In this document: positions 1 through 49,272 of the stretch, in pieces
Numbering within the stretch: position 1 is the stretch's first letter
Layout: the number at the start of each line of letters is the position of its first letter
Translations under genes and position numbers: made by a program
The notes under the pieces: generated by a model
Databases searched by the model: none
What the model was told of the DNA's origin: nothing
What the model saw: the letters and a program-made list of their open reading frames with translations, nothing else
Assembly (NCBI GenBank): GCA_024742605.1
Contig: JANSYC010000029.1
Location: 1-49,272, forward strand
Direction: 5' to 3'
DNA: 49,272 nucleotides
Source of the DNA: Alphaproteobacteria bacterium
GTDB taxonomy: Bacteria; Pseudomonadota; Alphaproteobacteria; Thalassobaculales; Thalassobaculaceae

Positions 1-53
1 AACCGTGGGGCCGCCGGTGGGGTTTTGGTTCCGGGCATGGTTCCCCATATCGC

Positions 54-59
54 TATAAT
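54..59 (+). promoter_or_regulatory. Candidate -10 box upstream of the first small gene
   Basis: A perfect TATAAT lies 30 bases before the ATG at 90. No convincing -35 hexamer is seen 16-18 bases upstream, so this is a -10 match only. A start near position 66 would leave a leader of about 24 bases. Confidence 0.4.
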
Positions 60-89
60 GACAGACGTCCTTGTTTTGGAGACCGAGAC

Positions 90-386
90 ATGAATCGCGG
101 AATGTGGATCCTTGCCGCCGCCATTGCCGTTCTTGTGGGGGCCTCGATGTACGCGGAATCGAGCGGTCTGGTCGCCGAGCGGTCCTGGACCAAATGCCAG
201 GAAAGTTTCGTGGCGCAGATGTTTTCGGACGAGTGCACACCGCGGCGCGGCATCGCGGTTGAACCGAGCACAGCGCCTGCGGCCGAAACCGGCTCGGGTA
301 GCGCCTCGGGCGGCTCTTCGGACGGCCTGCCGCGCATGGTGCCCGCACCCTCGGACGGGATCGACAAGGTCGATCGCGGCAATTGA
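90..386 (+). CDS. Small membrane-anchored or exported protein, unknown function
   Basis: A 98-aa protein that I do not recognise. Residues 5-20 form a hydrophobic helix (signal anchor or signal peptide). The rest is polar and low in complexity, rich in Ala, Gly, Ser and Pro, as in a periplasmic linker. Two cysteines (in TKCQES and DECTP) could form a disulfide outside the membrane. The ATG at 90 follows a purine-rich GAGACCGAG and a good -10 box at 54. It stands alone, 130 bases before the redox operon on the same strand. Function cannot be assigned. Confidence 0.55.
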   Translation: MNRGMWILAAAIAVLVGASMYAESSGLVAERSWTKCQESFVAQMFSDECTPRRGIAVEPSTAPAAETGSGSASGGSSDGLPRMVPAPSDGIDKVDRGN

Positions 387-437
387 GCGGCGGCGATCCG
401 ACAGATCCAACCTCGCGACATTGTTAGCGGAAGGGAA

Positions 438-500
438 GGGTATGGCCACCTTTTTGGGGTGGACCATACCCGTCCGGCTGCCCATCATGGCAGCCTGACG
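438..500 (+). promoter_or_regulatory. Two back-to-back hairpins ahead of the redox operon
   Basis: Hairpin 1 pairs 438-450 with 458-471: GGGTATGG/CCATACCC outside and CCACC/GGTGG inside, with one bulged A. Hairpin 2 pairs 471-482 with 489-500: 12 bp with one mismatch, core GGCTGCC/GGCAGCC. They touch each other and end 20 bases before the ATG at 520. There is no T-run after either, so a simple intrinsic terminator is unlikely. Structured leader RNA or a terminator of the preceding gene are both possible. Confidence 0.45.
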
Positions 501-519
501 TAAACCTGAGGCAGGGCCC

Positions 520-774
520 ATGCTCGGCGTGTCCGAAAGCGCGATATCGAACGCCGAAAGCCTGATTTGGCTGGCCCAAGCCTATGTTTGGGTCGGCGCA
601 CCGGTGGCGGCGGTATTCCTCCTGTGGGGGATCGACCGTATCGATCACAGCGCACGCGGCAGCTATCTGTTCCGTCTTTTCGCGCTTCCCGGTGTGGTCG
701 GGCTCTGGCCCCTGGTCGTCACGCGCTGGATTTGGCTCGAGCTGCGGGGAGCAGATCGGCATGGATCAGGCTGA
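520..774 (+). CDS. Small two-helix membrane protein, redox operon gene 1
   Basis: An 84-aa protein with two predicted membrane helices, about residues 21-41 (YVWVGAPVAAVFLLWGI) and 51-71 (FALPGVVGLWPLVVTRWIW). No cofactor motif is visible and I recognise no family. Its TGA overlaps the ATG of the next gene (TGATG at 772-776), so it is very likely translationally coupled to the 56-aa protein and the Rieske fusion that follow. The context suggests a small subunit or assembly factor of a membrane redox complex; this is inference from position only. The ATG at 520 is preceded by GAGGCAGGG. Confidence 0.65.
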   Translation: MLGVSESAISNAESLIWLAQAYVWVGAPVAAVFLLWGIDRIDHSARGSYLFRLFALPGVVGLWPLVVTRWIWLELRGADRHGSG

Positions 775-944
775 TGCAGATCGATCTCCGACGCGCCCAT
801 CGAAGGATATGGCCGATCCTGACCCTGGTTCTGCTCGCGGGATTCCTGGCGGCGCTCCTGCTCCGTCCGACGCTTCCGGTCGAGACCACGCCGGTGCCGA
901 GCTTCAAGGGCTCGGCGGACCCACGGACCGGGAGGACCGGGTGA
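774..944 (+). CDS. 56-aa single-helix membrane protein, redox operon gene 2
   Basis: A 56-aa protein with a basic start (MQIDLRRAHRR), one strong membrane helix at about residues 13-30 and a short polar tail. The orientation should be N-in by the positive-inside rule. Its ATG overlaps the stop of the gene before, and its own stop overlaps the GTG of the gene after (GTGA at 941-944). Being locked between two overlapping genes is the main evidence that it is real. It has no recognised domain. It may be a small subunit or an anchor for the downstream Rieske/haem protein. Confidence 0.55.
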   Translation: MQIDLRRAHRRIWPILTLVLLAGFLAALLLRPTLPVETTPVPSFKGSADPRTGRTG

Positions 945-2014
945 GTGTCGGGTATCGACCGGTTCTCTGGAACGCCAACAAGCTTTGGTACGATGGGGCG
1001 TTGGGCCTTTTCGTCGGACTGTATCTGATCCTGTTCCTGCGTTATGCGCCGGGGCTCCTGGAATCTCCGGCGATCGGTGGTGCAGAACTGCGGATGCGCG
1101 CCTTTGGGTCCTGCGCCTTTCTGATGCTCACACTCATTCTCTGCATCGGGCCCTTGGCTCGGTTGGACACGCGGTTTCTGCCGCTGCTGTACAACCGTCG
1201 ACATTTCGGGGTGATGACCTTTTTCGTGGCGACCGCCCACCTCTGGGCGGTGTCCGGCTGGTATCTGGCGTTCTCGCCGCTCGACCCCTGGGTGGCGCTG
1301 CTGGTCTCCAATACGGATATCAGCTTTCTGGGATTTCCGTTTGAATGGCTCGGCATGGCAGCACTTGCGATCCTGTTCGCTATGGCGGCCACCAGCCACG
1401 ATTTCTGGCTTCATTTCCTGTCGCCGCCGATCTGGAAGCGACTGCATATGCTGGTCTATCTCTGCTACGGACTGGTGGTGATGCATGTGTCGCTCGGGCT
1501 CCTGCAGTCCGAGACCAGCCCGGCCTATCCCGTGATGGTCGGACTCAGCCTTCTGGTTGTGTCCGGCCTGCACATGATGGCCGCGCGCGCCGAGGCGAAG
1601 CGGGACCGTGAGCAGGCCGCTCCTCCCGTGGGAGGCGCAGATGGGGATTGGGTCAAAGCGGTGCGGATCGATGCCCTGACGCCCGATCACGGCCACACCG
1701 TCACCCTGCCGAACGGGGAGCGGGCGGCGGTGTTTCGGTATGGCGAGACCGGTGAGCGGATTTCGGCTCTCTCAAATGTCTGCGCACACCAGAACGGACC
1801 CTTGGGCGAGGGCCGAATGGTTTTCGGCTGCGTGACCTGCCCCTGGCATGGGTTTCAATACGATCCGGAGACCGGGTGCTCACCGCCGCCGTTCACCGAA
1901 AAGGTTCCGACCTTCCGGGTGCGTCGAGACGGTGACTTCGTGATGATTGATACCAAGGCGCTGCCCGCCGGCACCCGGACGCCGCCGATCCTTCTGAGCG
2001 AGGGTGGCGCATGA
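941..2014 (+). CDS. Ferric-reductase-like haem membrane domain fused to a Rieske [2Fe-2S] domain
   Basis: A 357-aa protein starting at GTG 941, which overlaps the previous stop. Residues ~18-215 form a multi-helix membrane domain of the ferric reductase-like type. His88 and His100, and His169 and His182, are spaced 12-13 residues apart as expected for bis-His b-haem ligands. Residues ~237-340 form a Rieske domain with C281-x-H283 and C300-x2-H303. The expected reaction is electron transfer between membrane haem and a [2Fe-2S] centre; no FAD/NAD-binding reductase domain is present, unlike classical ferric reductases. The direction of electron flow and the partner are unknown. The downstream gene overlaps it by 4 bases. 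The domain calls are firm, the function is not. Confidence 0.8.
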   Translation: MSVGYRPVLWNANKLWYDGALGLFVGLYLILFLRYAPGLLESPAIGGAELRMRAFGSCAFLMLTLILCIGPLARLDTRFLPLLYNRRHFGVMTFFVATAHLWAVSGWYLAFSPLDPWVALLVSNTDISFLGFPFEWLGMAALAILFAMAATSHDFWLHFLSPPIWKRLHMLVYLCYGLVVMHVSLGLLQSETSPAYPVMVGLSLLVVSGLHMMAARAEAKRDREQAAPPVGGADGDWVKAVRIDALTPDHGHTVTLPNGERAAVFRYGETGERISALSNVCAHQNGPLGEGRMVFGCVTCPWHGFQYDPETGCSPPPFTEKVPTFRVRRDGDFVMIDTKALPAGTRTPPILLSEGGA

Positions 2015-2772
2015 GCCGGCGTCCGTTCTTTGTCGGCTATCTGGCGATGCCGCGCGCGCTCGCCATGTTCCTGGCGGTGGTCACCGGCGTATTGTTGGGG
2101 ACGGGCGCGGTCGTTGCGACGGTGACAGTCCAGGAGCAAAATGACTGGGGCGACGGCGGCTTTCAGTGGGGAGAGGGACGACAGACCCGAACCGGCATCG
2201 TTATGGCGGACCCGTATCCCGTTCTGTTCCTGCCGCCGAATGCGGACCATCCTTTTGGTCAGACGCTTCCCCTGTCCGGGGCCGGCAAGACTGGCGTTCA
2301 GACGAGTGCCCGGGAGATGCAGGGCGCTCCGGTCGATGTCTCCGGAATCATCCTGCGCCGGGATGATTTCGAGATGATTCAGGTGTCCGGCAACAACGGC
2401 CTGGTGGCGGCGGCCGATCCGGCGCCTCTGGCCGGTTGGAGCGGCCCGGAGATCGAAGCTTTAGGCCGGGTCACGCTCAAGGGCGAGCTCTTGGACAGCA
2501 AATGCTTTCACGGGGCGATGCGTCCTGGGGAAGGCAAGACCCACAAGCTGTGCGCCAATCTGTGCCTCATCGGCGGCGTGCCGTTGACCTTCATGATCCG
2601 CCGGCCGGACGGCAGCGTGGAATCCCTGCTGATGGCCGATCAGGAGGGCCAGGAGGTCACGGGCCCGCTGCTCGACCATGTTTCCCAGTTTGTCGAGCTG
2701 ACGGGCGAGCTGGAGCGACGGGGCGACCTTTTGGTGTTCAAAGTCGATCCTGAGACGGTTCGTCGACTTTGA
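2011..2772 (+). CDS. Membrane-anchored protein with conserved Cys/His motif, redox operon gene 4
   Basis: A 253-aa protein with an N-terminal membrane helix at residues ~15-37 and a large, presumably periplasmic, domain. The notable part is a compact motif at residues 162-186: DSKCFHG, a conserved-looking RPGEGKTHK stretch, then CANLC and IGGV. Asp162, Cys165, His167, His178, Cys181 and Cys185 could bind a metal or cluster. I believe this motif recurs in proteins encoded beside Rieske proteins, but I cannot name a characterised family. The ATG overlaps the stop of the haem/Rieske gene (ATGA at 2011-2014), so the two proteins are likely partners. Confidence 0.7.
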   Translation: MSRRPFFVGYLAMPRALAMFLAVVTGVLLGTGAVVATVTVQEQNDWGDGGFQWGEGRQTRTGIVMADPYPVLFLPPNADHPFGQTLPLSGAGKTGVQTSAREMQGAPVDVSGIILRRDDFEMIQVSGNNGLVAAADPAPLAGWSGPEIEALGRVTLKGELLDSKCFHGAMRPGEGKTHKLCANLCLIGGVPLTFMIRRPDGSVESLLMADQEGQEVTGPLLDHVSQFVELTGELERRGDLLVFKVDPETVRRL

Positions 2773-2848
2773 GACAGCAAACGCCTATCAAAATGATCAG
2801 GCTTTCTGTTAAACCGCGCCCTTCCAAAATGCAGCGAGGAGAGTCGTC

Positions 2849-4039
2849 TTGGCCCTACCCGAAACTCCGGACTTCGAATCCTATCCCGTGCATCAGAGGC
2901 TTGTTTCCGCGGCGGTTGAGCGGGGGGGCGTGCGCCTGCATTGGGCGGATGGGGGCCACTGTCTCTACCATCCTCTGACCTTGCGCGAACACGCCCCGGA
3001 TCCGGAGACAACCCACCCGGTCACGCGTGAACAATCCTTGATGTTGATCGATATCCCGGCTGGTCTTGAAGCGGCTTCGGCGGATGTCGATGGCGAGGGA
3101 GCATTGCAGGTCCGCTGGTCGACCGGGGAGGACAGCCGGTTTCACCCCGGCTGGCTGCGGGCACATGCCCCCGATCTGATGGGGGTGCCGGAAGAAGACC
3201 GGGATCCGCTGCCCGCGCGGGTGACCTGGGCCGGCGGGTTCGCCAATCAGATCCCGCGCCTTCACGGACCCGACGTGGTCGCGGGCGGACCCGCCCGTGA
3301 GGCGTGGGCCGAAGCGCTGCAGGTCTGGGGGGTCGCGATCCTGGAAGGGCTTGATGCCACGCCCGAGGTGGTCGAGACGGTGCCCGCCCTGCTGGGGCCG
3401 ATCCGGGAGACCAATTTCGGTAAGTTCTTCGATGTGATTTCGAAGCCGGATGCGGACTCGAACGCGTACACCTCCATGGCCTTGCCGCTGCACGTGGATC
3501 TGGCCACGCGGGAGTCCATGCCCGGCCTGCAGTTCCTGCATTGTATGAGCAATGAGGCGGATGGCGGCGACAGTATTCTGTCCGATGGGTTCTATCTGGC
3601 CGAGTGCCTGCGCGCAGAAGAACCTGAGCTGTTCGAGGCCCTGACCACCGTTCAGGTCACCGCCGCCAGCAAGGCCAAGTCCACCGATTACCGCTGGACC
3701 ACGCCGATCATCGGGACGGATGAGACCGGGGCGGTTTCCGAAATCCGTTGGAACCCCTGGCTGCGGGCGCCGATGAAAGCGTCCTTCGACGATGTGGACA
3801 AGGTCTATCGGGGACTCCGCTTCCTGTTTGAGCTGTCTGAGCGTCCTGAAAGCCGGGTGGTCACGCGTCTGGGCGCCGGTGACATGCTGTCATTCGACAA
3901 CCGCCGGGTTCTGCATGGCCGGACCGGTTATGACCCGAGTACCGGAGAACGCCGTTTGCGTGGCTGCTACGTCGACCGAGAGCATTTGACCTCAAGCCTG
4001 CGGATCGCCGAACGGCGCAAGAGGGCGGCACTCGTCTAG
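2849..4039 (+). CDS. Gamma-butyrobetaine hydroxylase-like Fe(II)/2-oxoglutarate dioxygenase
   Basis: A 396-aa protein of the TauD/TfdA superfamily with the two-part layout of gamma-butyrobetaine dioxygenase: an N-terminal DUF971-like region (residues ~15-110, with the RFHPGWLR type of strand) and a C-terminal catalytic domain. The iron triad is visible as H215-x-D217 (LPLHVDL) and the distal His356 (RRVLHGRTGY). The flanking pattern of PGLQFLHC and GGDSILSDGF is typical of this subfamily. The substrate is likely a trimethylammonium compound such as gamma-butyrobetaine or an analogue; the exact substrate cannot be told. The start is TTG 2849 after AGCGAGGAGAG. It lies 76 bases after the redox operon and may be co-transcribed with it. 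Confidence 0.85.
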   Translation: MALPETPDFESYPVHQRLVSAAVERGGVRLHWADGGHCLYHPLTLREHAPDPETTHPVTREQSLMLIDIPAGLEAASADVDGEGALQVRWSTGEDSRFHPGWLRAHAPDLMGVPEEDRDPLPARVTWAGGFANQIPRLHGPDVVAGGPAREAWAEALQVWGVAILEGLDATPEVVETVPALLGPIRETNFGKFFDVISKPDADSNAYTSMALPLHVDLATRESMPGLQFLHCMSNEADGGDSILSDGFYLAECLRAEEPELFEALTTVQVTAASKAKSTDYRWTTPIIGTDETGAVSEIRWNPWLRAPMKASFDDVDKVYRGLRFLFELSERPESRVVTRLGAGDMLSFDNRRVLHGRTGYDPSTGERRLRGCYVDREHLTSSLRIAERRKRAALV

Positions 4040-4076
4040 CGAACCCGATCGAATCAAAGGCGGAAGCGTTCGGGTC

Positions 4077-4937
4077 TCAGGGCGTGTGAATGAGCTTTCC
4101 GGCGGCCACCATGGGGCCGCTCGGCTCTCCATCGGCGCTGCCGCCGAGCGGCTCGACCGAGATGGTGAACGCACCCTGCAGCACCACCGTTCGGTCAACC
4201 GACTCTGGGAGGGCGAAGGCGCCGTGGCCGTCGCGTGGTATCGTGCCCAGGGAAAGTGGCGGGCGGCCGTCTTCGATCAGCCACAGTTCGAAATCCCGTC
4301 CGACCGGTGCCGATTGCCCTGCGCCGACAAGGATCAGGCTTGCTGTGTCCGACCAATAGAGCGCGCGGTAGACCACCGGGCTGTCGCTGCTGGCCAGGGT
4401 TCCGGTCAGGACGCCGGACGTTCTGTTCAGAAGTTCCTGCATGGTTGCATCCGCGACCTGCGCGTCATCTCGTGCTGCCTGCACGGCCTGATCCAAAGAG
4501 GCAAAGGTGGCCTGAGCGTTGGTGAGATCGGTCTGTAAGGCCTCAACGGTTCCGTTGAGTTCTCCGGTTCTGCGGTCCATCTCGTATCCTAAACCGAGCG
4601 CGGTCAGGACCGCGACGGCAGCCAAGCCCCGCCATAGTCCGGCTTGGCCCCATATCTGCGCCAGAAAGCCTTTGTGAGAGGCTGGCGCCTTGTCCTTGAA
4701 CAGGTGATCCTTCAGGTGCGCCCGTACCCGTTCCGGCGGACCGATCGGTGTGAGCTCGTCCGCGATCGGCGCGAGGTCCCGGGACCACTGGTCGACCTTG
4801 TTGCGGAACGAGTCGTCCTGCTCGACACGGCGTGCGCAGGTCGCGTGCTCGTCTGTCGACAGCACGCCGAGGACGAACTCGGCCGCCATGATGTCGTCGC
4901 GCTGCTCCCGGTCCCGGCCGTCCTGGTCCTTATCCAT
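4077..4937 (-). CDS. Anti-sigma factor, RskA/anti-sigma-K type
   Basis: A 286-aa membrane protein. The N-terminal ~95 residues resemble an anti-sigma domain (AAEFVLGVLSTDEHA, the usual start of RskA-like regulators). One membrane helix follows at ~103-118, then a coiled segment (TVEALQTDLTNAQATFASLDQAV), and a C-terminal periplasmic RskA domain with the ELWLIEDGRPPLSLGTI pattern. It should hold the ECF sigma factor at the membrane and release it on an envelope signal. It overlaps the upstream sigma gene by 8 bases, as expected for a coupled sigma/anti-sigma pair. Its stop faces the dioxygenase stop across 37 bases. Confidence 0.85.
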   Translation of the reverse strand: MDKDQDGRDREQRDDIMAAEFVLGVLSTDEHATCARRVEQDDSFRNKVDQWSRDLAPIADELTPIGPPERVRAHLKDHLFKDKAPASHKGFLAQIWGQAGLWRGLAAVAVLTALGLGYEMDRRTGELNGTVEALQTDLTNAQATFASLDQAVQAARDDAQVADATMQELLNRTSGVLTGTLASSDSPVVYRALYWSDTASLILVGAGQSAPVGRDFELWLIEDGRPPLSLGTIPRDGHGAFALPESVDRTVVLQGAFTISVEPLGGSADGEPSGPMVAAGKLIHTP

Positions 4938-5511
4938 TGGTCTGCGGGGCCTCGAAGTCGGACAGGCAGGTGCGCAGGCTGATCAGGGTGGGGTTAAGCC
5001 AGGAGCGCATCATGGTTGGCGGGAGCTCGAAACGTTCGGCCAGATCCGCGTAGCTTTCGCCATCCAGATAGGCGCGGCGGAGGGCGTCGGCACGGCGCGC
5101 ATCCAGTTTTCCGAGGCAATGATCCAGTCGGGCCCGATTGAGCGAGGCGGCCACCGCCTGCGCCGAGGTCAGGTCGGAGGCGGTCAAGTCATGGCGATTA
5201 CCAACGTTTTCGGTGTTTGGTGTCGGCGCGCGCAGCCTGCCTATCGCATGATGCCGTGTCAGTGTGAGCAGCCAGCCGATCCCGGAGCCCGTCTGGGATG
5301 AGAATTCTGAGGCGTCCTTCCAGACCGTCCCGAAGACATCCTGCAACGCATCTACGGCGTCCTGTCGTCCGAGCATGCGGATCAGGACGGCAAAGAGTTT
5401 CGGCGATGTGCGGTCGAAAAGGGTCAGGAACGCCGTCTGGTCGCGGAGTGCAACTTGGTCCAGCAGGTCTGAAATCTCGTCCGACCTGGGCGGAGCGTCA
5501 AGGTTCTGCAT
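4930..5511 (-). CDS. ECF-type RNA polymerase sigma factor
   Basis: A sigma-70 family ECF protein of 193 aa from ATG 5511; a TTG at 5529 would add six residues but has no good ribosome site, while AGGCG precedes the ATG. Region 2 is seen near FLTLFDRTSPKLFAVLIRMLGRQDAVDALQDVFGTVW and region 4 near DALRRAYLDGESYADLAERFELP with a following helix. It is paired with the RskA-like anti-sigma gene, which it overlaps. By family it should drive a small envelope- or oxidative-stress regulon and usually its own promoter. The target promoter was not identified here. Confidence 0.88.
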   Translation of the reverse strand: MQNLDAPPRSDEISDLLDQVALRDQTAFLTLFDRTSPKLFAVLIRMLGRQDAVDALQDVFGTVWKDASEFSSQTGSGIGWLLTLTRHHAIGRLRAPTPNTENVGNRHDLTASDLTSAQAVAASLNRARLDHCLGKLDARRADALRRAYLDGESYADLAERFELPPTMMRSWLNPTLISLRTCLSDFEAPQTNG

Positions 5512-5637
5512 ATCGCCTAAACCCGCCAAAAAGAAATTACTGTACCTGAAAAGATACGGCGACGGCGGGCTAAATCCACATACCCGGTGCAGTCTCGCAG
5601 ACCATGAGACTTGGGTGTCGAACCGAAACGCCGGTCG

Positions 5638-6396
5638 TCAGGTCACCGACAGCCGCACCATGCCCCCGTCGACCGGCACGTGCACGCCCGTGATGTAGCG
5701 GGCCCGATCCGAGACCAGAAAGGCGACCAGGTCCGCGAGTTCCTGCGGCTCGCCGAACCGGCCCATCGGGATATCCTTGATCTGGCCGGCCCGCGACTCT
5801 TCCGTGGGAAACAGGCGGTTCAGGATCTGGTCGCTGTTGATGCGTCCGGGCGCGACGCAGTTCACCGTCACCCCGTCGGGCGCGACTTCCGAGGCCAGGC
5901 TTCGGGACCAACTGACAAGGGCGACTTTCGCGGGTGTGGCCGCGTTGACCGCCCGCTGGACCAGGGCACCGGAGATGTTCACCACCCGCCCCCATCGGGC
6001 GGTCCGCATGCCAGGCAGCAACGCCTCGGTCATCCGTCGAGCTGAAGAAAAATTCAGCGCAAAGGCCTCCTCCCAGAAGGCGTCGTCGGCGTCCTTCGGC
6101 ATCGGTCGGGATGCGCCCGCATTGTTCACGAGGATGTCGATGCCGCCATACTGCGCTGTCGCGGTCTGCGCCACCGACCCCACACCGTCTGCGGTCGAAA
6201 GGTCGCCCGTCACCATGGCCGGGGCTTCCGCACCTGTCGCCGCGATCTCGTCCCGGACGAGGGTGAGCTTTTCAAGATTGCGCGCGGCAATGACCAAACG
6301 GGCCCCCTCGGCAGCAAGAACATGCGCGACCGCGTGGCCTATCCCCGCGCTGGCCCCGGTCACCAAGGCGCGTTTGCCCGCGATACCCAAATCCAT
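5638..6396 (-). CDS. Short-chain dehydrogenase/reductase without the canonical Tyr
   Basis: A 252-aa Rossmann-fold SDR. The cofactor site is standard (TGASAGIG near residue 14, NNAG in the middle), Ser is present in NISGAL, and the PG motif with VPVDGGM near the end is typical. However, the YxxxK active-site motif is not there: the corresponding stretch reads NAATPAKVALVSWSRS, leaving the Lys but an Ala where Tyr should stand. A subset of SDRs shares such a replacement, so it may be an atypical reductase or a non-catalytic binder. The ATG at 6396 has GGAGA upstream. It follows the amidohydrolase gene by 31 bases and is probably in its operon. Confidence 0.85.
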   Translation of the reverse strand: MDLGIAGKRALVTGASAGIGHAVAHVLAAEGARLVIAARNLEKLTLVRDEIAATGAEAPAMVTGDLSTADGVGSVAQTATAQYGGIDILVNNAGASRPMPKDADDAFWEEAFALNFSSARRMTEALLPGMRTARWGRVVNISGALVQRAVNAATPAKVALVSWSRSLASEVAPDGVTVNCVAPGRINSDQILNRLFPTEESRAGQIKDIPMGRFGEPQELADLVAFLVSDRARYITGVHVPVDGGMVRLSVT

Positions 6397-6427
6397 GATC
6401 TATCTCCAATAAACAGGCCACGCACGG

Positions 6428-7876
6428 TCAGTTCAGCGAACTCCGGGTTTCAAAGACCATCGGCGCCATCTCGTCCACCGTCCGGCCCGCCCAGTCCCGT
6501 TTGGAGATGCTGGTGAAGGACCGCTCCTGGGCGGCCTGGAGCTCGGCGAGCGCGCTCGGCATATCGATCGTGGTCACGGCACCATCCTTCACCACGCGTG
6601 TGCCATCGACGAACACGTCCCGCACGCCGCGATCGGTGGCGGCGTAGATCAGGGAGCGGATCGGCTCCCGCACCGGCATCATGGAGGGGGCAGTGAGATC
6701 GACGCAGACCAGATCGGCCCGCGCGCCGACCGTCAGTTTGCCGATATCGTCGCGCCGGAGTGCCTTGGCGCCGCCAACAGTCGCAGCGTTGAAGATGTCT
6801 GAGGTGTTGAGATCGTCCACCGTTTCGGCCACGGCGCGGGCAACGGTGGCCACGTTCCGCATCTCCTCCAGGAAGTTGTGCGGGTAGGTATCCGTGCCGA
6901 TTCCCATGTTGATTCCCTCGCGCACATAGCCGCCGAAAGTGCGCAGAGCTATGCCCCGCCGCATGAACACGGTCGGGCAATGGGCCACGGTGGTGGCGCT
7001 GTCCGCCAGGATCCGGAGATCGTCTCGGGTCGACCAGTGGACCCAGGGGTGATGGTCCAGAAAAATTCCGTGACCGATGATCGCATGTTCGCCCACCGCG
7101 CCAATTTCCTTCATCCACTGCACGGGCGTCTTGCCGTGACGGCGGACGATTTCGTGGAACTCTGTCACCGATTGGGCGGCATGGGTCTGCCAGGGCAGAT
7201 TCTTCTCTTCCGCGAAGTCATAGGAGTCCCGCAACAGATCGGCGGAACAGGTATCCACCTGAGACGGCGCCACCATCCCCATCAGCCGTCCACTGGGATG
7301 CTGGGCCGCCAGATCGATGATCCGCTGGGCCGCCTCGAAGCCTTTCTGACCGGCCTCTTCGTCCCATTCGTACTGCAATTTGTGACCGTCATTGGTGAAC
7401 CAGCGTGCATCCCGGAACATCGGCGCCACACAGGCGCGAATGCCGCAGCCGGCCAGCACGTCCAACCAGCTTTCGAACGGGATCGAGTAGTCGACCACAG
7501 TGGTGACGCCGCTTTGCAACAGTTCCGCCATGGCGACCTGGAGGCTGGCGGCGAGGCCTGCCGGGTCGTTCTCGAAAATCGTCAGAAACTCGTAGAGAGA
7601 GGAGTGGTAGAAACCCGGAGAGCGGATTTCGTCCGTGACGCCCTTGCGGAGTGGTTCGCTGGTCGGGTGGCTGTGGATGTTGATCAGGCCGGGCATCACC
7701 ATCCGGTCGCTGCCGTCCAGTTCCTCGTGGACCTCGCCGGTATAACGCCCACCGACCTGGAGGATTGCCCCATCCGCAAAAACGACGTCTCCACCCTTGA
7801 TGTAGATATGACGGCTCTCTTTGGCATCCCAGGCGACAATCCAGGCAGCATTGCGGATCACGGTGGTCCGGGTCAT
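6428..7876 (-). CDS. Amidohydrolase-family metal-dependent hydrolase/deaminase
   Basis: A 482-aa amidohydrolase of the ATZ/TRZ-like (chlorohydrolase/cytosine-deaminase related) group. Metal and catalytic sites are visible: the HxH strand GLINIHSHP, a His in WQTHAAQS, a His in IIGHGIFLDHH and an Asp in GTDTYPHN. The small composite domain at both ends (VFADGAILQVGG and GARADLVCVDL) is also typical. It should hydrolyse a C-N bond of a cyclic or guanidine-like compound; the substrate is unknown. I chose ATG 7876 with GGAG upstream over an earlier frame opening at 7981. It is transcribed with the SDR gene and preceded by a dyad at 7973-7994. Confidence 0.85.
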   Translation of the reverse strand: MTRTTVIRNAAWIVAWDAKESRHIYIKGGDVVFADGAILQVGGRYTGEVHEELDGSDRMVMPGLINIHSHPTSEPLRKGVTDEIRSPGFYHSSLYEFLTIFENDPAGLAASLQVAMAELLQSGVTTVVDYSIPFESWLDVLAGCGIRACVAPMFRDARWFTNDGHKLQYEWDEEAGQKGFEAAQRIIDLAAQHPSGRLMGMVAPSQVDTCSADLLRDSYDFAEEKNLPWQTHAAQSVTEFHEIVRRHGKTPVQWMKEIGAVGEHAIIGHGIFLDHHPWVHWSTRDDLRILADSATTVAHCPTVFMRRGIALRTFGGYVREGINMGIGTDTYPHNFLEEMRNVATVARAVAETVDDLNTSDIFNAATVGGAKALRRDDIGKLTVGARADLVCVDLTAPSMMPVREPIRSLIYAATDRGVRDVFVDGTRVVKDGAVTTIDMPSALAELQAAQERSFTSISKRDWAGRTVDEMAPMVFETRSSLN

Positions 7877-7972
7877 GGCAGAACTCCGATGTGGTCTTGG
7901 CGGCAGAAAAACAGGCAGATGACCAGAGTCTAGCGTGATCCGACAGGCGGCGCGACCTGCAAAAACACAGAC

Positions 7973-7994
7973 ATAAACCAACTATTAGGTTTAT
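7973..7994. promoter_or_regulatory. Dyad operator candidate, ATAAACC-N8-GGTTTAT
   Basis: A perfect 7-bp inverted repeat with an 8-base spacer sits about 100 bases upstream of the amidohydrolase start and about 75 bases before the small plus-strand gene at 8067. It is AT-rich against GC-rich surroundings, as protein-binding sites often are. No regulator gene is adjacent. Confidence 0.4.
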
Positions 7995-8066
7995 TCAGTG
8001 CTTCTAATTCACAGAGGAACCCTGTAATATCGTGAGCGGGGTCGTGAAAGCAGAGGGGGAAACGGT

Positions 8067-8339
8067 TTGGCCGTTTTCGAGTGTGACAATCGTGAGCACG
8101 TAGCGAGCGGCTATATCGCCTTGGTATCCGCGGTACGTGGTCTGGCCATCGCCGGTGTGATCGTCGGCCCGGTTGTATTGGGCAGCCTGGTGGGCTGGGC
8201 AGTCACGTTTACACTCGGTCAGGACCTCCAACGGGGGGCTGGGCAGTCTGCGGCCCGGATATTGATCACCGAGGACGAGGTGCGCGCGGCCGGCCTGTCG
8301 CCCCGAGCGGCGGCTGGGATTCTGCGGGTATCAAACTGA
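8067..8339 (+). CDS. Small membrane protein, unknown
   Basis: A possible 90-aa protein from TTG 8067, which has a very strong AGAGGGGGAAA ribosome site in front. Residues ~14-50 form one long or two short hydrophobic helices (IALVSAVRGLAIAGVIVGPVVLGSLVGWAV). A polar C-terminal tail follows (ILITEDEVRAAGLSPRAAAGILRVSN). No family recognised. It stands alone between a dyad operator and the hydrolase gene that faces it. The non-ATG start and lack of known relatives keep the confidence moderate. Confidence 0.45.
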   Translation: MAVFECDNREHVASGYIALVSAVRGLAIAGVIVGPVVLGSLVGWAVTFTLGQDLQRGAGQSAARILITEDEVRAAGLSPRAAAGILRVSN

Positions 8340-8375
8340 TCGCACTCTAATTTCCGGCTCGAACTCAACCCCGCT

Positions 8376-9002
8376 CTATGGTGCGAGATGCCGAAGAAAC
8401 CGGGACGCAATCTCAGCCACCTCGTCCAATGCAGCGGCATGGTCTCGACCGGAAGACTTTCGTGGTTTCAGATCGTGGTCCCCGTCTTCGATCCAACGGA
8501 CCTTGGTTCGACCGGACAGTTTATAGCGCGCGACCTCGTCGGGCCGACCGAACGGGTCTCGCGTTCCTTGCAGGACCAAGGCGGGCAGGTCGAGCGCTGC
8601 CAGGTGCTCGGTGCGGGGCTTTTCCGGCTTTCCCGGCGGATGAAACGGATAGCCGAGACACAGCAGCCCGCGCACCGGCATCTCCGCCGCGATCAGCGAC
8701 GCCATCCGGCCGCCCATCGATTTTCCGCCGACCACCACGGCCTCCGGCCCACCCAGGTGTTCGATCACCGCGCGAAAGCACTCCAGCAGGACAGGTTGCC
8801 GATCCGGAGGACGTTTGGTCCCTTCGGCCCGCCTTCGGGCCATATAAGGAAACTCGAACCGGGCGACCCGGTGCCCCCGTTCGGCGAGCCGCCCGGTCAC
8901 GGCATCCATGAACGGGCTGTCCATGGGCGCACCGGCCCCATGGGCCAGAACCAGGGTCGGAGCGTCGCCGACGGGGCCGTCGTAGAGCAGGGTATCGGTC
9001 AC
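8376..9002 (-). CDS. Alpha/beta hydrolase, Tex30/KANSL3-like
   Basis: A 208-aa compact alpha/beta hydrolase. The oxyanion region is LAHGAGAPMDSPFM, the nucleophile lies in the elbow GGKSMGGRMAS, the acid is probably Asp in QGTRDPFG and the catalytic His lies in DGDHDLKPRK. This order and the short size match the small bacterial hydrolases annotated as Tex30/KANSL3-like or dienelactone-hydrolase-like. The natural substrate is unknown. It follows the fumarase gene by 59 bases on the same strand, so it may be a passenger in that transcript. Confidence 0.8.
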   Translation of the reverse strand: MTDTLLYDGPVGDAPTLVLAHGAGAPMDSPFMDAVTGRLAERGHRVARFEFPYMARRRAEGTKRPPDRQPVLLECFRAVIEHLGGPEAVVVGGKSMGGRMASLIAAEMPVRGLLCLGYPFHPPGKPEKPRTEHLAALDLPALVLQGTRDPFGRPDEVARYKLSGRTKVRWIEDGDHDLKPRKSSGRDHAAALDEVAEIASRFLRHLAP

Positions 9003-9061
9003 GGGACCTCGGTCTCGAACGGCCGAGACATCCTCTGGGGAATGGCTCGGCCCGCTCTCGG

Positions 9062-10672
9062 TCAGATGTTCTTGAAGAAGTCGTTGCCTTTATCGTCGAC
9101 CACTATGAAAGCCGGGAACTTCTCGACCTCAATCCGCCAGACCGCTTCCATGCCCAGTTCGGGGAACTCCTGAACCTCGACCTTCTTGATCGAATTCAAC
9201 GCCAGTTTGGCTGCCGCCCCGCCGACCGAGCCGAGATAGAATCCGCCGTGCTTATGACAGGCTTCGCGCACGACCGGCGACCGATTGCCCTTGGCGAGGG
9301 TCACGAAACTGCCGCCATTGGCCATAAACGGTTCCACATAGCTGTCCATGCGGCCCGCCGTCGTCGGCCCGAAGGAGCCGCTGGCATAGCCTTCCGGTGT
9401 CTTGGCCGGACCGGCGTAGTAGATCGGGTGGTTCTTGGCGTAGTCAGGAAGCGGCTTGCCGGCGTCCAGCAGTTCCTTGAGCTTCGCGTGCGCGATGTCG
9501 CGGGCGACGATCATCGGACCGGTCAGCGAGACCCGGGTCTTGATCGGATACTGCGACAGGGTCCTGCGGATCTCCTCCATCGGCTGGTTCAGGTCGATTT
9601 CGACGGCTCCGGACGTCAGGGTGTTTTCGTCGATGTCCGGAAGGTACTTGGCCGGATCGGTCTCCAGTCGCTCCACGAAGACACCGTCCCGGGTGATCTT
9701 GCCGACCGCCTGACGGTCCGCCGAACAGGAGACGCCTATCCCGATCGGGCAACTGGCGCCGTGGCGGGGTAGCCGGATGACGCGCACATCATGACAGAAA
9801 TATTTGCCGCCGAATTGCGCGCCGATCCCCATCTCTCGGGTCATCTGCAGGATCTTCTGCTCCCACTCCAGATCGCGGAACGCGTGACCGCTGTCCGAAC
9901 CCTGGGTCGGCAGCCCGTCGAGATACCGGCAAGAGGCAAGCTTCACCGTCTTCATACAGAATTCGGCCGAGGTGCCGCCGATCACGATCGCGAGATGGTA
10001 CGGCGGACAGGCTGCGGTGCCGAGGGTGCGAATCTTCTCGTCAAGGAACTTTGCCAGCGAGTCTGGATTCAGCACCGCCTTCGTCTGCTGGAACAGGAAG
10101 GATTTGTTGGCGGATCCGCCGCCCTTCTGAACGAACAGGAATTTGTAGGCGTCGCCCTTGTCCGCATAGAGCTCGATCTGGGCAGGCAGATTGGTGCCGG
10201 TGTTCTTCTCCGTGAACATGTCCAGCGGTGCCAGTTGGCTGTAGCGCAGGTTGTGGTTCAGATAGGTGTTGTGGACACCAAGCGCCAAGGCCTCTTCGTC
10301 GTCGAAGCCGGTGAACACACCCTGACCCTTCTTGCCCATGACGATGGCGGTGCCGGTGTCCTGGCACATCGGCAGCACCCCGCCGGCCGCGATAGAAGCG
10401 TTCTTCAGCAGGTCGTAGGCCACGAAGCGATCGTTCTCCGATGCCTCATCATCCTCGAGAATGTTGCGCAGCATCTGGAGGTGGCTTGGCCGCAGCAGAT
10501 GGGAGATGTCGCGAAAGGCGTGCTCGGCCAGCGTGGTGAGCGCTTCCGGCTGGATCGTGAGCACATTCCGGCCACCCAGTTTCTCGACCGCGACATGATC
10601 GGTGGTGACCTGACGGTATTCGGTCTGATCGGGGGCAAGCGGAAACAGCTCGGTGAAATCAAACGCCGCCAT
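9062..10672 (-). CDS. fumA: Class I (iron-sulfur) fumarate hydratase
   Basis: A 536-aa class I fumarase of the single-chain FumA/FumB type, catalysing fumarate to L-malate in the TCA cycle. The N-terminal cluster-binding domain shows [16 protein letters not shown] and a second Cys region in [19 protein letters not shown]. The C-terminal domain shows [13 protein letters not shown] and the [16 protein letters not shown] stretch. Full length for the family with no disruption. ATG 10672 follows a strong AGGGAGGA. The cluster makes the enzyme oxidant-sensitive by family knowledge. sspB lies just upstream on the same strand. Confidence 0.95.
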
Positions 10673-10766
10673 GGCGTGTCCTCCCTAGGTGCGCAAGGGG
10701 GCTCAATGACGCGATGACAATCCCATCATCGCCGCAGCCCGATTAGAAACGGCTCTGAAAGAGGTC

Positions 10767-11276
10767 TTACTTTTTCTTCCGGAACTGGTCCAGAGAGACA
10801 ACCTCACCACCGGAGTCGCCTCCGCTGTTCGCGCCATCGCCGGCCGCAGGTGAATCGAGATTCGTCGAGGGGGCCTCGGTGGCCGTCTCCTCGCTGTCCG
10901 CCAAATCGTCACCGTCGGTGGCGTTGTGCTGAAACTGCAGGCCGAACTGGACCGAGGGATCGGCAAAACCGGTCATGCTGGCAAAGGGAACGACGAGACG
11001 TTCGCGGTTGTCGTTAAAGCTCAAGGTGACCTCAAACTGATCCTCGGAAATCTTGAGGTTCCAGAACTGGTACTGCAGGACGATCGTCATCTCGTCCGGA
11101 TACCGTTCCTTGAGGTAAGAGGGCACCTCGACGCCCGGCCATTCGGTGTTGAAGGTGATGTAGAAATGATGGTTGCCCGGCAGACCGCGCTCAGAGGCGC
11201 GGATCAGGGACGCCTTCACGACGCCCCGCAACGCGTCTTCCACCATCAGATCGTATCTAAAGAGGTCGTCCGACAT
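10767..11276 (-). CDS. sspB: SspB-family ClpXP adaptor, alphaproteobacterial type
   Basis: A 169-aa protein starting at ATG 11276 (MSDDLFRYD). The N-terminal ~120 residues form the SspB peptide-binding domain: FRYDLMVEDALRGVV, GNHHFYITFNT and the strand VVPFASMTGFADPSV. An acidic, disordered linker follows, and the C-terminal tail VSLDQFRKKK is the ClpX-docking element. By family it delivers ssrA-tagged proteins to ClpXP. It lies directly downstream of the ssrA (tmRNA) gene on the same strand, so adaptor and tag source are neighbours. A frame opening at 11330 was not used because it is longer than the family needs. Confidence 0.92.
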   Translation of the reverse strand: MSDDLFRYDLMVEDALRGVVKASLIRASERGLPGNHHFYITFNTEWPGVEVPSYLKERYPDEMTIVLQYQFWNLKISEDQFEVTLSFNDNRERLVVPFASMTGFADPSVQFGLQFQHNATDGDDLADSEETATEAPSTNLDSPAAGDGANSGGDSGGEVVSLDQFRKKK

Positions 11277-11429
11277 CTGGTCCCGTTTCTTCTTCGGCTC
11301 GGCACTCGTCAAGTTTTTCTGCAGCAACAATAGGGCGCATGAAGGCGTGTGACCAGAGCCCGTTTCGCGGGACCGCCGGAACGGTGGGTGAAGGTCGGAA
11401 CGGAAATGTTCGGCAATGCAGGGAAAGTG

Positions 11430-11800
11430 CGGGCCTTCTGTTGCTAGGCGGCCCGCGGCCCCACGTTACGGTGCTAACCGAAACGGATTGGTGTGCAAGT
11501 TCCTTACCGCTTAAGCAGCAGCGCGGAGCTCACCAGCATAGTTGTCGTTTGCAACTACTATATGGCCCGATATCGGTGGTACCATGCCGAGCAAAAAGTC
11601 CGCCTTTACCACGCGTGTCGATCCTGTTTCGCCCCCAAACTCCGGATCGGGCATCGGGGGAAACATTCCCCTTCCGCTCGCATCGGTCGATCACTCGACC
11701 CCGGAGGAATTTGGTGGAGGCGCCGGGTACTGCCCCCGGGTCCACTACGCTTATTCCACGGCCCGTTTATCGCCATAGCCGGATATCTCCGGCACCACTA
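11430..11800 (-). ncRNA. ssrA: Circularly permuted two-piece tmRNA (alpha-type)
   Basis: On the minus strand the acceptor piece comes first and ends in CGCCTCCACCA at 11712. Just before it is a T arm with a CCGGG/CCCGG stem (in 11722-11738). A spacer of ~75 bases follows, and then the coding piece begins with GGGGGCG at ~11636. GGGGGCG pairs with CGCCTCC over 7 bp (one G-U), rebuilding the tRNA-like acceptor stem across the two pieces. The coding piece continues with AAACAGGATCGACACG (the usual tmRNA start), a tag frame at 11511-11552, and ends near CCTAGCAACAGAA (~11434-11448). This order (acceptor before coding) is the permutation known in alphaproteobacteria. It rescues stalled ribosomes. 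The outer ends are approximate; a -10-like TATATC lies near 11800. Confidence 0.92.
11511..11552 (-). other. ssrA: tmRNA proteolysis-tag reading frame
   Basis: From the resume codon GCA (11552-11550) the frame reads ANDNYAGELRAAA and stops at TAA. With the alanine carried by the tmRNA itself the full tag is 14 residues, starting AANDN and ending AAA. AANDN plus an aromatic residue resembles the Caulobacter tag, which its SspB reads; the AA end is the ClpX signal by family knowledge. Confidence 0.9.
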
Positions 11801-11833
11801 GATATAGGCGCTTTTGCATTTGGATTAAAGGGG

Positions 11834-11863
11834 GATCGGTCGGGATGTCGCCCGATGCCGATC
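11834..11863 (+). promoter_or_regulatory. Hairpin between divergent ssrA and thyA
   Basis: GATCGG-TCGGG (11834-11844) pairs with CCCGA-(TG bulge)-CCGATC (11851-11863) around a 6-base loop. It lies in the ~140-base gap between the ssrA promoter side and thyA. It could be part of the thyA leader or a boundary between divergent promoters; neither is shown. Confidence 0.4.
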
Positions 11864-11939
11864 TCTTTCCGTGATATCCGGAGAGCGACTCGTTAAGCTG
11901 TTCCTCGTCTGAAACTCGCCACCCCGGAGACCATCTGGA

Positions 11940-12734
11940 ATGCGACAATATCACGACCTGCTGCACCGTATTCTCGAGGACGGCGCTCTCAAGGGGGACC
12001 GCACCGGAACCGGAACCCGCAGTGTTTTCGGTCATATGCTGCGCTTCGACCTGTCGGAGGGGTTCCCGATGGTCACGACCAAGAAGCTACATCTGAAGTC
12101 GATCGTGCATGAGCTGCTTTGGTTTCTGGCGGGCGACACCAATGTCCGTTATCTGCAGGAAAACGGTGTCCGGATCTGGAACGAGTGGGCCGACGAAACC
12201 GGCGCTCTCGGACCGGTCTACGGGAAGCAGTGGCGCAGTTGGGCCAAACCGGACGGAGGGACGGTCGATCAGATCTCCTGGGTCATCGACGAGATCAAGC
12301 GCAACCCGAATTCCCGCCGCCTGATCGTCAGCGCCTGGAACGTGGGGGAACTGGACGACATGGCCCTCATGCCCTGCCATTGTCTGTTCCAGTTCTACGT
12401 GGCGGACAGCAAGCTGTCCTGTCAGCTCTACCAGCGTTCGGCCGACGTTTTTCTTGGGGTGCCGTTCAATATCGCCAGCTATGCGCTGTTGACCCACATG
12501 ATCGCGCAGGTCACGGGGCTGGAGCCGGGCGAGTTCGTGCACAGTTTCGGCGACACTCACCTCTATCTCAACCACCTGGAACAGGCCCGTGAGCAGTTGA
12601 CACGCGAACCGCTGCCCTTGCCGCGGCTTTGGCTGAACCCGGAGGTGACCAATATCTTCGATTTCAAGTTCGAGGACGTTCGGGTGGACGGGTACGAGGC
12701 CCATCCGCATATTGCGGCACCGGTCGCGATTTAG
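11940..12734 (+). CDS. thyA: Thymidylate synthase
   Basis: A 264-aa classical ThyA, the usual length for the E. coli-type enzyme. It methylates dUMP to dTMP with methylene-tetrahydrofolate, giving dihydrofolate. Visible signatures are [12 protein letters not shown] at the start, WFLAGDTN, the nucleophile Cys146 in [29 protein letters not shown] and the [11 protein letters not shown] loop. ATG 11940 follows CCGGAGACC. Its product dihydrofolate is recycled by FolA, encoded 1.7 kb further on the same strand. Its stop is two bases from the stop of the opposing TPR gene. Confidence 0.97.
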
Positions 12735-12736
12735 GC

Positions 12737-14302
12737 TCACATTTGGGTCAGCAGCCGGGGCATCATGCGCGCGGCCTGTTCTGTTACAGTCTGCCAGGCA
12801 TCGCCGTCTGTTGTCCCCGGTCCGGCTCCGAACTCGACCCGCCGGCACAATCCAAGATAGCCGTCCCGCTCATCCCCTGCGGCGTCCGTGAACCGGGGCA
12901 ACCAGCTCCGTTCGGGGAACATTTCCAGCGTCGGCGTGCCGATCGCGGCCGCCATTGCCGTCACCGAACTGGATACGCCGACCACCAGATCGCAGGCCGA
13001 CGCGAGTGCGGCCGCGCCGTCCAGATCCTTGCGCTTGTCGATATCCGGCGTGTCGATGATTGAGACCCCAAAAGACTCCCGGAAGCGCATGATGTCTTCG
13101 GTGGCGTCGATGTACTGAAGATTGACGAACCGGACACCTGGAACCGTCAGGATCGGTCGCAGGTGCTCGAGCGCCGGGTAAAACCTGGCGCGTTCCGGCC
13201 GGGTGACGGCGCTGCCCCAGACCAGGCCGACCAGAGGGCCGTCCGTCTGAGGCCAGAGAGTCCGGATGCACATGTCAACCTGCCGGGCGTCGGGAACCAG
13301 AAACCCGCCTGCGGCGACAGGACCGTCCCGCAGAAGTCCCAGCATCAGCGGCAGGCTGCCCGCCTCGATATAGGCTGCGGGCTGGTCCGGTAGATCGTGG
13401 TAGTCGAAGATGACGCTTGCACCGATGCGCCGGCCCGAATGCGGGCGCACCTGAATGTCAGGGAACGAACGTTGGAATAGTTTCACCAGGCGCGGCTCGC
13501 ATTCGACGATCACGTCACAACCGCGCTTCAGGAGGTTGGGCAGGGCCGAGGCAAACCGCACTTCGTCGCCCAATCCTTGCTCGGCCAGCACCATCAGCGG
13601 GCCTGGCATTGCGCCGCCGTCCCACCGGGGCGCGGACAGTCCGCGCCGCTCGGGAGCGTGAACCGCACCGGGCCTTAGCCGGGCTTCATATTCCGCGAGT
13701 CCGGCCTCAATCCGCCCGCTTGTCATGAGTGCCATCGCATGGTGGAGCACGACCTGATCGTCCGCCGGGGCGGTCGTCCGCGCCCGTTCGGCCCAGACCA
13801 GGGAATGGTCGTCGTTCCCCATGCGGGCGAGCGCTTCGGCCAAATTCGCAGAGCCGCGGGCCACGTGCGGATGCAGGCACAGCATCCGTCGATAGTGCAG
13901 GAATGCCTCGTCGTAGAGCGCCAGCCGAGCGAAGGCGTCGGCCACGCTCTGAGCGATCTCGGGGAGCAGAATCCCCACCTTGGCGATATCTCGTGCCAAG
14001 TTTGCCGCAAGATTGGGCCGATTCAGGGTGATCAGGGCGTGTACCAGATTGCTGCCCGCCTCGACGGAGCCCGGCCGAATCCGGATCACGTTCTTGTAGG
14101 CGAACGCCGCGTCGCCGGTCTGGCCCAGATCCCGGGCAAGGTTGCCGATCGCGAACCACAGGCTTGGGTCGTCCGGATAATCTTCGACAAGGGGGCGCAG
14201 GGTTTCGAGGGCCCGAGAGAGGTGCCCCGACTGGCGCTGCCTGTCGGCCTTTTCCAGTGCGCTCAGGACGTCCGGCGGGGAGGGGGGCGACGTTGGAGGC
14301 AT
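12737..14302 (-). CDS. TPR-repeat protein with GT-B glycosyltransferase-like C-terminus
   Basis: A 521-aa protein. Residues ~8-215 are tetratricopeptide repeats (for example SLWFAIGNLARDLGQTGDAAFAYKNVI and a later ARGSANLAEALARMGNDDHS). From ~240 a GT-B/GT9-like domain begins (PLMVLAEQGLGDEVRFASALP) and ends with the nucleotide-sugar pocket-like GVSSSVTAMAAAIGTPTLEMFP. This TPR plus GT layout occurs in proteins that modify surface or flagellar components; the substrate cannot be inferred here. It is transcribed against thyA and folA and sits between them. Its start overlaps nothing. Confidence 0.8.
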   Translation of the reverse strand: MPPTSPPSPPDVLSALEKADRQRQSGHLSRALETLRPLVEDYPDDPSLWFAIGNLARDLGQTGDAAFAYKNVIRIRPGSVEAGSNLVHALITLNRPNLAANLARDIAKVGILLPEIAQSVADAFARLALYDEAFLHYRRMLCLHPHVARGSANLAEALARMGNDDHSLVWAERARTTAPADDQVVLHHAMALMTSGRIEAGLAEYEARLRPGAVHAPERRGLSAPRWDGGAMPGPLMVLAEQGLGDEVRFASALPNLLKRGCDVIVECEPRLVKLFQRSFPDIQVRPHSGRRIGASVIFDYHDLPDQPAAYIEAGSLPLMLGLLRDGPVAAGGFLVPDARQVDMCIRTLWPQTDGPLVGLVWGSAVTRPERARFYPALEHLRPILTVPGVRFVNLQYIDATEDIMRFRESFGVSIIDTPDIDKRKDLDGAAALASACDLVVGVSSSVTAMAAAIGTPTLEMFPERSWLPRFTDAAGDERDGYLGLCRRVEFGAGPGTTDGDAWQTVTEQAARMMPRLLTQM

Positions 14303-14425
14303 CGGCTCCGTTTCGGGCTAATTCGGTTCGGTCACGGGATGGTTGGCCGAACGGTCGGGACGGAGTATCCCTGATTCTTGAAAAATGTTCAGCCGTTCCG
14401 CCGTCGGGCGAGGGGAGACCAAACC

Positions 14426-14938
14426 GTGACGCCTCCGAATCCGCCGATTGTTCTGGTCGCCGCCTTGGCCCGCAACCGGGTGATCGGTGCCAATGGAGAC
14501 ATGCCGTGGCATCTCCCCGCCGACCTCAAGCGGTTCAAGGCCATCACCTTGGGCAAGCCGATGGTGATGGGGCGGAAGACCTTCGAGGCAATCGGCCGAC
14601 CCTTGCCCGGTCGCCGCACCATCGTGGTGACCAGGGACCCGAACTGGCGGGCCGACGGTGTGGAGGTCGCTTCTGATTTGGGCACCGCAATCACGCTTGC
14701 CGCCGAAACCGCACCCGAGGAGATCATTGTGGCGGGTGGCGGGCAGATTTACGATCAGGCGATCGGGCTGGCCGCCCAATTGCGGCTGACCTGGATCGAT
14801 CTCGACCCGACCGGCGATGCTGTGTTTCCCAAGGTCGACCCGGCTGTATGGCAAGAGATTGCCCGAACGGAGTTTCAGGTTGACGGCGACCGTCCGGCCC
14901 ACGCCTTCGTCGACTACGTCCGTCGGTCGCACCGCTGA
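14426..14938 (+). CDS. folA: Dihydrofolate reductase
   Basis: A 170-aa chromosomal DHFR, NADPH-dependent reduction of dihydrofolate to tetrahydrofolate. Signatures: VIGANGDMPWHLPADLKRFK, the GRKTFEAIGRPLPGR loop, and VAGGGQIYDQAI. The start is GTG 14426 with AGGGGAGA upstream; an earlier ATG at 14378 has no ribosome site and would add a non-family 16-residue extension. It is functionally tied to thyA, although a minus-strand gene separates them. Its stop is 3 bases from the stop of apbC. Confidence 0.94.
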   Translation: MTPPNPPIVLVAALARNRVIGANGDMPWHLPADLKRFKAITLGKPMVMGRKTFEAIGRPLPGRRTIVVTRDPNWRADGVEVASDLGTAITLAAETAPEEIIVAGGGQIYDQAIGLAAQLRLTWIDLDPTGDAVFPKVDPAVWQEIARTEFQVDGDRPAHAFVDYVRRSHR

Positions 14939-14941
14939 CGG

Positions 14942-16072
14942 TCACTCGAACACGATGCTCGGTGCGGACCGGGTCGGAGCGCCTAACTCGCGGGCGACCG
15001 ATTGCCACACGCGCTCCGCGATCGCCTTGAAGACGATTGCGTGCGGGCTGTCTGGTTGGCTCGCGACGATCGGTGTGCCGGCGTCTGAGGTTTCACGGAT
15101 CGCCAGATGCAGGGGCACTTCACCCAGGAAGGGCACACCGAGCCGCTCCGCCTCCTGTCGCGCGCCGCCATGGCCGAAAACCTCGTGCCGTTCTCCGCAG
15201 CTGGGGCACAGGAAATAGCTCATGTTCTCGACGATTCCCAAGACCGGGACATCAACCCGGCGGAACATGTTGAGACCTTTGCGGGCATCAAGGAGCGCGA
15301 TGTCCTGTGGAGTGGAGACGATCACCGCGCCGCTCAGGGGCACGCGCTGGGCCATGGTCAGCTGGGCATCGCCGGTGCCCGGCGGCATATCGACCACCAG
15401 CACGTCCAAGGTGCCCCATTTCACCTGGCGGAGCATCTGCTCAAGTGCGCTCATAACCATTGGTCCGCGCCAGATGGTCGGCGTATCCTCGGCCACGAGA
15501 AAGCCGATCGACATGCATTTGATGCCGTGGTTTTCCATTGGGATGAGGATCTTCCCGTCTTCCGATGTCGGTTTTCCCGAGATCGCCATCATGCGCGGCA
15601 AGGACGGTCCGTAGACGTCTGCGTCCATCAGTCCCACCGCGAGCCCTTGAGCCTTCAGCGCCAGCGCCAGATTGACGGCGACCGTTGATTTGCCGACCCC
15701 GCCCTTGCCGGAGGCGACGGCGATGATCGATTTAATGCCCGGAATTTCCGGACGGCTCGGCATCGGGCCTTGATCCTTCGGTTTGACGGCGCTGGGCGTT
15801 GACGCAGAACCGGGGGCGCCCTGTTTGTGCGCTGTGAGGACCGCTGTGACTGAGGTGACGCCGTCCAAGTCCAGCACCGCCTGTTCGCAGGCCTTGCGCA
15901 GCGGTTCCAGCCGAGGACCGCGTTCTGGGGCGACTTCCAGGCTGAAAGCGATATTGCCATCTTTGACGATCAGCCCCGAGACCATTTTTAGCGACACCAC
16001 GTCGCCGCCCTGTTCGGTGTCTTGAACCTGACGGAGTGCATCGAGAATTGTCTCTTCGGAAACCCTTGCCAT
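14942..16072 (-). CDS. apbC: Mrp/ApbC-type iron-sulfur cluster carrier P-loop ATPase
   Basis: A 376-aa Mrp/NBP35 family protein. The N-terminus is a MIP18-like (DUF59) domain (EETILDALRQVQDTEQGGDVVSLKMVSG). Next come a linker and the deviant Walker A GKGGVGKSTVAVNLA, then LMDADVYGPSLP and DMPPGTGDAQL, and the C-terminal CPSCGERHEVFG with the CxxC pair that binds a bridging cluster in the dimer. It transfers Fe-S clusters to apo-proteins. The true start is ATG 16072 with AAGGA upstream; the frame opens much earlier, but that part overlaps the hflK start. Divergent from hflK. Confidence 0.95.
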   Translation of the reverse strand: MARVSEETILDALRQVQDTEQGGDVVSLKMVSGLIVKDGNIAFSLEVAPERGPRLEPLRKACEQAVLDLDGVTSVTAVLTAHKQGAPGSASTPSAVKPKDQGPMPSRPEIPGIKSIIAVASGKGGVGKSTVAVNLALALKAQGLAVGLMDADVYGPSLPRMMAISGKPTSEDGKILIPMENHGIKCMSIGFLVAEDTPTIWRGPMVMSALEQMLRQVKWGTLDVLVVDMPPGTGDAQLTMAQRVPLSGAVIVSTPQDIALLDARKGLNMFRRVDVPVLGIVENMSYFLCPSCGERHEVFGHGGARQEAERLGVPFLGEVPLHLAIRETSDAGTPIVASQPDSPHAIVFKAIAERVWQSVARELGAPTRSAPSIVFE

Positions 16073-16118
16073 GCTTGAAATTCCTTCAAACTCGCCAATA
16101 TGCCCGCAGGAGCATTTT

Positions 16119-16214
16119 CGGACGGTGTCTATACGTCCGACATAAGATGGCGGGAAGACGTTTGCAACGCGGGCGGACGTAACACGGATTTGGTCAGGCC
16201 TTACTTTGCAACGC
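16119..16214. promoter_or_regulatory. Repeat elements in the apbC-hflK divergent spacer
   Basis: The 255-base gap holds an inverted pair CGGACG (16119) / CGTCCG (16134), another ACGTCCG (16133) / CGGACGT (16174), and an exact 10-base direct repeat TTTGCAACGC at 16161-16170 and 16205-16214 (44 bases apart, about four helical turns). This is a plausible regulator-binding cluster for the two divergent genes, but no promoter hexamers were convincingly assigned. Confidence 0.35.
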
Positions 16215-16327
16215 TTGAGACGCCGTGGTACTCCGCAGGACGGAAGTTTTTGAGTTGGGCTCCCGGGATTTGAGCTTCGGAGACCGGCCTCAAGTGACCG
16301 AAAAAACAGGACGAGGAATACAAAAAT

Positions 16328-17536
16328 ATGCCCTGGAATGACGGTGGTGGACGTGGGTCGGGCCCTTGGGGTGGCGGCAGCGGTAACAACGGCGGCGGCA
16401 ATAACGGCGGTGGTCGCGGCAACTCGCCCTGGGGACGTCCCGGCGGTGGGGGCGGCGGCGGTGGCGGCGGTGGCCAAGGGGGTCCCAGCCAAAAGGACAT
16501 CGAGGAGATGCTCCGCCGCAGCCAGCAGCGGTTCAAGAGTCTGATTCCGGGCGGTTTCGGAGGCCCGAAAGTCATCGTTCTTATCGTGCTCGCCGTCGTG
16601 GCCGTTTGGCTCGCCACCGGCGCGTATCGGGTTCAGCCGAACCAGCAGGGCATCGAGCTGGTGTTCGGCAAATACAACGGTATTCCAGAAGAGCCAGGAT
16701 TGCACTGGAACTACCCGGCTCCGATCGGCGATGTCTACACGCCGGATGTGACCCGTGAGAACAGGATCGAGATCGGCTTCCGGTCGAGCGGCGCCAGCTC
16801 CGCTCGGGACCAGGCAGACGAGAGTTTAATGATCACCGGCGACGAGAACATCGTCGATATCGATTTCGTGGTGTTCTGGCGGATCAGCAATGCGGGCGAC
16901 TTTCTGTTCAACATTCGCGAGCCAGAGGAGACTGTGAAGGTTTCCGCCGAAGCGGTGATGCGCGATATCATTGGACGCACCCGTATTCAGGACGCTTTGA
17001 CCGACCGACGCGGGCCGATCGAGGCCGAGGCGCGCACAAACTTGCAGGAACTGGTCAACGAATATCAGGCCGGTATCGAGATCCGGCAGGTGCAGCTGTT
17101 GCAGGTTGACCCGCCAGCTCAGGTCATCGACGCCTTCAACGAAGTACAGCGTGCCAAACAGGACTTGGAGCGATTGATCAACGAGGCCGAGACCTACCGG
17201 AATGACATTCTGCCACGTGCCCGAGGCGAGGCTGCGCAGATGGTCGAAGAGGCCAGCGCTTTCCGCGAGGAAGTCGTAAACCGCGCTGAAGGTGACGCGA
17301 ACCGCTTCAACTCGGTTCTTGCGGCGTACGCTCAGTCCAAGGATGTGACCACCCGCCGCATCTATCTCGAAACTTTGGAAGAGGTGTTCGGCAAAGTGAA
17401 CAAGGTGATCATCGATTCTGAGAATGGGTCTGGAAACGGCGTGGTGCCCTATCTCCCCTTGCCGGAGATCCAGAAACGGACCGGCGGCGCATCGGGCAGT
17501 GGCACCGGGTCCACAACCAACCGGGGGACTAACTGA
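16328..17536 (+). CDS. hflK: HflK, FtsH-associated SPFH membrane protein
   Basis: A 402-aa SPFH/prohibitin-like protein. Residues 5-55 are an extreme Gly/Asn/Arg low-complexity segment with a run of about eleven glycines, facing the cytoplasm. One membrane helix follows (~81-98, VIVLIVLAVVAVWLATGAYRV). The SPFH domain covers ~100-290, followed by a long helical region (AFNEVQRAKQDLERLINEAET). With HflC it forms a complex that cages and modulates the FtsH protease. ATG 16328 follows GACGAGGAA. The stop overlaps hflC's ATG by one base. Confidence 0.95.
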   Translation: MPWNDGGGRGSGPWGGGSGNNGGGNNGGGRGNSPWGRPGGGGGGGGGGGQGGPSQKDIEEMLRRSQQRFKSLIPGGFGGPKVIVLIVLAVVAVWLATGAYRVQPNQQGIELVFGKYNGIPEEPGLHWNYPAPIGDVYTPDVTRENRIEIGFRSSGASSARDQADESLMITGDENIVDIDFVVFWRISNAGDFLFNIREPEETVKVSAEAVMRDIIGRTRIQDALTDRRGPIEAEARTNLQELVNEYQAGIEIRQVQLLQVDPPAQVIDAFNEVQRAKQDLERLINEAETYRNDILPRARGEAAQMVEEASAFREEVVNRAEGDANRFNSVLAAYAQSKDVTTRRIYLETLEEVFGKVNKVIIDSENGSGNGVVPYLPLPEIQKRTGGASGSGTGSTTNRGTN

Positions 17537-18414
17537 TGAACCGCACTCTCGCGATTATCGGGGCAATCGTCCTTATCGGCGGCGTTATCCTCTCGAATTC
17601 CTACTTCATCGTCGATCAGACCAAGCAGACCCTGGTTCTGCGCTTCGGTGAGCCGGTGCGTGAGATCCTGCAGCCGGGCCTCCAATTCAAGATCCCGTTC
17701 ATCGAGGAGACCGTGTTCTACGAGCGTCGGGCCCTGGATGTGGATCCGCCGCGTCAGCAGGTCATCCTGTCGGATCAGAAGCGTCTCGATGTGGACAGCT
17801 ATGCCCGCTACACGATCACCGATCCTCTGGAGTTTTTCCGGTCTGTGCGGACCGAGCGGGAAGCGGCCAGCCGATTGTCCAATATTATCAACTCGTCTCT
17901 GCGACGGGTGCTGGGCAACCAGACCTTGCTGCAGGTCCTTTCCGACGGGCGCGTGAGCATCATGTCCCAGATCAAGGAGATCGTGAACGAGTCCGCAACG
18001 CGGTACGGTCTTGAGATCATCGAGGTCCGCATCCGGCGGGCGGATTATCCGGATGCGACCAGGGAGAACGTCTACAATCGAATGATCTCCGAGCGTGAGC
18101 GGGAAGCGGCTCAGTTCCGTGCAGAAGGGTCCGAGCAGGCCCAGAAGATTCGGGCGGACGCGGATAAGCAGCGCACCATCGTCATTGCCGAGGCACAGAA
18201 GCAGGCCGAGACCCTGCGTGGTGAGGGCGACGGTCAGGCGATCAAGATCTACGCCGATGCTTTCGGTCAGGACCCTGACTTCTTCGCCTTCTACCGGTCG
18301 ATGCAGGCTTACCGGACGGCAATGTCCGAGGGCGACACCACCTTGGTTCTGAACCCGGACAGCGACTTCTTCCGTTTCTTCAATTCGATGGATGGAGCCC
18401 CGGCGGCCGATTAG
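17536..18414 (+). CDS. hflC: HflC, FtsH-associated SPFH membrane protein
   Basis: A 292-aa partner of HflK. It has one N-terminal membrane helix (residues ~5-21, TLAIIGAIVLIGGVILSNS), then an SPFH domain (VDQTKQTLVLRFGEPVREI) and a helical C-terminal half rich in Arg, Glu and Ala (MISEREREAAQFRAEGSEQAQKI). Length and layout are typical. It is translationally coupled with hflK (TGATG). The HflKC complex regulates FtsH-mediated degradation of membrane proteins. A DUF2065 gene and degP come next, the arrangement commonly seen in alphaproteobacteria. Confidence 0.95.
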   Translation: MNRTLAIIGAIVLIGGVILSNSYFIVDQTKQTLVLRFGEPVREILQPGLQFKIPFIEETVFYERRALDVDPPRQQVILSDQKRLDVDSYARYTITDPLEFFRSVRTEREAASRLSNIINSSLRRVLGNQTLLQVLSDGRVSIMSQIKEIVNESATRYGLEIIEVRIRRADYPDATRENVYNRMISEREREAAQFRAEGSEQAQKIRADADKQRTIVIAEAQKQAETLRGEGDGQAIKIYADAFGQDPDFFAFYRSMQAYRTAMSEGDTTLVLNPDSDFFRFFNSMDGAPAAD

Positions 18415-18456
18415 GCCTGGGTTGTGGTGAAATGAAATCTCGCTGCCAACGCCGTC

Positions 18457-18642
18457 ATGACTGATTTCTTGACGGCGTTGGCGCTTGTTCTGGTGATAGA
18501 GGGTGTCCTGTACGCGGGATTTCCGGACACCATGAAGCGTGGCATGCAGGCCGCGTTCGAACTTCCCCCGACGACATTGCGCGCAGTCGGCCTGGCTGTG
18601 GCTCTTTTGGGACTCATCGGCGTGTGGCTGATTCGAGGGTGA
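18457..18642 (+). CDS. DUF2065 (YjeT-like) small membrane protein
   Basis: A 61-aa protein with two predicted helices (residues ~4-22 and ~43-59). The middle contains GFPDTMKRGMQAAFELPP, and the family-like stretch LRAVGLAVALLGLIGVWLIRG closes it. It belongs to the small membrane DUF2065 group that accompanies hflKC in many proteobacteria. Function unknown; a role near the FtsH/HflKC complex is inferred from position only. 42 bases separate it from hflC. Confidence 0.85.
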   Translation: MTDFLTALALVLVIEGVLYAGFPDTMKRGMQAAFELPPTTLRAVGLAVALLGLIGVWLIRG

Positions 18643-18901
18643 ACGTCCGGTCTTTTGCCCGATGGCTCGTTTTGCCGTAAAGCCGCCTCAAATGTGTTCA
18701 AAGGGTACCATATCGGGCGTGTTCGCTTCGCAATTGAGGTCGAGACTCGACAGCATCGAGAGCGGGCGTTGACTGTGTCTGTCGGATACCCACCTGAAGT
18801 GTGGTCGGTGATCGCTAAGCCGGGTATTCGACGCGGAGATGAGTCGGTCGGTCCGTTCGAGACGAGCGCAGATGAACGCCGAGACGAGGAGAGGACAGTC
18901 A

Positions 18902-20461
18902 ATGCTTCAAACACGACTTGATTACCCGTGCGAGACGGAAATGGTGTCGCACCCAACAGCCGGACGTCGGGGGCTGATGTCCCTCGTTCGGTCCTCGCTT
19001 GGTGCGACCACCCGAACGGTCGCCGCCGGCGCCATCGTGGTTGCCTTCGGCGTCGGCGTTCTCTCGCCTGGTTTGGCGGATGCCAAAGCGCCCCCGGCCA
19101 GCTTCGCGGATCTTGCCGCCGAGCTTTCTCCGGCGGTGGTCAATATCGCCACGACCCAGACCATTGATGCCGGTCGTACCCCGGAAATGCCTCAACTTCC
19201 TCCGGGATCACCCTTCAAGGACTTCTTCGACGAGTTCTTCGAACGCAATCAGCCACGGTCGGACCGTCCGCGCCGCGCCCAATCCCTGGGTTCCGGCTTC
19301 ATCATTGATGCCGCCGGTATCGTGGTCACAAATAACCACGTGATCGCCGATGCGGATGAGATCACCGTTCGCCTTCAGGATGACACGGAATTCAAGGCGG
19401 TGCTGCTGGGCACCGACGAGAAGACCGATGTCGCGGTCCTGCAGATCGACCCGGACGGCCGGGAGCTTCCTTCCGTAAGCTTCGGCGACAGCGACAAGCT
19501 GCGGGTCGGCGACTGGGTGGTTGCGATCGGCAATCCGTTCGGGCTTGGCGGCACCGTGACCGCCGGTATTGTCTCGGCCCGTGGCCGGGATATCGGACAA
19601 GGTCCGTACGATGACTTCATCCAGACCGACGCCTCGATCAATCGGGGCAATTCGGGTGGTCCGCTCTTCGACATGGACGGCAAGGTGATCGGCATCAACA
19701 CCGCCATCTTCTCGCAGTCCGGCGGGTCCGTCGGTATCGGGTTTGCGATTTCTTCCGAACTGGCCAAGGGCGTTGTCTCGCAGCTTCGGGAGTTCGGCCG
19801 CACCCGGCGCGGCTGGCTGGGTGTCCAGATCCAGCAGGTGACCGACGAAATTGCGGAAAGTCTCGGCCTGTCCGAGGCAAAAGGCGCCCTGGTTGCAGCG
19901 GTGACCCCAGGCGGTCCGGCTGAATCTTCGGGTATCGAGGCCGGTGACGTGATCCTGTCGTTCAATGGCCAGGCGGTGCCTGAGATGCGGGCTCTGCCGC
20001 GGATCGTCGCGGAAACACAGGTCGGCGAGGAAGTCGCGGTCACGGTTTGGCGCGCTGGCAAGGAAGCGGCTGTGACCGCAAAACTCGGTGAGCTGGAGAA
20101 AGCGGAAGAGGCGCGGGTGATCCAGACCTCGCAGACCGATGGCGTGATCGAGGACACCAAGGTCTCATCACTTGGTCTTGATGTCGCCACGCTGACGCCG
20201 CAATTGCGGGACGATTATAAGGTTCCAGGCGACATCGAAGGTGTCGTGATCCGCGAGATCGCGACCGATGGTGCGGCTGCCGAAAAGGGATTGAGCATCG
20301 GTGACGTGATCGTCGAGGCCAACCAACGAGAAGTGCGCGAGCCGAAGGACCTTGCTGACGCCGTCACGGAAGCACGGGAGGCCGGTAAGAAGTCGATCCT
20401 CCTGTTTGTGGCCAGCCAAGGTGAGACGCGCTTCATTGCGCTTCGCATAGACAAGGGCTGA
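18902..20461 (+). CDS. degP: Do/DegP-family periplasmic serine protease with two PDZ domains
   Basis: A 519-aa HtrA-family protease. It has an N-terminal signal segment (residues ~38-64, ending near LADAKA), then the trypsin-like domain with the triad His146 (NNHVIAD), Asp176 (KTDVAVL) and Ser251 (RGNSGGPLF). PDZ1 covers ~290-380 (RRGWLGVQIQ) and PDZ2 ~415-515 (GVVIREIATDGAAAEKG). It degrades or refolds misfolded envelope proteins. ATG 18902 has GAGGAGAG upstream; earlier in-frame ATGs lack it. A 259-base spacer separates it from the DUF2065 gene, so it may have its own promoter. A strong terminator follows. Confidence 0.93.
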   Translation: MLQTRLDYPCETEMVSHPTAGRRGLMSLVRSSLGATTRTVAAGAIVVAFGVGVLSPGLADAKAPPASFADLAAELSPAVVNIATTQTIDAGRTPEMPQLPPGSPFKDFFDEFFERNQPRSDRPRRAQSLGSGFIIDAAGIVVTNNHVIADADEITVRLQDDTEFKAVLLGTDEKTDVAVLQIDPDGRELPSVSFGDSDKLRVGDWVVAIGNPFGLGGTVTAGIVSARGRDIGQGPYDDFIQTDASINRGNSGGPLFDMDGKVIGINTAIFSQSGGSVGIGFAISSELAKGVVSQLREFGRTRRGWLGVQIQQVTDEIAESLGLSEAKGALVAAVTPGGPAESSGIEAGDVILSFNGQAVPEMRALPRIVAETQVGEEVAVTVWRAGKEAAVTAKLGELEKAEEARVIQTSQTDGVIEDTKVSSLGLDVATLTPQLRDDYKVPGDIEGVVIREIATDGAAAEKGLSIGDVIVEANQREVREPKDLADAVTEAREAGKKSILLFVASQGETRFIALRIDKG

Positions 20462-20500
20462 TCCCCCGCCCCCCACGATGGCCCTTTGCGAAGTGGCGCG

Positions 20501-20536
20501 ACGACCCCGGTTGGAAACAATCGGGGTCGTTGTCTT
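20501..20536 (+). terminator. Intrinsic terminator after degP
   Basis: A 13-bp stem (ACGACCCCGGTTG with CAATCGGGGTCGT, one G-U pair) closes on a GAAA tetraloop, followed by a short T-rich TGTCTT. It sits between the convergent degP and dgdA stops and may act on both strands. Confidence 0.75.
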
Positions 20537-20562
20537 GGTGGCCGCCCGACCGGCGCGGGCGC

Positions 20563-22819
<2,257 letters not shown>

Positions 22820-22823
<4 letters not shown>

Positions 22824-23713
22824 GGGGTGATGATTTCGGGCGTGGTATAGCCTTGAAGGTACAGAAGACCGGTCAGGTCGGCGTGATTGATCCGGAACCG
22901 AGCAGCTTCTTGCACGGCGGGTTTGGCGCGGAAGGCAACGCCCATTCCGGAGGCGGTCAACATCGCGAGATCATTGGCGCCGTCTCCCACTGCCAGGGTT
23001 TCGTCAAGCGAGATGCCCCGCGCCTGCGCAAGTTCGGTCAGAGTATCCAGCTTGGCCTCTTTTCCCAGGATCGGCCGCAGGACCTTGCCGGTCAGCCGGC
23101 CGTCCTGAACCTCAAGACTGTTGCCGCGATCCTCATCAAAGCCAAGCCGCGCGCGGATCGCCGAGGTGGTCGGCTTGAACCCTCCCGAAACCAGCGCGCA
23201 ATAGCTGCCCGCGGCCTTCATGGTCGCGAGCAAACTCGGCCCGCCGGGTGTGAGCTCCAGCGCAGCATTGACCCGGTCGAGCGCAGAAGAGGGCAGGCTC
23301 GCCAGCATACCCACCCGTTCGTCCAGGGCGCTTTCAAAGTCCAGTTCGCCGCGCATCGCCCGCGCGGTGATCGCCGAGATCTGCTCCTTGAGTCCTGCGA
23401 ACTCTGCCAGCTCGTCCAGGGTCTCGCCCAGGATCATCGTGCTGTCCATGTCGGCGATCAGGAGCTTTTTGCGCCGACCGGCGGCGGGTTGTGCATTCAC
23501 GTCCACAGCACGTTCCGCAAGGGCCGTGCGCACAGTCGTCAAAGCGAATTCGATATCCACGCCGTCAAACGGAATGTCGACAGCAGACTCGACTGCGAGC
23601 GTGATCGGGTCCCCAACGTCTGCACGGGCCTCCGAAAGGACGCGCACCGCCTCCGATATGATCGAGGTTGAGAGCGCCCCTGAGGCGGTGGTGAGGGTGA
23701 GGATGTGTTGCAT
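22820..23713 (-). CDS. serB: Phosphoserine phosphatase
   Basis: A 297-aa SerB, last step of serine synthesis (phosphoserine to serine). The HAD core is intact: nucleophile and partner in DMDSTMILGETLDELAEFAGL, SGGFKPTTSAIRARLG, and GDGANDLAMLTASG. A ~75-residue N-terminal extension precedes the core, as is common in longer SerB proteins. I chose ATG 23713 (MQHILTL) over an earlier frame at 23767. The divergent miaA start lies only 30 bases away. Its stop overlaps the EamA start. Confidence 0.93.
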
Positions 23714-23743
23714 GCAGCGCTGTTTTCGCGTAGCGCCGAGCGC

Positions 23744-24706
23744 ATGTCCAGCGCCCGAAATGCACAACTCTCGTCCGTTCTGGTCGTAGCCGGTCCGACT
23801 GCGAGCGGGAAGTCGTCTCTCGCTCTCTGTCTGGCCGAGGCTTTGGGCGGCGTCGTGATCAACGCGGACAGTATGCAGGTCTACCGCGAGCTACGGGTTC
23901 TGACGGCGCGTCCTTCCGAAGAGGATGAAGCGAGGGTGCCGCACCGGCTTTACGGCGTACTGCCTGGCTCGCAGCGTGGTTCGGTCGCCTGGTGGCGCGA
24001 CGCCGCTCTGGAAGAGATCGATCGGGCGCTGGCGGCTGGGCAGATGCCGGTCCTGTGCGGCGGCACCGGGCTGTATCTGCGGGCGATGATCGAGGGGATC
24101 GCCGATATCCCCGATGTCCCGGCCGAGATCTTCGATGCCGCGAGAGCCCGGCACGCATTGCTTGGCGGGGAGCATTTCCGCCGCGAGCTCATGGACCGCG
24201 ATCCGCGGACGGCAAACCGATTGGAGCCCGGCGATAGCCAGCGACTGATCCGGGCATGGAGTGTGGTGGAGGCCACGGGACGGCCGCTTTCCGCTTTTCA
24301 GGAGGAGGTGGTCTCCGGCCGTCCGGATCTCTCATTCAGGACCATCCTGATTGATCCGTCTCGCGATGTTCAGGTCGATGCGATCAATCGTCGCTTCGCC
24401 GAGATGGTCGAGCAGGGCGGCTTGGCGGAGGTGGCGGCTCTCAGAGATCTTGGCCTGGCCCCGGACCTGCCGGTGATGAAGGCTCTTGGTGTTCCGCAAC
24501 TGCTTGATTTTCTTTCAGGAACCCTGTCTCTGGAGGTTGCCGTCGAGCGGGCGTGTATCGCGACGCGGCAATATGCCAAACGGCAGCGCACTTGGTTTCG
24601 ACATCAGTTCCTGTCTAATTTTCGAATGCCGGGGAAATTTTCGGAAAGTGATTTCTCCAAAATGTTTCCAGAAATTCGCAAGCGCGTGTTGACGCCTGCA
24701 GATTGA
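23744..24706 (+). CDS. miaA: tRNA dimethylallyltransferase
   Basis: A 320-aa MiaA, which adds a dimethylallyl group to A37 of tRNAs reading U-starting codons. Visible: P-loop GPTASGKSSLALC, the catalytic loop NADSMQVYREL, PHRLYGVLPG, LCGGTGLYLRAM, RFAEMVEQGGL and the RQYAKRQRTWFRHQF motif near the end. I start it at ATG 23744; ATG 23705 would reach into the serB start region. The last ~25 codons (from ~24630) turn AT-rich (FSESDFSKMFPEIRKRV). Followed by ilvB on the same strand. Confidence 0.94.
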   Translation: MSSARNAQLSSVLVVAGPTASGKSSLALCLAEALGGVVINADSMQVYRELRVLTARPSEEDEARVPHRLYGVLPGSQRGSVAWWRDAALEEIDRALAAGQMPVLCGGTGLYLRAMIEGIADIPDVPAEIFDAARARHALLGGEHFRRELMDRDPRTANRLEPGDSQRLIRAWSVVEATGRPLSAFQEEVVSGRPDLSFRTILIDPSRDVQVDAINRRFAEMVEQGGLAEVAALRDLGLAPDLPVMKALGVPQLLDFLSGTLSLEVAVERACIATRQYAKRQRTWFRHQFLSNFRMPGKFSESDFSKMFPEIRKRVLTPAD

Positions 24707-24738
24707 GCGACTAGGTTCCGCCCGCGACTGGGAATGCT

Positions 24739-24765
24739 GCGGCGCGGAAAACTTTTTCGCGCCGC
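24739..24765 (+). terminator. Perfect GC hairpin between miaA and ilvB
   Basis: GCGGCGCG and CGCGCCGC form an 8-bp stem around GAAAACTTTTT, whose A and T runs can extend it by a few pairs. No T-run follows, so termination may be weak. It lies 33 bases after miaA and 67 before ilvB and could equally be a leader structure of ilvB. Confidence 0.45.
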
Positions 24766-24831
24766 AACTGTCTTGAAACTCAACCTGATCCGCCGACACG
24801 AAACGGCCGATCGCAACCGGAGGACCGGAGC

Positions 24832-26628
24832 ATGACGAAACCCCGCTCGTCGACCGCCCGCCGCGACGCGGCACCCCGCACCATGAGTGGTGCGGCCGTT
24901 ATTCTCGAAGCACTGAAGGATCAGGGTGTTGAGGTCATCTTCGGCTACCCCGGCGGGGCGGTATTGCCGATCTATGACGAAATCTTCAAGCAGAACGCGA
25001 TCCGCCACATCCTCGTGCGGCACGAGCAGGCTGCGGTGCATGCCGCCGAAGGTTATGCCCGCTCCACCGGCAAGGTGGGCTGCGTGCTGGTGACCTCCGG
25101 GCCGGGCGCCACCAATGCCGTGACCGGACTGACCGATGCGTTGATGGACAGCATTCCGCTGGTCTGTCTGACCGGTCAGGTGCCGACCCATCTGATCGGC
25201 AATGATGCCTTTCAGGAGGCCGACACGACCGGAATCACCCGTCCGTGCACCAAGCATAACTATCTGGTGAAGCAGCCGGAGAAACTGGCCGAGGTGATGC
25301 ACGAGGCCTTCTACGTGGCGGCCCATGGCCGTCCGGGGCCAGTGGTCGTCGATCTGCCGAAGGATATCCTGTTCGCCGAGTGTCCTTATGAGGGACCCGA
25401 AAACGTCGAGCCAAAGGCGTATCGTCCGCAGGTCAAGGGAGACAGCGCGGCGATCGAGCGCGCGGTCGAGCTGATCGCCAAGGCGAAGCGGCCGATCTTT
25501 TACGGCGGCGGCGGTCTGATCAACGCCGGCCCGAATGCGTCCAAGATGTTCACCGACCTGGTGCGCAAGGTCGGCGCGCCGGCGACCCTGACCCTCATGG
25601 GCCTTGGCGCGTTCCCGGCCTCGGACAAGAGGTTCCTCGGCATGCTGGGCATGCACGGCACCTACGAAGCCAACATGTCGATGTACGAATGCGATGTGAT
25701 GGTCTGCATCGGCGCGCGGTTCGATGACCGGGTGACCGGACGGCTGGATGCGTTCTCGCCGAACTCGACCAAGATCCACATCGATATCGACCCGTCCTCC
25801 ATCAACAAGAACGTGGCAGTGGACCTGCCGATCATCGGTGACGCGGCAAGTATCCTCGAGGACATGCTCAAGGTCTGGAAGTCCAAGGGATACAGGTCAA
25901 ACGACAAGCCCCTGGCCGACTGGTGGGGCAAGATCGAAGCTTGGCGCAGCAAGAACTGTCTCGCCTACAGCCAGACCAGCCAGATCATCAAACCGCAACA
26001 CGCCATCCGTCGGCTGTTCGAGAAGACCCAGGGAATGGACTGCTACATCACGACCGAAGTCGGTCAGCACCAGATGTGGGCAGCCCAGTACTATAATTTC
26101 GACGAGCCGAACCGGTGGATGACCTCCGGCGGCCTCGGCACCATGGGATACGGGTTCCCAGCGGCCATGGGCGTGCAGATCGCGCATCCCGACGCCCTGG
26201 TGGTGGATATCTCGGGGGAGGCCAGCTTCATGATGAATATGCAGGAGCTGTCCACGATGATTCAATACAAGCTCCCGGTGAAGGCGTTCATCATCAATAA
26301 TCAGTGGATGGGCATGGTCCGCCAGTGGCAGGAGCTGATCCACGGCGCCCGCTATTCGGAGAGCTATTCCGAGGCCCTGCCGGACTTCGTCAAGCTGGCG
26401 GAAGCTTTTGGGGGAGTTGGTCTGCGGGCAACTGCGCTGGACGAGCTGGACGACGTTATTGATGAGATGATCGCGACCCCGCATCCGGTGCTGGTCGATG
26501 TCTGCGTCACCAAGGACGAGAACTGCTTCCCGATGATCCCGTCGGGGGCGGCCCATTTCGAGATGCTGCTTGGCCCGAACGACCATGCTGAAAAGCCGAC
26601 CTCCGAGCGAGGCATGGTTCTGGTCTAA
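24832..26628 (+). CDS. ilvB: Acetolactate synthase large (catalytic) subunit
   Basis: A 598-aa ThDP enzyme that condenses pyruvate (or pyruvate and 2-ketobutyrate) in valine, leucine and isoleucine synthesis. The catalytic Glu lies in LVRHEQAAVHAAEGYARSTGKVG, FAD-region patterns are seen mid-chain (VCIGARFDDRVTGRLD), and the ThDP motif near the end reads DISGEASFMMNMQELSTM with NNQWMGMVRQWQ. Length is typical. ATG 24832 follows CCGGAGGACCGGAG. The regulatory subunit ilvH and ilvC follow. The window has a second, Rieske-linked ThDP enzyme at 46336 that is not this one. Confidence 0.96.
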   Translation: MTKPRSSTARRDAAPRTMSGAAVILEALKDQGVEVIFGYPGGAVLPIYDEIFKQNAIRHILVRHEQAAVHAAEGYARSTGKVGCVLVTSGPGATNAVTGLTDALMDSIPLVCLTGQVPTHLIGNDAFQEADTTGITRPCTKHNYLVKQPEKLAEVMHEAFYVAAHGRPGPVVVDLPKDILFAECPYEGPENVEPKAYRPQVKGDSAAIERAVELIAKAKRPIFYGGGGLINAGPNASKMFTDLVRKVGAPATLTLMGLGAFPASDKRFLGMLGMHGTYEANMSMYECDVMVCIGARFDDRVTGRLDAFSPNSTKIHIDIDPSSINKNVAVDLPIIGDAASILEDMLKVWKSKGYRSNDKPLADWWGKIEAWRSKNCLAYSQTSQIIKPQHAIRRLFEKTQGMDCYITTEVGQHQMWAAQYYNFDEPNRWMTSGGLGTMGYGFPAAMGVQIAHPDALVVDISGEASFMMNMQELSTMIQYKLPVKAFIINNQWMGMVRQWQELIHGARYSESYSEALPDFVKLAEAFGGVGLRATALDELDDVIDEMIATPHPVLVDVCVTKDENCFPMIPSGAAHFEMLLGPNDHAEKPTSERGMVLV

Positions 26629-26640
26629 GTAAGTAACTCG

Positions 26641-26671
26641 CGGTCCGGGCAGTCCGTCCGGACCGTTTTTT
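26641..26671 (+). terminator. Intrinsic terminator or attenuator between ilvB and ilvH
   Basis: A perfect 8-bp stem CGGTCCGG/CCGGACCG with a 9-base loop is followed directly by six T residues. It lies 13 bases after the ilvB stop and ~100 bases before ilvH. It may partly separate the two subunit genes or serve as an attenuator. Confidence 0.8.
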
Positions 26672-26770
26672 CGTTGCAATTCCGCTCGCGCCCTTGGATG
26701 AAGGGCGGCGTCCGTCATTGAGGGAGGCATTCAGGCCTCCGTGCGATGGCAAATCCGAGGAGTTAAGCCC

Positions 26771-27346
26771 TTGACTATAAGGGAAGAAGAGATCCAGCGG
26801 CACACGATCGCCGTGCTGGTGTCGAACGAACCGGGAGTGCTCGCCCGGGTCATCGGCCTGTTTTCCGGCCGTGGCTACAACATCGAAAGCCTGACCGTTT
26901 CCGAGGTTGACGAGATCAATGTCCGGTCGCGGATCACCATTGTCACCTCCGGGACGCCGATGGTGATCGAGCAGATCAAGGCGCAGCTCTCCCGTCTGGT
27001 TCCGGTCTTCGATGTCCACGATCTGACCCTTGAAAGCCCGCATGTGAGCCGGGAGATGGCGTTGGTCAAGATCCGCAATGACGGCGAGCAGCGGATCGAG
27101 GCGCTGAGGATCGCCGATACCTTCCGGGCACGGGCGCTGGACAGCACCCTGGAAAGCTTCGTGTTCGAATTGACCGGAGATACCGGGAAGATCGATGCCT
27201 TTATTGACCTGATGGTGGCCCTGGGCGAAGTCGAGGTCTCTCGAACCGGCGTGGTCGCGATCGCGCGTGGTCATGACCTCGACATGCCCGTCGTCCGCCT
27301 GAACAAGGCGCGACGCCGACACAAGAAAGCGGAGCCGGTGAAGTAG
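26771..27346 (+). CDS. ilvH: Acetolactate synthase small (regulatory) subunit
   Basis: A 191-aa regulatory subunit, with an N-terminal ACT domain (HTIAVLVSNEPGVLARVIGLFSGRGYNIESLTV) and a C-terminal domain (REMALVKI and FVFELTGDTGKIDAFIDLM). It binds branched-chain amino acids for feedback control and stimulates IlvB. I start it at TTG 26771, which has a well-spaced GAGGAG; an in-frame ATG at 26741 would add ten residues without a good site. The ~100-base gap after the terminator contains two small hairpins (CGCCCTT/AAGGGCG and GGAGGC/GCCTCC). Confidence 0.92.
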   Translation: MTIREEEIQRHTIAVLVSNEPGVLARVIGLFSGRGYNIESLTVSEVDEINVRSRITIVTSGTPMVIEQIKAQLSRLVPVFDVHDLTLESPHVSREMALVKIRNDGEQRIEALRIADTFRARALDSTLESFVFELTGDTGKIDAFIDLMVALGEVEVSRTGVVAIARGHDLDMPVVRLNKARRRHKKAEPVK

Positions 27347-27380
27347 CCGATCCGAAAATCACTGCACACCGACTATCTGA

Positions 27381-28442
<1,062 letters not shown>

Positions 28443-28470
28443 TCCGTCCGGTTTGGATGGATGACGGCGC

Positions 28471-28502
28471 GGCGTCGGGGAAACCCGGCGCCGTTCTGCT
28501 GT
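28471..28502 (+). terminator. Intrinsic terminator candidate after ilvC
   Basis: GGCGTCGGG pairs with CCCGGCGCC (9 bp, one G-U) around a GAAA tetraloop; a modestly T-rich stretch (TTCTGCTGTT) follows. It marks the end of the ilv transcript. Confidence 0.6.
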
Positions 28503-29872
<1,370 letters not shown>

Positions 29873-29938
29873 GCGCGGGTGGGGATCGGCGACGGGCGTC
29901 TCCACTACACGATCCACCAGACCAGGTTTTGGCGAGAC

Positions 29939-30865
29939 ATGGCGAAGCGACCAGGTTCCTTCACAAGCGTAGCGCAACCGGCGCGCTCGCTGTGGAGCCG
30001 GTTTGCGTTCGGCATGCTGATCGCCGCGTCCTTTGGACTTATGCTGTTGGGAAAGGCGGATGTGGTTTTGGTCGAGCGGCTGCGGACCACGGTGGTGGAC
30101 GCGCTCGGCCCGATCATCGAGGTGGCGAGCAAGCCGGCGGCGTCGGTCTCCGACGCGGCCGAAGGGCTTCGGGAACTGCGGGATATTCGGGCGGACAACG
30201 CACGGCTCCAGATCGAGAACTCGAGGCTCGAACGATGGCAGCATGTGGCGCGACGGCTTGAAGCTGAGAACCGGGCGCTGCGCGCGCTCACCAATTACGT
30301 GCCGCCGCCGGCGGCGAGCTATATCACAGCACGGGTGATCGCCGATGCGGGCGGGGCCTTCGTCCGCAGTGCCATGATCAATGCGGGGCAGTCGGACGGT
30401 GTGCGCAGGGGGCTTGCGGCGGTGAGCGGGGAGGGGCTGGTCGGCGGTGTGGTCGAGGCTGGACAGCATCACGCCCGGATCCTTCTGATCACCGACCTGA
30501 ACTCTCAGATTCCCGTTCTGGTCGAGCGAACGCGCGACCCGGCCGTTCTGGTCGGCGACAACAGCCGAACGCCAGATTTGCAGTATCTGCCACAGAATGC
30601 GAGCGTGTTGAGCGGTGATCGGATCGTAACGTCCGGTCATGGCGGTGTGTTTCCCGCCGGATTGCCTGTCGGGGTGGTGAACTCGGTGGAAGAGGGCCGG
30701 ATTGAGGTTCAGCCCTATGTGGATTGGAACCGGCTTGAGTATCTTCGGCTGCTCGATTACGGGCTCGATGGTGTCGTTCAGCCAGGCCGGGGCGAGACGC
30801 CGACCTATGGGCTTATGTCCGAAACCGTGCGGCGCAAGCTTTCGATACCGGGTCTGGGCAACTGA
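29939..30865 (+). CDS. mreC: Rod shape-determining protein MreC
   Basis: A 308-aa bitopic protein: an N-terminal cytoplasmic tail, one helix at residues ~21-38 (RFAFGMLIAASFGLMLLG), a periplasmic coiled coil at ~65-115 (LRELRDIRADNARLQIENSRLERWQHVARRL shape), then the beta-domain (ARVIADAGGAFVRSAMINAG and GDRIVTSGHGGVFPAGLPVG). It links MreB filaments to PBP2. I chose ATG 29939 (MAKRPG); GTG 29879 would add 20 residues. mreD begins 4 bases after its stop. Confidence 0.92.
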   Translation: MAKRPGSFTSVAQPARSLWSRFAFGMLIAASFGLMLLGKADVVLVERLRTTVVDALGPIIEVASKPAASVSDAAEGLRELRDIRADNARLQIENSRLERWQHVARRLEAENRALRALTNYVPPPAASYITARVIADAGGAFVRSAMINAGQSDGVRRGLAAVSGEGLVGGVVEAGQHHARILLITDLNSQIPVLVERTRDPAVLVGDNSRTPDLQYLPQNASVLSGDRIVTSGHGGVFPAGLPVGVVNSVEEGRIEVQPYVDWNRLEYLRLLDYGLDGVVQPGRGETPTYGLMSETVRRKLSIPGLGN

Positions 30866-30868
30866 CTG

Positions 30869-31378
30869 ATGCGCCCCACCGCCACCCAAAGGTTTGATCA
30901 ATGGCTGCGGGATGGGACGCCGATGATGGCGATGGTGGTGTTCGCGATCCTGTCGGTCATCCCGCTGGGCATTCCCGGATATCAGACAATCGTTCCCTCC
31001 TACACCGCCATAGCGGCGTTCTACTGGGCGGTGTTTCGACCGGATCTGCAGCCGCCGTCGGCGTTGTTCCTGATTGGGGTCTTGCAGGATGTCCTCGCGG
31101 CGACGCCTCTGGGATTAACGGCGCTCACGCTTCTGATCGTCCATGCGCTAGCAATCTCGCAGCGTCGGGCGTTTCTCGGGAAGCCATTCGTTCTGGCCTG
31201 GATGGGCTTCGTCGCCATTCATGGTGTTGCCGCATTGGTGTCGTATTTGTTGATTTGCGTGATGAACGTGCGGCTGATCGACCCCGAACCGGCGATGTTT
31301 CAGTACCTCTTGACGGTGCTGATGTTTCCGCTGATCGCCTGGATCTTCGTGCGTATTCACCGGTACATCGTTCGGTGA
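30869..31378 (+). CDS. mreD: Rod shape-determining membrane protein MreD
   Basis: A 169-aa integral membrane protein with about five helices. Family-like features are the N-terminal hydrophobic segment MMAMVVFAILSVIPLGIPGY, the PSYTAIAAFYWAVFRPDLQPP loop and FLIGVLQDVLAATPLGLTALTLL. It belongs to the elongasome and works with MreC. Very tight spacing on both sides (mreC 3 bases, mrdA 4 bases) supports one operon. Confidence 0.9.
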   Translation: MRPTATQRFDQWLRDGTPMMAMVVFAILSVIPLGIPGYQTIVPSYTAIAAFYWAVFRPDLQPPSALFLIGVLQDVLAATPLGLTALTLLIVHALAISQRRAFLGKPFVLAWMGFVAIHGVAALVSYLLICVMNVRLIDPEPAMFQYLLTVLMFPLIAWIFVRIHRYIVR

Positions 31379-31382
31379 TCCC

Positions 31383-33437
31383 ATGTTGAAATCGAGTGAA
31401 CAGGACGTCCAGAAAGTCTTCACCAGGCGGGCCCTTGTCCTGGCCGGAGCAAAGCTGTCCCTGGTCGGCGCCTTGGCGGCGCGGCTCTATTATTTGCAGG
31501 TGGTTGAGGCAGAGAAGTTCGAACTGCTCAGCCGGGACAACCAGTTCAATCTTGAACTCCTGCCTCCGATCCGGGGTCGAATCCTGGATCGCAACGGCAC
31601 GCCGCTCGCAGACAATCAGGATAATTTCCGGGTTGAGATCGTCCGAGAGCAGACCGACGACGTCGCCCTCACACTCGACAAGCTGGCGTCGATCATCGAA
31701 GTGCAGGAATGGGATGTCCGTCGTGTGCTGAAGGACGTGAAGCGGAAACGCGCTTTCGTTCCGGTGACCGTGGTCGAAAATCTGAGCCGAGAGGAAATCG
31801 CCCGGGTAGCCGTCAATGCGCCCTACCTCCCGGGAATCAGGATCGAGGTCGGTCGGTCTCGCCGCTATCCGTTTGGCGAGGCGGCGGTGCACGTGACCGG
31901 ATATGTGGCGGCGGTCTCGGAGAGCGAACTGACCGGTGACCCCGTGCTGGAATTGCCGGACTTCCGGATCGGAAAGAATGGCATCGAGAAATCCCACGAC
32001 AAGGCGATGCGTGGAACCGCTGGTCAGCGTCAGGTCGAGGTCAATGCGATTGGCCGGATCATTCGCAAGCTGCCGGGCGACGAAGGACAGCCGGGCGAGG
32101 ATGTGCGGCTGACGATCGATGTCCAGTTGCAGAGATTTGCGAACGAGCGCCTGTCGCGGGGCCAGGCCAACCGCTTGCCGACGGACGATCCCCGGGCTCA
32201 AGCGGCCTTGGGACAGGCGTCGGCGGATGTCGTCGAAGCGCATATCGACAGAGCTACCGTTTTGGTCGATGACGACGGTGCCGTCGTGGAACCGGAAAGC
32301 GGAGCCGCCGTGGTCATCGATGTGCATTCCGGCGAACTGCTGGCCCTGTCGTCTGTGCCCGGCTACGACCCCAATCCGTTCAATCACGGGCTGTCTGCCA
32401 AGGATTGGGAGCGGCTACTGTCAAATCCGCGCGCGCCTTTGAACAACAAGGCGGTCACGGGGCAGTACCCTCCAGGCTCGACCTTCAAGATGCTTACCTG
32501 CCTTGCGGCCCTGGATGCCGGCTTGGCGAGTGCTGATACCCGTTTTTTCTGTCCCGGCCATCTCGAGTTGGGCGACACCCGGTTCCACTGCTGGAAGCGG
32601 CCCGGGCATGGCTGGTTGGATATGAAGGCTGCGCTGGCGCAAAGCTGCGATGTCTACATGTACGAACTCGGTAAGCGTATGGGAATCGACAAGATTCACG
32701 CGATGGGAAAGCGGCTCGGCCTCGGCGGGAAGCTAGGTATAGACTTGCCCGGGGAACGCGAGGGCTTGATGCCGAGCCGCGACTGGAAACTCGCGACCCG
32801 TGGCGTGCCTTGGCAGCAGGGCGAGACGCTGGTCTCATCGATCGGTCAGGGGTTTGTCCTGACGACGCCGCTGCAGTTGGCGACCATGACGGCGCGCATG
32901 GTGAATGGCGGCTTCAAGGTCAAGCCGACTTTGGTCAAGCGCCCAGCCACCGGAGGAGGAGACGCAGCGGCAACCTTTGAGTCGACGGGGTTGGATCCGC
33001 GTCATCTCGAAGAGATCAGATTGGCGATGAGCGAAGTCGTCAATGGGGACCGTGGGACCGCGCGGGGCGTTCAGGGCTCCGAAGATGACGTGAAGATCGG
33101 CGGCAAGACCGGCACTGCGCAGGTGCGTCGGATTACGATGGCAGAGCGTCTCGCCGGGATCACCAAGAACGAGGACCGGCCGTGGGCGCACCGCGATCAT
33201 GCGCTGTTTGTCGGGTTCGGGCCGGTGGAAGCCCCGCGTTACGCCGTCGCGACCGTCGTCGAACACGGGGGCGGCGGTTCTACCATGGCGGCCCCGATCG
33301 CCTCCGACATTCTGCGGGAAGCCATTCGTATCGATCCGCTACGTGGCGGTTTGACCCGCAGGGGCACACCAGCCGGCGACCCGCTTCAGGAAGCCGACCA
33401 GCAGGGCGGCTCTCGCGATTCCGCTGATCGGGGCTGA
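31383..33437 (+). CDS. mrdA: Penicillin-binding protein 2, elongation transpeptidase
   Basis: A 684-aa class B PBP. A membrane anchor is at residues ~18-38 and the pedestal domain follows (LELLPPIRGRILDRNGTPLADN). The transpeptidase motifs are S366 in PPGSTFKMLTCLAALD, SxN-like SCDVYMYE, and KTG in GGKTGTAQV. It crosslinks new peptidoglycan during lateral growth together with RodA. The C-terminal ~30 residues are polar and low in complexity (GGLTRRGTPAGDPLQEADQQGG). rodA starts one base after the stop. Confidence 0.95.
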   Translation: MLKSSEQDVQKVFTRRALVLAGAKLSLVGALAARLYYLQVVEAEKFELLSRDNQFNLELLPPIRGRILDRNGTPLADNQDNFRVEIVREQTDDVALTLDKLASIIEVQEWDVRRVLKDVKRKRAFVPVTVVENLSREEIARVAVNAPYLPGIRIEVGRSRRYPFGEAAVHVTGYVAAVSESELTGDPVLELPDFRIGKNGIEKSHDKAMRGTAGQRQVEVNAIGRIIRKLPGDEGQPGEDVRLTIDVQLQRFANERLSRGQANRLPTDDPRAQAALGQASADVVEAHIDRATVLVDDDGAVVEPESGAAVVIDVHSGELLALSSVPGYDPNPFNHGLSAKDWERLLSNPRAPLNNKAVTGQYPPGSTFKMLTCLAALDAGLASADTRFFCPGHLELGDTRFHCWKRPGHGWLDMKAALAQSCDVYMYELGKRMGIDKIHAMGKRLGLGGKLGIDLPGEREGLMPSRDWKLATRGVPWQQGETLVSSIGQGFVLTTPLQLATMTARMVNGGFKVKPTLVKRPATGGGDAAATFESTGLDPRHLEEIRLAMSEVVNGDRGTARGVQGSEDDVKIGGKTGTAQVRRITMAERLAGITKNEDRPWAHRDHALFVGFGPVEAPRYAVATVVEHGGGGSTMAAPIASDILREAIRIDPLRGGLTRRGTPAGDPLQEADQQGGSRDSADRG

Positions 33438-33438
33438 C

Positions 33439-34599
33439 ATGGCGGTGAGCAGCTTTCGATCAGACGGACTGAACCAACCGGAACTCACCTTCGGGCAGAA
33501 GCTCGCCAGCTTGAATTGGATGCTGGTGCTGCTGATCACGATGATCGCTGGGATCGGCTTTCTGATGCTGTTCTCGGCCGCGAACGGCGACGTGTACCCG
33601 TGGGCGGTCCGGCACGCCATTCGGTACGGGGTCTGCCTGATGGTCATGGTGACCATTGCGATGGTCGACATCCGATTCTGGATCCGGTCGGCCTATATCG
33701 GGTACGTCTTGGTTCTGGCTCTCTTGCTCCTGGTCGAGATCATGGGTGAGATCGGCATGGGCGCCCAGAGATGGATCGATCTGGGCGTGGTGCAGTTGCA
33801 GCCGTCGGAATTGATGAAGATCGCGCTTGTGCTGGCCCTGGCCCGGTTCTTCCATGGCGTCAGCTATGAGGAGGTTGGAAATCCGTTGACACTGCTGGTG
33901 CCCTTACTGCTGATCGCATTGCCGGCGGTCCTGGTCCTTCGGCAACCGGATCTGGGCACTGCTCTGATGATGTTGGCGGGCTCGGGGGCGATTTTCTTCC
34001 TGGCGGGTGTTCGGATCTGGAAGTTCATGCTGGTCATCGCAGCGGGTTTGGCGGCGGTTCCCATCGCCTGGCAGTTCCTGCGCGGTTACCAAAAGCAGCG
34101 CATCCTGACCTTCCTGGATCCTGAGAGCGACCCGCTTGGGTCCGGTTATCATATTCTGCAGTCGAAGATCGCGCTCGGGTCCGGCGGTATGTTCGGTAAG
34201 GGATTCCTTAAGGGCAGCCAAAGCCATCTGAACTTTCTTCCCGAAAAACAGACGGACTTCATCTTTACCATGTTGGCGGAGGAGTTCGGCATGGTCGGTG
34301 GGCTGGCGATGCTGGGGTTGTATGTGCTGACCATCGCATACGGGTTCGCCATTGCCATTCGGTGCCGAAGCCAGTTCGGACGGCTTGTCGCGATGGGCGT
34401 CACCACCACGCTGTTCCTCTACCTGTTCATCAACGTCGCAATGGTGATGGGGTTGATACCTGTCGTCGGGGTCCCCTTACCTCTGATCTCCTATGGGGGG
34501 ACCGCAATGCTGACGATGATGATCGGGCTGGGACTTTTGCTCGGAGTATCGATCCACCGCGATGTGCGGATCGCGCGGTCCGGCGTCGACGAGGAATAG
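33439..34599 (+). CDS. rodA: RodA, SEDS-family peptidoglycan polymerase
   Basis: A 386-aa SEDS glycosyltransferase with ten predicted membrane helices. Signature stretches are RWIDLGVVQLQPSELMKIALVLALARFFH, LRQPDLGTALMMLAGSGAIFFLAG and the C-terminal MVMGLIPVVGVPLPLISYGGTAMLT. It polymerises glycan strands and partners with the PBP2 encoded just upstream. Length and motifs are typical of RodA rather than FtsW, as the mre/mrdA context confirms. Confidence 0.96.
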   Translation: MAVSSFRSDGLNQPELTFGQKLASLNWMLVLLITMIAGIGFLMLFSAANGDVYPWAVRHAIRYGVCLMVMVTIAMVDIRFWIRSAYIGYVLVLALLLLVEIMGEIGMGAQRWIDLGVVQLQPSELMKIALVLALARFFHGVSYEEVGNPLTLLVPLLLIALPAVLVLRQPDLGTALMMLAGSGAIFFLAGVRIWKFMLVIAAGLAAVPIAWQFLRGYQKQRILTFLDPESDPLGSGYHILQSKIALGSGGMFGKGFLKGSQSHLNFLPEKQTDFIFTMLAEEFGMVGGLAMLGLYVLTIAYGFAIAIRCRSQFGRLVAMGVTTTLFLYLFINVAMVMGLIPVVGVPLPLISYGGTAMLTMMIGLGLLLGVSIHRDVRIARSGVDEE

Positions 34600-34696
34600 C
34601 TTTATCGGGGGATTCGCTTCGTAGACTGGCCTTTTCGCGGTCTTTGAATTAAAGAAACCATATGAGTTCGATTGGCATCATAAGCGGGCAAGAGTT

Positions 34697-35032
34697 ATGA
34701 GTGGTCTGGGCGTTCTGGAACAAAGACTGATTAAGGCGCGTCAGGTGATCACGAGGCGCGGGGATCCCGGCAAACGAGTCTACTTTGTGATGAGCGGATC
34801 GATCCAGGTCGCCGGCGGATCGGAGTCTGGAGTTCTCGAAAAGGGAAAAATGTTCGGCCGCATTGATATTCTGTTGGGACAGGATGATGTCGGGTCGTAT
34901 ACGCAAACGGCGACCGCGTTGACCGAGTCCAAGCTGATGTTCGCCGACGCCGCCCAGTTACGTGAGGAAATTGAGAAAGCCTCGCCGACCGTTCGCACGC
35001 TGTTGGAGCACGCGCTTCAGACCTCTACCTGA
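34697..35032 (+). CDS. Small stand-alone cyclic-nucleotide-binding-fold protein
   Basis: A 111-aa protein that looks like a single cNMP-binding (CAP-effector) beta-roll: VITRRGDPGKRVYFVMSGSIQVAGG is the typical beta-roll with GSIQV, followed by GKMFGRIDILLGQ. The phosphate-binding cassette is not clearly complete (no canonical RxA pair), so ligand binding is uncertain. It has no DNA-binding or kinase domain. It lies 97 bases after rodA and may be co-transcribed with the shape operon. Inferred role: a small regulatory or adaptor protein. Confidence 0.7.
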   Translation: MSGLGVLEQRLIKARQVITRRGDPGKRVYFVMSGSIQVAGGSESGVLEKGKMFGRIDILLGQDDVGSYTQTATALTESKLMFADAAQLREEIEKASPTVRTLLEHALQTST

Positions 35033-35071
35033 CTGCGGAACATTTCTGAGCACTGATCTCCTGGGCAGCAG

Positions 35072-35096
35072 ATCGGGCGCGACGTCCCCGCCCGAT
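35072..35096. terminator. Weak hairpin between convergent genes
   Basis: ATCGGGC and GCCCGAT form a perfect 7-bp stem with an 11-base loop in the gap between the cNMP-fold gene and the opposing 35150 gene. No T-run follows on either strand, so this is a weak terminator candidate. Confidence 0.3.
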
Positions 35097-35149
35097 GAGT
35101 GAACGGGAATTCGGACGCACGTTTCCGGTCCCGTGCTCTACCGGGATCC

Positions 35150-36307
35150 CTATTCCGTTTTCGTCAGTTCGACCAGATCGGACCAAAGATCGACCATGTG
35201 CTCGGGGCTGTATTGAGCGCGATCAATGAATTTCAAATACTGTTCCACACAACTGTCCAAGATCGAGATCGTGCTGCCGAGAAACCAAAACAGGTCCTCG
35301 GCGATCCCGAAGAACTGTCGGAACTCGGTCGGGTTCTCACCCTTCACGAAGAAGTCGTCGTAGACCTTGTGATACCGGGACATCACCGAGTTGAGATCCT
35401 CGCGATGCGCCTGGATCCGGGCCATCGGGACCTTCCAGTCGGTCGTCACCGAGCCATTGTAGATCCGGGTGGATCGATCCTTTGAAAACTTGTCGAGGGC
35501 GGTCATGAGCTTCAGCAAATCCGCCTGCATATTGCTGATCTTGTAGTCGTAGTAGACGATGCCTTTCCAGGCGTAATACAGGGCGCCGGCGTCGTCGGTT
35601 TCAATCCGAAGCGCCATGGTCAGTGGCTTCAGGGTCTCGACATCCACGGCCTCCCACATCTTCTCGACCAGCCTCAGTGTGACCACCTCCAACTGATCAT
35701 CCGTGGAGGAGGCGCCCTGAAACGCGATGCGGGCCAGCGGGCGGAACTTCGAGATAATGCTGTTCTTGATGGTCTGCCATTCTTCGATCGGGATCTGCAG
35801 ATACATCTCGTCGATTTCGAGATCGTTGATTTCGAACTTATCCCGGATCAGGAACGGATCGAGCGAGGGCAGCGAATCGAACATCTTCAAGATGTTCAGA
35901 TCGTGCTCGCGGACCTCCTCAGGCTGGGAGCCGAGGAAATGGTCGTCCAGCTTTCGTTCGAAATTGGCTTCGCCCACATAGACAGATTTTCCGCCTACCC
36001 GGTTCTTGTCCTGGACAACATACTCATCGGAATAGGGAAAATGGACCTTGGTCGCGAGTTGGTGCGGGCGCAGCACATTCTTCATGTGCGACGGCACAAC
36101 CTCCTTGCTGATGATGCAGAGATTCATCGTGTCCGTATAGAACAAGGGCCGGAACGGTTTGCCCTGCTGCGTCGCCTGCTTGGTCATCCGAAAGCAGTTG
36201 AACACGCGCGTATTGATCCGCGGCTGTTTCTGGGCACCACTTTTGGAGATGCGCAAGGAGCGCCCACGGGCCACCATGCGATCCAGTAGTTCTTTGTTTT
36301 TATCCAT
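35150..36307 (-). CDS. Conserved-looking protein of unknown function, 385 aa
   Basis: A soluble-looking 385-aa protein I do not recognise. It has no signal peptide or membrane helix. It is rich in acidic and aromatic residues, with many helices expected. Stretches such as EMYLQIPIEEWQTIKNSIISKFRPLARIAFQGASSTDD and YYAWKGIVYYDYKISNMQADLLKLM suggest an all-alpha C-terminal half. The N-terminal ~30 residues are basic (RMVARGRSLRISKSGAQKQ shape). ATG 36307 is preferred to GTG 36310 because AAGG is better spaced. It stands alone beside an AT-rich regulatory region. Confidence 0.8.
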   Translation of the reverse strand: MDKNKELLDRMVARGRSLRISKSGAQKQPRINTRVFNCFRMTKQATQQGKPFRPLFYTDTMNLCIISKEVVPSHMKNVLRPHQLATKVHFPYSDEYVVQDKNRVGGKSVYVGEANFERKLDDHFLGSQPEEVREHDLNILKMFDSLPSLDPFLIRDKFEINDLEIDEMYLQIPIEEWQTIKNSIISKFRPLARIAFQGASSTDDQLEVVTLRLVEKMWEAVDVETLKPLTMALRIETDDAGALYYAWKGIVYYDYKISNMQADLLKLMTALDKFSKDRSTRIYNGSVTTDWKVPMARIQAHREDLNSVMSRYHKVYDDFFVKGENPTEFRQFFGIAEDLFWFLGSTISILDSCVEQYLKFIDRAQYSPEHMVDLWSDLVELTKTE

Positions 36308-36742
36308 CACTGCCTTATCTCTGAGTGCTTCTGCACACCTATGGCGGTAGGTTTATAGATCCACGCTTTGCGTTAGTTGTTTTCCGGTGCGGACCGGAAT
36401 TGGTTTAGTCGATTCATGCACATCTCTAGTCAATTTAGCGATGTTAGACACGAAAATTTTAAGTTCAGATTAACGATACCAAGTTTCACCGACCATTGCT
36501 TTGTTTTTAATAAAATTTTCGATGGATGGGAAGCAACGTCAGGGTCGCATCCGTGACGACTCGGCCGCGCGGTCGGACACGGGTCAACTGACATCGTCGA
36601 AGGAACTGGTCCGGGCTGGGATTTCCCTTGAACCCCCAGGGCCCTCGTTGCCATCTATGTTATGGAAGTGAAGCGTCGGCATTGCAGCAGGGCGCTACAC
36701 CACCCTGCCGCATGCAGGATCAAAAACTCAGGGAGCCGTGTG
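36308..36742. promoter_or_regulatory. AT-rich divergent intergenic region with long-range inverted repeat
   Basis: About 435 bases, clearly more AT-rich than the surroundings over 36440-36530. It holds an exact 10-base inverted repeat CGAAAATTTT (36451-36460) and AAAATTTTCG (36512-36521), and a smaller TTCCGG-N6-CCGGAA at 36382-36399. It separates the unknown minus gene from the peroxiredoxin. No gene or RNA was recognised; it probably carries both promoters. Confidence 0.45.
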
Positions 36743-37405
36743 ATGAGCTTACGCATTGGAGATACCGCGCCCAATTTCACCGCCAAGACCACGGAAGGAA
36801 CGATCGATTTCCACGAGTGGATCGGGGACAGCTGGGCTGTGATGTTCTCGCATCCCAAAGACTTCACACCGGTCTGCACGACCGAGCTTGGCTATATGGC
36901 CAAACTGAAGCCGGAGTTCGACAAGCGGAACACCAAGATCATTGGGCTGAGCGTGGATCCGGTCGATCGCCATGCTGAATGGGCGAAGGACATTGAGGAA
37001 ACTCAGGGGACGGCACCGAATTATCCCATGATCGGCGACACGGATCTTGCGGTTTCCAAGGCGTACAACATGCTTCCGGCGGACGAGACCGGGACCTCGG
37101 AGGGGCGCACGGCCGCTACCAATGCGACGGTTCGCAATGTCTTCATGATCGGCCCTGACAAGAAGATCAAACTGATCCTGGCTTATCCCATGAGCACGGG
37201 GCGCAATTTTGACGAAGTCCTTCGGGTGCTCGACTCGATCCAACTGACCGCCAAACACCAGGTCGCCACTCCGGTGAACTGGAAGAACGGCGAAGACGTG
37301 ATCATCGTTCCGGCGGTTTCCGACGAGGCCGCGAAGGAGAAATTCCCCGGTGGCTGGAAGACCATAAAGCCATATCTGCGGGTTCTGCCCCAGCCCACGA
37401 GCTAG
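36743..37405 (+). CDS. 1-Cys peroxiredoxin (Prx6 type)
   Basis: A 220-aa peroxiredoxin of the Prx6/1-Cys subgroup, reducing peroxides. The peroxidatic Cys45 lies in HPKDFTPVCTTELG, preceded by the PNFTAKTTEG type of N-terminus. The long C-terminal extension with TPVNWKNGEDVIIVPAVSDEAAKEKFPGGWK is diagnostic of this group, and no resolving Cys is apparent. ATG 36743 has AGGGAG upstream. Single gene ending in a strong hairpin. Confidence 0.93.
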   Translation: MSLRIGDTAPNFTAKTTEGTIDFHEWIGDSWAVMFSHPKDFTPVCTTELGYMAKLKPEFDKRNTKIIGLSVDPVDRHAEWAKDIEETQGTAPNYPMIGDTDLAVSKAYNMLPADETGTSEGRTAATNATVRNVFMIGPDKKIKLILAYPMSTGRNFDEVLRVLDSIQLTAKHQVATPVNWKNGEDVIIVPAVSDEAAKEKFPGGWKTIKPYLRVLPQPTS

Positions 37406-37413
37406 ATCCGACG

Positions 37414-37456
37414 AACCACGTGCTTTCGGCGCAGCCAGTTCCGAGAGCACGTGGTT
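37414..37456 (+). terminator. Strong hairpin after the peroxiredoxin gene
   Basis: A 16-bp stem (37414-37429 with 37441-37456, one G-U pair) around an 11-base loop, beginning AACCACGTGCT. It starts 9 bases after the stop. The T-run is short (GGTTTCC), but the stem is long enough to end transcription and would work on both strands. Confidence 0.65.
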
Positions 37457-37658
37457 TCCAAATCCGATGTGAGTTTAGTCCCCGATCATAGATTTATGTT
37501 AAGATTGAATTTTCTGTCTTTGGGTTGAGTGCGTGATTTAAGCATCGGACCCTTAGCCGACAAATCGAGAGCTTCCCACCTGACGCTGGTGCTTTGACGT
37601 CGATCTGGCTTCGTGGGTTAATCGCGGATCGTCCCGTATTTCGATTTAGGAGGGGGTT

Positions 37659-38822
37659 ATGTCTCAGTTCGAGTTCAACCGACGTATGTTTCTGCAAAGT
37701 GCCGCTGCCACCGTGGGAGTTGCGGCCGCGTCGCGCATGGCTCCGGCCTTTGCCGCAGGGGATGAAATCCGTCTCTGGTCGGCGCCGATCATGCGGCCGT
37801 TCGACACCTGGGAGCCGTTTGAGAAGGCCTCTGGCGTCAAGATCGCCTGGAGCCCGAAGAGCGCCAGCGCCGACGAAGCCTTGTCCAAGATGATGGTCGG
37901 TGACGGAAAGAAACTCTACGACGCGTTCACAGACAATGGCGGCGGCATGGAGGACGCGATGGCCCAGAACGGCGTGATCGCCGAGCTGGACACCTCGCGC
38001 ATGAAGAATTGGGGTCTGCTCCGTGCCGAAGTGGCGGATCCCAAGGGCGCCGCGGGGCATTCGATCCGATCCGACGGCAAGGTCTACGCGGTCCCCTATA
38101 TCGCGAACGCCGACAGCCTTGCGTACAACAAGACGGAACTCGGTCAGGATTACGATAGCTGGGAAGTTCTGTTCAGCCCGGAAATGAAGGGCAAGGTTGC
38201 CCTGCAGAACGATTTCGGACCGACCATGACGGTCACGGCGATTTATCTGCATGCCAAGGGCATGATGGATATCAAGGACCGGTCCAACATGACCAAGGAC
38301 GAGGTCCAGGGCGTGGCTGAGTTCCTGATCGAGAAGAAAAAGGACGGCCAGTTCCGTACCTTCTGGAACGGGTTCCAGCAGGGCGTCGATCTGTTGGCCT
38401 CCGGCGAAGTGATGATGATGTCCTGTTGGGAGCCGATTCAGCGGGTTGCCGCCAAGAAGTCCGGGCAGAACGTGGTCTACGGCACCATGAAAGAGGGCCA
38501 TCAGGTCTGGAACAACGTGGTTATGCTGACCCAGGACGCGGCCGATCGCGGCGTGGACGAGGCCTTCTACAAGATGGCAGATACCTGCCTGTCTCCCTGG
38601 TACACCACCCGCCAGCTCTCCCGCTTCGGCTTCGCGTCTCTGACCACCGGTATGGTCGAGTACTTGGAGGCGCATCCGGACGATTTCGATGTGGCAAACC
38701 TGAAAGAGACTCTGGAACTGAAGAATCAGCGCTACGCCGTGAAGGGCAATGCGTGGCAGAACGTCTACCCGACGGAATTGCGGGCCTATCAGGAGTGGTG
38801 GTCCCGCGTTCAAGCTGCCTGA
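37659..38822 (+). CDS. Tat-exported substrate-binding protein of a polyamine-type ABC importer
   Basis: A 387-aa PotD/PotF-like periplasmic binding protein. The N-terminus carries a twin-arginine signal (FNRRMFLQSAAATVGVAAA, cleavage probably after AFAA). The body has the class D solute-binding features (PYIANADSLAYNKTELGQDYDSWEVLF and EVMMMSCWEP). By family it binds polyamines or similar cations; the ligand is not certain. It is preceded by a strong AGGAGGGGG ribosome site and heads a four-gene import operon. Confidence 0.88.
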   Translation: MSQFEFNRRMFLQSAAATVGVAAASRMAPAFAAGDEIRLWSAPIMRPFDTWEPFEKASGVKIAWSPKSASADEALSKMMVGDGKKLYDAFTDNGGGMEDAMAQNGVIAELDTSRMKNWGLLRAEVADPKGAAGHSIRSDGKVYAVPYIANADSLAYNKTELGQDYDSWEVLFSPEMKGKVALQNDFGPTMTVTAIYLHAKGMMDIKDRSNMTKDEVQGVAEFLIEKKKDGQFRTFWNGFQQGVDLLASGEVMMMSCWEPIQRVAAKKSGQNVVYGTMKEGHQVWNNVVMLTQDAADRGVDEAFYKMADTCLSPWYTTRQLSRFGFASLTTGMVEYLEAHPDDFDVANLKETLELKNQRYAVKGNAWQNVYPTELRAYQEWWSRVQAA

Positions 38823-38849
38823 TCCAACCCAGGACCGGATAACGCAGGC

Positions 38850-39782
38850 ATGACGACCGCACAAAGCGGCGAGGGGGACGCGGCGCTCCCTCGCTCGAAT
38901 TCAAAGCGATCCTTCTGGCAAAACCTCGTGGACGATGAGGGACCGGGCAAACTGGTTCTCTGGATTCCGCTTGTGTTTATGGTCGTGTTCTTTCTGATAC
39001 CGCTTGCGCTGACCCTGGTGTGGAGTGTCTTCGAGCGCACCATGTTCTGGATGGAGCCGGGGTTCACTTTTGCGGCCTATGGGGACTTCTTCAACTCAGG
39101 CCGGATCGACAGTTTTCTGAACTCCATCAAGTCCGCTGCCATCACCGTTGCGATCGCGTTTTGTCTGGGATTTCCGATCGCGGTGTTCGTACGGCGGTCG
39201 CTCCCCGTGCATGCACAGCATCAGGCGATCTTGCTGTTCATTCTGCCGTTCATGATTTCGGAAGTCATACGGCTGTTCGCCCTGCGACCGGTCCTGGGAC
39301 GAAACGGAATCCTGAACGATGCTCTGATGTCGCTTGGCCTGGTGGATGAACCGCTCTCGGTTTTCCTGTTCACGCCGACGGGGGTGGTGATCGGTGAGGT
39401 CCTGTCGTTCCTGCCGTTCATGGTGTTCTGCGGGTTCCTCGCGATGGAGGCGGTTCCTGGCTACGTGTTCGAGCTCTGCGACGACATCGGATCCGGACTC
39501 GTGTCGACCATGCGGCGGGTGATTATTCCCTTGGCTGCGCCCGGGATCTTCGCGGCCTCGATCTTCATATTCGTGAACTCGCTCGGCCTGTTCCTTGTAC
39601 CGGATCTGCTCGGCGGACCGGGGGCGGCAAACGCCGGCACATTGGTGGTCAATGCCATCGCCGCGCTCGATTTCCCGCTGGCCATGGCGATCGCGGCGAT
39701 CATGGTCGCGATGATGGTGGTGCTGCTGTGGATCGGCCACCGGATGTTCGACCTGACCAAGCTGCTGGAGCCGTTCAAGTGA
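38850..39782 (+). CDS. ABC transporter permease, PotB-like
   Basis: A 310-aa inner-membrane permease with about six helices. It starts with a hydrophilic ~30-residue N-terminal tail, then the first helix LVLWIPLVFMVVFFLIPLALTLVWS, and contains the permease EAA-type loop near EAVPGYVFELCDDIGSGLVSTMRRVIIPLAAPG. It lies 27 bases after the binding protein. Its TGA overlaps the GTG of the second permease. PotB-like by order and size. Confidence 0.88.
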   Translation: MTTAQSGEGDAALPRSNSKRSFWQNLVDDEGPGKLVLWIPLVFMVVFFLIPLALTLVWSVFERTMFWMEPGFTFAAYGDFFNSGRIDSFLNSIKSAAITVAIAFCLGFPIAVFVRRSLPVHAQHQAILLFILPFMISEVIRLFALRPVLGRNGILNDALMSLGLVDEPLSVFLFTPTGVVIGEVLSFLPFMVFCGFLAMEAVPGYVFELCDDIGSGLVSTMRRVIIPLAAPGIFAASIFIFVNSLGLFLVPDLLGGPGAANAGTLVVNAIAALDFPLAMAIAAIMVAMMVVLLWIGHRMFDLTKLLEPFK

Positions 39783-40603
39783 GCCACGATTACGAGAGCC
39801 CGTGGCTGTACCGGGCAAAATGGCTCTATCTGCTGACAATCGTCGGGGTCCTGATGCTGCCGGTGTTCTACACCCTCTGGATCTCGTTCAATCAAAACGG
39901 CTTCGGCGCGGCGGAGTACGATTTCACCTTCTTCTGGTACGGCGCGCTGTTCGAGAACGACGAGATCCGGGTGGCTTTGGGATGGACGGTCCTGATCGCC
40001 CTGATCGTAGTGGGGATCACGGTGCCGATGGGCGTGCTGGCCGCGAAATTCTACCAGCGCACCCGTTTCAAGGTCCTGTTCGTGTTTCTGATGCTGTCGC
40101 CGCTGTTCGTGCCGGCCGACATCACCGCAGCAGCCCTGCTGGTCTACTTCAAGAACCTGAATGCGATGATCGACGGGCTGATCGGGATTGAGGTGTTTGA
40201 TCTGGGGCTTTGGAGTGCGGTGGTCGGCCAGATCACCTGGTGTCTTCCCTACGCGTTCGTGGTGATTCTGGTGACCATGGGACGGTTCCGGCCGGAGCAG
40301 ACCGAGGCCGCCCGGACCTGTGGCGCGGATGCCTGGCAGGCCTTCTGGCAGATCGAGTTTCCGCAGATCCGGCCCGGCGTGTTCTCCAGCTGCGCCTTTG
40401 TGGTGATCCTGTCGTTCAACGAGTACGTCCGGACCAATTTCCTCAAGGGCGGGTTCGATACCTTCCCGACCTATCTGGTCTCCTACATGCTCAACACCGG
40501 CATGACACCCGAGGTCTATGCCATGGCGGGACTCGTCAGCATGGTCTCGATGGCTGCGATCGCCCTGGTCCTGATTCTCGCCCTCAGCAGGAGAGCCGCA
40601 TGA
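39779..40603 (+). CDS. ABC transporter permease, PotC-like
   Basis: A 274-aa permease starting at GTG 39779, overlapping the previous stop (GTGA). It has about six helices, the first being WLYLLTIVGVLMLPVFYTLWISF, and the EAA-like loop QTEAARTCGADAWQAFWQIEFPQIRPGVFSS. This matches the PotC/ModB-like second permease of polyamine importers. Its stop overlaps the ATPase start (ATGA), so all three membrane and ATPase genes are coupled. Confidence 0.88.
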   Translation: MSHDYESPWLYRAKWLYLLTIVGVLMLPVFYTLWISFNQNGFGAAEYDFTFFWYGALFENDEIRVALGWTVLIALIVVGITVPMGVLAAKFYQRTRFKVLFVFLMLSPLFVPADITAAALLVYFKNLNAMIDGLIGIEVFDLGLWSAVVGQITWCLPYAFVVILVTMGRFRPEQTEAARTCGADAWQAFWQIEFPQIRPGVFSSCAFVVILSFNEYVRTNFLKGGFDTFPTYLVSYMLNTGMTPEVYAMAGLVSMVSMAAIALVLILALSRRAA

Positions 40604-41676
40604 ACGCCCAAGCGCAATTCCCCGCCGCCCTGCTGCCGGCGGTCGAGGTCGAGGGGATTTCCAAGACCTATGGGCCGGTGACGGCCTTGAAGCCGACCAG
40701 CTTCAGCATTCCAGCCGGTCGGTATTTCGTGCTGTTGGGACCGTCGGGCGGCGGCAAGACCACGACCCTGCGCATGATCGCGGGTTTGATCCGCCCGACC
40801 ACAGGCCGGGTGAAGATCGCTGGACGCGACGTGACGGATCAGCCTGCCAACCGGCGCGACACCGCGATGGTGTTCCAGGGGTATGCCCTGTTCCCGCACA
40901 TGTCGGTCGAGCAGAACGTGGCCTATGGGCTGGAACTGCGGAAAATGTCTCGCGAGCAGATCCGCGAACGGACGCATGAGATGCTGCGGCTGGTCGGCCT
41001 GTCCGGCTTCGAGGCGAGGCGGCCGACCGAACTTTCCGGTGGCCAGCAGCAGAGGGTTCAGTTGGCCCGGGCGCTGGTGCTGGAAACCTCAATCGTGCTG
41101 CTGGATGAACCGCTGGCGGCGCTGGATGCCACTTTGCGCAAGGACATGTGCTTTGAACTCAAGCACATTCAGGAAAGCGTCGGCACCACCTTCGTACACG
41201 TGACCCATAACCAGGAAGAGGCGATGACCGTCGCCGATGAGATCGCGCTGATCGCCGATGGAACCGTGGTGGAGAGCGGTGCGCCTCGGCAGATGTACGA
41301 GCGTCCGCACCGACGCTTCACAGCCGAGTTCATTGGAGAGAATGCGGTGCTCAGCGGCCCTGTCGGCCCCTCCGGCATGCGGATCGCCGGGACGTCGGTC
41401 CCGGTGCCGAGCGGTGAGCGGATTTCCGCGATTTCGGTCGCCGCCGAAAATGTCAGGCTTTCGCTGGACGGTACGGCACGAGAGGCCTGGGCTTTGCCGG
41501 CGGCCGTTGTCGACGTGTTCTACCTCGGGTTCTCGGCCTTGCTGCATGTCCAGATCGATGGTGGACCGAGCATCCCTGTGCGCCTGCGCGCGCGGGACCT
41601 GCCGGATGGACTGTCGGCGGGCACCAGAGTCTGGGTTGATTGGGACGTGGCCGAGATGCGTGGACACGTGGACTGA
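40600..41676 (+). CDS. ABC transporter ATPase, PotA-like
   Basis: A 358-aa ATPase. Walker A GPSGGGKTTTL, signature LSGGQQQRVQLARAL, Walker B IVLLDEPLAALD, and the switch His in VTHNQEEAMTVAD are all intact. The C-terminal ~100 residues form a TOBE-like regulatory domain. It powers uptake through the two permeases encoded just upstream. The ATG has AGGAGAG upstream. Confidence 0.92.
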   Translation: MNAQAQFPAALLPAVEVEGISKTYGPVTALKPTSFSIPAGRYFVLLGPSGGGKTTTLRMIAGLIRPTTGRVKIAGRDVTDQPANRRDTAMVFQGYALFPHMSVEQNVAYGLELRKMSREQIRERTHEMLRLVGLSGFEARRPTELSGGQQQRVQLARALVLETSIVLLDEPLAALDATLRKDMCFELKHIQESVGTTFVHVTHNQEEAMTVADEIALIADGTVVESGAPRQMYERPHRRFTAEFIGENAVLSGPVGPSGMRIAGTSVPVPSGERISAISVAAENVRLSLDGTAREAWALPAAVVDVFYLGFSALLHVQIDGGPSIPVRLRARDLPDGLSAGTRVWVDWDVAEMRGHVD

Positions 41677-41815
41677 TTTCCGCACCTTAGGGGCAGAACC
41701 GATGTTTGACCCGCAAACTTAAAGGCAAGAATCTGAAAGTGGTTGGTGTTTGCCTTGGTTTTGCCTTGGCGCCATGGGATGCTTTCCTTTGAATGCAGTG
41801 TTTCGATGGTGATCT

Positions 41816-42352
41816 ATGCGCCAGGCTTCGAGAATGACCGCTCGATCGGGATCCGGGTTTTGCGGGTGTCTCCTCGCGTTGGGTTTGCTGGCTCTGATAC
41901 TGCCCGGAGCCGTCCAGGCGCGGTCTCCGATCCCCTATTTTCAAAGTGTTGAGAGTATCGGGCTGCACTGTTCCCGGATACTGGACGCGGAGGTGCCGGT
42001 CATGGCGCCGCTATGCGAGCGTCTGGCGGACGTGATCTCGGAACGCCATGGCGTCCAGGTATCGTACGGGGCCGACGGACTGTCTGACTCAGACACCCTG
42101 GTTCTGCTGATCAATGGGCATGGATGGGGCGAGATTGGCGGCGGTGAGGACCGGACACTGTCAACGAATTCGGGGCCAATAACGGCATTTACAGTCGGAT
42201 TGTTCAGAAGTGGACACACAAACCCGTTGTTGAGGGATTTGCCCCCGTATCTCCATTTCGGCAACCTGGACACAGCCGACTTGGATACCTTGGCCGCCGC
42301 CTTGGCAGATCGTGCTGCGGCCATTGTCGGGTTGGTCGCGAGCGAGCGATGA
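41816..42352 (+). CDS. Secreted protein of unknown function before the RTX protease
   Basis: A 178-aa protein with an N-terminal signal peptide (residues ~14-35, CLLALGLLALILPGAVQA). The mature part has two cysteines (GLHCSRIL and APLCERLADV) that could form a disulfide. No family recognised; it does not resemble the small serralysin inhibitors I know, although its position 9 bases before a serralysin gene invites that idea. Starts at ATG 41816; a gap of ~140 bases separates it from the ABC operon. Confidence 0.7.
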   Translation: MRQASRMTARSGSGFCGCLLALGLLALILPGAVQARSPIPYFQSVESIGLHCSRILDAEVPVMAPLCERLADVISERHGVQVSYGADGLSDSDTLVLLINGHGWGEIGGGEDRTLSTNSGPITAFTVGLFRSGHTNPLLRDLPPYLHFGNLDTADLDTLAAALADRAAAIVGLVASER

Positions 42353-42361
42353 GGGAACGGT

Positions 42362-43732
42362 ATGCATACACATGATCATGAGCTGACTGCGGCCCATTCG
42401 GGTTCCACGCTCGGCGCCGCCGCGAATGTCGACTGGACGCAGTACGTCGACACGCTGATCGCCGGGCCGACCATCAAGCTGGGCTCGATGCCGGGTATCG
42501 GGGCCACGGTGACCTATTCCTTCATGGACAGCCTGCCGTCCGACTATGTCGGCACCGAGTATACGAACGGCTTTCAGGCCTTCAATGACACCATGAAAGA
42601 CGCCGCGCGAAGCGCGTTCGATGCCTGGGCGGCGGTTGCGAACATCACGTTCGTCGAGACCACCGGCGACGATGCGGCGATCCGACTCGGCGCAAATTCC
42701 CAATCGAGTTCGGCCGCCTATGCCTTCTATCCAAGCAATCAGACCGGAGACGGCATCGACAGTGATATTTTCCTGAATGCCGACCTGTCCTATATGCTTT
42801 CGCCGACGCTCGGGACCTACGGGTATGAGACGATTCTGCACGAGATTGGCCATGCGCTCGGCCTGAAGCATCCTCACGAGGACAATCCTATTCTGGCGAG
42901 TTCGCTCGACAGCAATCTGAACACGGTGATGAGCTATAACAACGTCACCACCAACACCACGCCACAGGCCCTGGACGAGGCGGCGATCAAGTATCTCTAT
43001 GGTGCGTCTGACGGTTCTTCCTATTCGATCCTGACACTACAGGTCGGCGACTCTGCGGCCAACACGCTCGCCGGATCGGCGTCGAACGACTACATCCACG
43101 GCCAGGCGGGTGCCGATTTCATCAGCCTCGGCGACGGGGATGACGGCAGCTATGCGGGTGATGACAACGACACGGTCTTCGGCGAAAGCGGGAGCGATCT
43201 GATCTACGGCAATAAAGGCCTGGATTTCATAGATGGTGGCATCGGCAACGACACCATCTTCGGTGGTCAGAACGCCGGAACAGGCTCTCCCATGCGGGAC
43301 GGGGTGGAAACCATTATCGGCGGCAGCGGCAGCGATGTGATCTATGGAAACTACGGCAGCGATCTAATGAGCGGCGGATCGGGCGCTGACGTGATTTATG
43401 GCGGCCAGGACAACGACACAATGTTGGGCGGCAGCGGAGCCGACTATCTCTACGGCAATCTGGGCGACGATTTGATGTCCGGCGGAACTGGGCTCGACAT
43501 ATTCGTCTTCGGCGCCAATCAGGGCAACGACACGGTCGCGGATTTCGATCTGACATCCGATTTCATTGCTGTCAAAAGCGGGACCAACGGCATCAGCTCG
43601 ACCACTGGAGCTCTTGCCCAGCTCAGCGACGTGAACGGAACCGCCACGCTAGACCTCGGCAGCGGCAATTCCGTAACGCTGACGGGCCTTGTGTCTTCAG
43701 ATCTGCGGACCTTTGATTTCTTTATTGTCTAG
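42362..43732 (+). CDS. Serralysin-like M10 metalloprotease with RTX repeats, type I secreted
   Basis: A 456-aa secreted protease. The zinc site is HEIGHALGLKH (His160, Glu161, His164, His170) and the Met-turn is VMSYNN. From residue ~235 on it has calcium-binding GGxGxDxx repeats (AGADFISLGDGDD, GGSGSDVIYGN and so on) and ends in DFFIV, like the C-terminal type I secretion signal of serralysins. It has no N-terminal signal peptide, as expected. No type I transporter genes lie in this window. ATG 42362 has GAGGGAACGG upstream. Confidence 0.92.
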   Translation: MHTHDHELTAAHSGSTLGAAANVDWTQYVDTLIAGPTIKLGSMPGIGATVTYSFMDSLPSDYVGTEYTNGFQAFNDTMKDAARSAFDAWAAVANITFVETTGDDAAIRLGANSQSSSAAYAFYPSNQTGDGIDSDIFLNADLSYMLSPTLGTYGYETILHEIGHALGLKHPHEDNPILASSLDSNLNTVMSYNNVTTNTTPQALDEAAIKYLYGASDGSSYSILTLQVGDSAANTLAGSASNDYIHGQAGADFISLGDGDDGSYAGDDNDTVFGESGSDLIYGNKGLDFIDGGIGNDTIFGGQNAGTGSPMRDGVETIIGGSGSDVIYGNYGSDLMSGGSGADVIYGGQDNDTMLGGSGADYLYGNLGDDLMSGGTGLDIFVFGANQGNDTVADFDLTSDFIAVKSGTNGISSTTGALAQLSDVNGTATLDLGSGNSVTLTGLVSSDLRTFDFFIV

Positions 43733-43782
43733 GCTGCGGTCGCGCTCTTGGTCTGAGCGTCTTTGATCTGACGACATTACCA

Positions 43783-44490
43783 TCAAGCTTGAAGCGCTTG
43801 CTGGGCATGGGTTTCCAGACGTTGACGCAAATCCGTAGGCAAACGTAAAGCATCTCCAAGACGTTCGAGATAGCGCCGATCTTCGGAGACGGCATCATCA
43901 AGAACCAGCAGCGACGCCAGATAGACTTCGGCCGCTTGTTCGTCGCCCGTCGTCAGGCTTGCGATGGCAATGGGATCGCTCGGTTGCGACAGTTGCTCGA
44001 ACAGGAATGTTTTTTCGTCGGCATCCAAGCCCGCCCCATCGACCTGTTCCCGGATCATTCGGTGTTCCTGCTGATCGACGTGACCATCGGCCAATGCTGC
44101 ACTGATCATCGCCTTGATCAAGGTGAGGCGAAAATCCCGACCGGATTGGTCTGTCAGCACCGCAGGGTCGAAACGGCTTCCCGCTGGCGCGGGAGCGACC
44201 GGCTGTGGGTCAGCCTGGGTCGAATTCTGTGGGGCATTCGCCTTGTGATCGTTCCATGCTTTGTAAGCCAATCCGCCCAATACGGCCAAGCCGCCATATG
44301 TCAGGGCCTTGCCGCCAAATTTCCGGGCCTTCTTCGAGCTGACCAGGGTCGCGATCAAGCCGCCGGCAGCGGCACCTCCGAGCAGACCGCCCGGCACTCC
44401 TCCGGTCGTCAGGCTCTGTGCTGCCTTACCAATTGAGCTGGACCCATCCGCACTGCCTAAGAAGCCATTCAGCAACCTTTGAATATCCAC
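43783..44490 (-). CDS. TerB/DUF533-family inner membrane protein
   Basis: A 235-aa protein of the YebE/DUF533 type. It has a Gly-rich N-terminal part with hydrophobic helices (GGVPGGLLGGAAAGGLIATLV and ALTYGGLAVLGGLAYKAW), a Pro/Ala linker, and a C-terminal TerB-like helical domain (IKAMISAALADGHVDQQEHRMI, with the acidic-pair pattern of that fold). Function unknown; often linked to envelope or tellurite-type stress by family. It starts at GTG 44490 after AGGAAAGG. Confidence 0.85.
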   Translation of the reverse strand: MDIQRLLNGFLGSADGSSSIGKAAQSLTTGGVPGGLLGGAAAGGLIATLVSSKKARKFGGKALTYGGLAVLGGLAYKAWNDHKANAPQNSTQADPQPVAPAPAGSRFDPAVLTDQSGRDFRLTLIKAMISAALADGHVDQQEHRMIREQVDGAGLDADEKTFLFEQLSQPSDPIAIASLTTGDEQAAEVYLASLLVLDDAVSEDRRYLERLGDALRLPTDLRQRLETHAQQALQA

Positions 44491-44590
44491 CGTATATCTG
44501 CCTTTCCTAACCCGCTTCGAAGAGCAGATGGGGAGGCCGAGTAGCGGATTTCAAGGCTTGGATCAGCCGACATCTGGATTCTGGATCATA

Positions 44591-44606
44591 GTCACGTGTA
44601 CGTGAC
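44591..44606. promoter_or_regulatory. Palindrome GTCACGT-N2-ACGTGAC
   Basis: A perfect 7-bp inverted repeat with a 2-base spacer, the form of a dimeric regulator site. It lies 94 bases before the Rieske-FMN gene, which is its likely target; the TerB gene is 100 bases away on the other side. Confidence 0.5.
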
Positions 44607-44616
44607 CCCAGCCCGG

Positions 44617-44652
44617 GAGAACGGGTGATTGATAGGGTTCTCACCCGTTCTC
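44617..44652 (+). promoter_or_regulatory. Perfect 12-bp inverted repeat in the leader of the Rieske pair
   Basis: GAGAACGGGTGA (44617-44628) and TCACCCGTTCTC (44641-44652) are exact complements with a 12-base loop. In RNA this is a strong hairpin ending 47 bases before the ATG at 44700. It could be a leader RNA element or a second operator; no known riboswitch core was recognised. Confidence 0.5.
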
Positions 44653-44699
44653 TTCCCGGTCAGGATACCGTTCAAGACAGATGCAAACGAGGATGTGTC

Positions 44700-46310
44700 A
44701 TGGCCAAAACGGAAGTCGCGCGCCTGGATGCGCTGGGAGACCGCGATCCGACCTACGCGATTGTGGGTGAGGTCGATCTCGTGGTGGTCCGGTTCGACAA
44801 CGATGTCTCTGTCTTCTACGGCCGATGCCTGCATCGCGGCGCACTGATGGCAGATGGGTTCGTGCGCGGCAACAATCTGATCTGTGGTGTTCACGACTGG
44901 GACTATCGCCTCGACACCGGGGTTTCCGAATACGCCAATGACGAGAAGCTGCCGAAGTTCAAATCCTGGATTGAGGACGGCGCCGTCCTGGTCGACGCGG
45001 ATGAGATCAATGGCTGGGCCCAGGATAATCCGCAGCCATTCGATCGTGACGCTTATTTGGGGCTGTATGCGGATACCAGTCACGGCACCGAGGAGGAGCC
45101 TTATGCCGGGCTGATCCAAACCTATGCGCGGGACGGTCTGTCGAAGACCGGTCATCACGGTATGGTCGATGCCATGGGCGTGCGGCGCGGTCAGTTACCG
45201 GATTGGGATGATATTCAGCTGATCACCGCTCAGCTGCATCGCGGGCCGCTGCTGGAAGAGGAACCGGTCGGCACCGACGTGCTGATCGGCCCGAACGCAC
45301 AGAAACCGCTCCGCCTGGAGATCCCTTTGCTTGTGTCCGACATGAGCTTTGGCGCCCTGTCCGAGCCCGCAAAGGTGGCGCTGGCGCGCGACGCCGAGCT
45401 GGCGGGAACCGGCATCTGTTCGGGCGAGGGTGGCATGCTGCCGGAGGAGCAGGCGGAGAATTCCCGTTACTTTTACGAACTCGCCTCAGCACGCTTCGGC
45501 TTCAGTTGGGAGAAACTGGCGGACGTGCAGGCCTTCCACTTCAAGGGCGGCCAGGGAGCAAAGACCGGAACTGGCGGCCATCTGCCGGGTGCCAAGGTGA
45601 AGGGAAAGATCGCCGAAGTGCGCGGCCTGGAGGAGGGGCAGGACGCGATCTCGCCGCCACGGTTTCCAGACTGGACCGAGATTTCGCAGATCAAGGATTT
45701 CGCGGACCAAGTGCGCGACCGCACCGGCGGAATTCCGATCGGCTACAAGCTCTCTGCCCAACATATCGAGAAGGATATCGACGCGGCCATAGAAGTCGGG
45801 GTCGACTACATCATCCTGGACGGACGCGGTGGTGGTACCGGCGCCGCCCCGGTGATTTTCCGCGACAACATTTCTGTGCCGACCATCCCGGCCTTGGCGC
45901 GGGCGCGGCGACATCTTGATCGCTTGGGGCGTGACGACATCAGCCTGGTGATCACCGGCGGGCTTCGTAAACCGGCTGATTTCGTGAAGGCTCTGGCATT
46001 GGGGGCGGACGCAGTCGCGATCTCCAATTCGGCCATGCAGGCGATCGGCTGTATCGCCATGCGGGCCTGCCATACCAACAACTGTCCGGTTGGGATCGCG
46101 ACCCAAAAGCCGCATCTGGTCTCTCGTCTGGTGGTTGAGCAATCGGCGCTTCGGCTCAAGAACTTCTTCGATGCCTCGGTTGAGCTTATGCAGGTAATGG
46201 CGCGGGCCTGTGGCCACGATCACCTGTCCGGTTTTGATCTGGAAGACCTGACGACGTGGAAGAAGGATATGGCCGAGCTGTCGGGTGTGCCTTTTGGTGG
46301 GGTTGCCTAG
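44700..46310 (+). CDS. Rieske domain fused to an FMN/[3Fe-4S] glutamate-synthase-type domain
   Basis: A 536-aa fusion. Residues ~5-100 are a Rieske-like domain with C43-x-H45 and C62-x2-H65. From ~170 on is the glutamate synthase central/FMN barrel (GTGICSGEGGMLPEEQ, HFKGGQGAKTGTGGHLPG, YIILDGRGGGTGAAP). The three Cys of the [3Fe-4S] motif, C451-x5-C457-x4-C462, are complete (CIAMRACHTNNCPVGIATQ). There is no glutaminase domain, so an amide nitrogen cannot come from its own chain. By family it should pass electrons between FMN and the clusters and act on an amino/keto acid; the substrate is unknown. ATG 44700 has ACGAGGA upstream. The next gene, 25 bases on, also begins with a Rieske domain. 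Confidence 0.85.
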   Translation: MAKTEVARLDALGDRDPTYAIVGEVDLVVVRFDNDVSVFYGRCLHRGALMADGFVRGNNLICGVHDWDYRLDTGVSEYANDEKLPKFKSWIEDGAVLVDADEINGWAQDNPQPFDRDAYLGLYADTSHGTEEEPYAGLIQTYARDGLSKTGHHGMVDAMGVRRGQLPDWDDIQLITAQLHRGPLLEEEPVGTDVLIGPNAQKPLRLEIPLLVSDMSFGALSEPAKVALARDAELAGTGICSGEGGMLPEEQAENSRYFYELASARFGFSWEKLADVQAFHFKGGQGAKTGTGGHLPGAKVKGKIAEVRGLEEGQDAISPPRFPDWTEISQIKDFADQVRDRTGGIPIGYKLSAQHIEKDIDAAIEVGVDYIILDGRGGGTGAAPVIFRDNISVPTIPALARARRHLDRLGRDDISLVITGGLRKPADFVKALALGADAVAISNSAMQAIGCIAMRACHTNNCPVGIATQKPHLVSRLVVEQSALRLKNFFDASVELMQVMARACGHDHLSGFDLEDLTTWKKDMAELSGVPFGGVA

Positions 46311-46335
46311 GCAGCCTTTGGACCGGGAGATCGCG

Positions 46336-48312
46336 ATGAATGAGCAGATCTTGAACTGGGTCGCGGTCGCCGCCGAGGGCGAACTTCCCGAAGGTCGGGT
46401 CAAGACCGTCACAGCCGGTACCAAGACCCTGTGCCTGTCCCATTTCGAGGGCAAATGGGCGGCGATGGACAATCGGTGTCCGCACCAGGGCGGACCGCTC
46501 GGCGAAGGCTCTATCGAGACTGGGAGCGACGGCAAGTGCTGGATTCGCTGCCCCTGGCACGGCTGGGATTTTGATCCGCTGACAGGCGCCCCTCCGGGAG
46601 GTCATGAGGACAGCGGACAGGAGGTCTTTCCGGTCAAGGTGGAGGACGGCAGGATCCTGGTCGGCCTGGAACCGGAGCCGGACCATGTCCGCACCGTCAC
46701 CGACGCCATGGCCGAGACCATGGTGAACTGGGGCGTCAAGCGGGTGTTCGGTATGGTCGGGCACTCCAACCTCGGCCTTTCGGAGGCGATCCGTCGCCGC
46801 ACGGTGGCGGGTGAGATGTCCTATGTCGGTATCCGGCATGAAGGGGCCGCCGCCTTTGCCGCCTCTGCCTATGGCAAGCTGACCGGGCGGCCTGCCGCCT
46901 GTCTGGCAATTGCGGGGCCGGGGGCGACCAACCTCCTGACGGGGCTCTGGGATGCCAAGGTCGACCGGTCGCCGGTGCTGGCATTGACCGGACAGGTTCA
47001 GACCCAGGTTTTTGGGCCCGGCGCATTCCAGGATATCGACCTCAAATCCGCGTTCCAAGGCGTGGCGCGGTTCTCGCAACCGGTGCTCGCAGGCTCCAGA
47101 CATGTCGAGCTGATGACGTTGGCGTGCAAGACCGCGATCGTCGAACGGGACGTGGCCCATCTGATATTGCCCGATGATGTCCAGACGGTTTCGAGCGACG
47201 CTCCCGCGGGTGGCCCGAACGGGCGTATCGGTGGAGCCGCTGTGATCCCGGCGGAAGAGGACGTCGCGGCCGCCGCCGAGATGATCAACGCGGCGAAGCG
47301 CCCGATCTTCGTCATGGGCCACGGAGCGGTCGAGGCGCGCGGGGCGGTGATCGATCTCGCCGAGCGGCTGGGTGCTCCGGTGCTGACCACCTTCAAGGGA
47401 AAGGGCCTGATCCCCGACACCCATCCGAATGCGGCGGGTGTCCTGGGGCGTTCCGGAACGCCGATCGCGAGCTGGTTCATGAATGAGGCCGACTTGATCA
47501 TCGCGCTCGGCTCGTCCTTTGCGAACCACACTGGGATCGAGCCAACGAAGCCGATTATTCAGGTGGATTTCGAGCGCATGCAGTTGGGCAAGTTTCATCC
47601 CGTGGCGCTGCCGATCTGGGGGGAGCTGTCGGCATTTTGCACCGCTCTCCTACCGCGGCTTGTGGCCGCTGCCGACAGGGCCGACCAGGTGTCGGAGTTG
47701 GTAGACCGGTGGCGGATATGGCGCGCCGAGAAGGAGACTCGACGTTCCGAAACCCGGGGCCGTGGCGTGCATTCGGCCGCGCTCTTCCAGACACTGTCTG
47801 AACTCTGTCCGGAAGACGCAATCATCGCCGTTGACGTTGGCAATAACACCTATTCGTTCGGGCGCTATTTCGAGCCGCGGGGCCAGCGCGTGCTGATGTC
47901 GGGGTATCTCGGATCGATCGGTTTCGGTTTCCCCGCGGCCATGGGTGCCTGGGCTGCAACACAGGATTTCGTGGAATACGCCGGGCGCAAGGTGATCTGC
48001 ATTTCCGGGGACGGCGGCTTTGGCCAATACGCGATGGAAGTTACCACGGCCGTGAAATACGGCATGGACATCACCCATGTCCTTCTCAACAACGCCGAAC
48101 TCGGCAAGATCTCGAAAGAGCAGAGGGCGGGTGACTGGCCGGTGTGGGAGACCAGTCTGGTCAATCCCTCATTCTCTGCGTTCGCACGGTTGTGTGGCGG
48201 CAAAGGGGTGAAGGTGACGGATGCGAACGCGTTCGCCGCCGCCTTCACCGATGCCTTACGGTATCCCGGACCAGCTTTGGTCGAGGTCGAGACCGACGTG
48301 GAACTGATTTAG
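46336..48312 (+). CDS. Rieske domain fused to a ThDP-dependent pyruvate oxidase/acetolactate synthase-like enzyme
   Basis: A 658-aa fusion. Residues 1-110 are a Rieske domain with C48-x-H50 and C72-x2-H75 (RCPHQGGPLGEG and CPWHGWDFDP). From ~118 a three-domain ThDP enzyme follows: pyrimidine-binding domain with catalytic Glu169 (GIRHEGAAAFAASAYGKLTG), a central domain (~315-440) and the pyrophosphate-binding domain with GDG 558-560 and NN 585-586. All ThDP motifs are intact. It resembles pyruvate oxidase or 2-oxo acid decarboxylating enzymes with a Rieske electron outlet; the substrate is not known. ATG 46336 has GGGAGA upstream. It is 25 bases after the Rieske-FMN gene, so the two are one operon. 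Confidence 0.88.
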   Translation: MNEQILNWVAVAAEGELPEGRVKTVTAGTKTLCLSHFEGKWAAMDNRCPHQGGPLGEGSIETGSDGKCWIRCPWHGWDFDPLTGAPPGGHEDSGQEVFPVKVEDGRILVGLEPEPDHVRTVTDAMAETMVNWGVKRVFGMVGHSNLGLSEAIRRRTVAGEMSYVGIRHEGAAAFAASAYGKLTGRPAACLAIAGPGATNLLTGLWDAKVDRSPVLALTGQVQTQVFGPGAFQDIDLKSAFQGVARFSQPVLAGSRHVELMTLACKTAIVERDVAHLILPDDVQTVSSDAPAGGPNGRIGGAAVIPAEEDVAAAAEMINAAKRPIFVMGHGAVEARGAVIDLAERLGAPVLTTFKGKGLIPDTHPNAAGVLGRSGTPIASWFMNEADLIIALGSSFANHTGIEPTKPIIQVDFERMQLGKFHPVALPIWGELSAFCTALLPRLVAAADRADQVSELVDRWRIWRAEKETRRSETRGRGVHSAALFQTLSELCPEDAIIAVDVGNNTYSFGRYFEPRGQRVLMSGYLGSIGFGFPAAMGAWAATQDFVEYAGRKVICISGDGGFGQYAMEVTTAVKYGMDITHVLLNNAELGKISKEQRAGDWPVWETSLVNPSFSAFARLCGGKGVKVTDANAFAAAFTDALRYPGPALVEVETDVELI

Positions 48313-48325
48313 AACCGGACGAAGA

Positions 48326-48445
48326 TCAGAGGATCATCGAAGCGGAAGCGGCCATCGCACCGAGCAGCACCATATAGATGCCCACAAGGACCTGCCAGGA
48401 GCTCGAGTTGCGATTGTATGCACGGATCATATCGTCGCGAGTCAT
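48326..48445 (-). CDS. 39-aa single-helix membrane protein
   Basis: A small frame on the minus strand with GGGAGACGAAAG just before ATG 48445. It encodes a polar N-terminus (MTRDDMIRAYNRNSSS) and one helix (residues ~19-38, VLVGIYMVLLGAMAASASMI). It ends 14 bases from the stop of the Rieske-ThDP gene, facing it. The clean ribosome site and helix make it a credible small membrane protein; no family recognised. Confidence 0.6.
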   Translation of the reverse strand: MTRDDMIRAYNRNSSSWQVLVGIYMVLLGAMAASASMIL

Positions 48446-48589
48446 CTTTCGTCTCCCTTAGGTCATGCGTTGAACTGTGTTCCGTCTGAGGCTTTGATTT
48501 GCCCGGGAACGCGTTTCCGATACCTCTCCACATAATGAATTCCCCAGTCGGGTCAAGGAATATCGAGGCCGTGAGCGATGGCCGAATTG

Positions 48590-48619
48590 CATAGCTGACA
48601 GAATTGCCGCGCATAGCTA
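48590..48619. repeat. Direct repeat GCATAGCT x2, 22 bases apart
   Basis: GCATAGCT occurs at 48590-48597 and 48612-48619, two helical turns apart, in the ~250-base spacer between the 39-aa gene and the M24 gene. A related TTAGCTAAA lies at about 48668. This may be an activator or repressor site for the 39-aa gene, since the M24 gene is read away from its start here. Confidence 0.35.
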
Positions 48620-48694
48620 AAAATAACAATTAAAACAGTATGTTATGGAGGTGACTAAAGATCTGATTTTAGCTAAATCGCTTTGCCCGGCCGA

Positions 48695-49272
48695 TCAGTC
48701 CTTCACCACCATCGGCCGGGGGAAATCGTAGAAGCATTCGGAGCCGGTCTCGGTGATCCGAAAGCATTCCGAAATCTCGATCCCGCAATCGTCCAGCATC
48801 AGGCCGGGGATCATGTGGAAGGTCATGTTCGGCTGGATTACGGTCCGGTCGCCCGGGCGCAGGCTCATGGTGTGCTCGCCCCAGTCCGGCGGGTAGTTCA
48901 GCCCGACCGAGTAGCCGATCCGGCTTTCCTTCTCGAAACCGGACTTCGCCAGTTCTCGGCGCCAGGCGGCTTCGACGTCCTCGCACGTCGCCCCCGGCTT
49001 GGCGGCGTCCAGAGCGGCGGCGATTCCGTCGCAGATCACCGCGCTGGCATCGGTCAGCTTCTGCGGCGGCTTGCCGAGCGAGACCGTCCGCGCCATCGGG
49101 CAGTGGTAGCGCCGTCGCACGCCCGCCAGTTCCAGAATCGTCGCCTCGCCGTGCTGGAACGGGGCGTCTGACCATGTGAGATGTGGGGTGGAGGCTCCGA
49201 CGCCCGAGGGCAGCATCGGCACGATGGCCGGATAGTCGCCGCCGATCGCGTCGACGCCGCGGATCGCGGTGT
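48695..49272 (-). CDS. M24-family metallopeptidase, DoeA/ectoine hydrolase-like (partial, cut by window end)
   Basis: The last 578 bases encode the C-terminal part of an M24 (creatinase/aminopeptidase-fold) protein; its start lies beyond the window. In-frame reading from the edge gives AIRGVDAIGGDYPAIV then PMLPSGVGASTPHLTW, and later SVGLNYPPDWGEHTMSL, NMTFHMIPGLML and GIEISECFRI. These match the ectoine hydrolase DoeA and related Xaa-Pro-type peptidases as I recall them; the assignment to ectoine use is tentative. Convergent with the Rieske-ThDP operon apart from the intervening 39-aa gene. Confidence 0.75.
   Translation of the reverse strand, partial: TAIRGVDAIGGDYPAIVPMLPSGVGASTPHLTWSDAPFQHGEATILELAGVRRRYHCPMARTVSLGKPPQKLTDASAVICDGIAAALDAAKPGATCEDVEAAWRRELAKSGFEKESRIGYSVGLNYPPDWGEHTMSLRPGDRTVIQPNMTFHMIPGLMLDDCGIEISECFRITETGSECFYDFPRPMVVKD

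Follow-up and report, generated by a model that had tools for sequence, protein, structure and literature searches.

A conserved gene module built on a ferric-reductase–Rieske fusion: a candidate membrane electron-transfer complex for Rieske-tagged enzymes

Four overlapping genes, here called A, B, C, and D, may encode a membrane electron-transfer complex that is fed by Rieske-tagged enzymes and passes electrons outward to the periplasmic protein D, a reading given a probability of roughly 0.55. In most relatives, the product of a fifth gene, E, would belong to the same complex. The genes lie in a 49,272-nucleotide stretch of alphaproteobacterial DNA, referred to as the window. Support for the relay comes from the way A, B, and D track C (in 89 loci, in a sample of 387 genomes, and in the Planctomycetota), from linkage to the partner enzymes, from predicted folds, and from invariant residues. 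The features of the module are:

520–774, forward strand: gene A, 84 aa; small membrane protein with two hydrophobic segments; no family above cut-off
774–944, forward strand: gene B, 56 aa; single transmembrane segment and basic N-terminus; fused to A in 25 other loci
941–2014, forward strand: gene C, 357 aa; ferric-reductase (FRD) haem-type membrane domain fused to a Rieske domain
1106–1477, forward strand: Ferric_reduct domain of C, residues 56–179 (PF01794)
1649–1915, forward strand: Rieske [2Fe-2S] domain of C, residues 237–325 (PF00355)
2011–2772, forward strand: gene D, 253 aa; N-terminal membrane helix followed by two OB-like barrel domains, predicted periplasmic
2503–2565, forward strand: Cys/His motif of D, C-x12-H-x2-C-x3-C (C165, H178, C181, C185)

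The initial annotation had described four genes that overlap at every junction, and a direct reading of the sequence agrees. Genes A and B share 1 base at GGCTGATGCAGA (TGATG), B and C share 4 bases at CCGGGTGAGTG (GTGA, with the GTG start of C at 941), and C and D share 4 bases at GCGCATGAGC (ATGA). Hydropathy places two transmembrane segments in A, one in B, and one in D; A and B are the two tiny membrane proteins of that annotation, and they are real genes, with homologues that are widely kept. Searches with Pfam and NCBIfam profiles gave no family above cut-off for A, B, or D.

Both domains first proposed for gene C have profile support: the ferric-reductase-like haem domain matches PF01794 at 43.3 bits (cut-off 28), and the Rieske domain matches PF00355 at 46.6 bits (cut-off 20.3). 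These are the only profiles that match, and the profile search found no FAD or NAD(P) domain in C, as had also been claimed. The Rieske ligand-type residues C281, H283, C300, and H303 (C-x-H ... C-x2-H) are invariant in a set of about 70 C homologues, as are histidines H88, H100, H153, H169, H182, and H211. Alignment with the MsrQ of the same genome pairs H100, H169, and H182 with three of the canonical FRD histidines and places R86 at the first canonical position; H88, H153, and H211 are not common to that MsrQ. Under the superfamily's test for haem histidines in TM3 and TM5, H100, H169, and H182 are the putative haem histidines, being invariant and MsrQ-aligned. According to a survey of the FRD superfamily (PMC3591440), proteins with the YedZ/STEAP1 residue pattern, as in C, probably carry the outer haem alone. 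The same survey defines NOX and long-form FRD proteins by four canonical histidines, and C, with R86 at the first position, falls outside that group; it also lacks the FAD- and NADPH-binding domains of the group. A NOX-like two-haem domain with ligand pairs H88/H169 and H100/H182 was considered and withdrawn, because the MsrQ alignment assigns the first canonical position to R86 rather than to H88.

The structural model of C (pLDDT 88) has six long membrane helices. Its membrane part matches the STEAP/NOX fold, with 7tai_A giving Z 17.6 (rmsd 3.4, 204 aligned) and 5o0t giving Z 16.5 (rmsd 3.3, 184 aligned); the relation to STEAP is one of fold similarity only. Searching the sequences of solved structures with the FRD profile returned no match. 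C resembles MsrQ (YedZ), the haem subunit of MsrPQ, in the six-helix FRD fold, the three canonical histidines, and the arginine at the first canonical position, but adds the C-terminal Rieske domain and the three further invariant histidines H88, H153, and H211. In the working model, C would share transmembrane electron export with STEAP metalloreductases and NOX/FRE proteins, whereas it has a Rieske domain in place of their FAD/NAD(P)H or F420-type module. The C-terminal part is close in fold and cluster-ligand pattern to the Rieske ferredoxins of aromatic-ring dioxygenases (2e4q_C, Z 15.0, rmsd 2.0, 105 aligned). Unlike those ferredoxins, it is fused to a membrane haem domain, and no Rieske oxygenase is found consistently in the operon. 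The model for bc1-type Rieske subunits, TIGR01416, scores 13 bits against a cut-off of 97.4. From the charge pattern, the Rieske domain of C is probably cytosolic and the barrels of D periplasmic.

Gene D had been noted as an anchored protein with a C-x-H...H-x2-C-x3-C motif. The anchor and the H-x2-C-x3-C part stand, and C165-x12-H178-x2-C181-x3-C185 is invariant in all 78 correctly framed D proteins; the extra histidine of C-x-H, H167, occurs in only 1 of the 78 and is no part of the conserved site. In the model of D (pLDDT 92), the N-terminal helix is followed by two barrels similar to OB folds. A structure search gave only generic matches to the OB fold, a common arrangement, with Z up to 7.8; Foldseek gave no match to D at E < 0.001, and DUF5818 matches 2 of 66 D proteins weakly. 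In several other genomes (L169, L170, L173, L174, L177), stand-alone secreted relatives of the second domain, about 140 aa long, belong to a conserved cluster whose other members are SCO1/SenC and another Cys-rich secreted protein. In the cases inspected they share C-x12-H-x2-C-x3-C with D, but they have a single domain and are without link to C. The cluster suggests a copper or redox role for this nameless domain family, the kinship of D to these SCO1-linked proteins being by profile only.

The module is conserved well beyond the window. Full-length C occurs in 13 of the 61 genomes searched, that of the window included, and the order A-B-C-D is the same in all 12 others, with a short B in L048 and L050. 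Named genomes yielded at least 546 encoding stretches when scanned. The best 80, which were kept, come mostly from Alphaproteobacteria; one is labelled Planctomycetota and another Acidobacteriota. C is also encoded on five Rhizobium plasmids. Of 89 loci holding C, 86 also have A and 87 have B. The pattern breaks at two contig edges, L080 and L118, and at L119, where A lies about 1.9 kb upstream of C and a glycosidase-like gene stands between the two. The initial annotation would have been contradicted by relatives that keep the Rieske fusion and lose the small genes; these counts show the small genes retained nearly throughout. The overlap of B and C is 4 bases in 76 of the 89 loci; that of C and D, in a set of 82, is 4 bases in 50 and 1 base in 13. 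In 25 loci, A and B form a single open frame, which is good evidence that their products work as a single physical unit. Retention of A and B with C, and the fusion, back the earlier suggestion that the tight coupling reflects a physical unit; A to D may then form a stable complex of equal stoichiometry.

Sampling of whole lineages gives the same picture. Across 387 genomes sampled evenly from the class, 21 have C and 19 have a two-domain D, all 19 lying within those 21. Of 149 genomes from the phylum of L102 (labelled Planctomycetota), 9 have C. In the eight besides that of L102, A and D flank C in every case and B is recognised in five. In a tree of C, the Planctomycetota and Acidobacteriota sequences group together (98/88), apart from most alphaproteobacterial ones, so that these copies are unlikely to be stray contamination.

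The four-gene operon of the initial annotation is confirmed for A to D, but the unit is larger in most relatives, given that E follows D there and that soluble oxidoreductases carrying a Rieske domain stand in many of the operons. Gene E, defined by a mechanical criterion as a small open frame with a hydrophobic stretch directly 3′ of D, occurs in 59 of 85 loci and is absent from the window and from the sister genome L039. In the window, a gamma-butyrobetaine-dioxygenase-like gene lies just 3′ of D, at 2849–4039 (TIGR02409, 288 bits, below the cut-off of 415). A functional link of this gene to the module was considered and dropped, as it adjoins the module elsewhere only in L039.

Two Rieske-carrying oxidoreductases are encoded in the window itself:

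44625–46310, forward strand: Rieske domain and glutamate-synthase-like FMN enzyme (Rieske-GltS); keeps the C-x5-C-x4-C of the 3Fe-4S site; adjoins C in other genomes; start probably near 44700, since homologues begin near codon 26
46285–48312, forward strand: Rieske domain and pyruvate-oxidase-like ThDP enzyme (Rieske-ThDP, or Rieske-TPP); start probably near 46336; adjoins C in other genomes

Neighbour clustering of 84 named loci with C places Rieske-GltS near C in 43 and Rieske-ThDP in 28, with at least one Rieske-tagged partner in 46. Rieske-GltS lies on the strand of C in 40 of 42 cases. The Roseobacter-type loci L103, L111, L112, L121, and L127 have the stop of rieske-gltS overlapping the start of the fused A-B gene by 4 bases, and the planctomycete L216, of the same phylum as L102, has rieske-gltS, rieske-TPP, A, B, C, and D in that order on one strand. 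In the sample of 387 genomes, C and full-length Rieske-GltS occur together in 10 genomes against 0.65 expected (p = 1e-12, ignoring shared descent), and C and Rieske-TPP in 8 against 0.92 expected (p = 3e-7, again ignoring shared descent); 11 of the 21 genomes with C have no full-length Rieske-GltS. The nearest NCBIfam models for the Rieske-ThDP enzyme are pyruvate oxidases, at scores below their cut-offs. One sampled genus has C without D, and here C is followed by a fusion of a Rieske domain to an NADPH-dependent FMN reductase (FMN_red; L165:6257-7384, L166:3359-4474). The relay is weakened by the 38 of 84 loci that show no partner within the stretch covered, by the 42 kb between the window's own two partner genes and A–D, and by the presence of Rieske-ThDP genes in genomes without C. 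The initial annotation had left the electron source as quinol or a soluble partner; the linkage now favours soluble Rieske-tagged FMN and ThDP enzymes, and quinol is less favoured.

Some loci depart from this arrangement. At L102:11049-12298, only about the first 28 residues of D seem to remain, running on into a truncated glutamate-synthase-like frame, the result of a deletion or of a chimeric assembly; L102 was left out as evidence of adjacency, yet is one of the 43 loci counted for Rieske-GltS. In genomes without C (L180, L181, L184, L185), the Rieske-ThDP enzyme has an N-terminal extension, which in L180 comprises two CDGSH domains and a Fer4_19 domain, a predicted iron-sulphur chain in one polypeptide. 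It is as if the enzyme used another electron route where C is lacking.

In the proposed mechanism, C would be the conduit. Its membrane part would be a b-haem domain with six helices, belonging to the MsrQ/STEAP branch of the ferric-reductase superfamily, and its built-in Rieske [2Fe-2S] domain would serve as the cytosolic port in place of a flavin/NAD(P)H module. Soluble cytosolic enzymes would exchange electrons with C by Rieske–Rieske contact, and such exchange between two clusters of similar potential is plausible. The candidate donors are the glutamate-synthase-like FMN enzyme, the pyruvate-oxidase-like ThDP enzyme, or, in one genus, the Rieske–FMN-reductase fusion. Electrons would then cross the membrane through the haem of C to the periplasmic side, where the Cys/His site in the OB-like domain of D probably accepts them or acts as a metal-binding redox site. 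Structural or assembly roles may fall to A, B, and E. A bolder version can be put forward tentatively, in which a respiratory-type module lets several Rieske-tagged dehydrogenases plug into one FRD-Rieske hub and passes their electrons on to an OB-fold metalloprotein in the periplasm, with neither NAD(P)H nor the quinone pool involved.

The direction of electron flow is not fixed by the sequence, and gene linkage to the partners would also fit a reversed relay. Quinol or another membrane donor would then reduce the haem of C, the Rieske domain of C would supply the Rieske enzymes of the cytosol, for instance to drive a reduction by the glutamate-synthase-like FMN enzyme, and D would be structural or a sensor. 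Glutamate synthases do need reductant, the partner keeps its 3Fe-4S cysteines, and MsrQ is described as taking electrons from the respiratory chain (PMC5449189). The ThDP partner, however, resembles pyruvate oxidases, which release electrons, and reversal leaves the conserved periplasmic Cys/His motif of D without a role. Cytosol-directed electron flow through an FRD-type fold would also be unusual, and a reversed relay is considered rather unlikely. A system that reduces metals or assembles a metal centre is considered quite unlikely. Here C would reduce iron or copper for D, which would load or maintain a periplasmic metal centre, and the linked metabolic enzymes would be the electron supply only. 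The folds nearest to the membrane part of C are those of STEAP proteins, which PMC3591440 describes as ferric and cupric reductases, and D offers four invariant Cys/His residues and second-domain relatives that cluster with SCO1/SenC. That last relation is a profile match, however, and no metal transporter, cytochrome oxidase, or SCO1 gene stands consistently beside A–D in the clustered loci.

A form of MsrPQ methionine-sulphoxide repair is very improbable. MsrQ is the best NCBIfam model for C, and the three canonical histidines agree, but 44.4 bits is far below the cut-off of 130 (NF003831), the same genome encodes a separate MsrQ above it (148.3 bits), and no MsrP was seen among the recurrent neighbours in the neighbourhood clusters. 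The identification of C as MsrQ was rejected on the score and the separate MsrQ. Bacterial operons often contain overlaps of 1 or 4 bases, which would suit a chance packing of unrelated genes in a GC-rich operon, with no functional unit. This reading, to which almost no credence is given, is already contradicted by the conservation data: order, overlaps, and the A-B fusion are kept across families and phyla, and all 19 genomes with a two-domain D also hold C.

The outward relay from Rieske-tagged enzymes to D would extend what is known of this fold. FRD-fold proteins are known to take electrons from flavin/NADPH modules, flavin reductases, or the respiratory chain. The FRD-Rieske fusion is already known as an architecture, being model M4 of PMC3591440, whose figure legend gives the same two domains; the accessible sections give no operon, small subunits, D, or function for it. 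That entry was all that was found on Rieske-GltS, Rieske-TPP, or FRD-Rieske operons in a literature search covering mainly sources outside subscription journals, and within the same scope no paper turned up that describes D, the Rieske-tagged partners, or the A-B-C-D(-E) module as a whole. A cross-phylum module with a Rieske entry port, and a matching Rieske domain on its partner enzymes, would amount to a modular principle of electron wiring, undescribed in the literature found. Its range from Alphaproteobacteria to Planctomycetes, in company with soluble enzymes that bear a like iron-sulphur plug, suggests such a link between metabolism and the membrane. The model offers testable functions for four families that have none (A, B, D, and E) and for two odd fusions, the Rieske–glutamate synthase and the Rieske–ThDP enzyme, and the module is present in marine bacteria that can be cultured, among them Roseibium, Pseudovibrio, and Roseobacter.

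Two further genes recur near the module. A DUF1194 protein is encoded upstream of it in 14 loci (e.g., L064:3655-4389). A sodium/proton-type exchanger (PF00999) lies just upstream of rieske-gltS in Roseibium-type loci (e.g., L064:4517-5785; 18 loci in the cluster) and directly after D in a Pyrinomonadaceae locus (L119:11170-12417), and it could compensate for changes in charge or pH as electrons are exported.

What the first reader, a model, noticed from the sequence alone, without database searches (positions are those of the whole stretch)
44700..48312. Two adjacent enzymes, each with its own N-terminal Rieske domain (FMN/3Fe-4S and ThDP)
Seen: both genes, 25 bases apart, begin with an intact Rieske domain (C43/H45/C62/H65 and C48/H50/C72/H75), joined to a glutamate-synthase-type FMN domain with complete C451-x5-C457-x4-C462 and to a complete ThDP enzyme (E169, GDG 558, NN 585). 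Known: ThDP enzymes can hand electrons from the decarboxylation intermediate to FAD or Fe-S carriers, and glutamate-synthase FMN domains carry a 3Fe-4S cluster. Inferred: a paired pathway in which a 2-oxo acid is oxidised and an amino/imino substrate is reduced or deaminated, with the Rieske domains linking to a common carrier. I know of no characterised system with this layout.
Basis: partly seen in the sequence, partly recalled or inferred. Interest (0 to 1): 0.88.

Follow-up and report, generated by a model that had tools for sequence, protein, structure and literature searches.

The report
Rieske-wired enzyme pair with membrane partner
Two neighbouring bacterial genes each join an iron-sulfur "plug" (a Rieske domain) to a different metabolic enzyme, and relatives in other bacteria and in salt-loving archaea show that they belong together, often with a membrane protein carrying the same kind of plug, which looks like an undescribed way of wiring enzymes to the membrane.

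Summary
P1 (44700-46310) is Rieske + glutamate-synthase FMN/3Fe-4S domain; P2 (46336-48312) is Rieske + complete ThDP enzyme of the pyruvate-oxidase/acetolactate-synthase fold; ligands are conserved, haloarchaea included. The pairing is conserved: 45 of 80 P1 loci hold P2; in a 289-genome alphaproteobacterial sample 7 of 8 genomes with Rieske-P1 have P2. A third Rieske protein was found: c2, a ferric-reductase-like membrane domain with a C-terminal Rieske, followed by c3, a membrane-anchored double-OB protein. They sit beside P1 in many relatives (c2 in 24 of 52 loci), c3 is in all 7 sampled genomes with both enzymes, and both lie at the other end of this window (941-2772). P1's sister proteins carry two CDGSH motifs instead (known "type 5 CISD"); P2 long forms stack CDGSH, Fer4_19 and Rieske. 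Most likely: two soluble redox enzymes wired through exchangeable [2Fe-2S] domains to a shared membrane heme-b hub. Substrates and electron direction are inferred, not shown; each enzyme also occurs alone. Ten literature searches listed no description.

The parts
44700..46310 (+). P1: Rieske + glutamate-synthase-type FMN/3Fe-4S protein, 536 aa
44715..44933 (+). P1 Rieske domain (C43/H45/C62/H65)
   Evidence: Pfam PF00355 residues 6-78; ligands counted
45294..46214 (+). P1 Glu_synthase FMN domain with C451/C457/C462 (46050-46085)
   Evidence: Pfam PF01645 residues 199-505; cysteines in 21 of 21 rows
46336..48312 (+). P2: Rieske + ThDP enzyme, 658 aa
46354..46590 (+). P2 Rieske domain (C48/H50/C72/H75)
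   Evidence: Pfam PF00355 residues 7-85; 28 of 28 rows
46693..48288 (+). P2 ThDP module: TPP N (46693-47046), M (47263-47649), C (47833-48288)
   Evidence: Pfam PF02776, PF00205, PF02775; AlphaFold model mean pLDDT 82, VIA Z 38.3-38.5 to HKA synthase, PQO and PoxB
941..2014 (+). c2: ferric-reductase-like transmembrane domain with C-terminal Rieske, 357 aa; putative shared membrane electron hub
   Evidence: found by search with the relatives' operon protein, 51% identity; Pfam PF01794 + PF00355; H88/H100/H169/H182 and Rieske C281/H283/C300/H303 in 19 of 19 rows
2011..2772 (+). c3: N-terminal membrane helix plus two OB-like domains with invariant C165/M170/H178/C181/C185, 253 aa
   Evidence: 39% identity to the relatives' operon protein; alignment A3, counts in 22 of 22 rows; model mean pLDDT 89
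520..774 (+). c5a: small membrane protein matching the N-terminal part of operon protein c5
   Evidence: blastp 47% over 72 residues
774..944 (+). c5b: overlapping frame that reads like the rest of c5 (split gene or translational coupling at TGATG)
   Evidence: frame read; resemblance judged by eye, inference

Best explanation
P1 and P2 are two soluble redox enzymes of one system, each carrying an N-terminal ferredoxin-type Rieske [2Fe-2S] domain as an electron plug. P2 is a pyruvate-oxidase-like ThDP enzyme: it decarboxylates a 2-oxo acid (substrate unknown), and the two electrons of the ThDP intermediate leave one at a time through the Rieske cluster instead of through a C-terminal membrane-docking tail to quinone. 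P1 is an FMN/3Fe-4S enzyme of the glutamate-synthase fold without a glutaminase domain; FMN, 3Fe-4S and Rieske form a chain, so it takes or gives electrons through the same kind of plug while converting a small acid or amino/imino acid. Both exchange electrons with c2, a membrane protein whose cytoplasmic Rieske domain sits on a two-heme-b ferric-reductase-type transmembrane domain, and c2 passes them into the quinone pool or across the membrane towards c3. Shown: domain content, conserved cofactor ligands, genetic linkage and co-occurrence. Inferred: heme and cluster occupancy, topology of c2, contact between the proteins, direction of flow, substrates. I lean to P2 as donor and c2 as acceptor; for P1 the direction is open.
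For: Domains and ligands. Linkage: P2 at >=55% identity in 45 of 80 P1 loci; of 52 loci with a called P1 and >=5 kb on both sides, P2 in 33, c2 in 24, both P2 and c2 in 14, c3 in 21, antiporter c4 in 15, at least one of P2, c2, c3, c4 in 46 (28 of 80 loci dropped: 5 because my ORF caller missed P1, 23 for short flanks). Co-occurrence in one 289-genome sample: Rieske-P1 8, P2 13, both 7; c3 full length 14, in 7 of the 7 with both and in 0 of 6 with P2 alone, although in G307 and G428 it is about 18 kb from P1, in G408 and G506 on another contig and here 42 kb away (hypergeometric 4e-10 and 1e-10, not corrected for kinship; five families). c2 and c3 in this window. A crude hydropathy scan gives no membrane segment in P1 or P2 and puts c2's Rieske after its last segment. 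Plug exchange: CDGSH pairs instead of Rieske in P1 relatives, CDGSH-Fer4_19-CDGSH-Rieske in P2 long forms. E595, in 28 of 28 rows, aligns with the Glu of PoxB and PQO, where AHAS I has Gln; the role of that residue is recalled.
Against: P1 (Rieske form) without P2 in 7 of 7 checked f28 genomes (5 full-length and 2 partial P1, completeness 69-99%) and P2 without P1 in 6 of 13, so neither needs the other everywhere. The three haloarchaeal plasmids with both P1 and P2 have no full-length c2 (only the plasmids were searched). Of 52 usable loci, 19 have P2 but no c2 and 10 have c2 but no P2 within the stretch held. c3 occurs in 7 sampled genomes in which searches found neither P1 nor P2, so the membrane module has other uses. 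No experiment, no structure of the proteins together. FAD binding by P2, which bears on how electrons leave the ThDP intermediate, could not be settled. A Rieske/CDGSH domain could equally be a sensor.
Confidence: 0.45

Rival explanations
1. The Rieske (or CDGSH) domains are redox- or oxidant-sensing switches that turn the enzymes on or off, and P1, P2 and the antiporter are parts of a stress response rather than an electron-transfer chain.
For: Both exchangeable domains are His-ligated [2Fe-2S] domains, known to be labile and pH-sensitive (recalled). Some neighbours are stress-type genes: MsrA (L168) and GST (L171) beside Rieske-P1, pirin (L186) and FMN reductase (L184) beside CDGSH-P1; haloarchaeal plasmids with genes annotated as mercury(II) reductase, pirin, DsrE family or quinol monooxygenase in varying sets; a cluster in 7 loci whose tested member is an ECF-type sigma factor; CPA1-type antiporter in 15 of 52 loci.
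Against: The Pfam tally of near versus far neighbours shows no clear stress enrichment (PMSR 2 of 139, GST_N_2 2 of 139 near; neither among the 25 of 138 families listed for the 114 far proteins). A switch does not by itself explain why a membrane protein with the same Rieske domain travels with the pair or the kept 3Fe-4S ligands in P1.
Confidence: 0.25
2. P1 and P2 are two independent enzymes of one catabolic or nitrogen pathway that use a soluble Rieske/ferredoxin reductase of the host; c2/c3 are only neighbours.
For: Both enzymes occur alone. In the window c2/c3 are 42 kb away. Haloarchaeal plasmids with the pair lack full-length c2.
Against: c3 in 7 of 7 P1+P2 genomes against 14 of 289 overall, also where not adjacent.
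Confidence: 0.2
3. P1 is an ordinary glutamate synthase and P2 an ordinary acetolactate synthase with decorative N-terminal domains.
For: Core folds match.
Against: P1 lacks the glutaminase domain and scores 136 bits against a 1047-bit NCBIfam cut-off; the genome has a long glutamate-synthase-type frame of 1649 codons elsewhere. P2 stays below every NCBIfam cut-off among the 25 of 56 families shown, the acetolactate synthases included.
Confidence: 0.1

Closest known systems
Type 5 CDGSH iron-sulfur protein (double CDGSH + glutamate synthase FMN domain; Lin et al. 2011, PMC3174974)
   Same: Same GltS-type core: 64-70% identity from residue ~125 on in the loci read; an N-terminal His-ligated [2Fe-2S] module
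   Different: P1 carries one Rieske domain in place of two CDGSH motifs. No P2 in 13 of 13 genomes whose P1 match starts at residue 104 or later (9 of the 13 were read as CDGSH forms). No function of type 5 is given in the passages I read
E. coli pyruvate oxidase PoxB (3eya) / C. glutamicum pyruvate:quinone oxidoreductase (9ev6)
   Same: ThDP fold (VIA Z 38.3 for both, rmsd 2.7 and 3.4 over 501 and 516 residues, 27% identity), E169, F231-Q232, and a Glu aligned with E595
   Different: N-terminal Rieske added; P2 ends six residues after the stretch aligned to PoxB residue 526 and has no counterpart of PoxB's C-terminal ~46 residues; FAD binding unproven
2-hydroxy-3-keto-acid type 'HKA synthase' BbmA (8xod, 8x3x) and acetolactate synthases
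   Same: HKA synthase is the top structural row (Z 38.5); Klebsiella acetolactate synthase 37.5
   Different: 30-31% and 24% identity; no Rieske in the hits; active-site residues of BbmA were not compared
Bacterial glutamate synthase alpha subunit (1ea0, 7mfm)
   Same: FMN domain and three 3Fe-4S cysteines
   Different: No glutaminase domain found, PPHHDIYS segment replaced by PPRFPDWT, Rieske added, 536 instead of ~1500 aa
MsrQ/YedZ and other ferric-reductase-like membrane cytochromes (for c2)
   Same: PF01794 domain with two His pairs spaced 12 and 13; that these are heme ligands is recalled
   Different: C-terminal Rieske domain; the relative L064 scored 41.8 bits against the 130-bit MsrQ cut-off

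Membership tests
Glutamate synthase (GltS) | FMN domain with C-x5-C-x4-C cluster motif | tested here: met
   Pfam PF01645; 21 of 21 rows
Glutamate synthase (GltS) | N-terminal glutaminase (Ntn) domain | tested here: not met
   Pfam finds only Rieske, Glu_synthase and overlapping FMN/IMPDH barrels
Glutamate synthase (GltS) | curated NCBIfam equivalog score | tested here: not met
   135.7 bits, cut-off 1047
Type 5 CISD | two CDGSH motifs before the GltS domain | tested here: not met
   Rieske instead in P1; CDGSH confirmed by Pfam in sister proteins L183 and L117
Type 5 CISD | same GltS core | tested here: met
   64-70% identity in the loci read; the core tree groups both forms apart from the three outgroup rows
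Pyruvate oxidase / PQO | three-domain ThDP fold with catalytic Glu and metal-binding GDG...N | tested here: met
   (two haloarchaeal rows have SDG)
Pyruvate oxidase / PQO | C-terminal membrane-binding tail (PoxB type) | tested here: not met
   P2 ends six residues after the segment aligned to PoxB residue 526 of 572
Pyruvate oxidase / PQO | bound FAD | not testable with these tools
   no ligand modelling; comparison of the middle domain by eye indecisive
Pyruvate oxidase / PQO | curated NCBIfam score | tested here: not met
   367.6 bits, cut-off 742
Acetolactate synthase | curated NCBIfam score | tested here: not met
   280 and 276 bits for the two best models, cut-offs 509 and 538
Rieske oxygenase | Rieske domain plus catalytic non-heme-iron domain | tested here: not met
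   no such domain reported by Pfam in P1 or P2 at E <= 0.001
Ferric-reductase-like heme-b protein (c2) | PF01794 with conserved His pairs | tested here: met
   heme itself not tested

The most novel reading that the evidence does not exclude
A modular 'Rieske-plug' electron network: chemically unrelated enzymes (a ThDP 2-oxo-acid oxidase and an FMN/3Fe-4S GltS-type enzyme) each carry an exchangeable His-ligated [2Fe-2S] plug, Rieske or CDGSH, that docks on a common membrane Rieske/heme-b protein with an extracytoplasmic partner, giving a direct route from 2-oxo-acid decarboxylation to the membrane without NADH or a quinone-binding tail.
Probability: 0.35. Interest if true: 0.87.

Novelty: new variant of a known kind. 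Interest (0 to 1): 0.72.

Why it matters
Rieske domains are known from the bc complexes, oxygenases and their ferredoxins (recalled). A ThDP enzyme wired through one would be a new outlet for ThDP chemistry, and a membrane Rieske/heme-b protein shared by two enzymes would be a new entry to the respiratory membrane. It also gives the type 5 CDGSH-glutamate-synthase proteins a testable context: their core is the one seen here, with a different plug.

Tried and rejected
Stress-island reading: haloarchaeal plasmid neighbours and single cases of MsrA, pirin, FMN reductase and GST suggested an oxidant response, but a Pfam tally of 139 near against 114 far neighbour proteins showed no clear enrichment, so it is kept only as a rival. 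From 285 near and 377 far deduplicated proteins 140 each were drawn at random; I left out one very long protein of the near set, and 26 of the far set (25 from plasmid-collection records and one from the window), while the near set kept its plasmid-record proteins, so the two sets are not matched.

Polyamine-type ABC transporter (37659-41676) and ectoine hydrolase fragment (48695-49222) beside the pair: only the transporter's ATPase falls in a cluster of four loci or more, a generic ABC-ATPase cluster of 6 loci; the other genes are in none. Not taken as part of the system.

Fold of c3: no PDB match at E <= 0.001; the best rows are weak OB-fold single-strand-DNA-binding proteins, E 0.003 up. 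The sequence profile hit only two chains of one sporulation-protein entry (E 0.009 and 0.05), taken as chance. P2's fold search does not separate HKA synthase, PQO, PoxB and Klebsiella acetolactate synthase (Z 38.5, 38.3, 38.3, 37.5); its Rieske part was barely covered by that list.

Origin of the plug swap: a quick tree of 52 cores puts the Rieske forms on one side of a branch and the CDGSH forms on another with weak support (53 and 70), so one swap is possible but not shown.

Link of the antiporter to the pair outside bacteria: the antiporter beside P2 in L116 matches c4 only weakly (33% over 106 residues, E 6e-6), that of the M. abscessus plasmid not meaningfully (E 0.46).

Literature: ten searches (54 was for active-site residues). 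None listed a paper on a Rieske-ThDP or Rieske-GltS fusion; most subscription papers and bioRxiv preprints are not in that library. Read: passages only of PMC3174974, PMC5859297 and PMC8097209; all other papers only as search listings. PMC5859297 names Rieske, Fer4_19 and Glu_synthase among the domains found with CDGSH.
Full report
OBSERVATION. Both genes are as described. P1 (44700-46310, 536 aa) has a Rieske domain at residues 6-78 and a Glu_synthase domain at 199-505; P2 (46336-48312, 658 aa) has a Rieske domain at 7-85 and the N, M and C domains of a ThDP enzyme. The gap is 25 bases. In an alignment of 28 P2 proteins the Rieske ligands C48/H50/C72/H75, the catalytic E169 and D559-G560 are present in 28 of 28; N586 in 26, N585 in 14. 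In 21 P1 proteins the cluster cysteines C451/C457/C462 are in 21 of 21, the Rieske ligands H45/C62/H65 in 18; the other three are CDGSH forms put in on purpose.

THE PAIR IS REAL. A scan of genome contigs with P1 gave 449 confirmed relatives, of which the best 80 were kept (74-93% identity, mostly alphaproteobacteria by record title). P2 at 55% identity or more lies in 45 of these 80 loci. With my simple gene calls, 52 of 80 loci had a called P1 and at least 5 kb on both sides: P2 in 33, within 200 bases of P1 on the same strand in 20, and with 1.5-3.5 kb of other genes between in 11. These loci were chosen by similarity to P1 and are related, so a sample drawn without regard to the genes is the better test. 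In 289 alphaproteobacterial genomes, full-length P1 (Rieske form, E below 1e-250) is in 8, P2 (E below 1e-200) in 13, both in 7. The eighth P1 genome, G361, is 67% complete. The chance overlap is about 4e-10, not corrected for kinship; the seven genomes fall in five families. Outside bacteria, three haloarchaeal plasmids carry both genes at 58-61% identity; a fourth (Haloferax) carries P2, and P1 was not among its listed matches. A Mycobacteroides abscessus plasmid carries P2.

A THIRD RIESKE PROTEIN. Gene clustering around the 80 loci showed recurrent partners: c2, about 352 aa, a ferric-reductase-like transmembrane domain with a C-terminal Rieske domain; c3, about 253 aa, unknown to Pfam and NCBIfam at the thresholds used; c4, a Na+/H+-exchanger-family antiporter; c5 and c6, small membrane proteins; c7, DUF5996-like. 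A complete order is c4-P1-c5-c2-c3-c6-P2 (L064). Among the 52 usable loci c2 is in 24, c3 in 21, c4 in 15. Searching the window's own genome with c2 and c3 found both in this window, at 941-2014 and 2011-2772, preceded by a c5-like gene, 42 kb from P1-P2. In the 289-genome sample c3 is full length in 14 genomes: all 7 with P1+P2, none of the 6 with P2 alone, and 7 others (chance of 7 of 7 about 1e-10, same caveat). In G307 and G428 c3 lies about 18 kb from P1, in G408 and G506 on another contig, so the association is more than shared neighbourhood.

ANATOMY OF THE MEMBRANE MODULE. In 19 c2 proteins H88, H100, H169 and H182 (spacings 12 and 13, as in two-heme ferric-reductase-type proteins; the comparison is recalled) and the Rieske ligands C281/H283/C300/H303 are invariant. 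A crude hydropathy scan places the Rieske domain after the last membrane segment; that it faces the cytoplasm is my reading by the positive-inside rule. c3 is predicted as one membrane helix plus two OB-like domains (mean pLDDT 89) with C165, M170, H178, C181 and C185 in 22 of 22 rows, a pattern that could bind metal. Its C-terminal domain also occurs as a small separate protein; in three loci it lies near a gene of one cluster, whose tested member is SCO1/SenC.

EXCHANGEABLE PLUGS. P1's sister proteins in other proteobacteria match only from about residue 125 on (64-70% identity in the loci read) and begin with two CDGSH motifs (read; Pfam zf-CDGSH in L183 and L117). This architecture is the 'type 5 CISD' of Lin et al. 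2011 (PMC3174974, passages). P2 genes from the six genomes without Rieske-P1: four read CDGSH-Fer4_19-CDGSH-Rieske-ThDP (L128, L175, L176, L177), one CDGSH-CDGSH-Rieske-ThDP (L173) and one has the short form (L126). Of 13 genomes whose P1 match starts at residue 104 or later, none has P2; nine of the 13 were read as CDGSH forms.

MECHANISM. The closest structural rows for P2's ThDP part are HKA synthase (Z 38.5), PQO and PoxB (38.3) and Klebsiella acetolactate synthase (37.5), too close to choose between. At position 595 P2 has an invariant Glu aligned with PoxB and PQO, where AHAS I has Gln; from memory this position is Glu483 in L. plantarum POX and Trp574 in plant AHAS; HKA synthase was not compared there. 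P2 ends where PoxB's C-terminal tail would begin. The simplest reading is an oxidase whose quinone-docking tail has been replaced by a Rieske outlet. P1 keeps FMN-domain and 3Fe-4S determinants but lacks a glutaminase domain and the PPHHDIYS segment of glutamate synthases, so its substrate may differ. The two enzymes and c2 share one type of domain, which makes c2 the natural meeting point. Shown are domains, ligands, linkage and co-occurrence; electron flow, contacts and substrates are inferred.

AGAINST. Rieske-P1 occurs without P2 in 7 of 7 checked f28 genomes (5 full-length, 2 partial P1; completeness 69-99%). P2 occurs without P1 in 6 of 13. Of 52 usable loci 19 have P2 without c2 and 10 c2 without P2 in the stretch held. 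Haloarchaeal plasmids with the pair have no full-length c2 (chromosomes not searched). c3 also occurs where neither enzyme was found. No enrichment of a particular pathway in the wider neighbourhood was found, so the substrate stays open.

NOVELTY. Ten literature searches listed no paper on the Rieske-ThDP or Rieske-GltS fusions or on the operon. Each domain is known; one sister architecture is catalogued, without a function in the passages read. I therefore rate it a new variant of known kinds, with a real chance that the system as a whole is a new kind of electron network.

Noticed in passing
window 520-944: The c5-like small membrane protein reads in two overlapping frames (520-774 and 774-944, joined at TGATG), unlike the single frame in relatives such as L064.
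   Followed up: partly
window 48695-49222 (-): C-terminal part of an ectoine hydrolase DoeA (TIGR02993, 241 bits for the fragment, below its 613-bit cut-off), cut by the window end, convergent with P2.
   Followed up: no
window 24877-26502 (+): A second ThDP enzyme (29% identity to P2's ThDP part) in the same window.
   Followed up: no
window 37659-41676 (+): ABC transporter set (binding protein, two permeases, ATPase), polyamine-type by its best NCBIfam matches, all below cut-off.
   Followed up: partly
window 2849-4039 (+): ORF right after c3 that reads like a TauD/gamma-butyrobetaine-type dioxygenase (recalled resemblance, not searched).
   Followed up: no
L224, L225, L228: Small proteins (141-173 aa) like the Cys-rich C-terminal domain of c3 lie near genes of a cluster whose tested member is SCO1/SenC, hinting at copper or thiol chemistry in the periplasm.
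   Followed up: partly
L114-L116, L150, L151: Haloarchaeal plasmids with P1 and/or P2 also carry, in varying sets, genes annotated as mercury(II) reductase, pirin, DsrE family, dihydrofolate reductase, M20 hydrolase and TauE/SafE exporter, resembling an oxidant-stress island.
   Followed up: partly
L175 5676-7514, upstream of long-form P2: A dihydroxy-acid/6-phosphogluconate dehydratase-type gene next to the CDGSH-Fer4_19-CDGSH-Rieske-ThDP gene; a possible lead to its substrate.
   Followed up: no
L183 9265-10545: A MscS-type mechanosensitive channel gene directly after a CDGSH-P1 gene; together with the antiporter c4 it hints at an ion or osmotic link.
   Followed up: no
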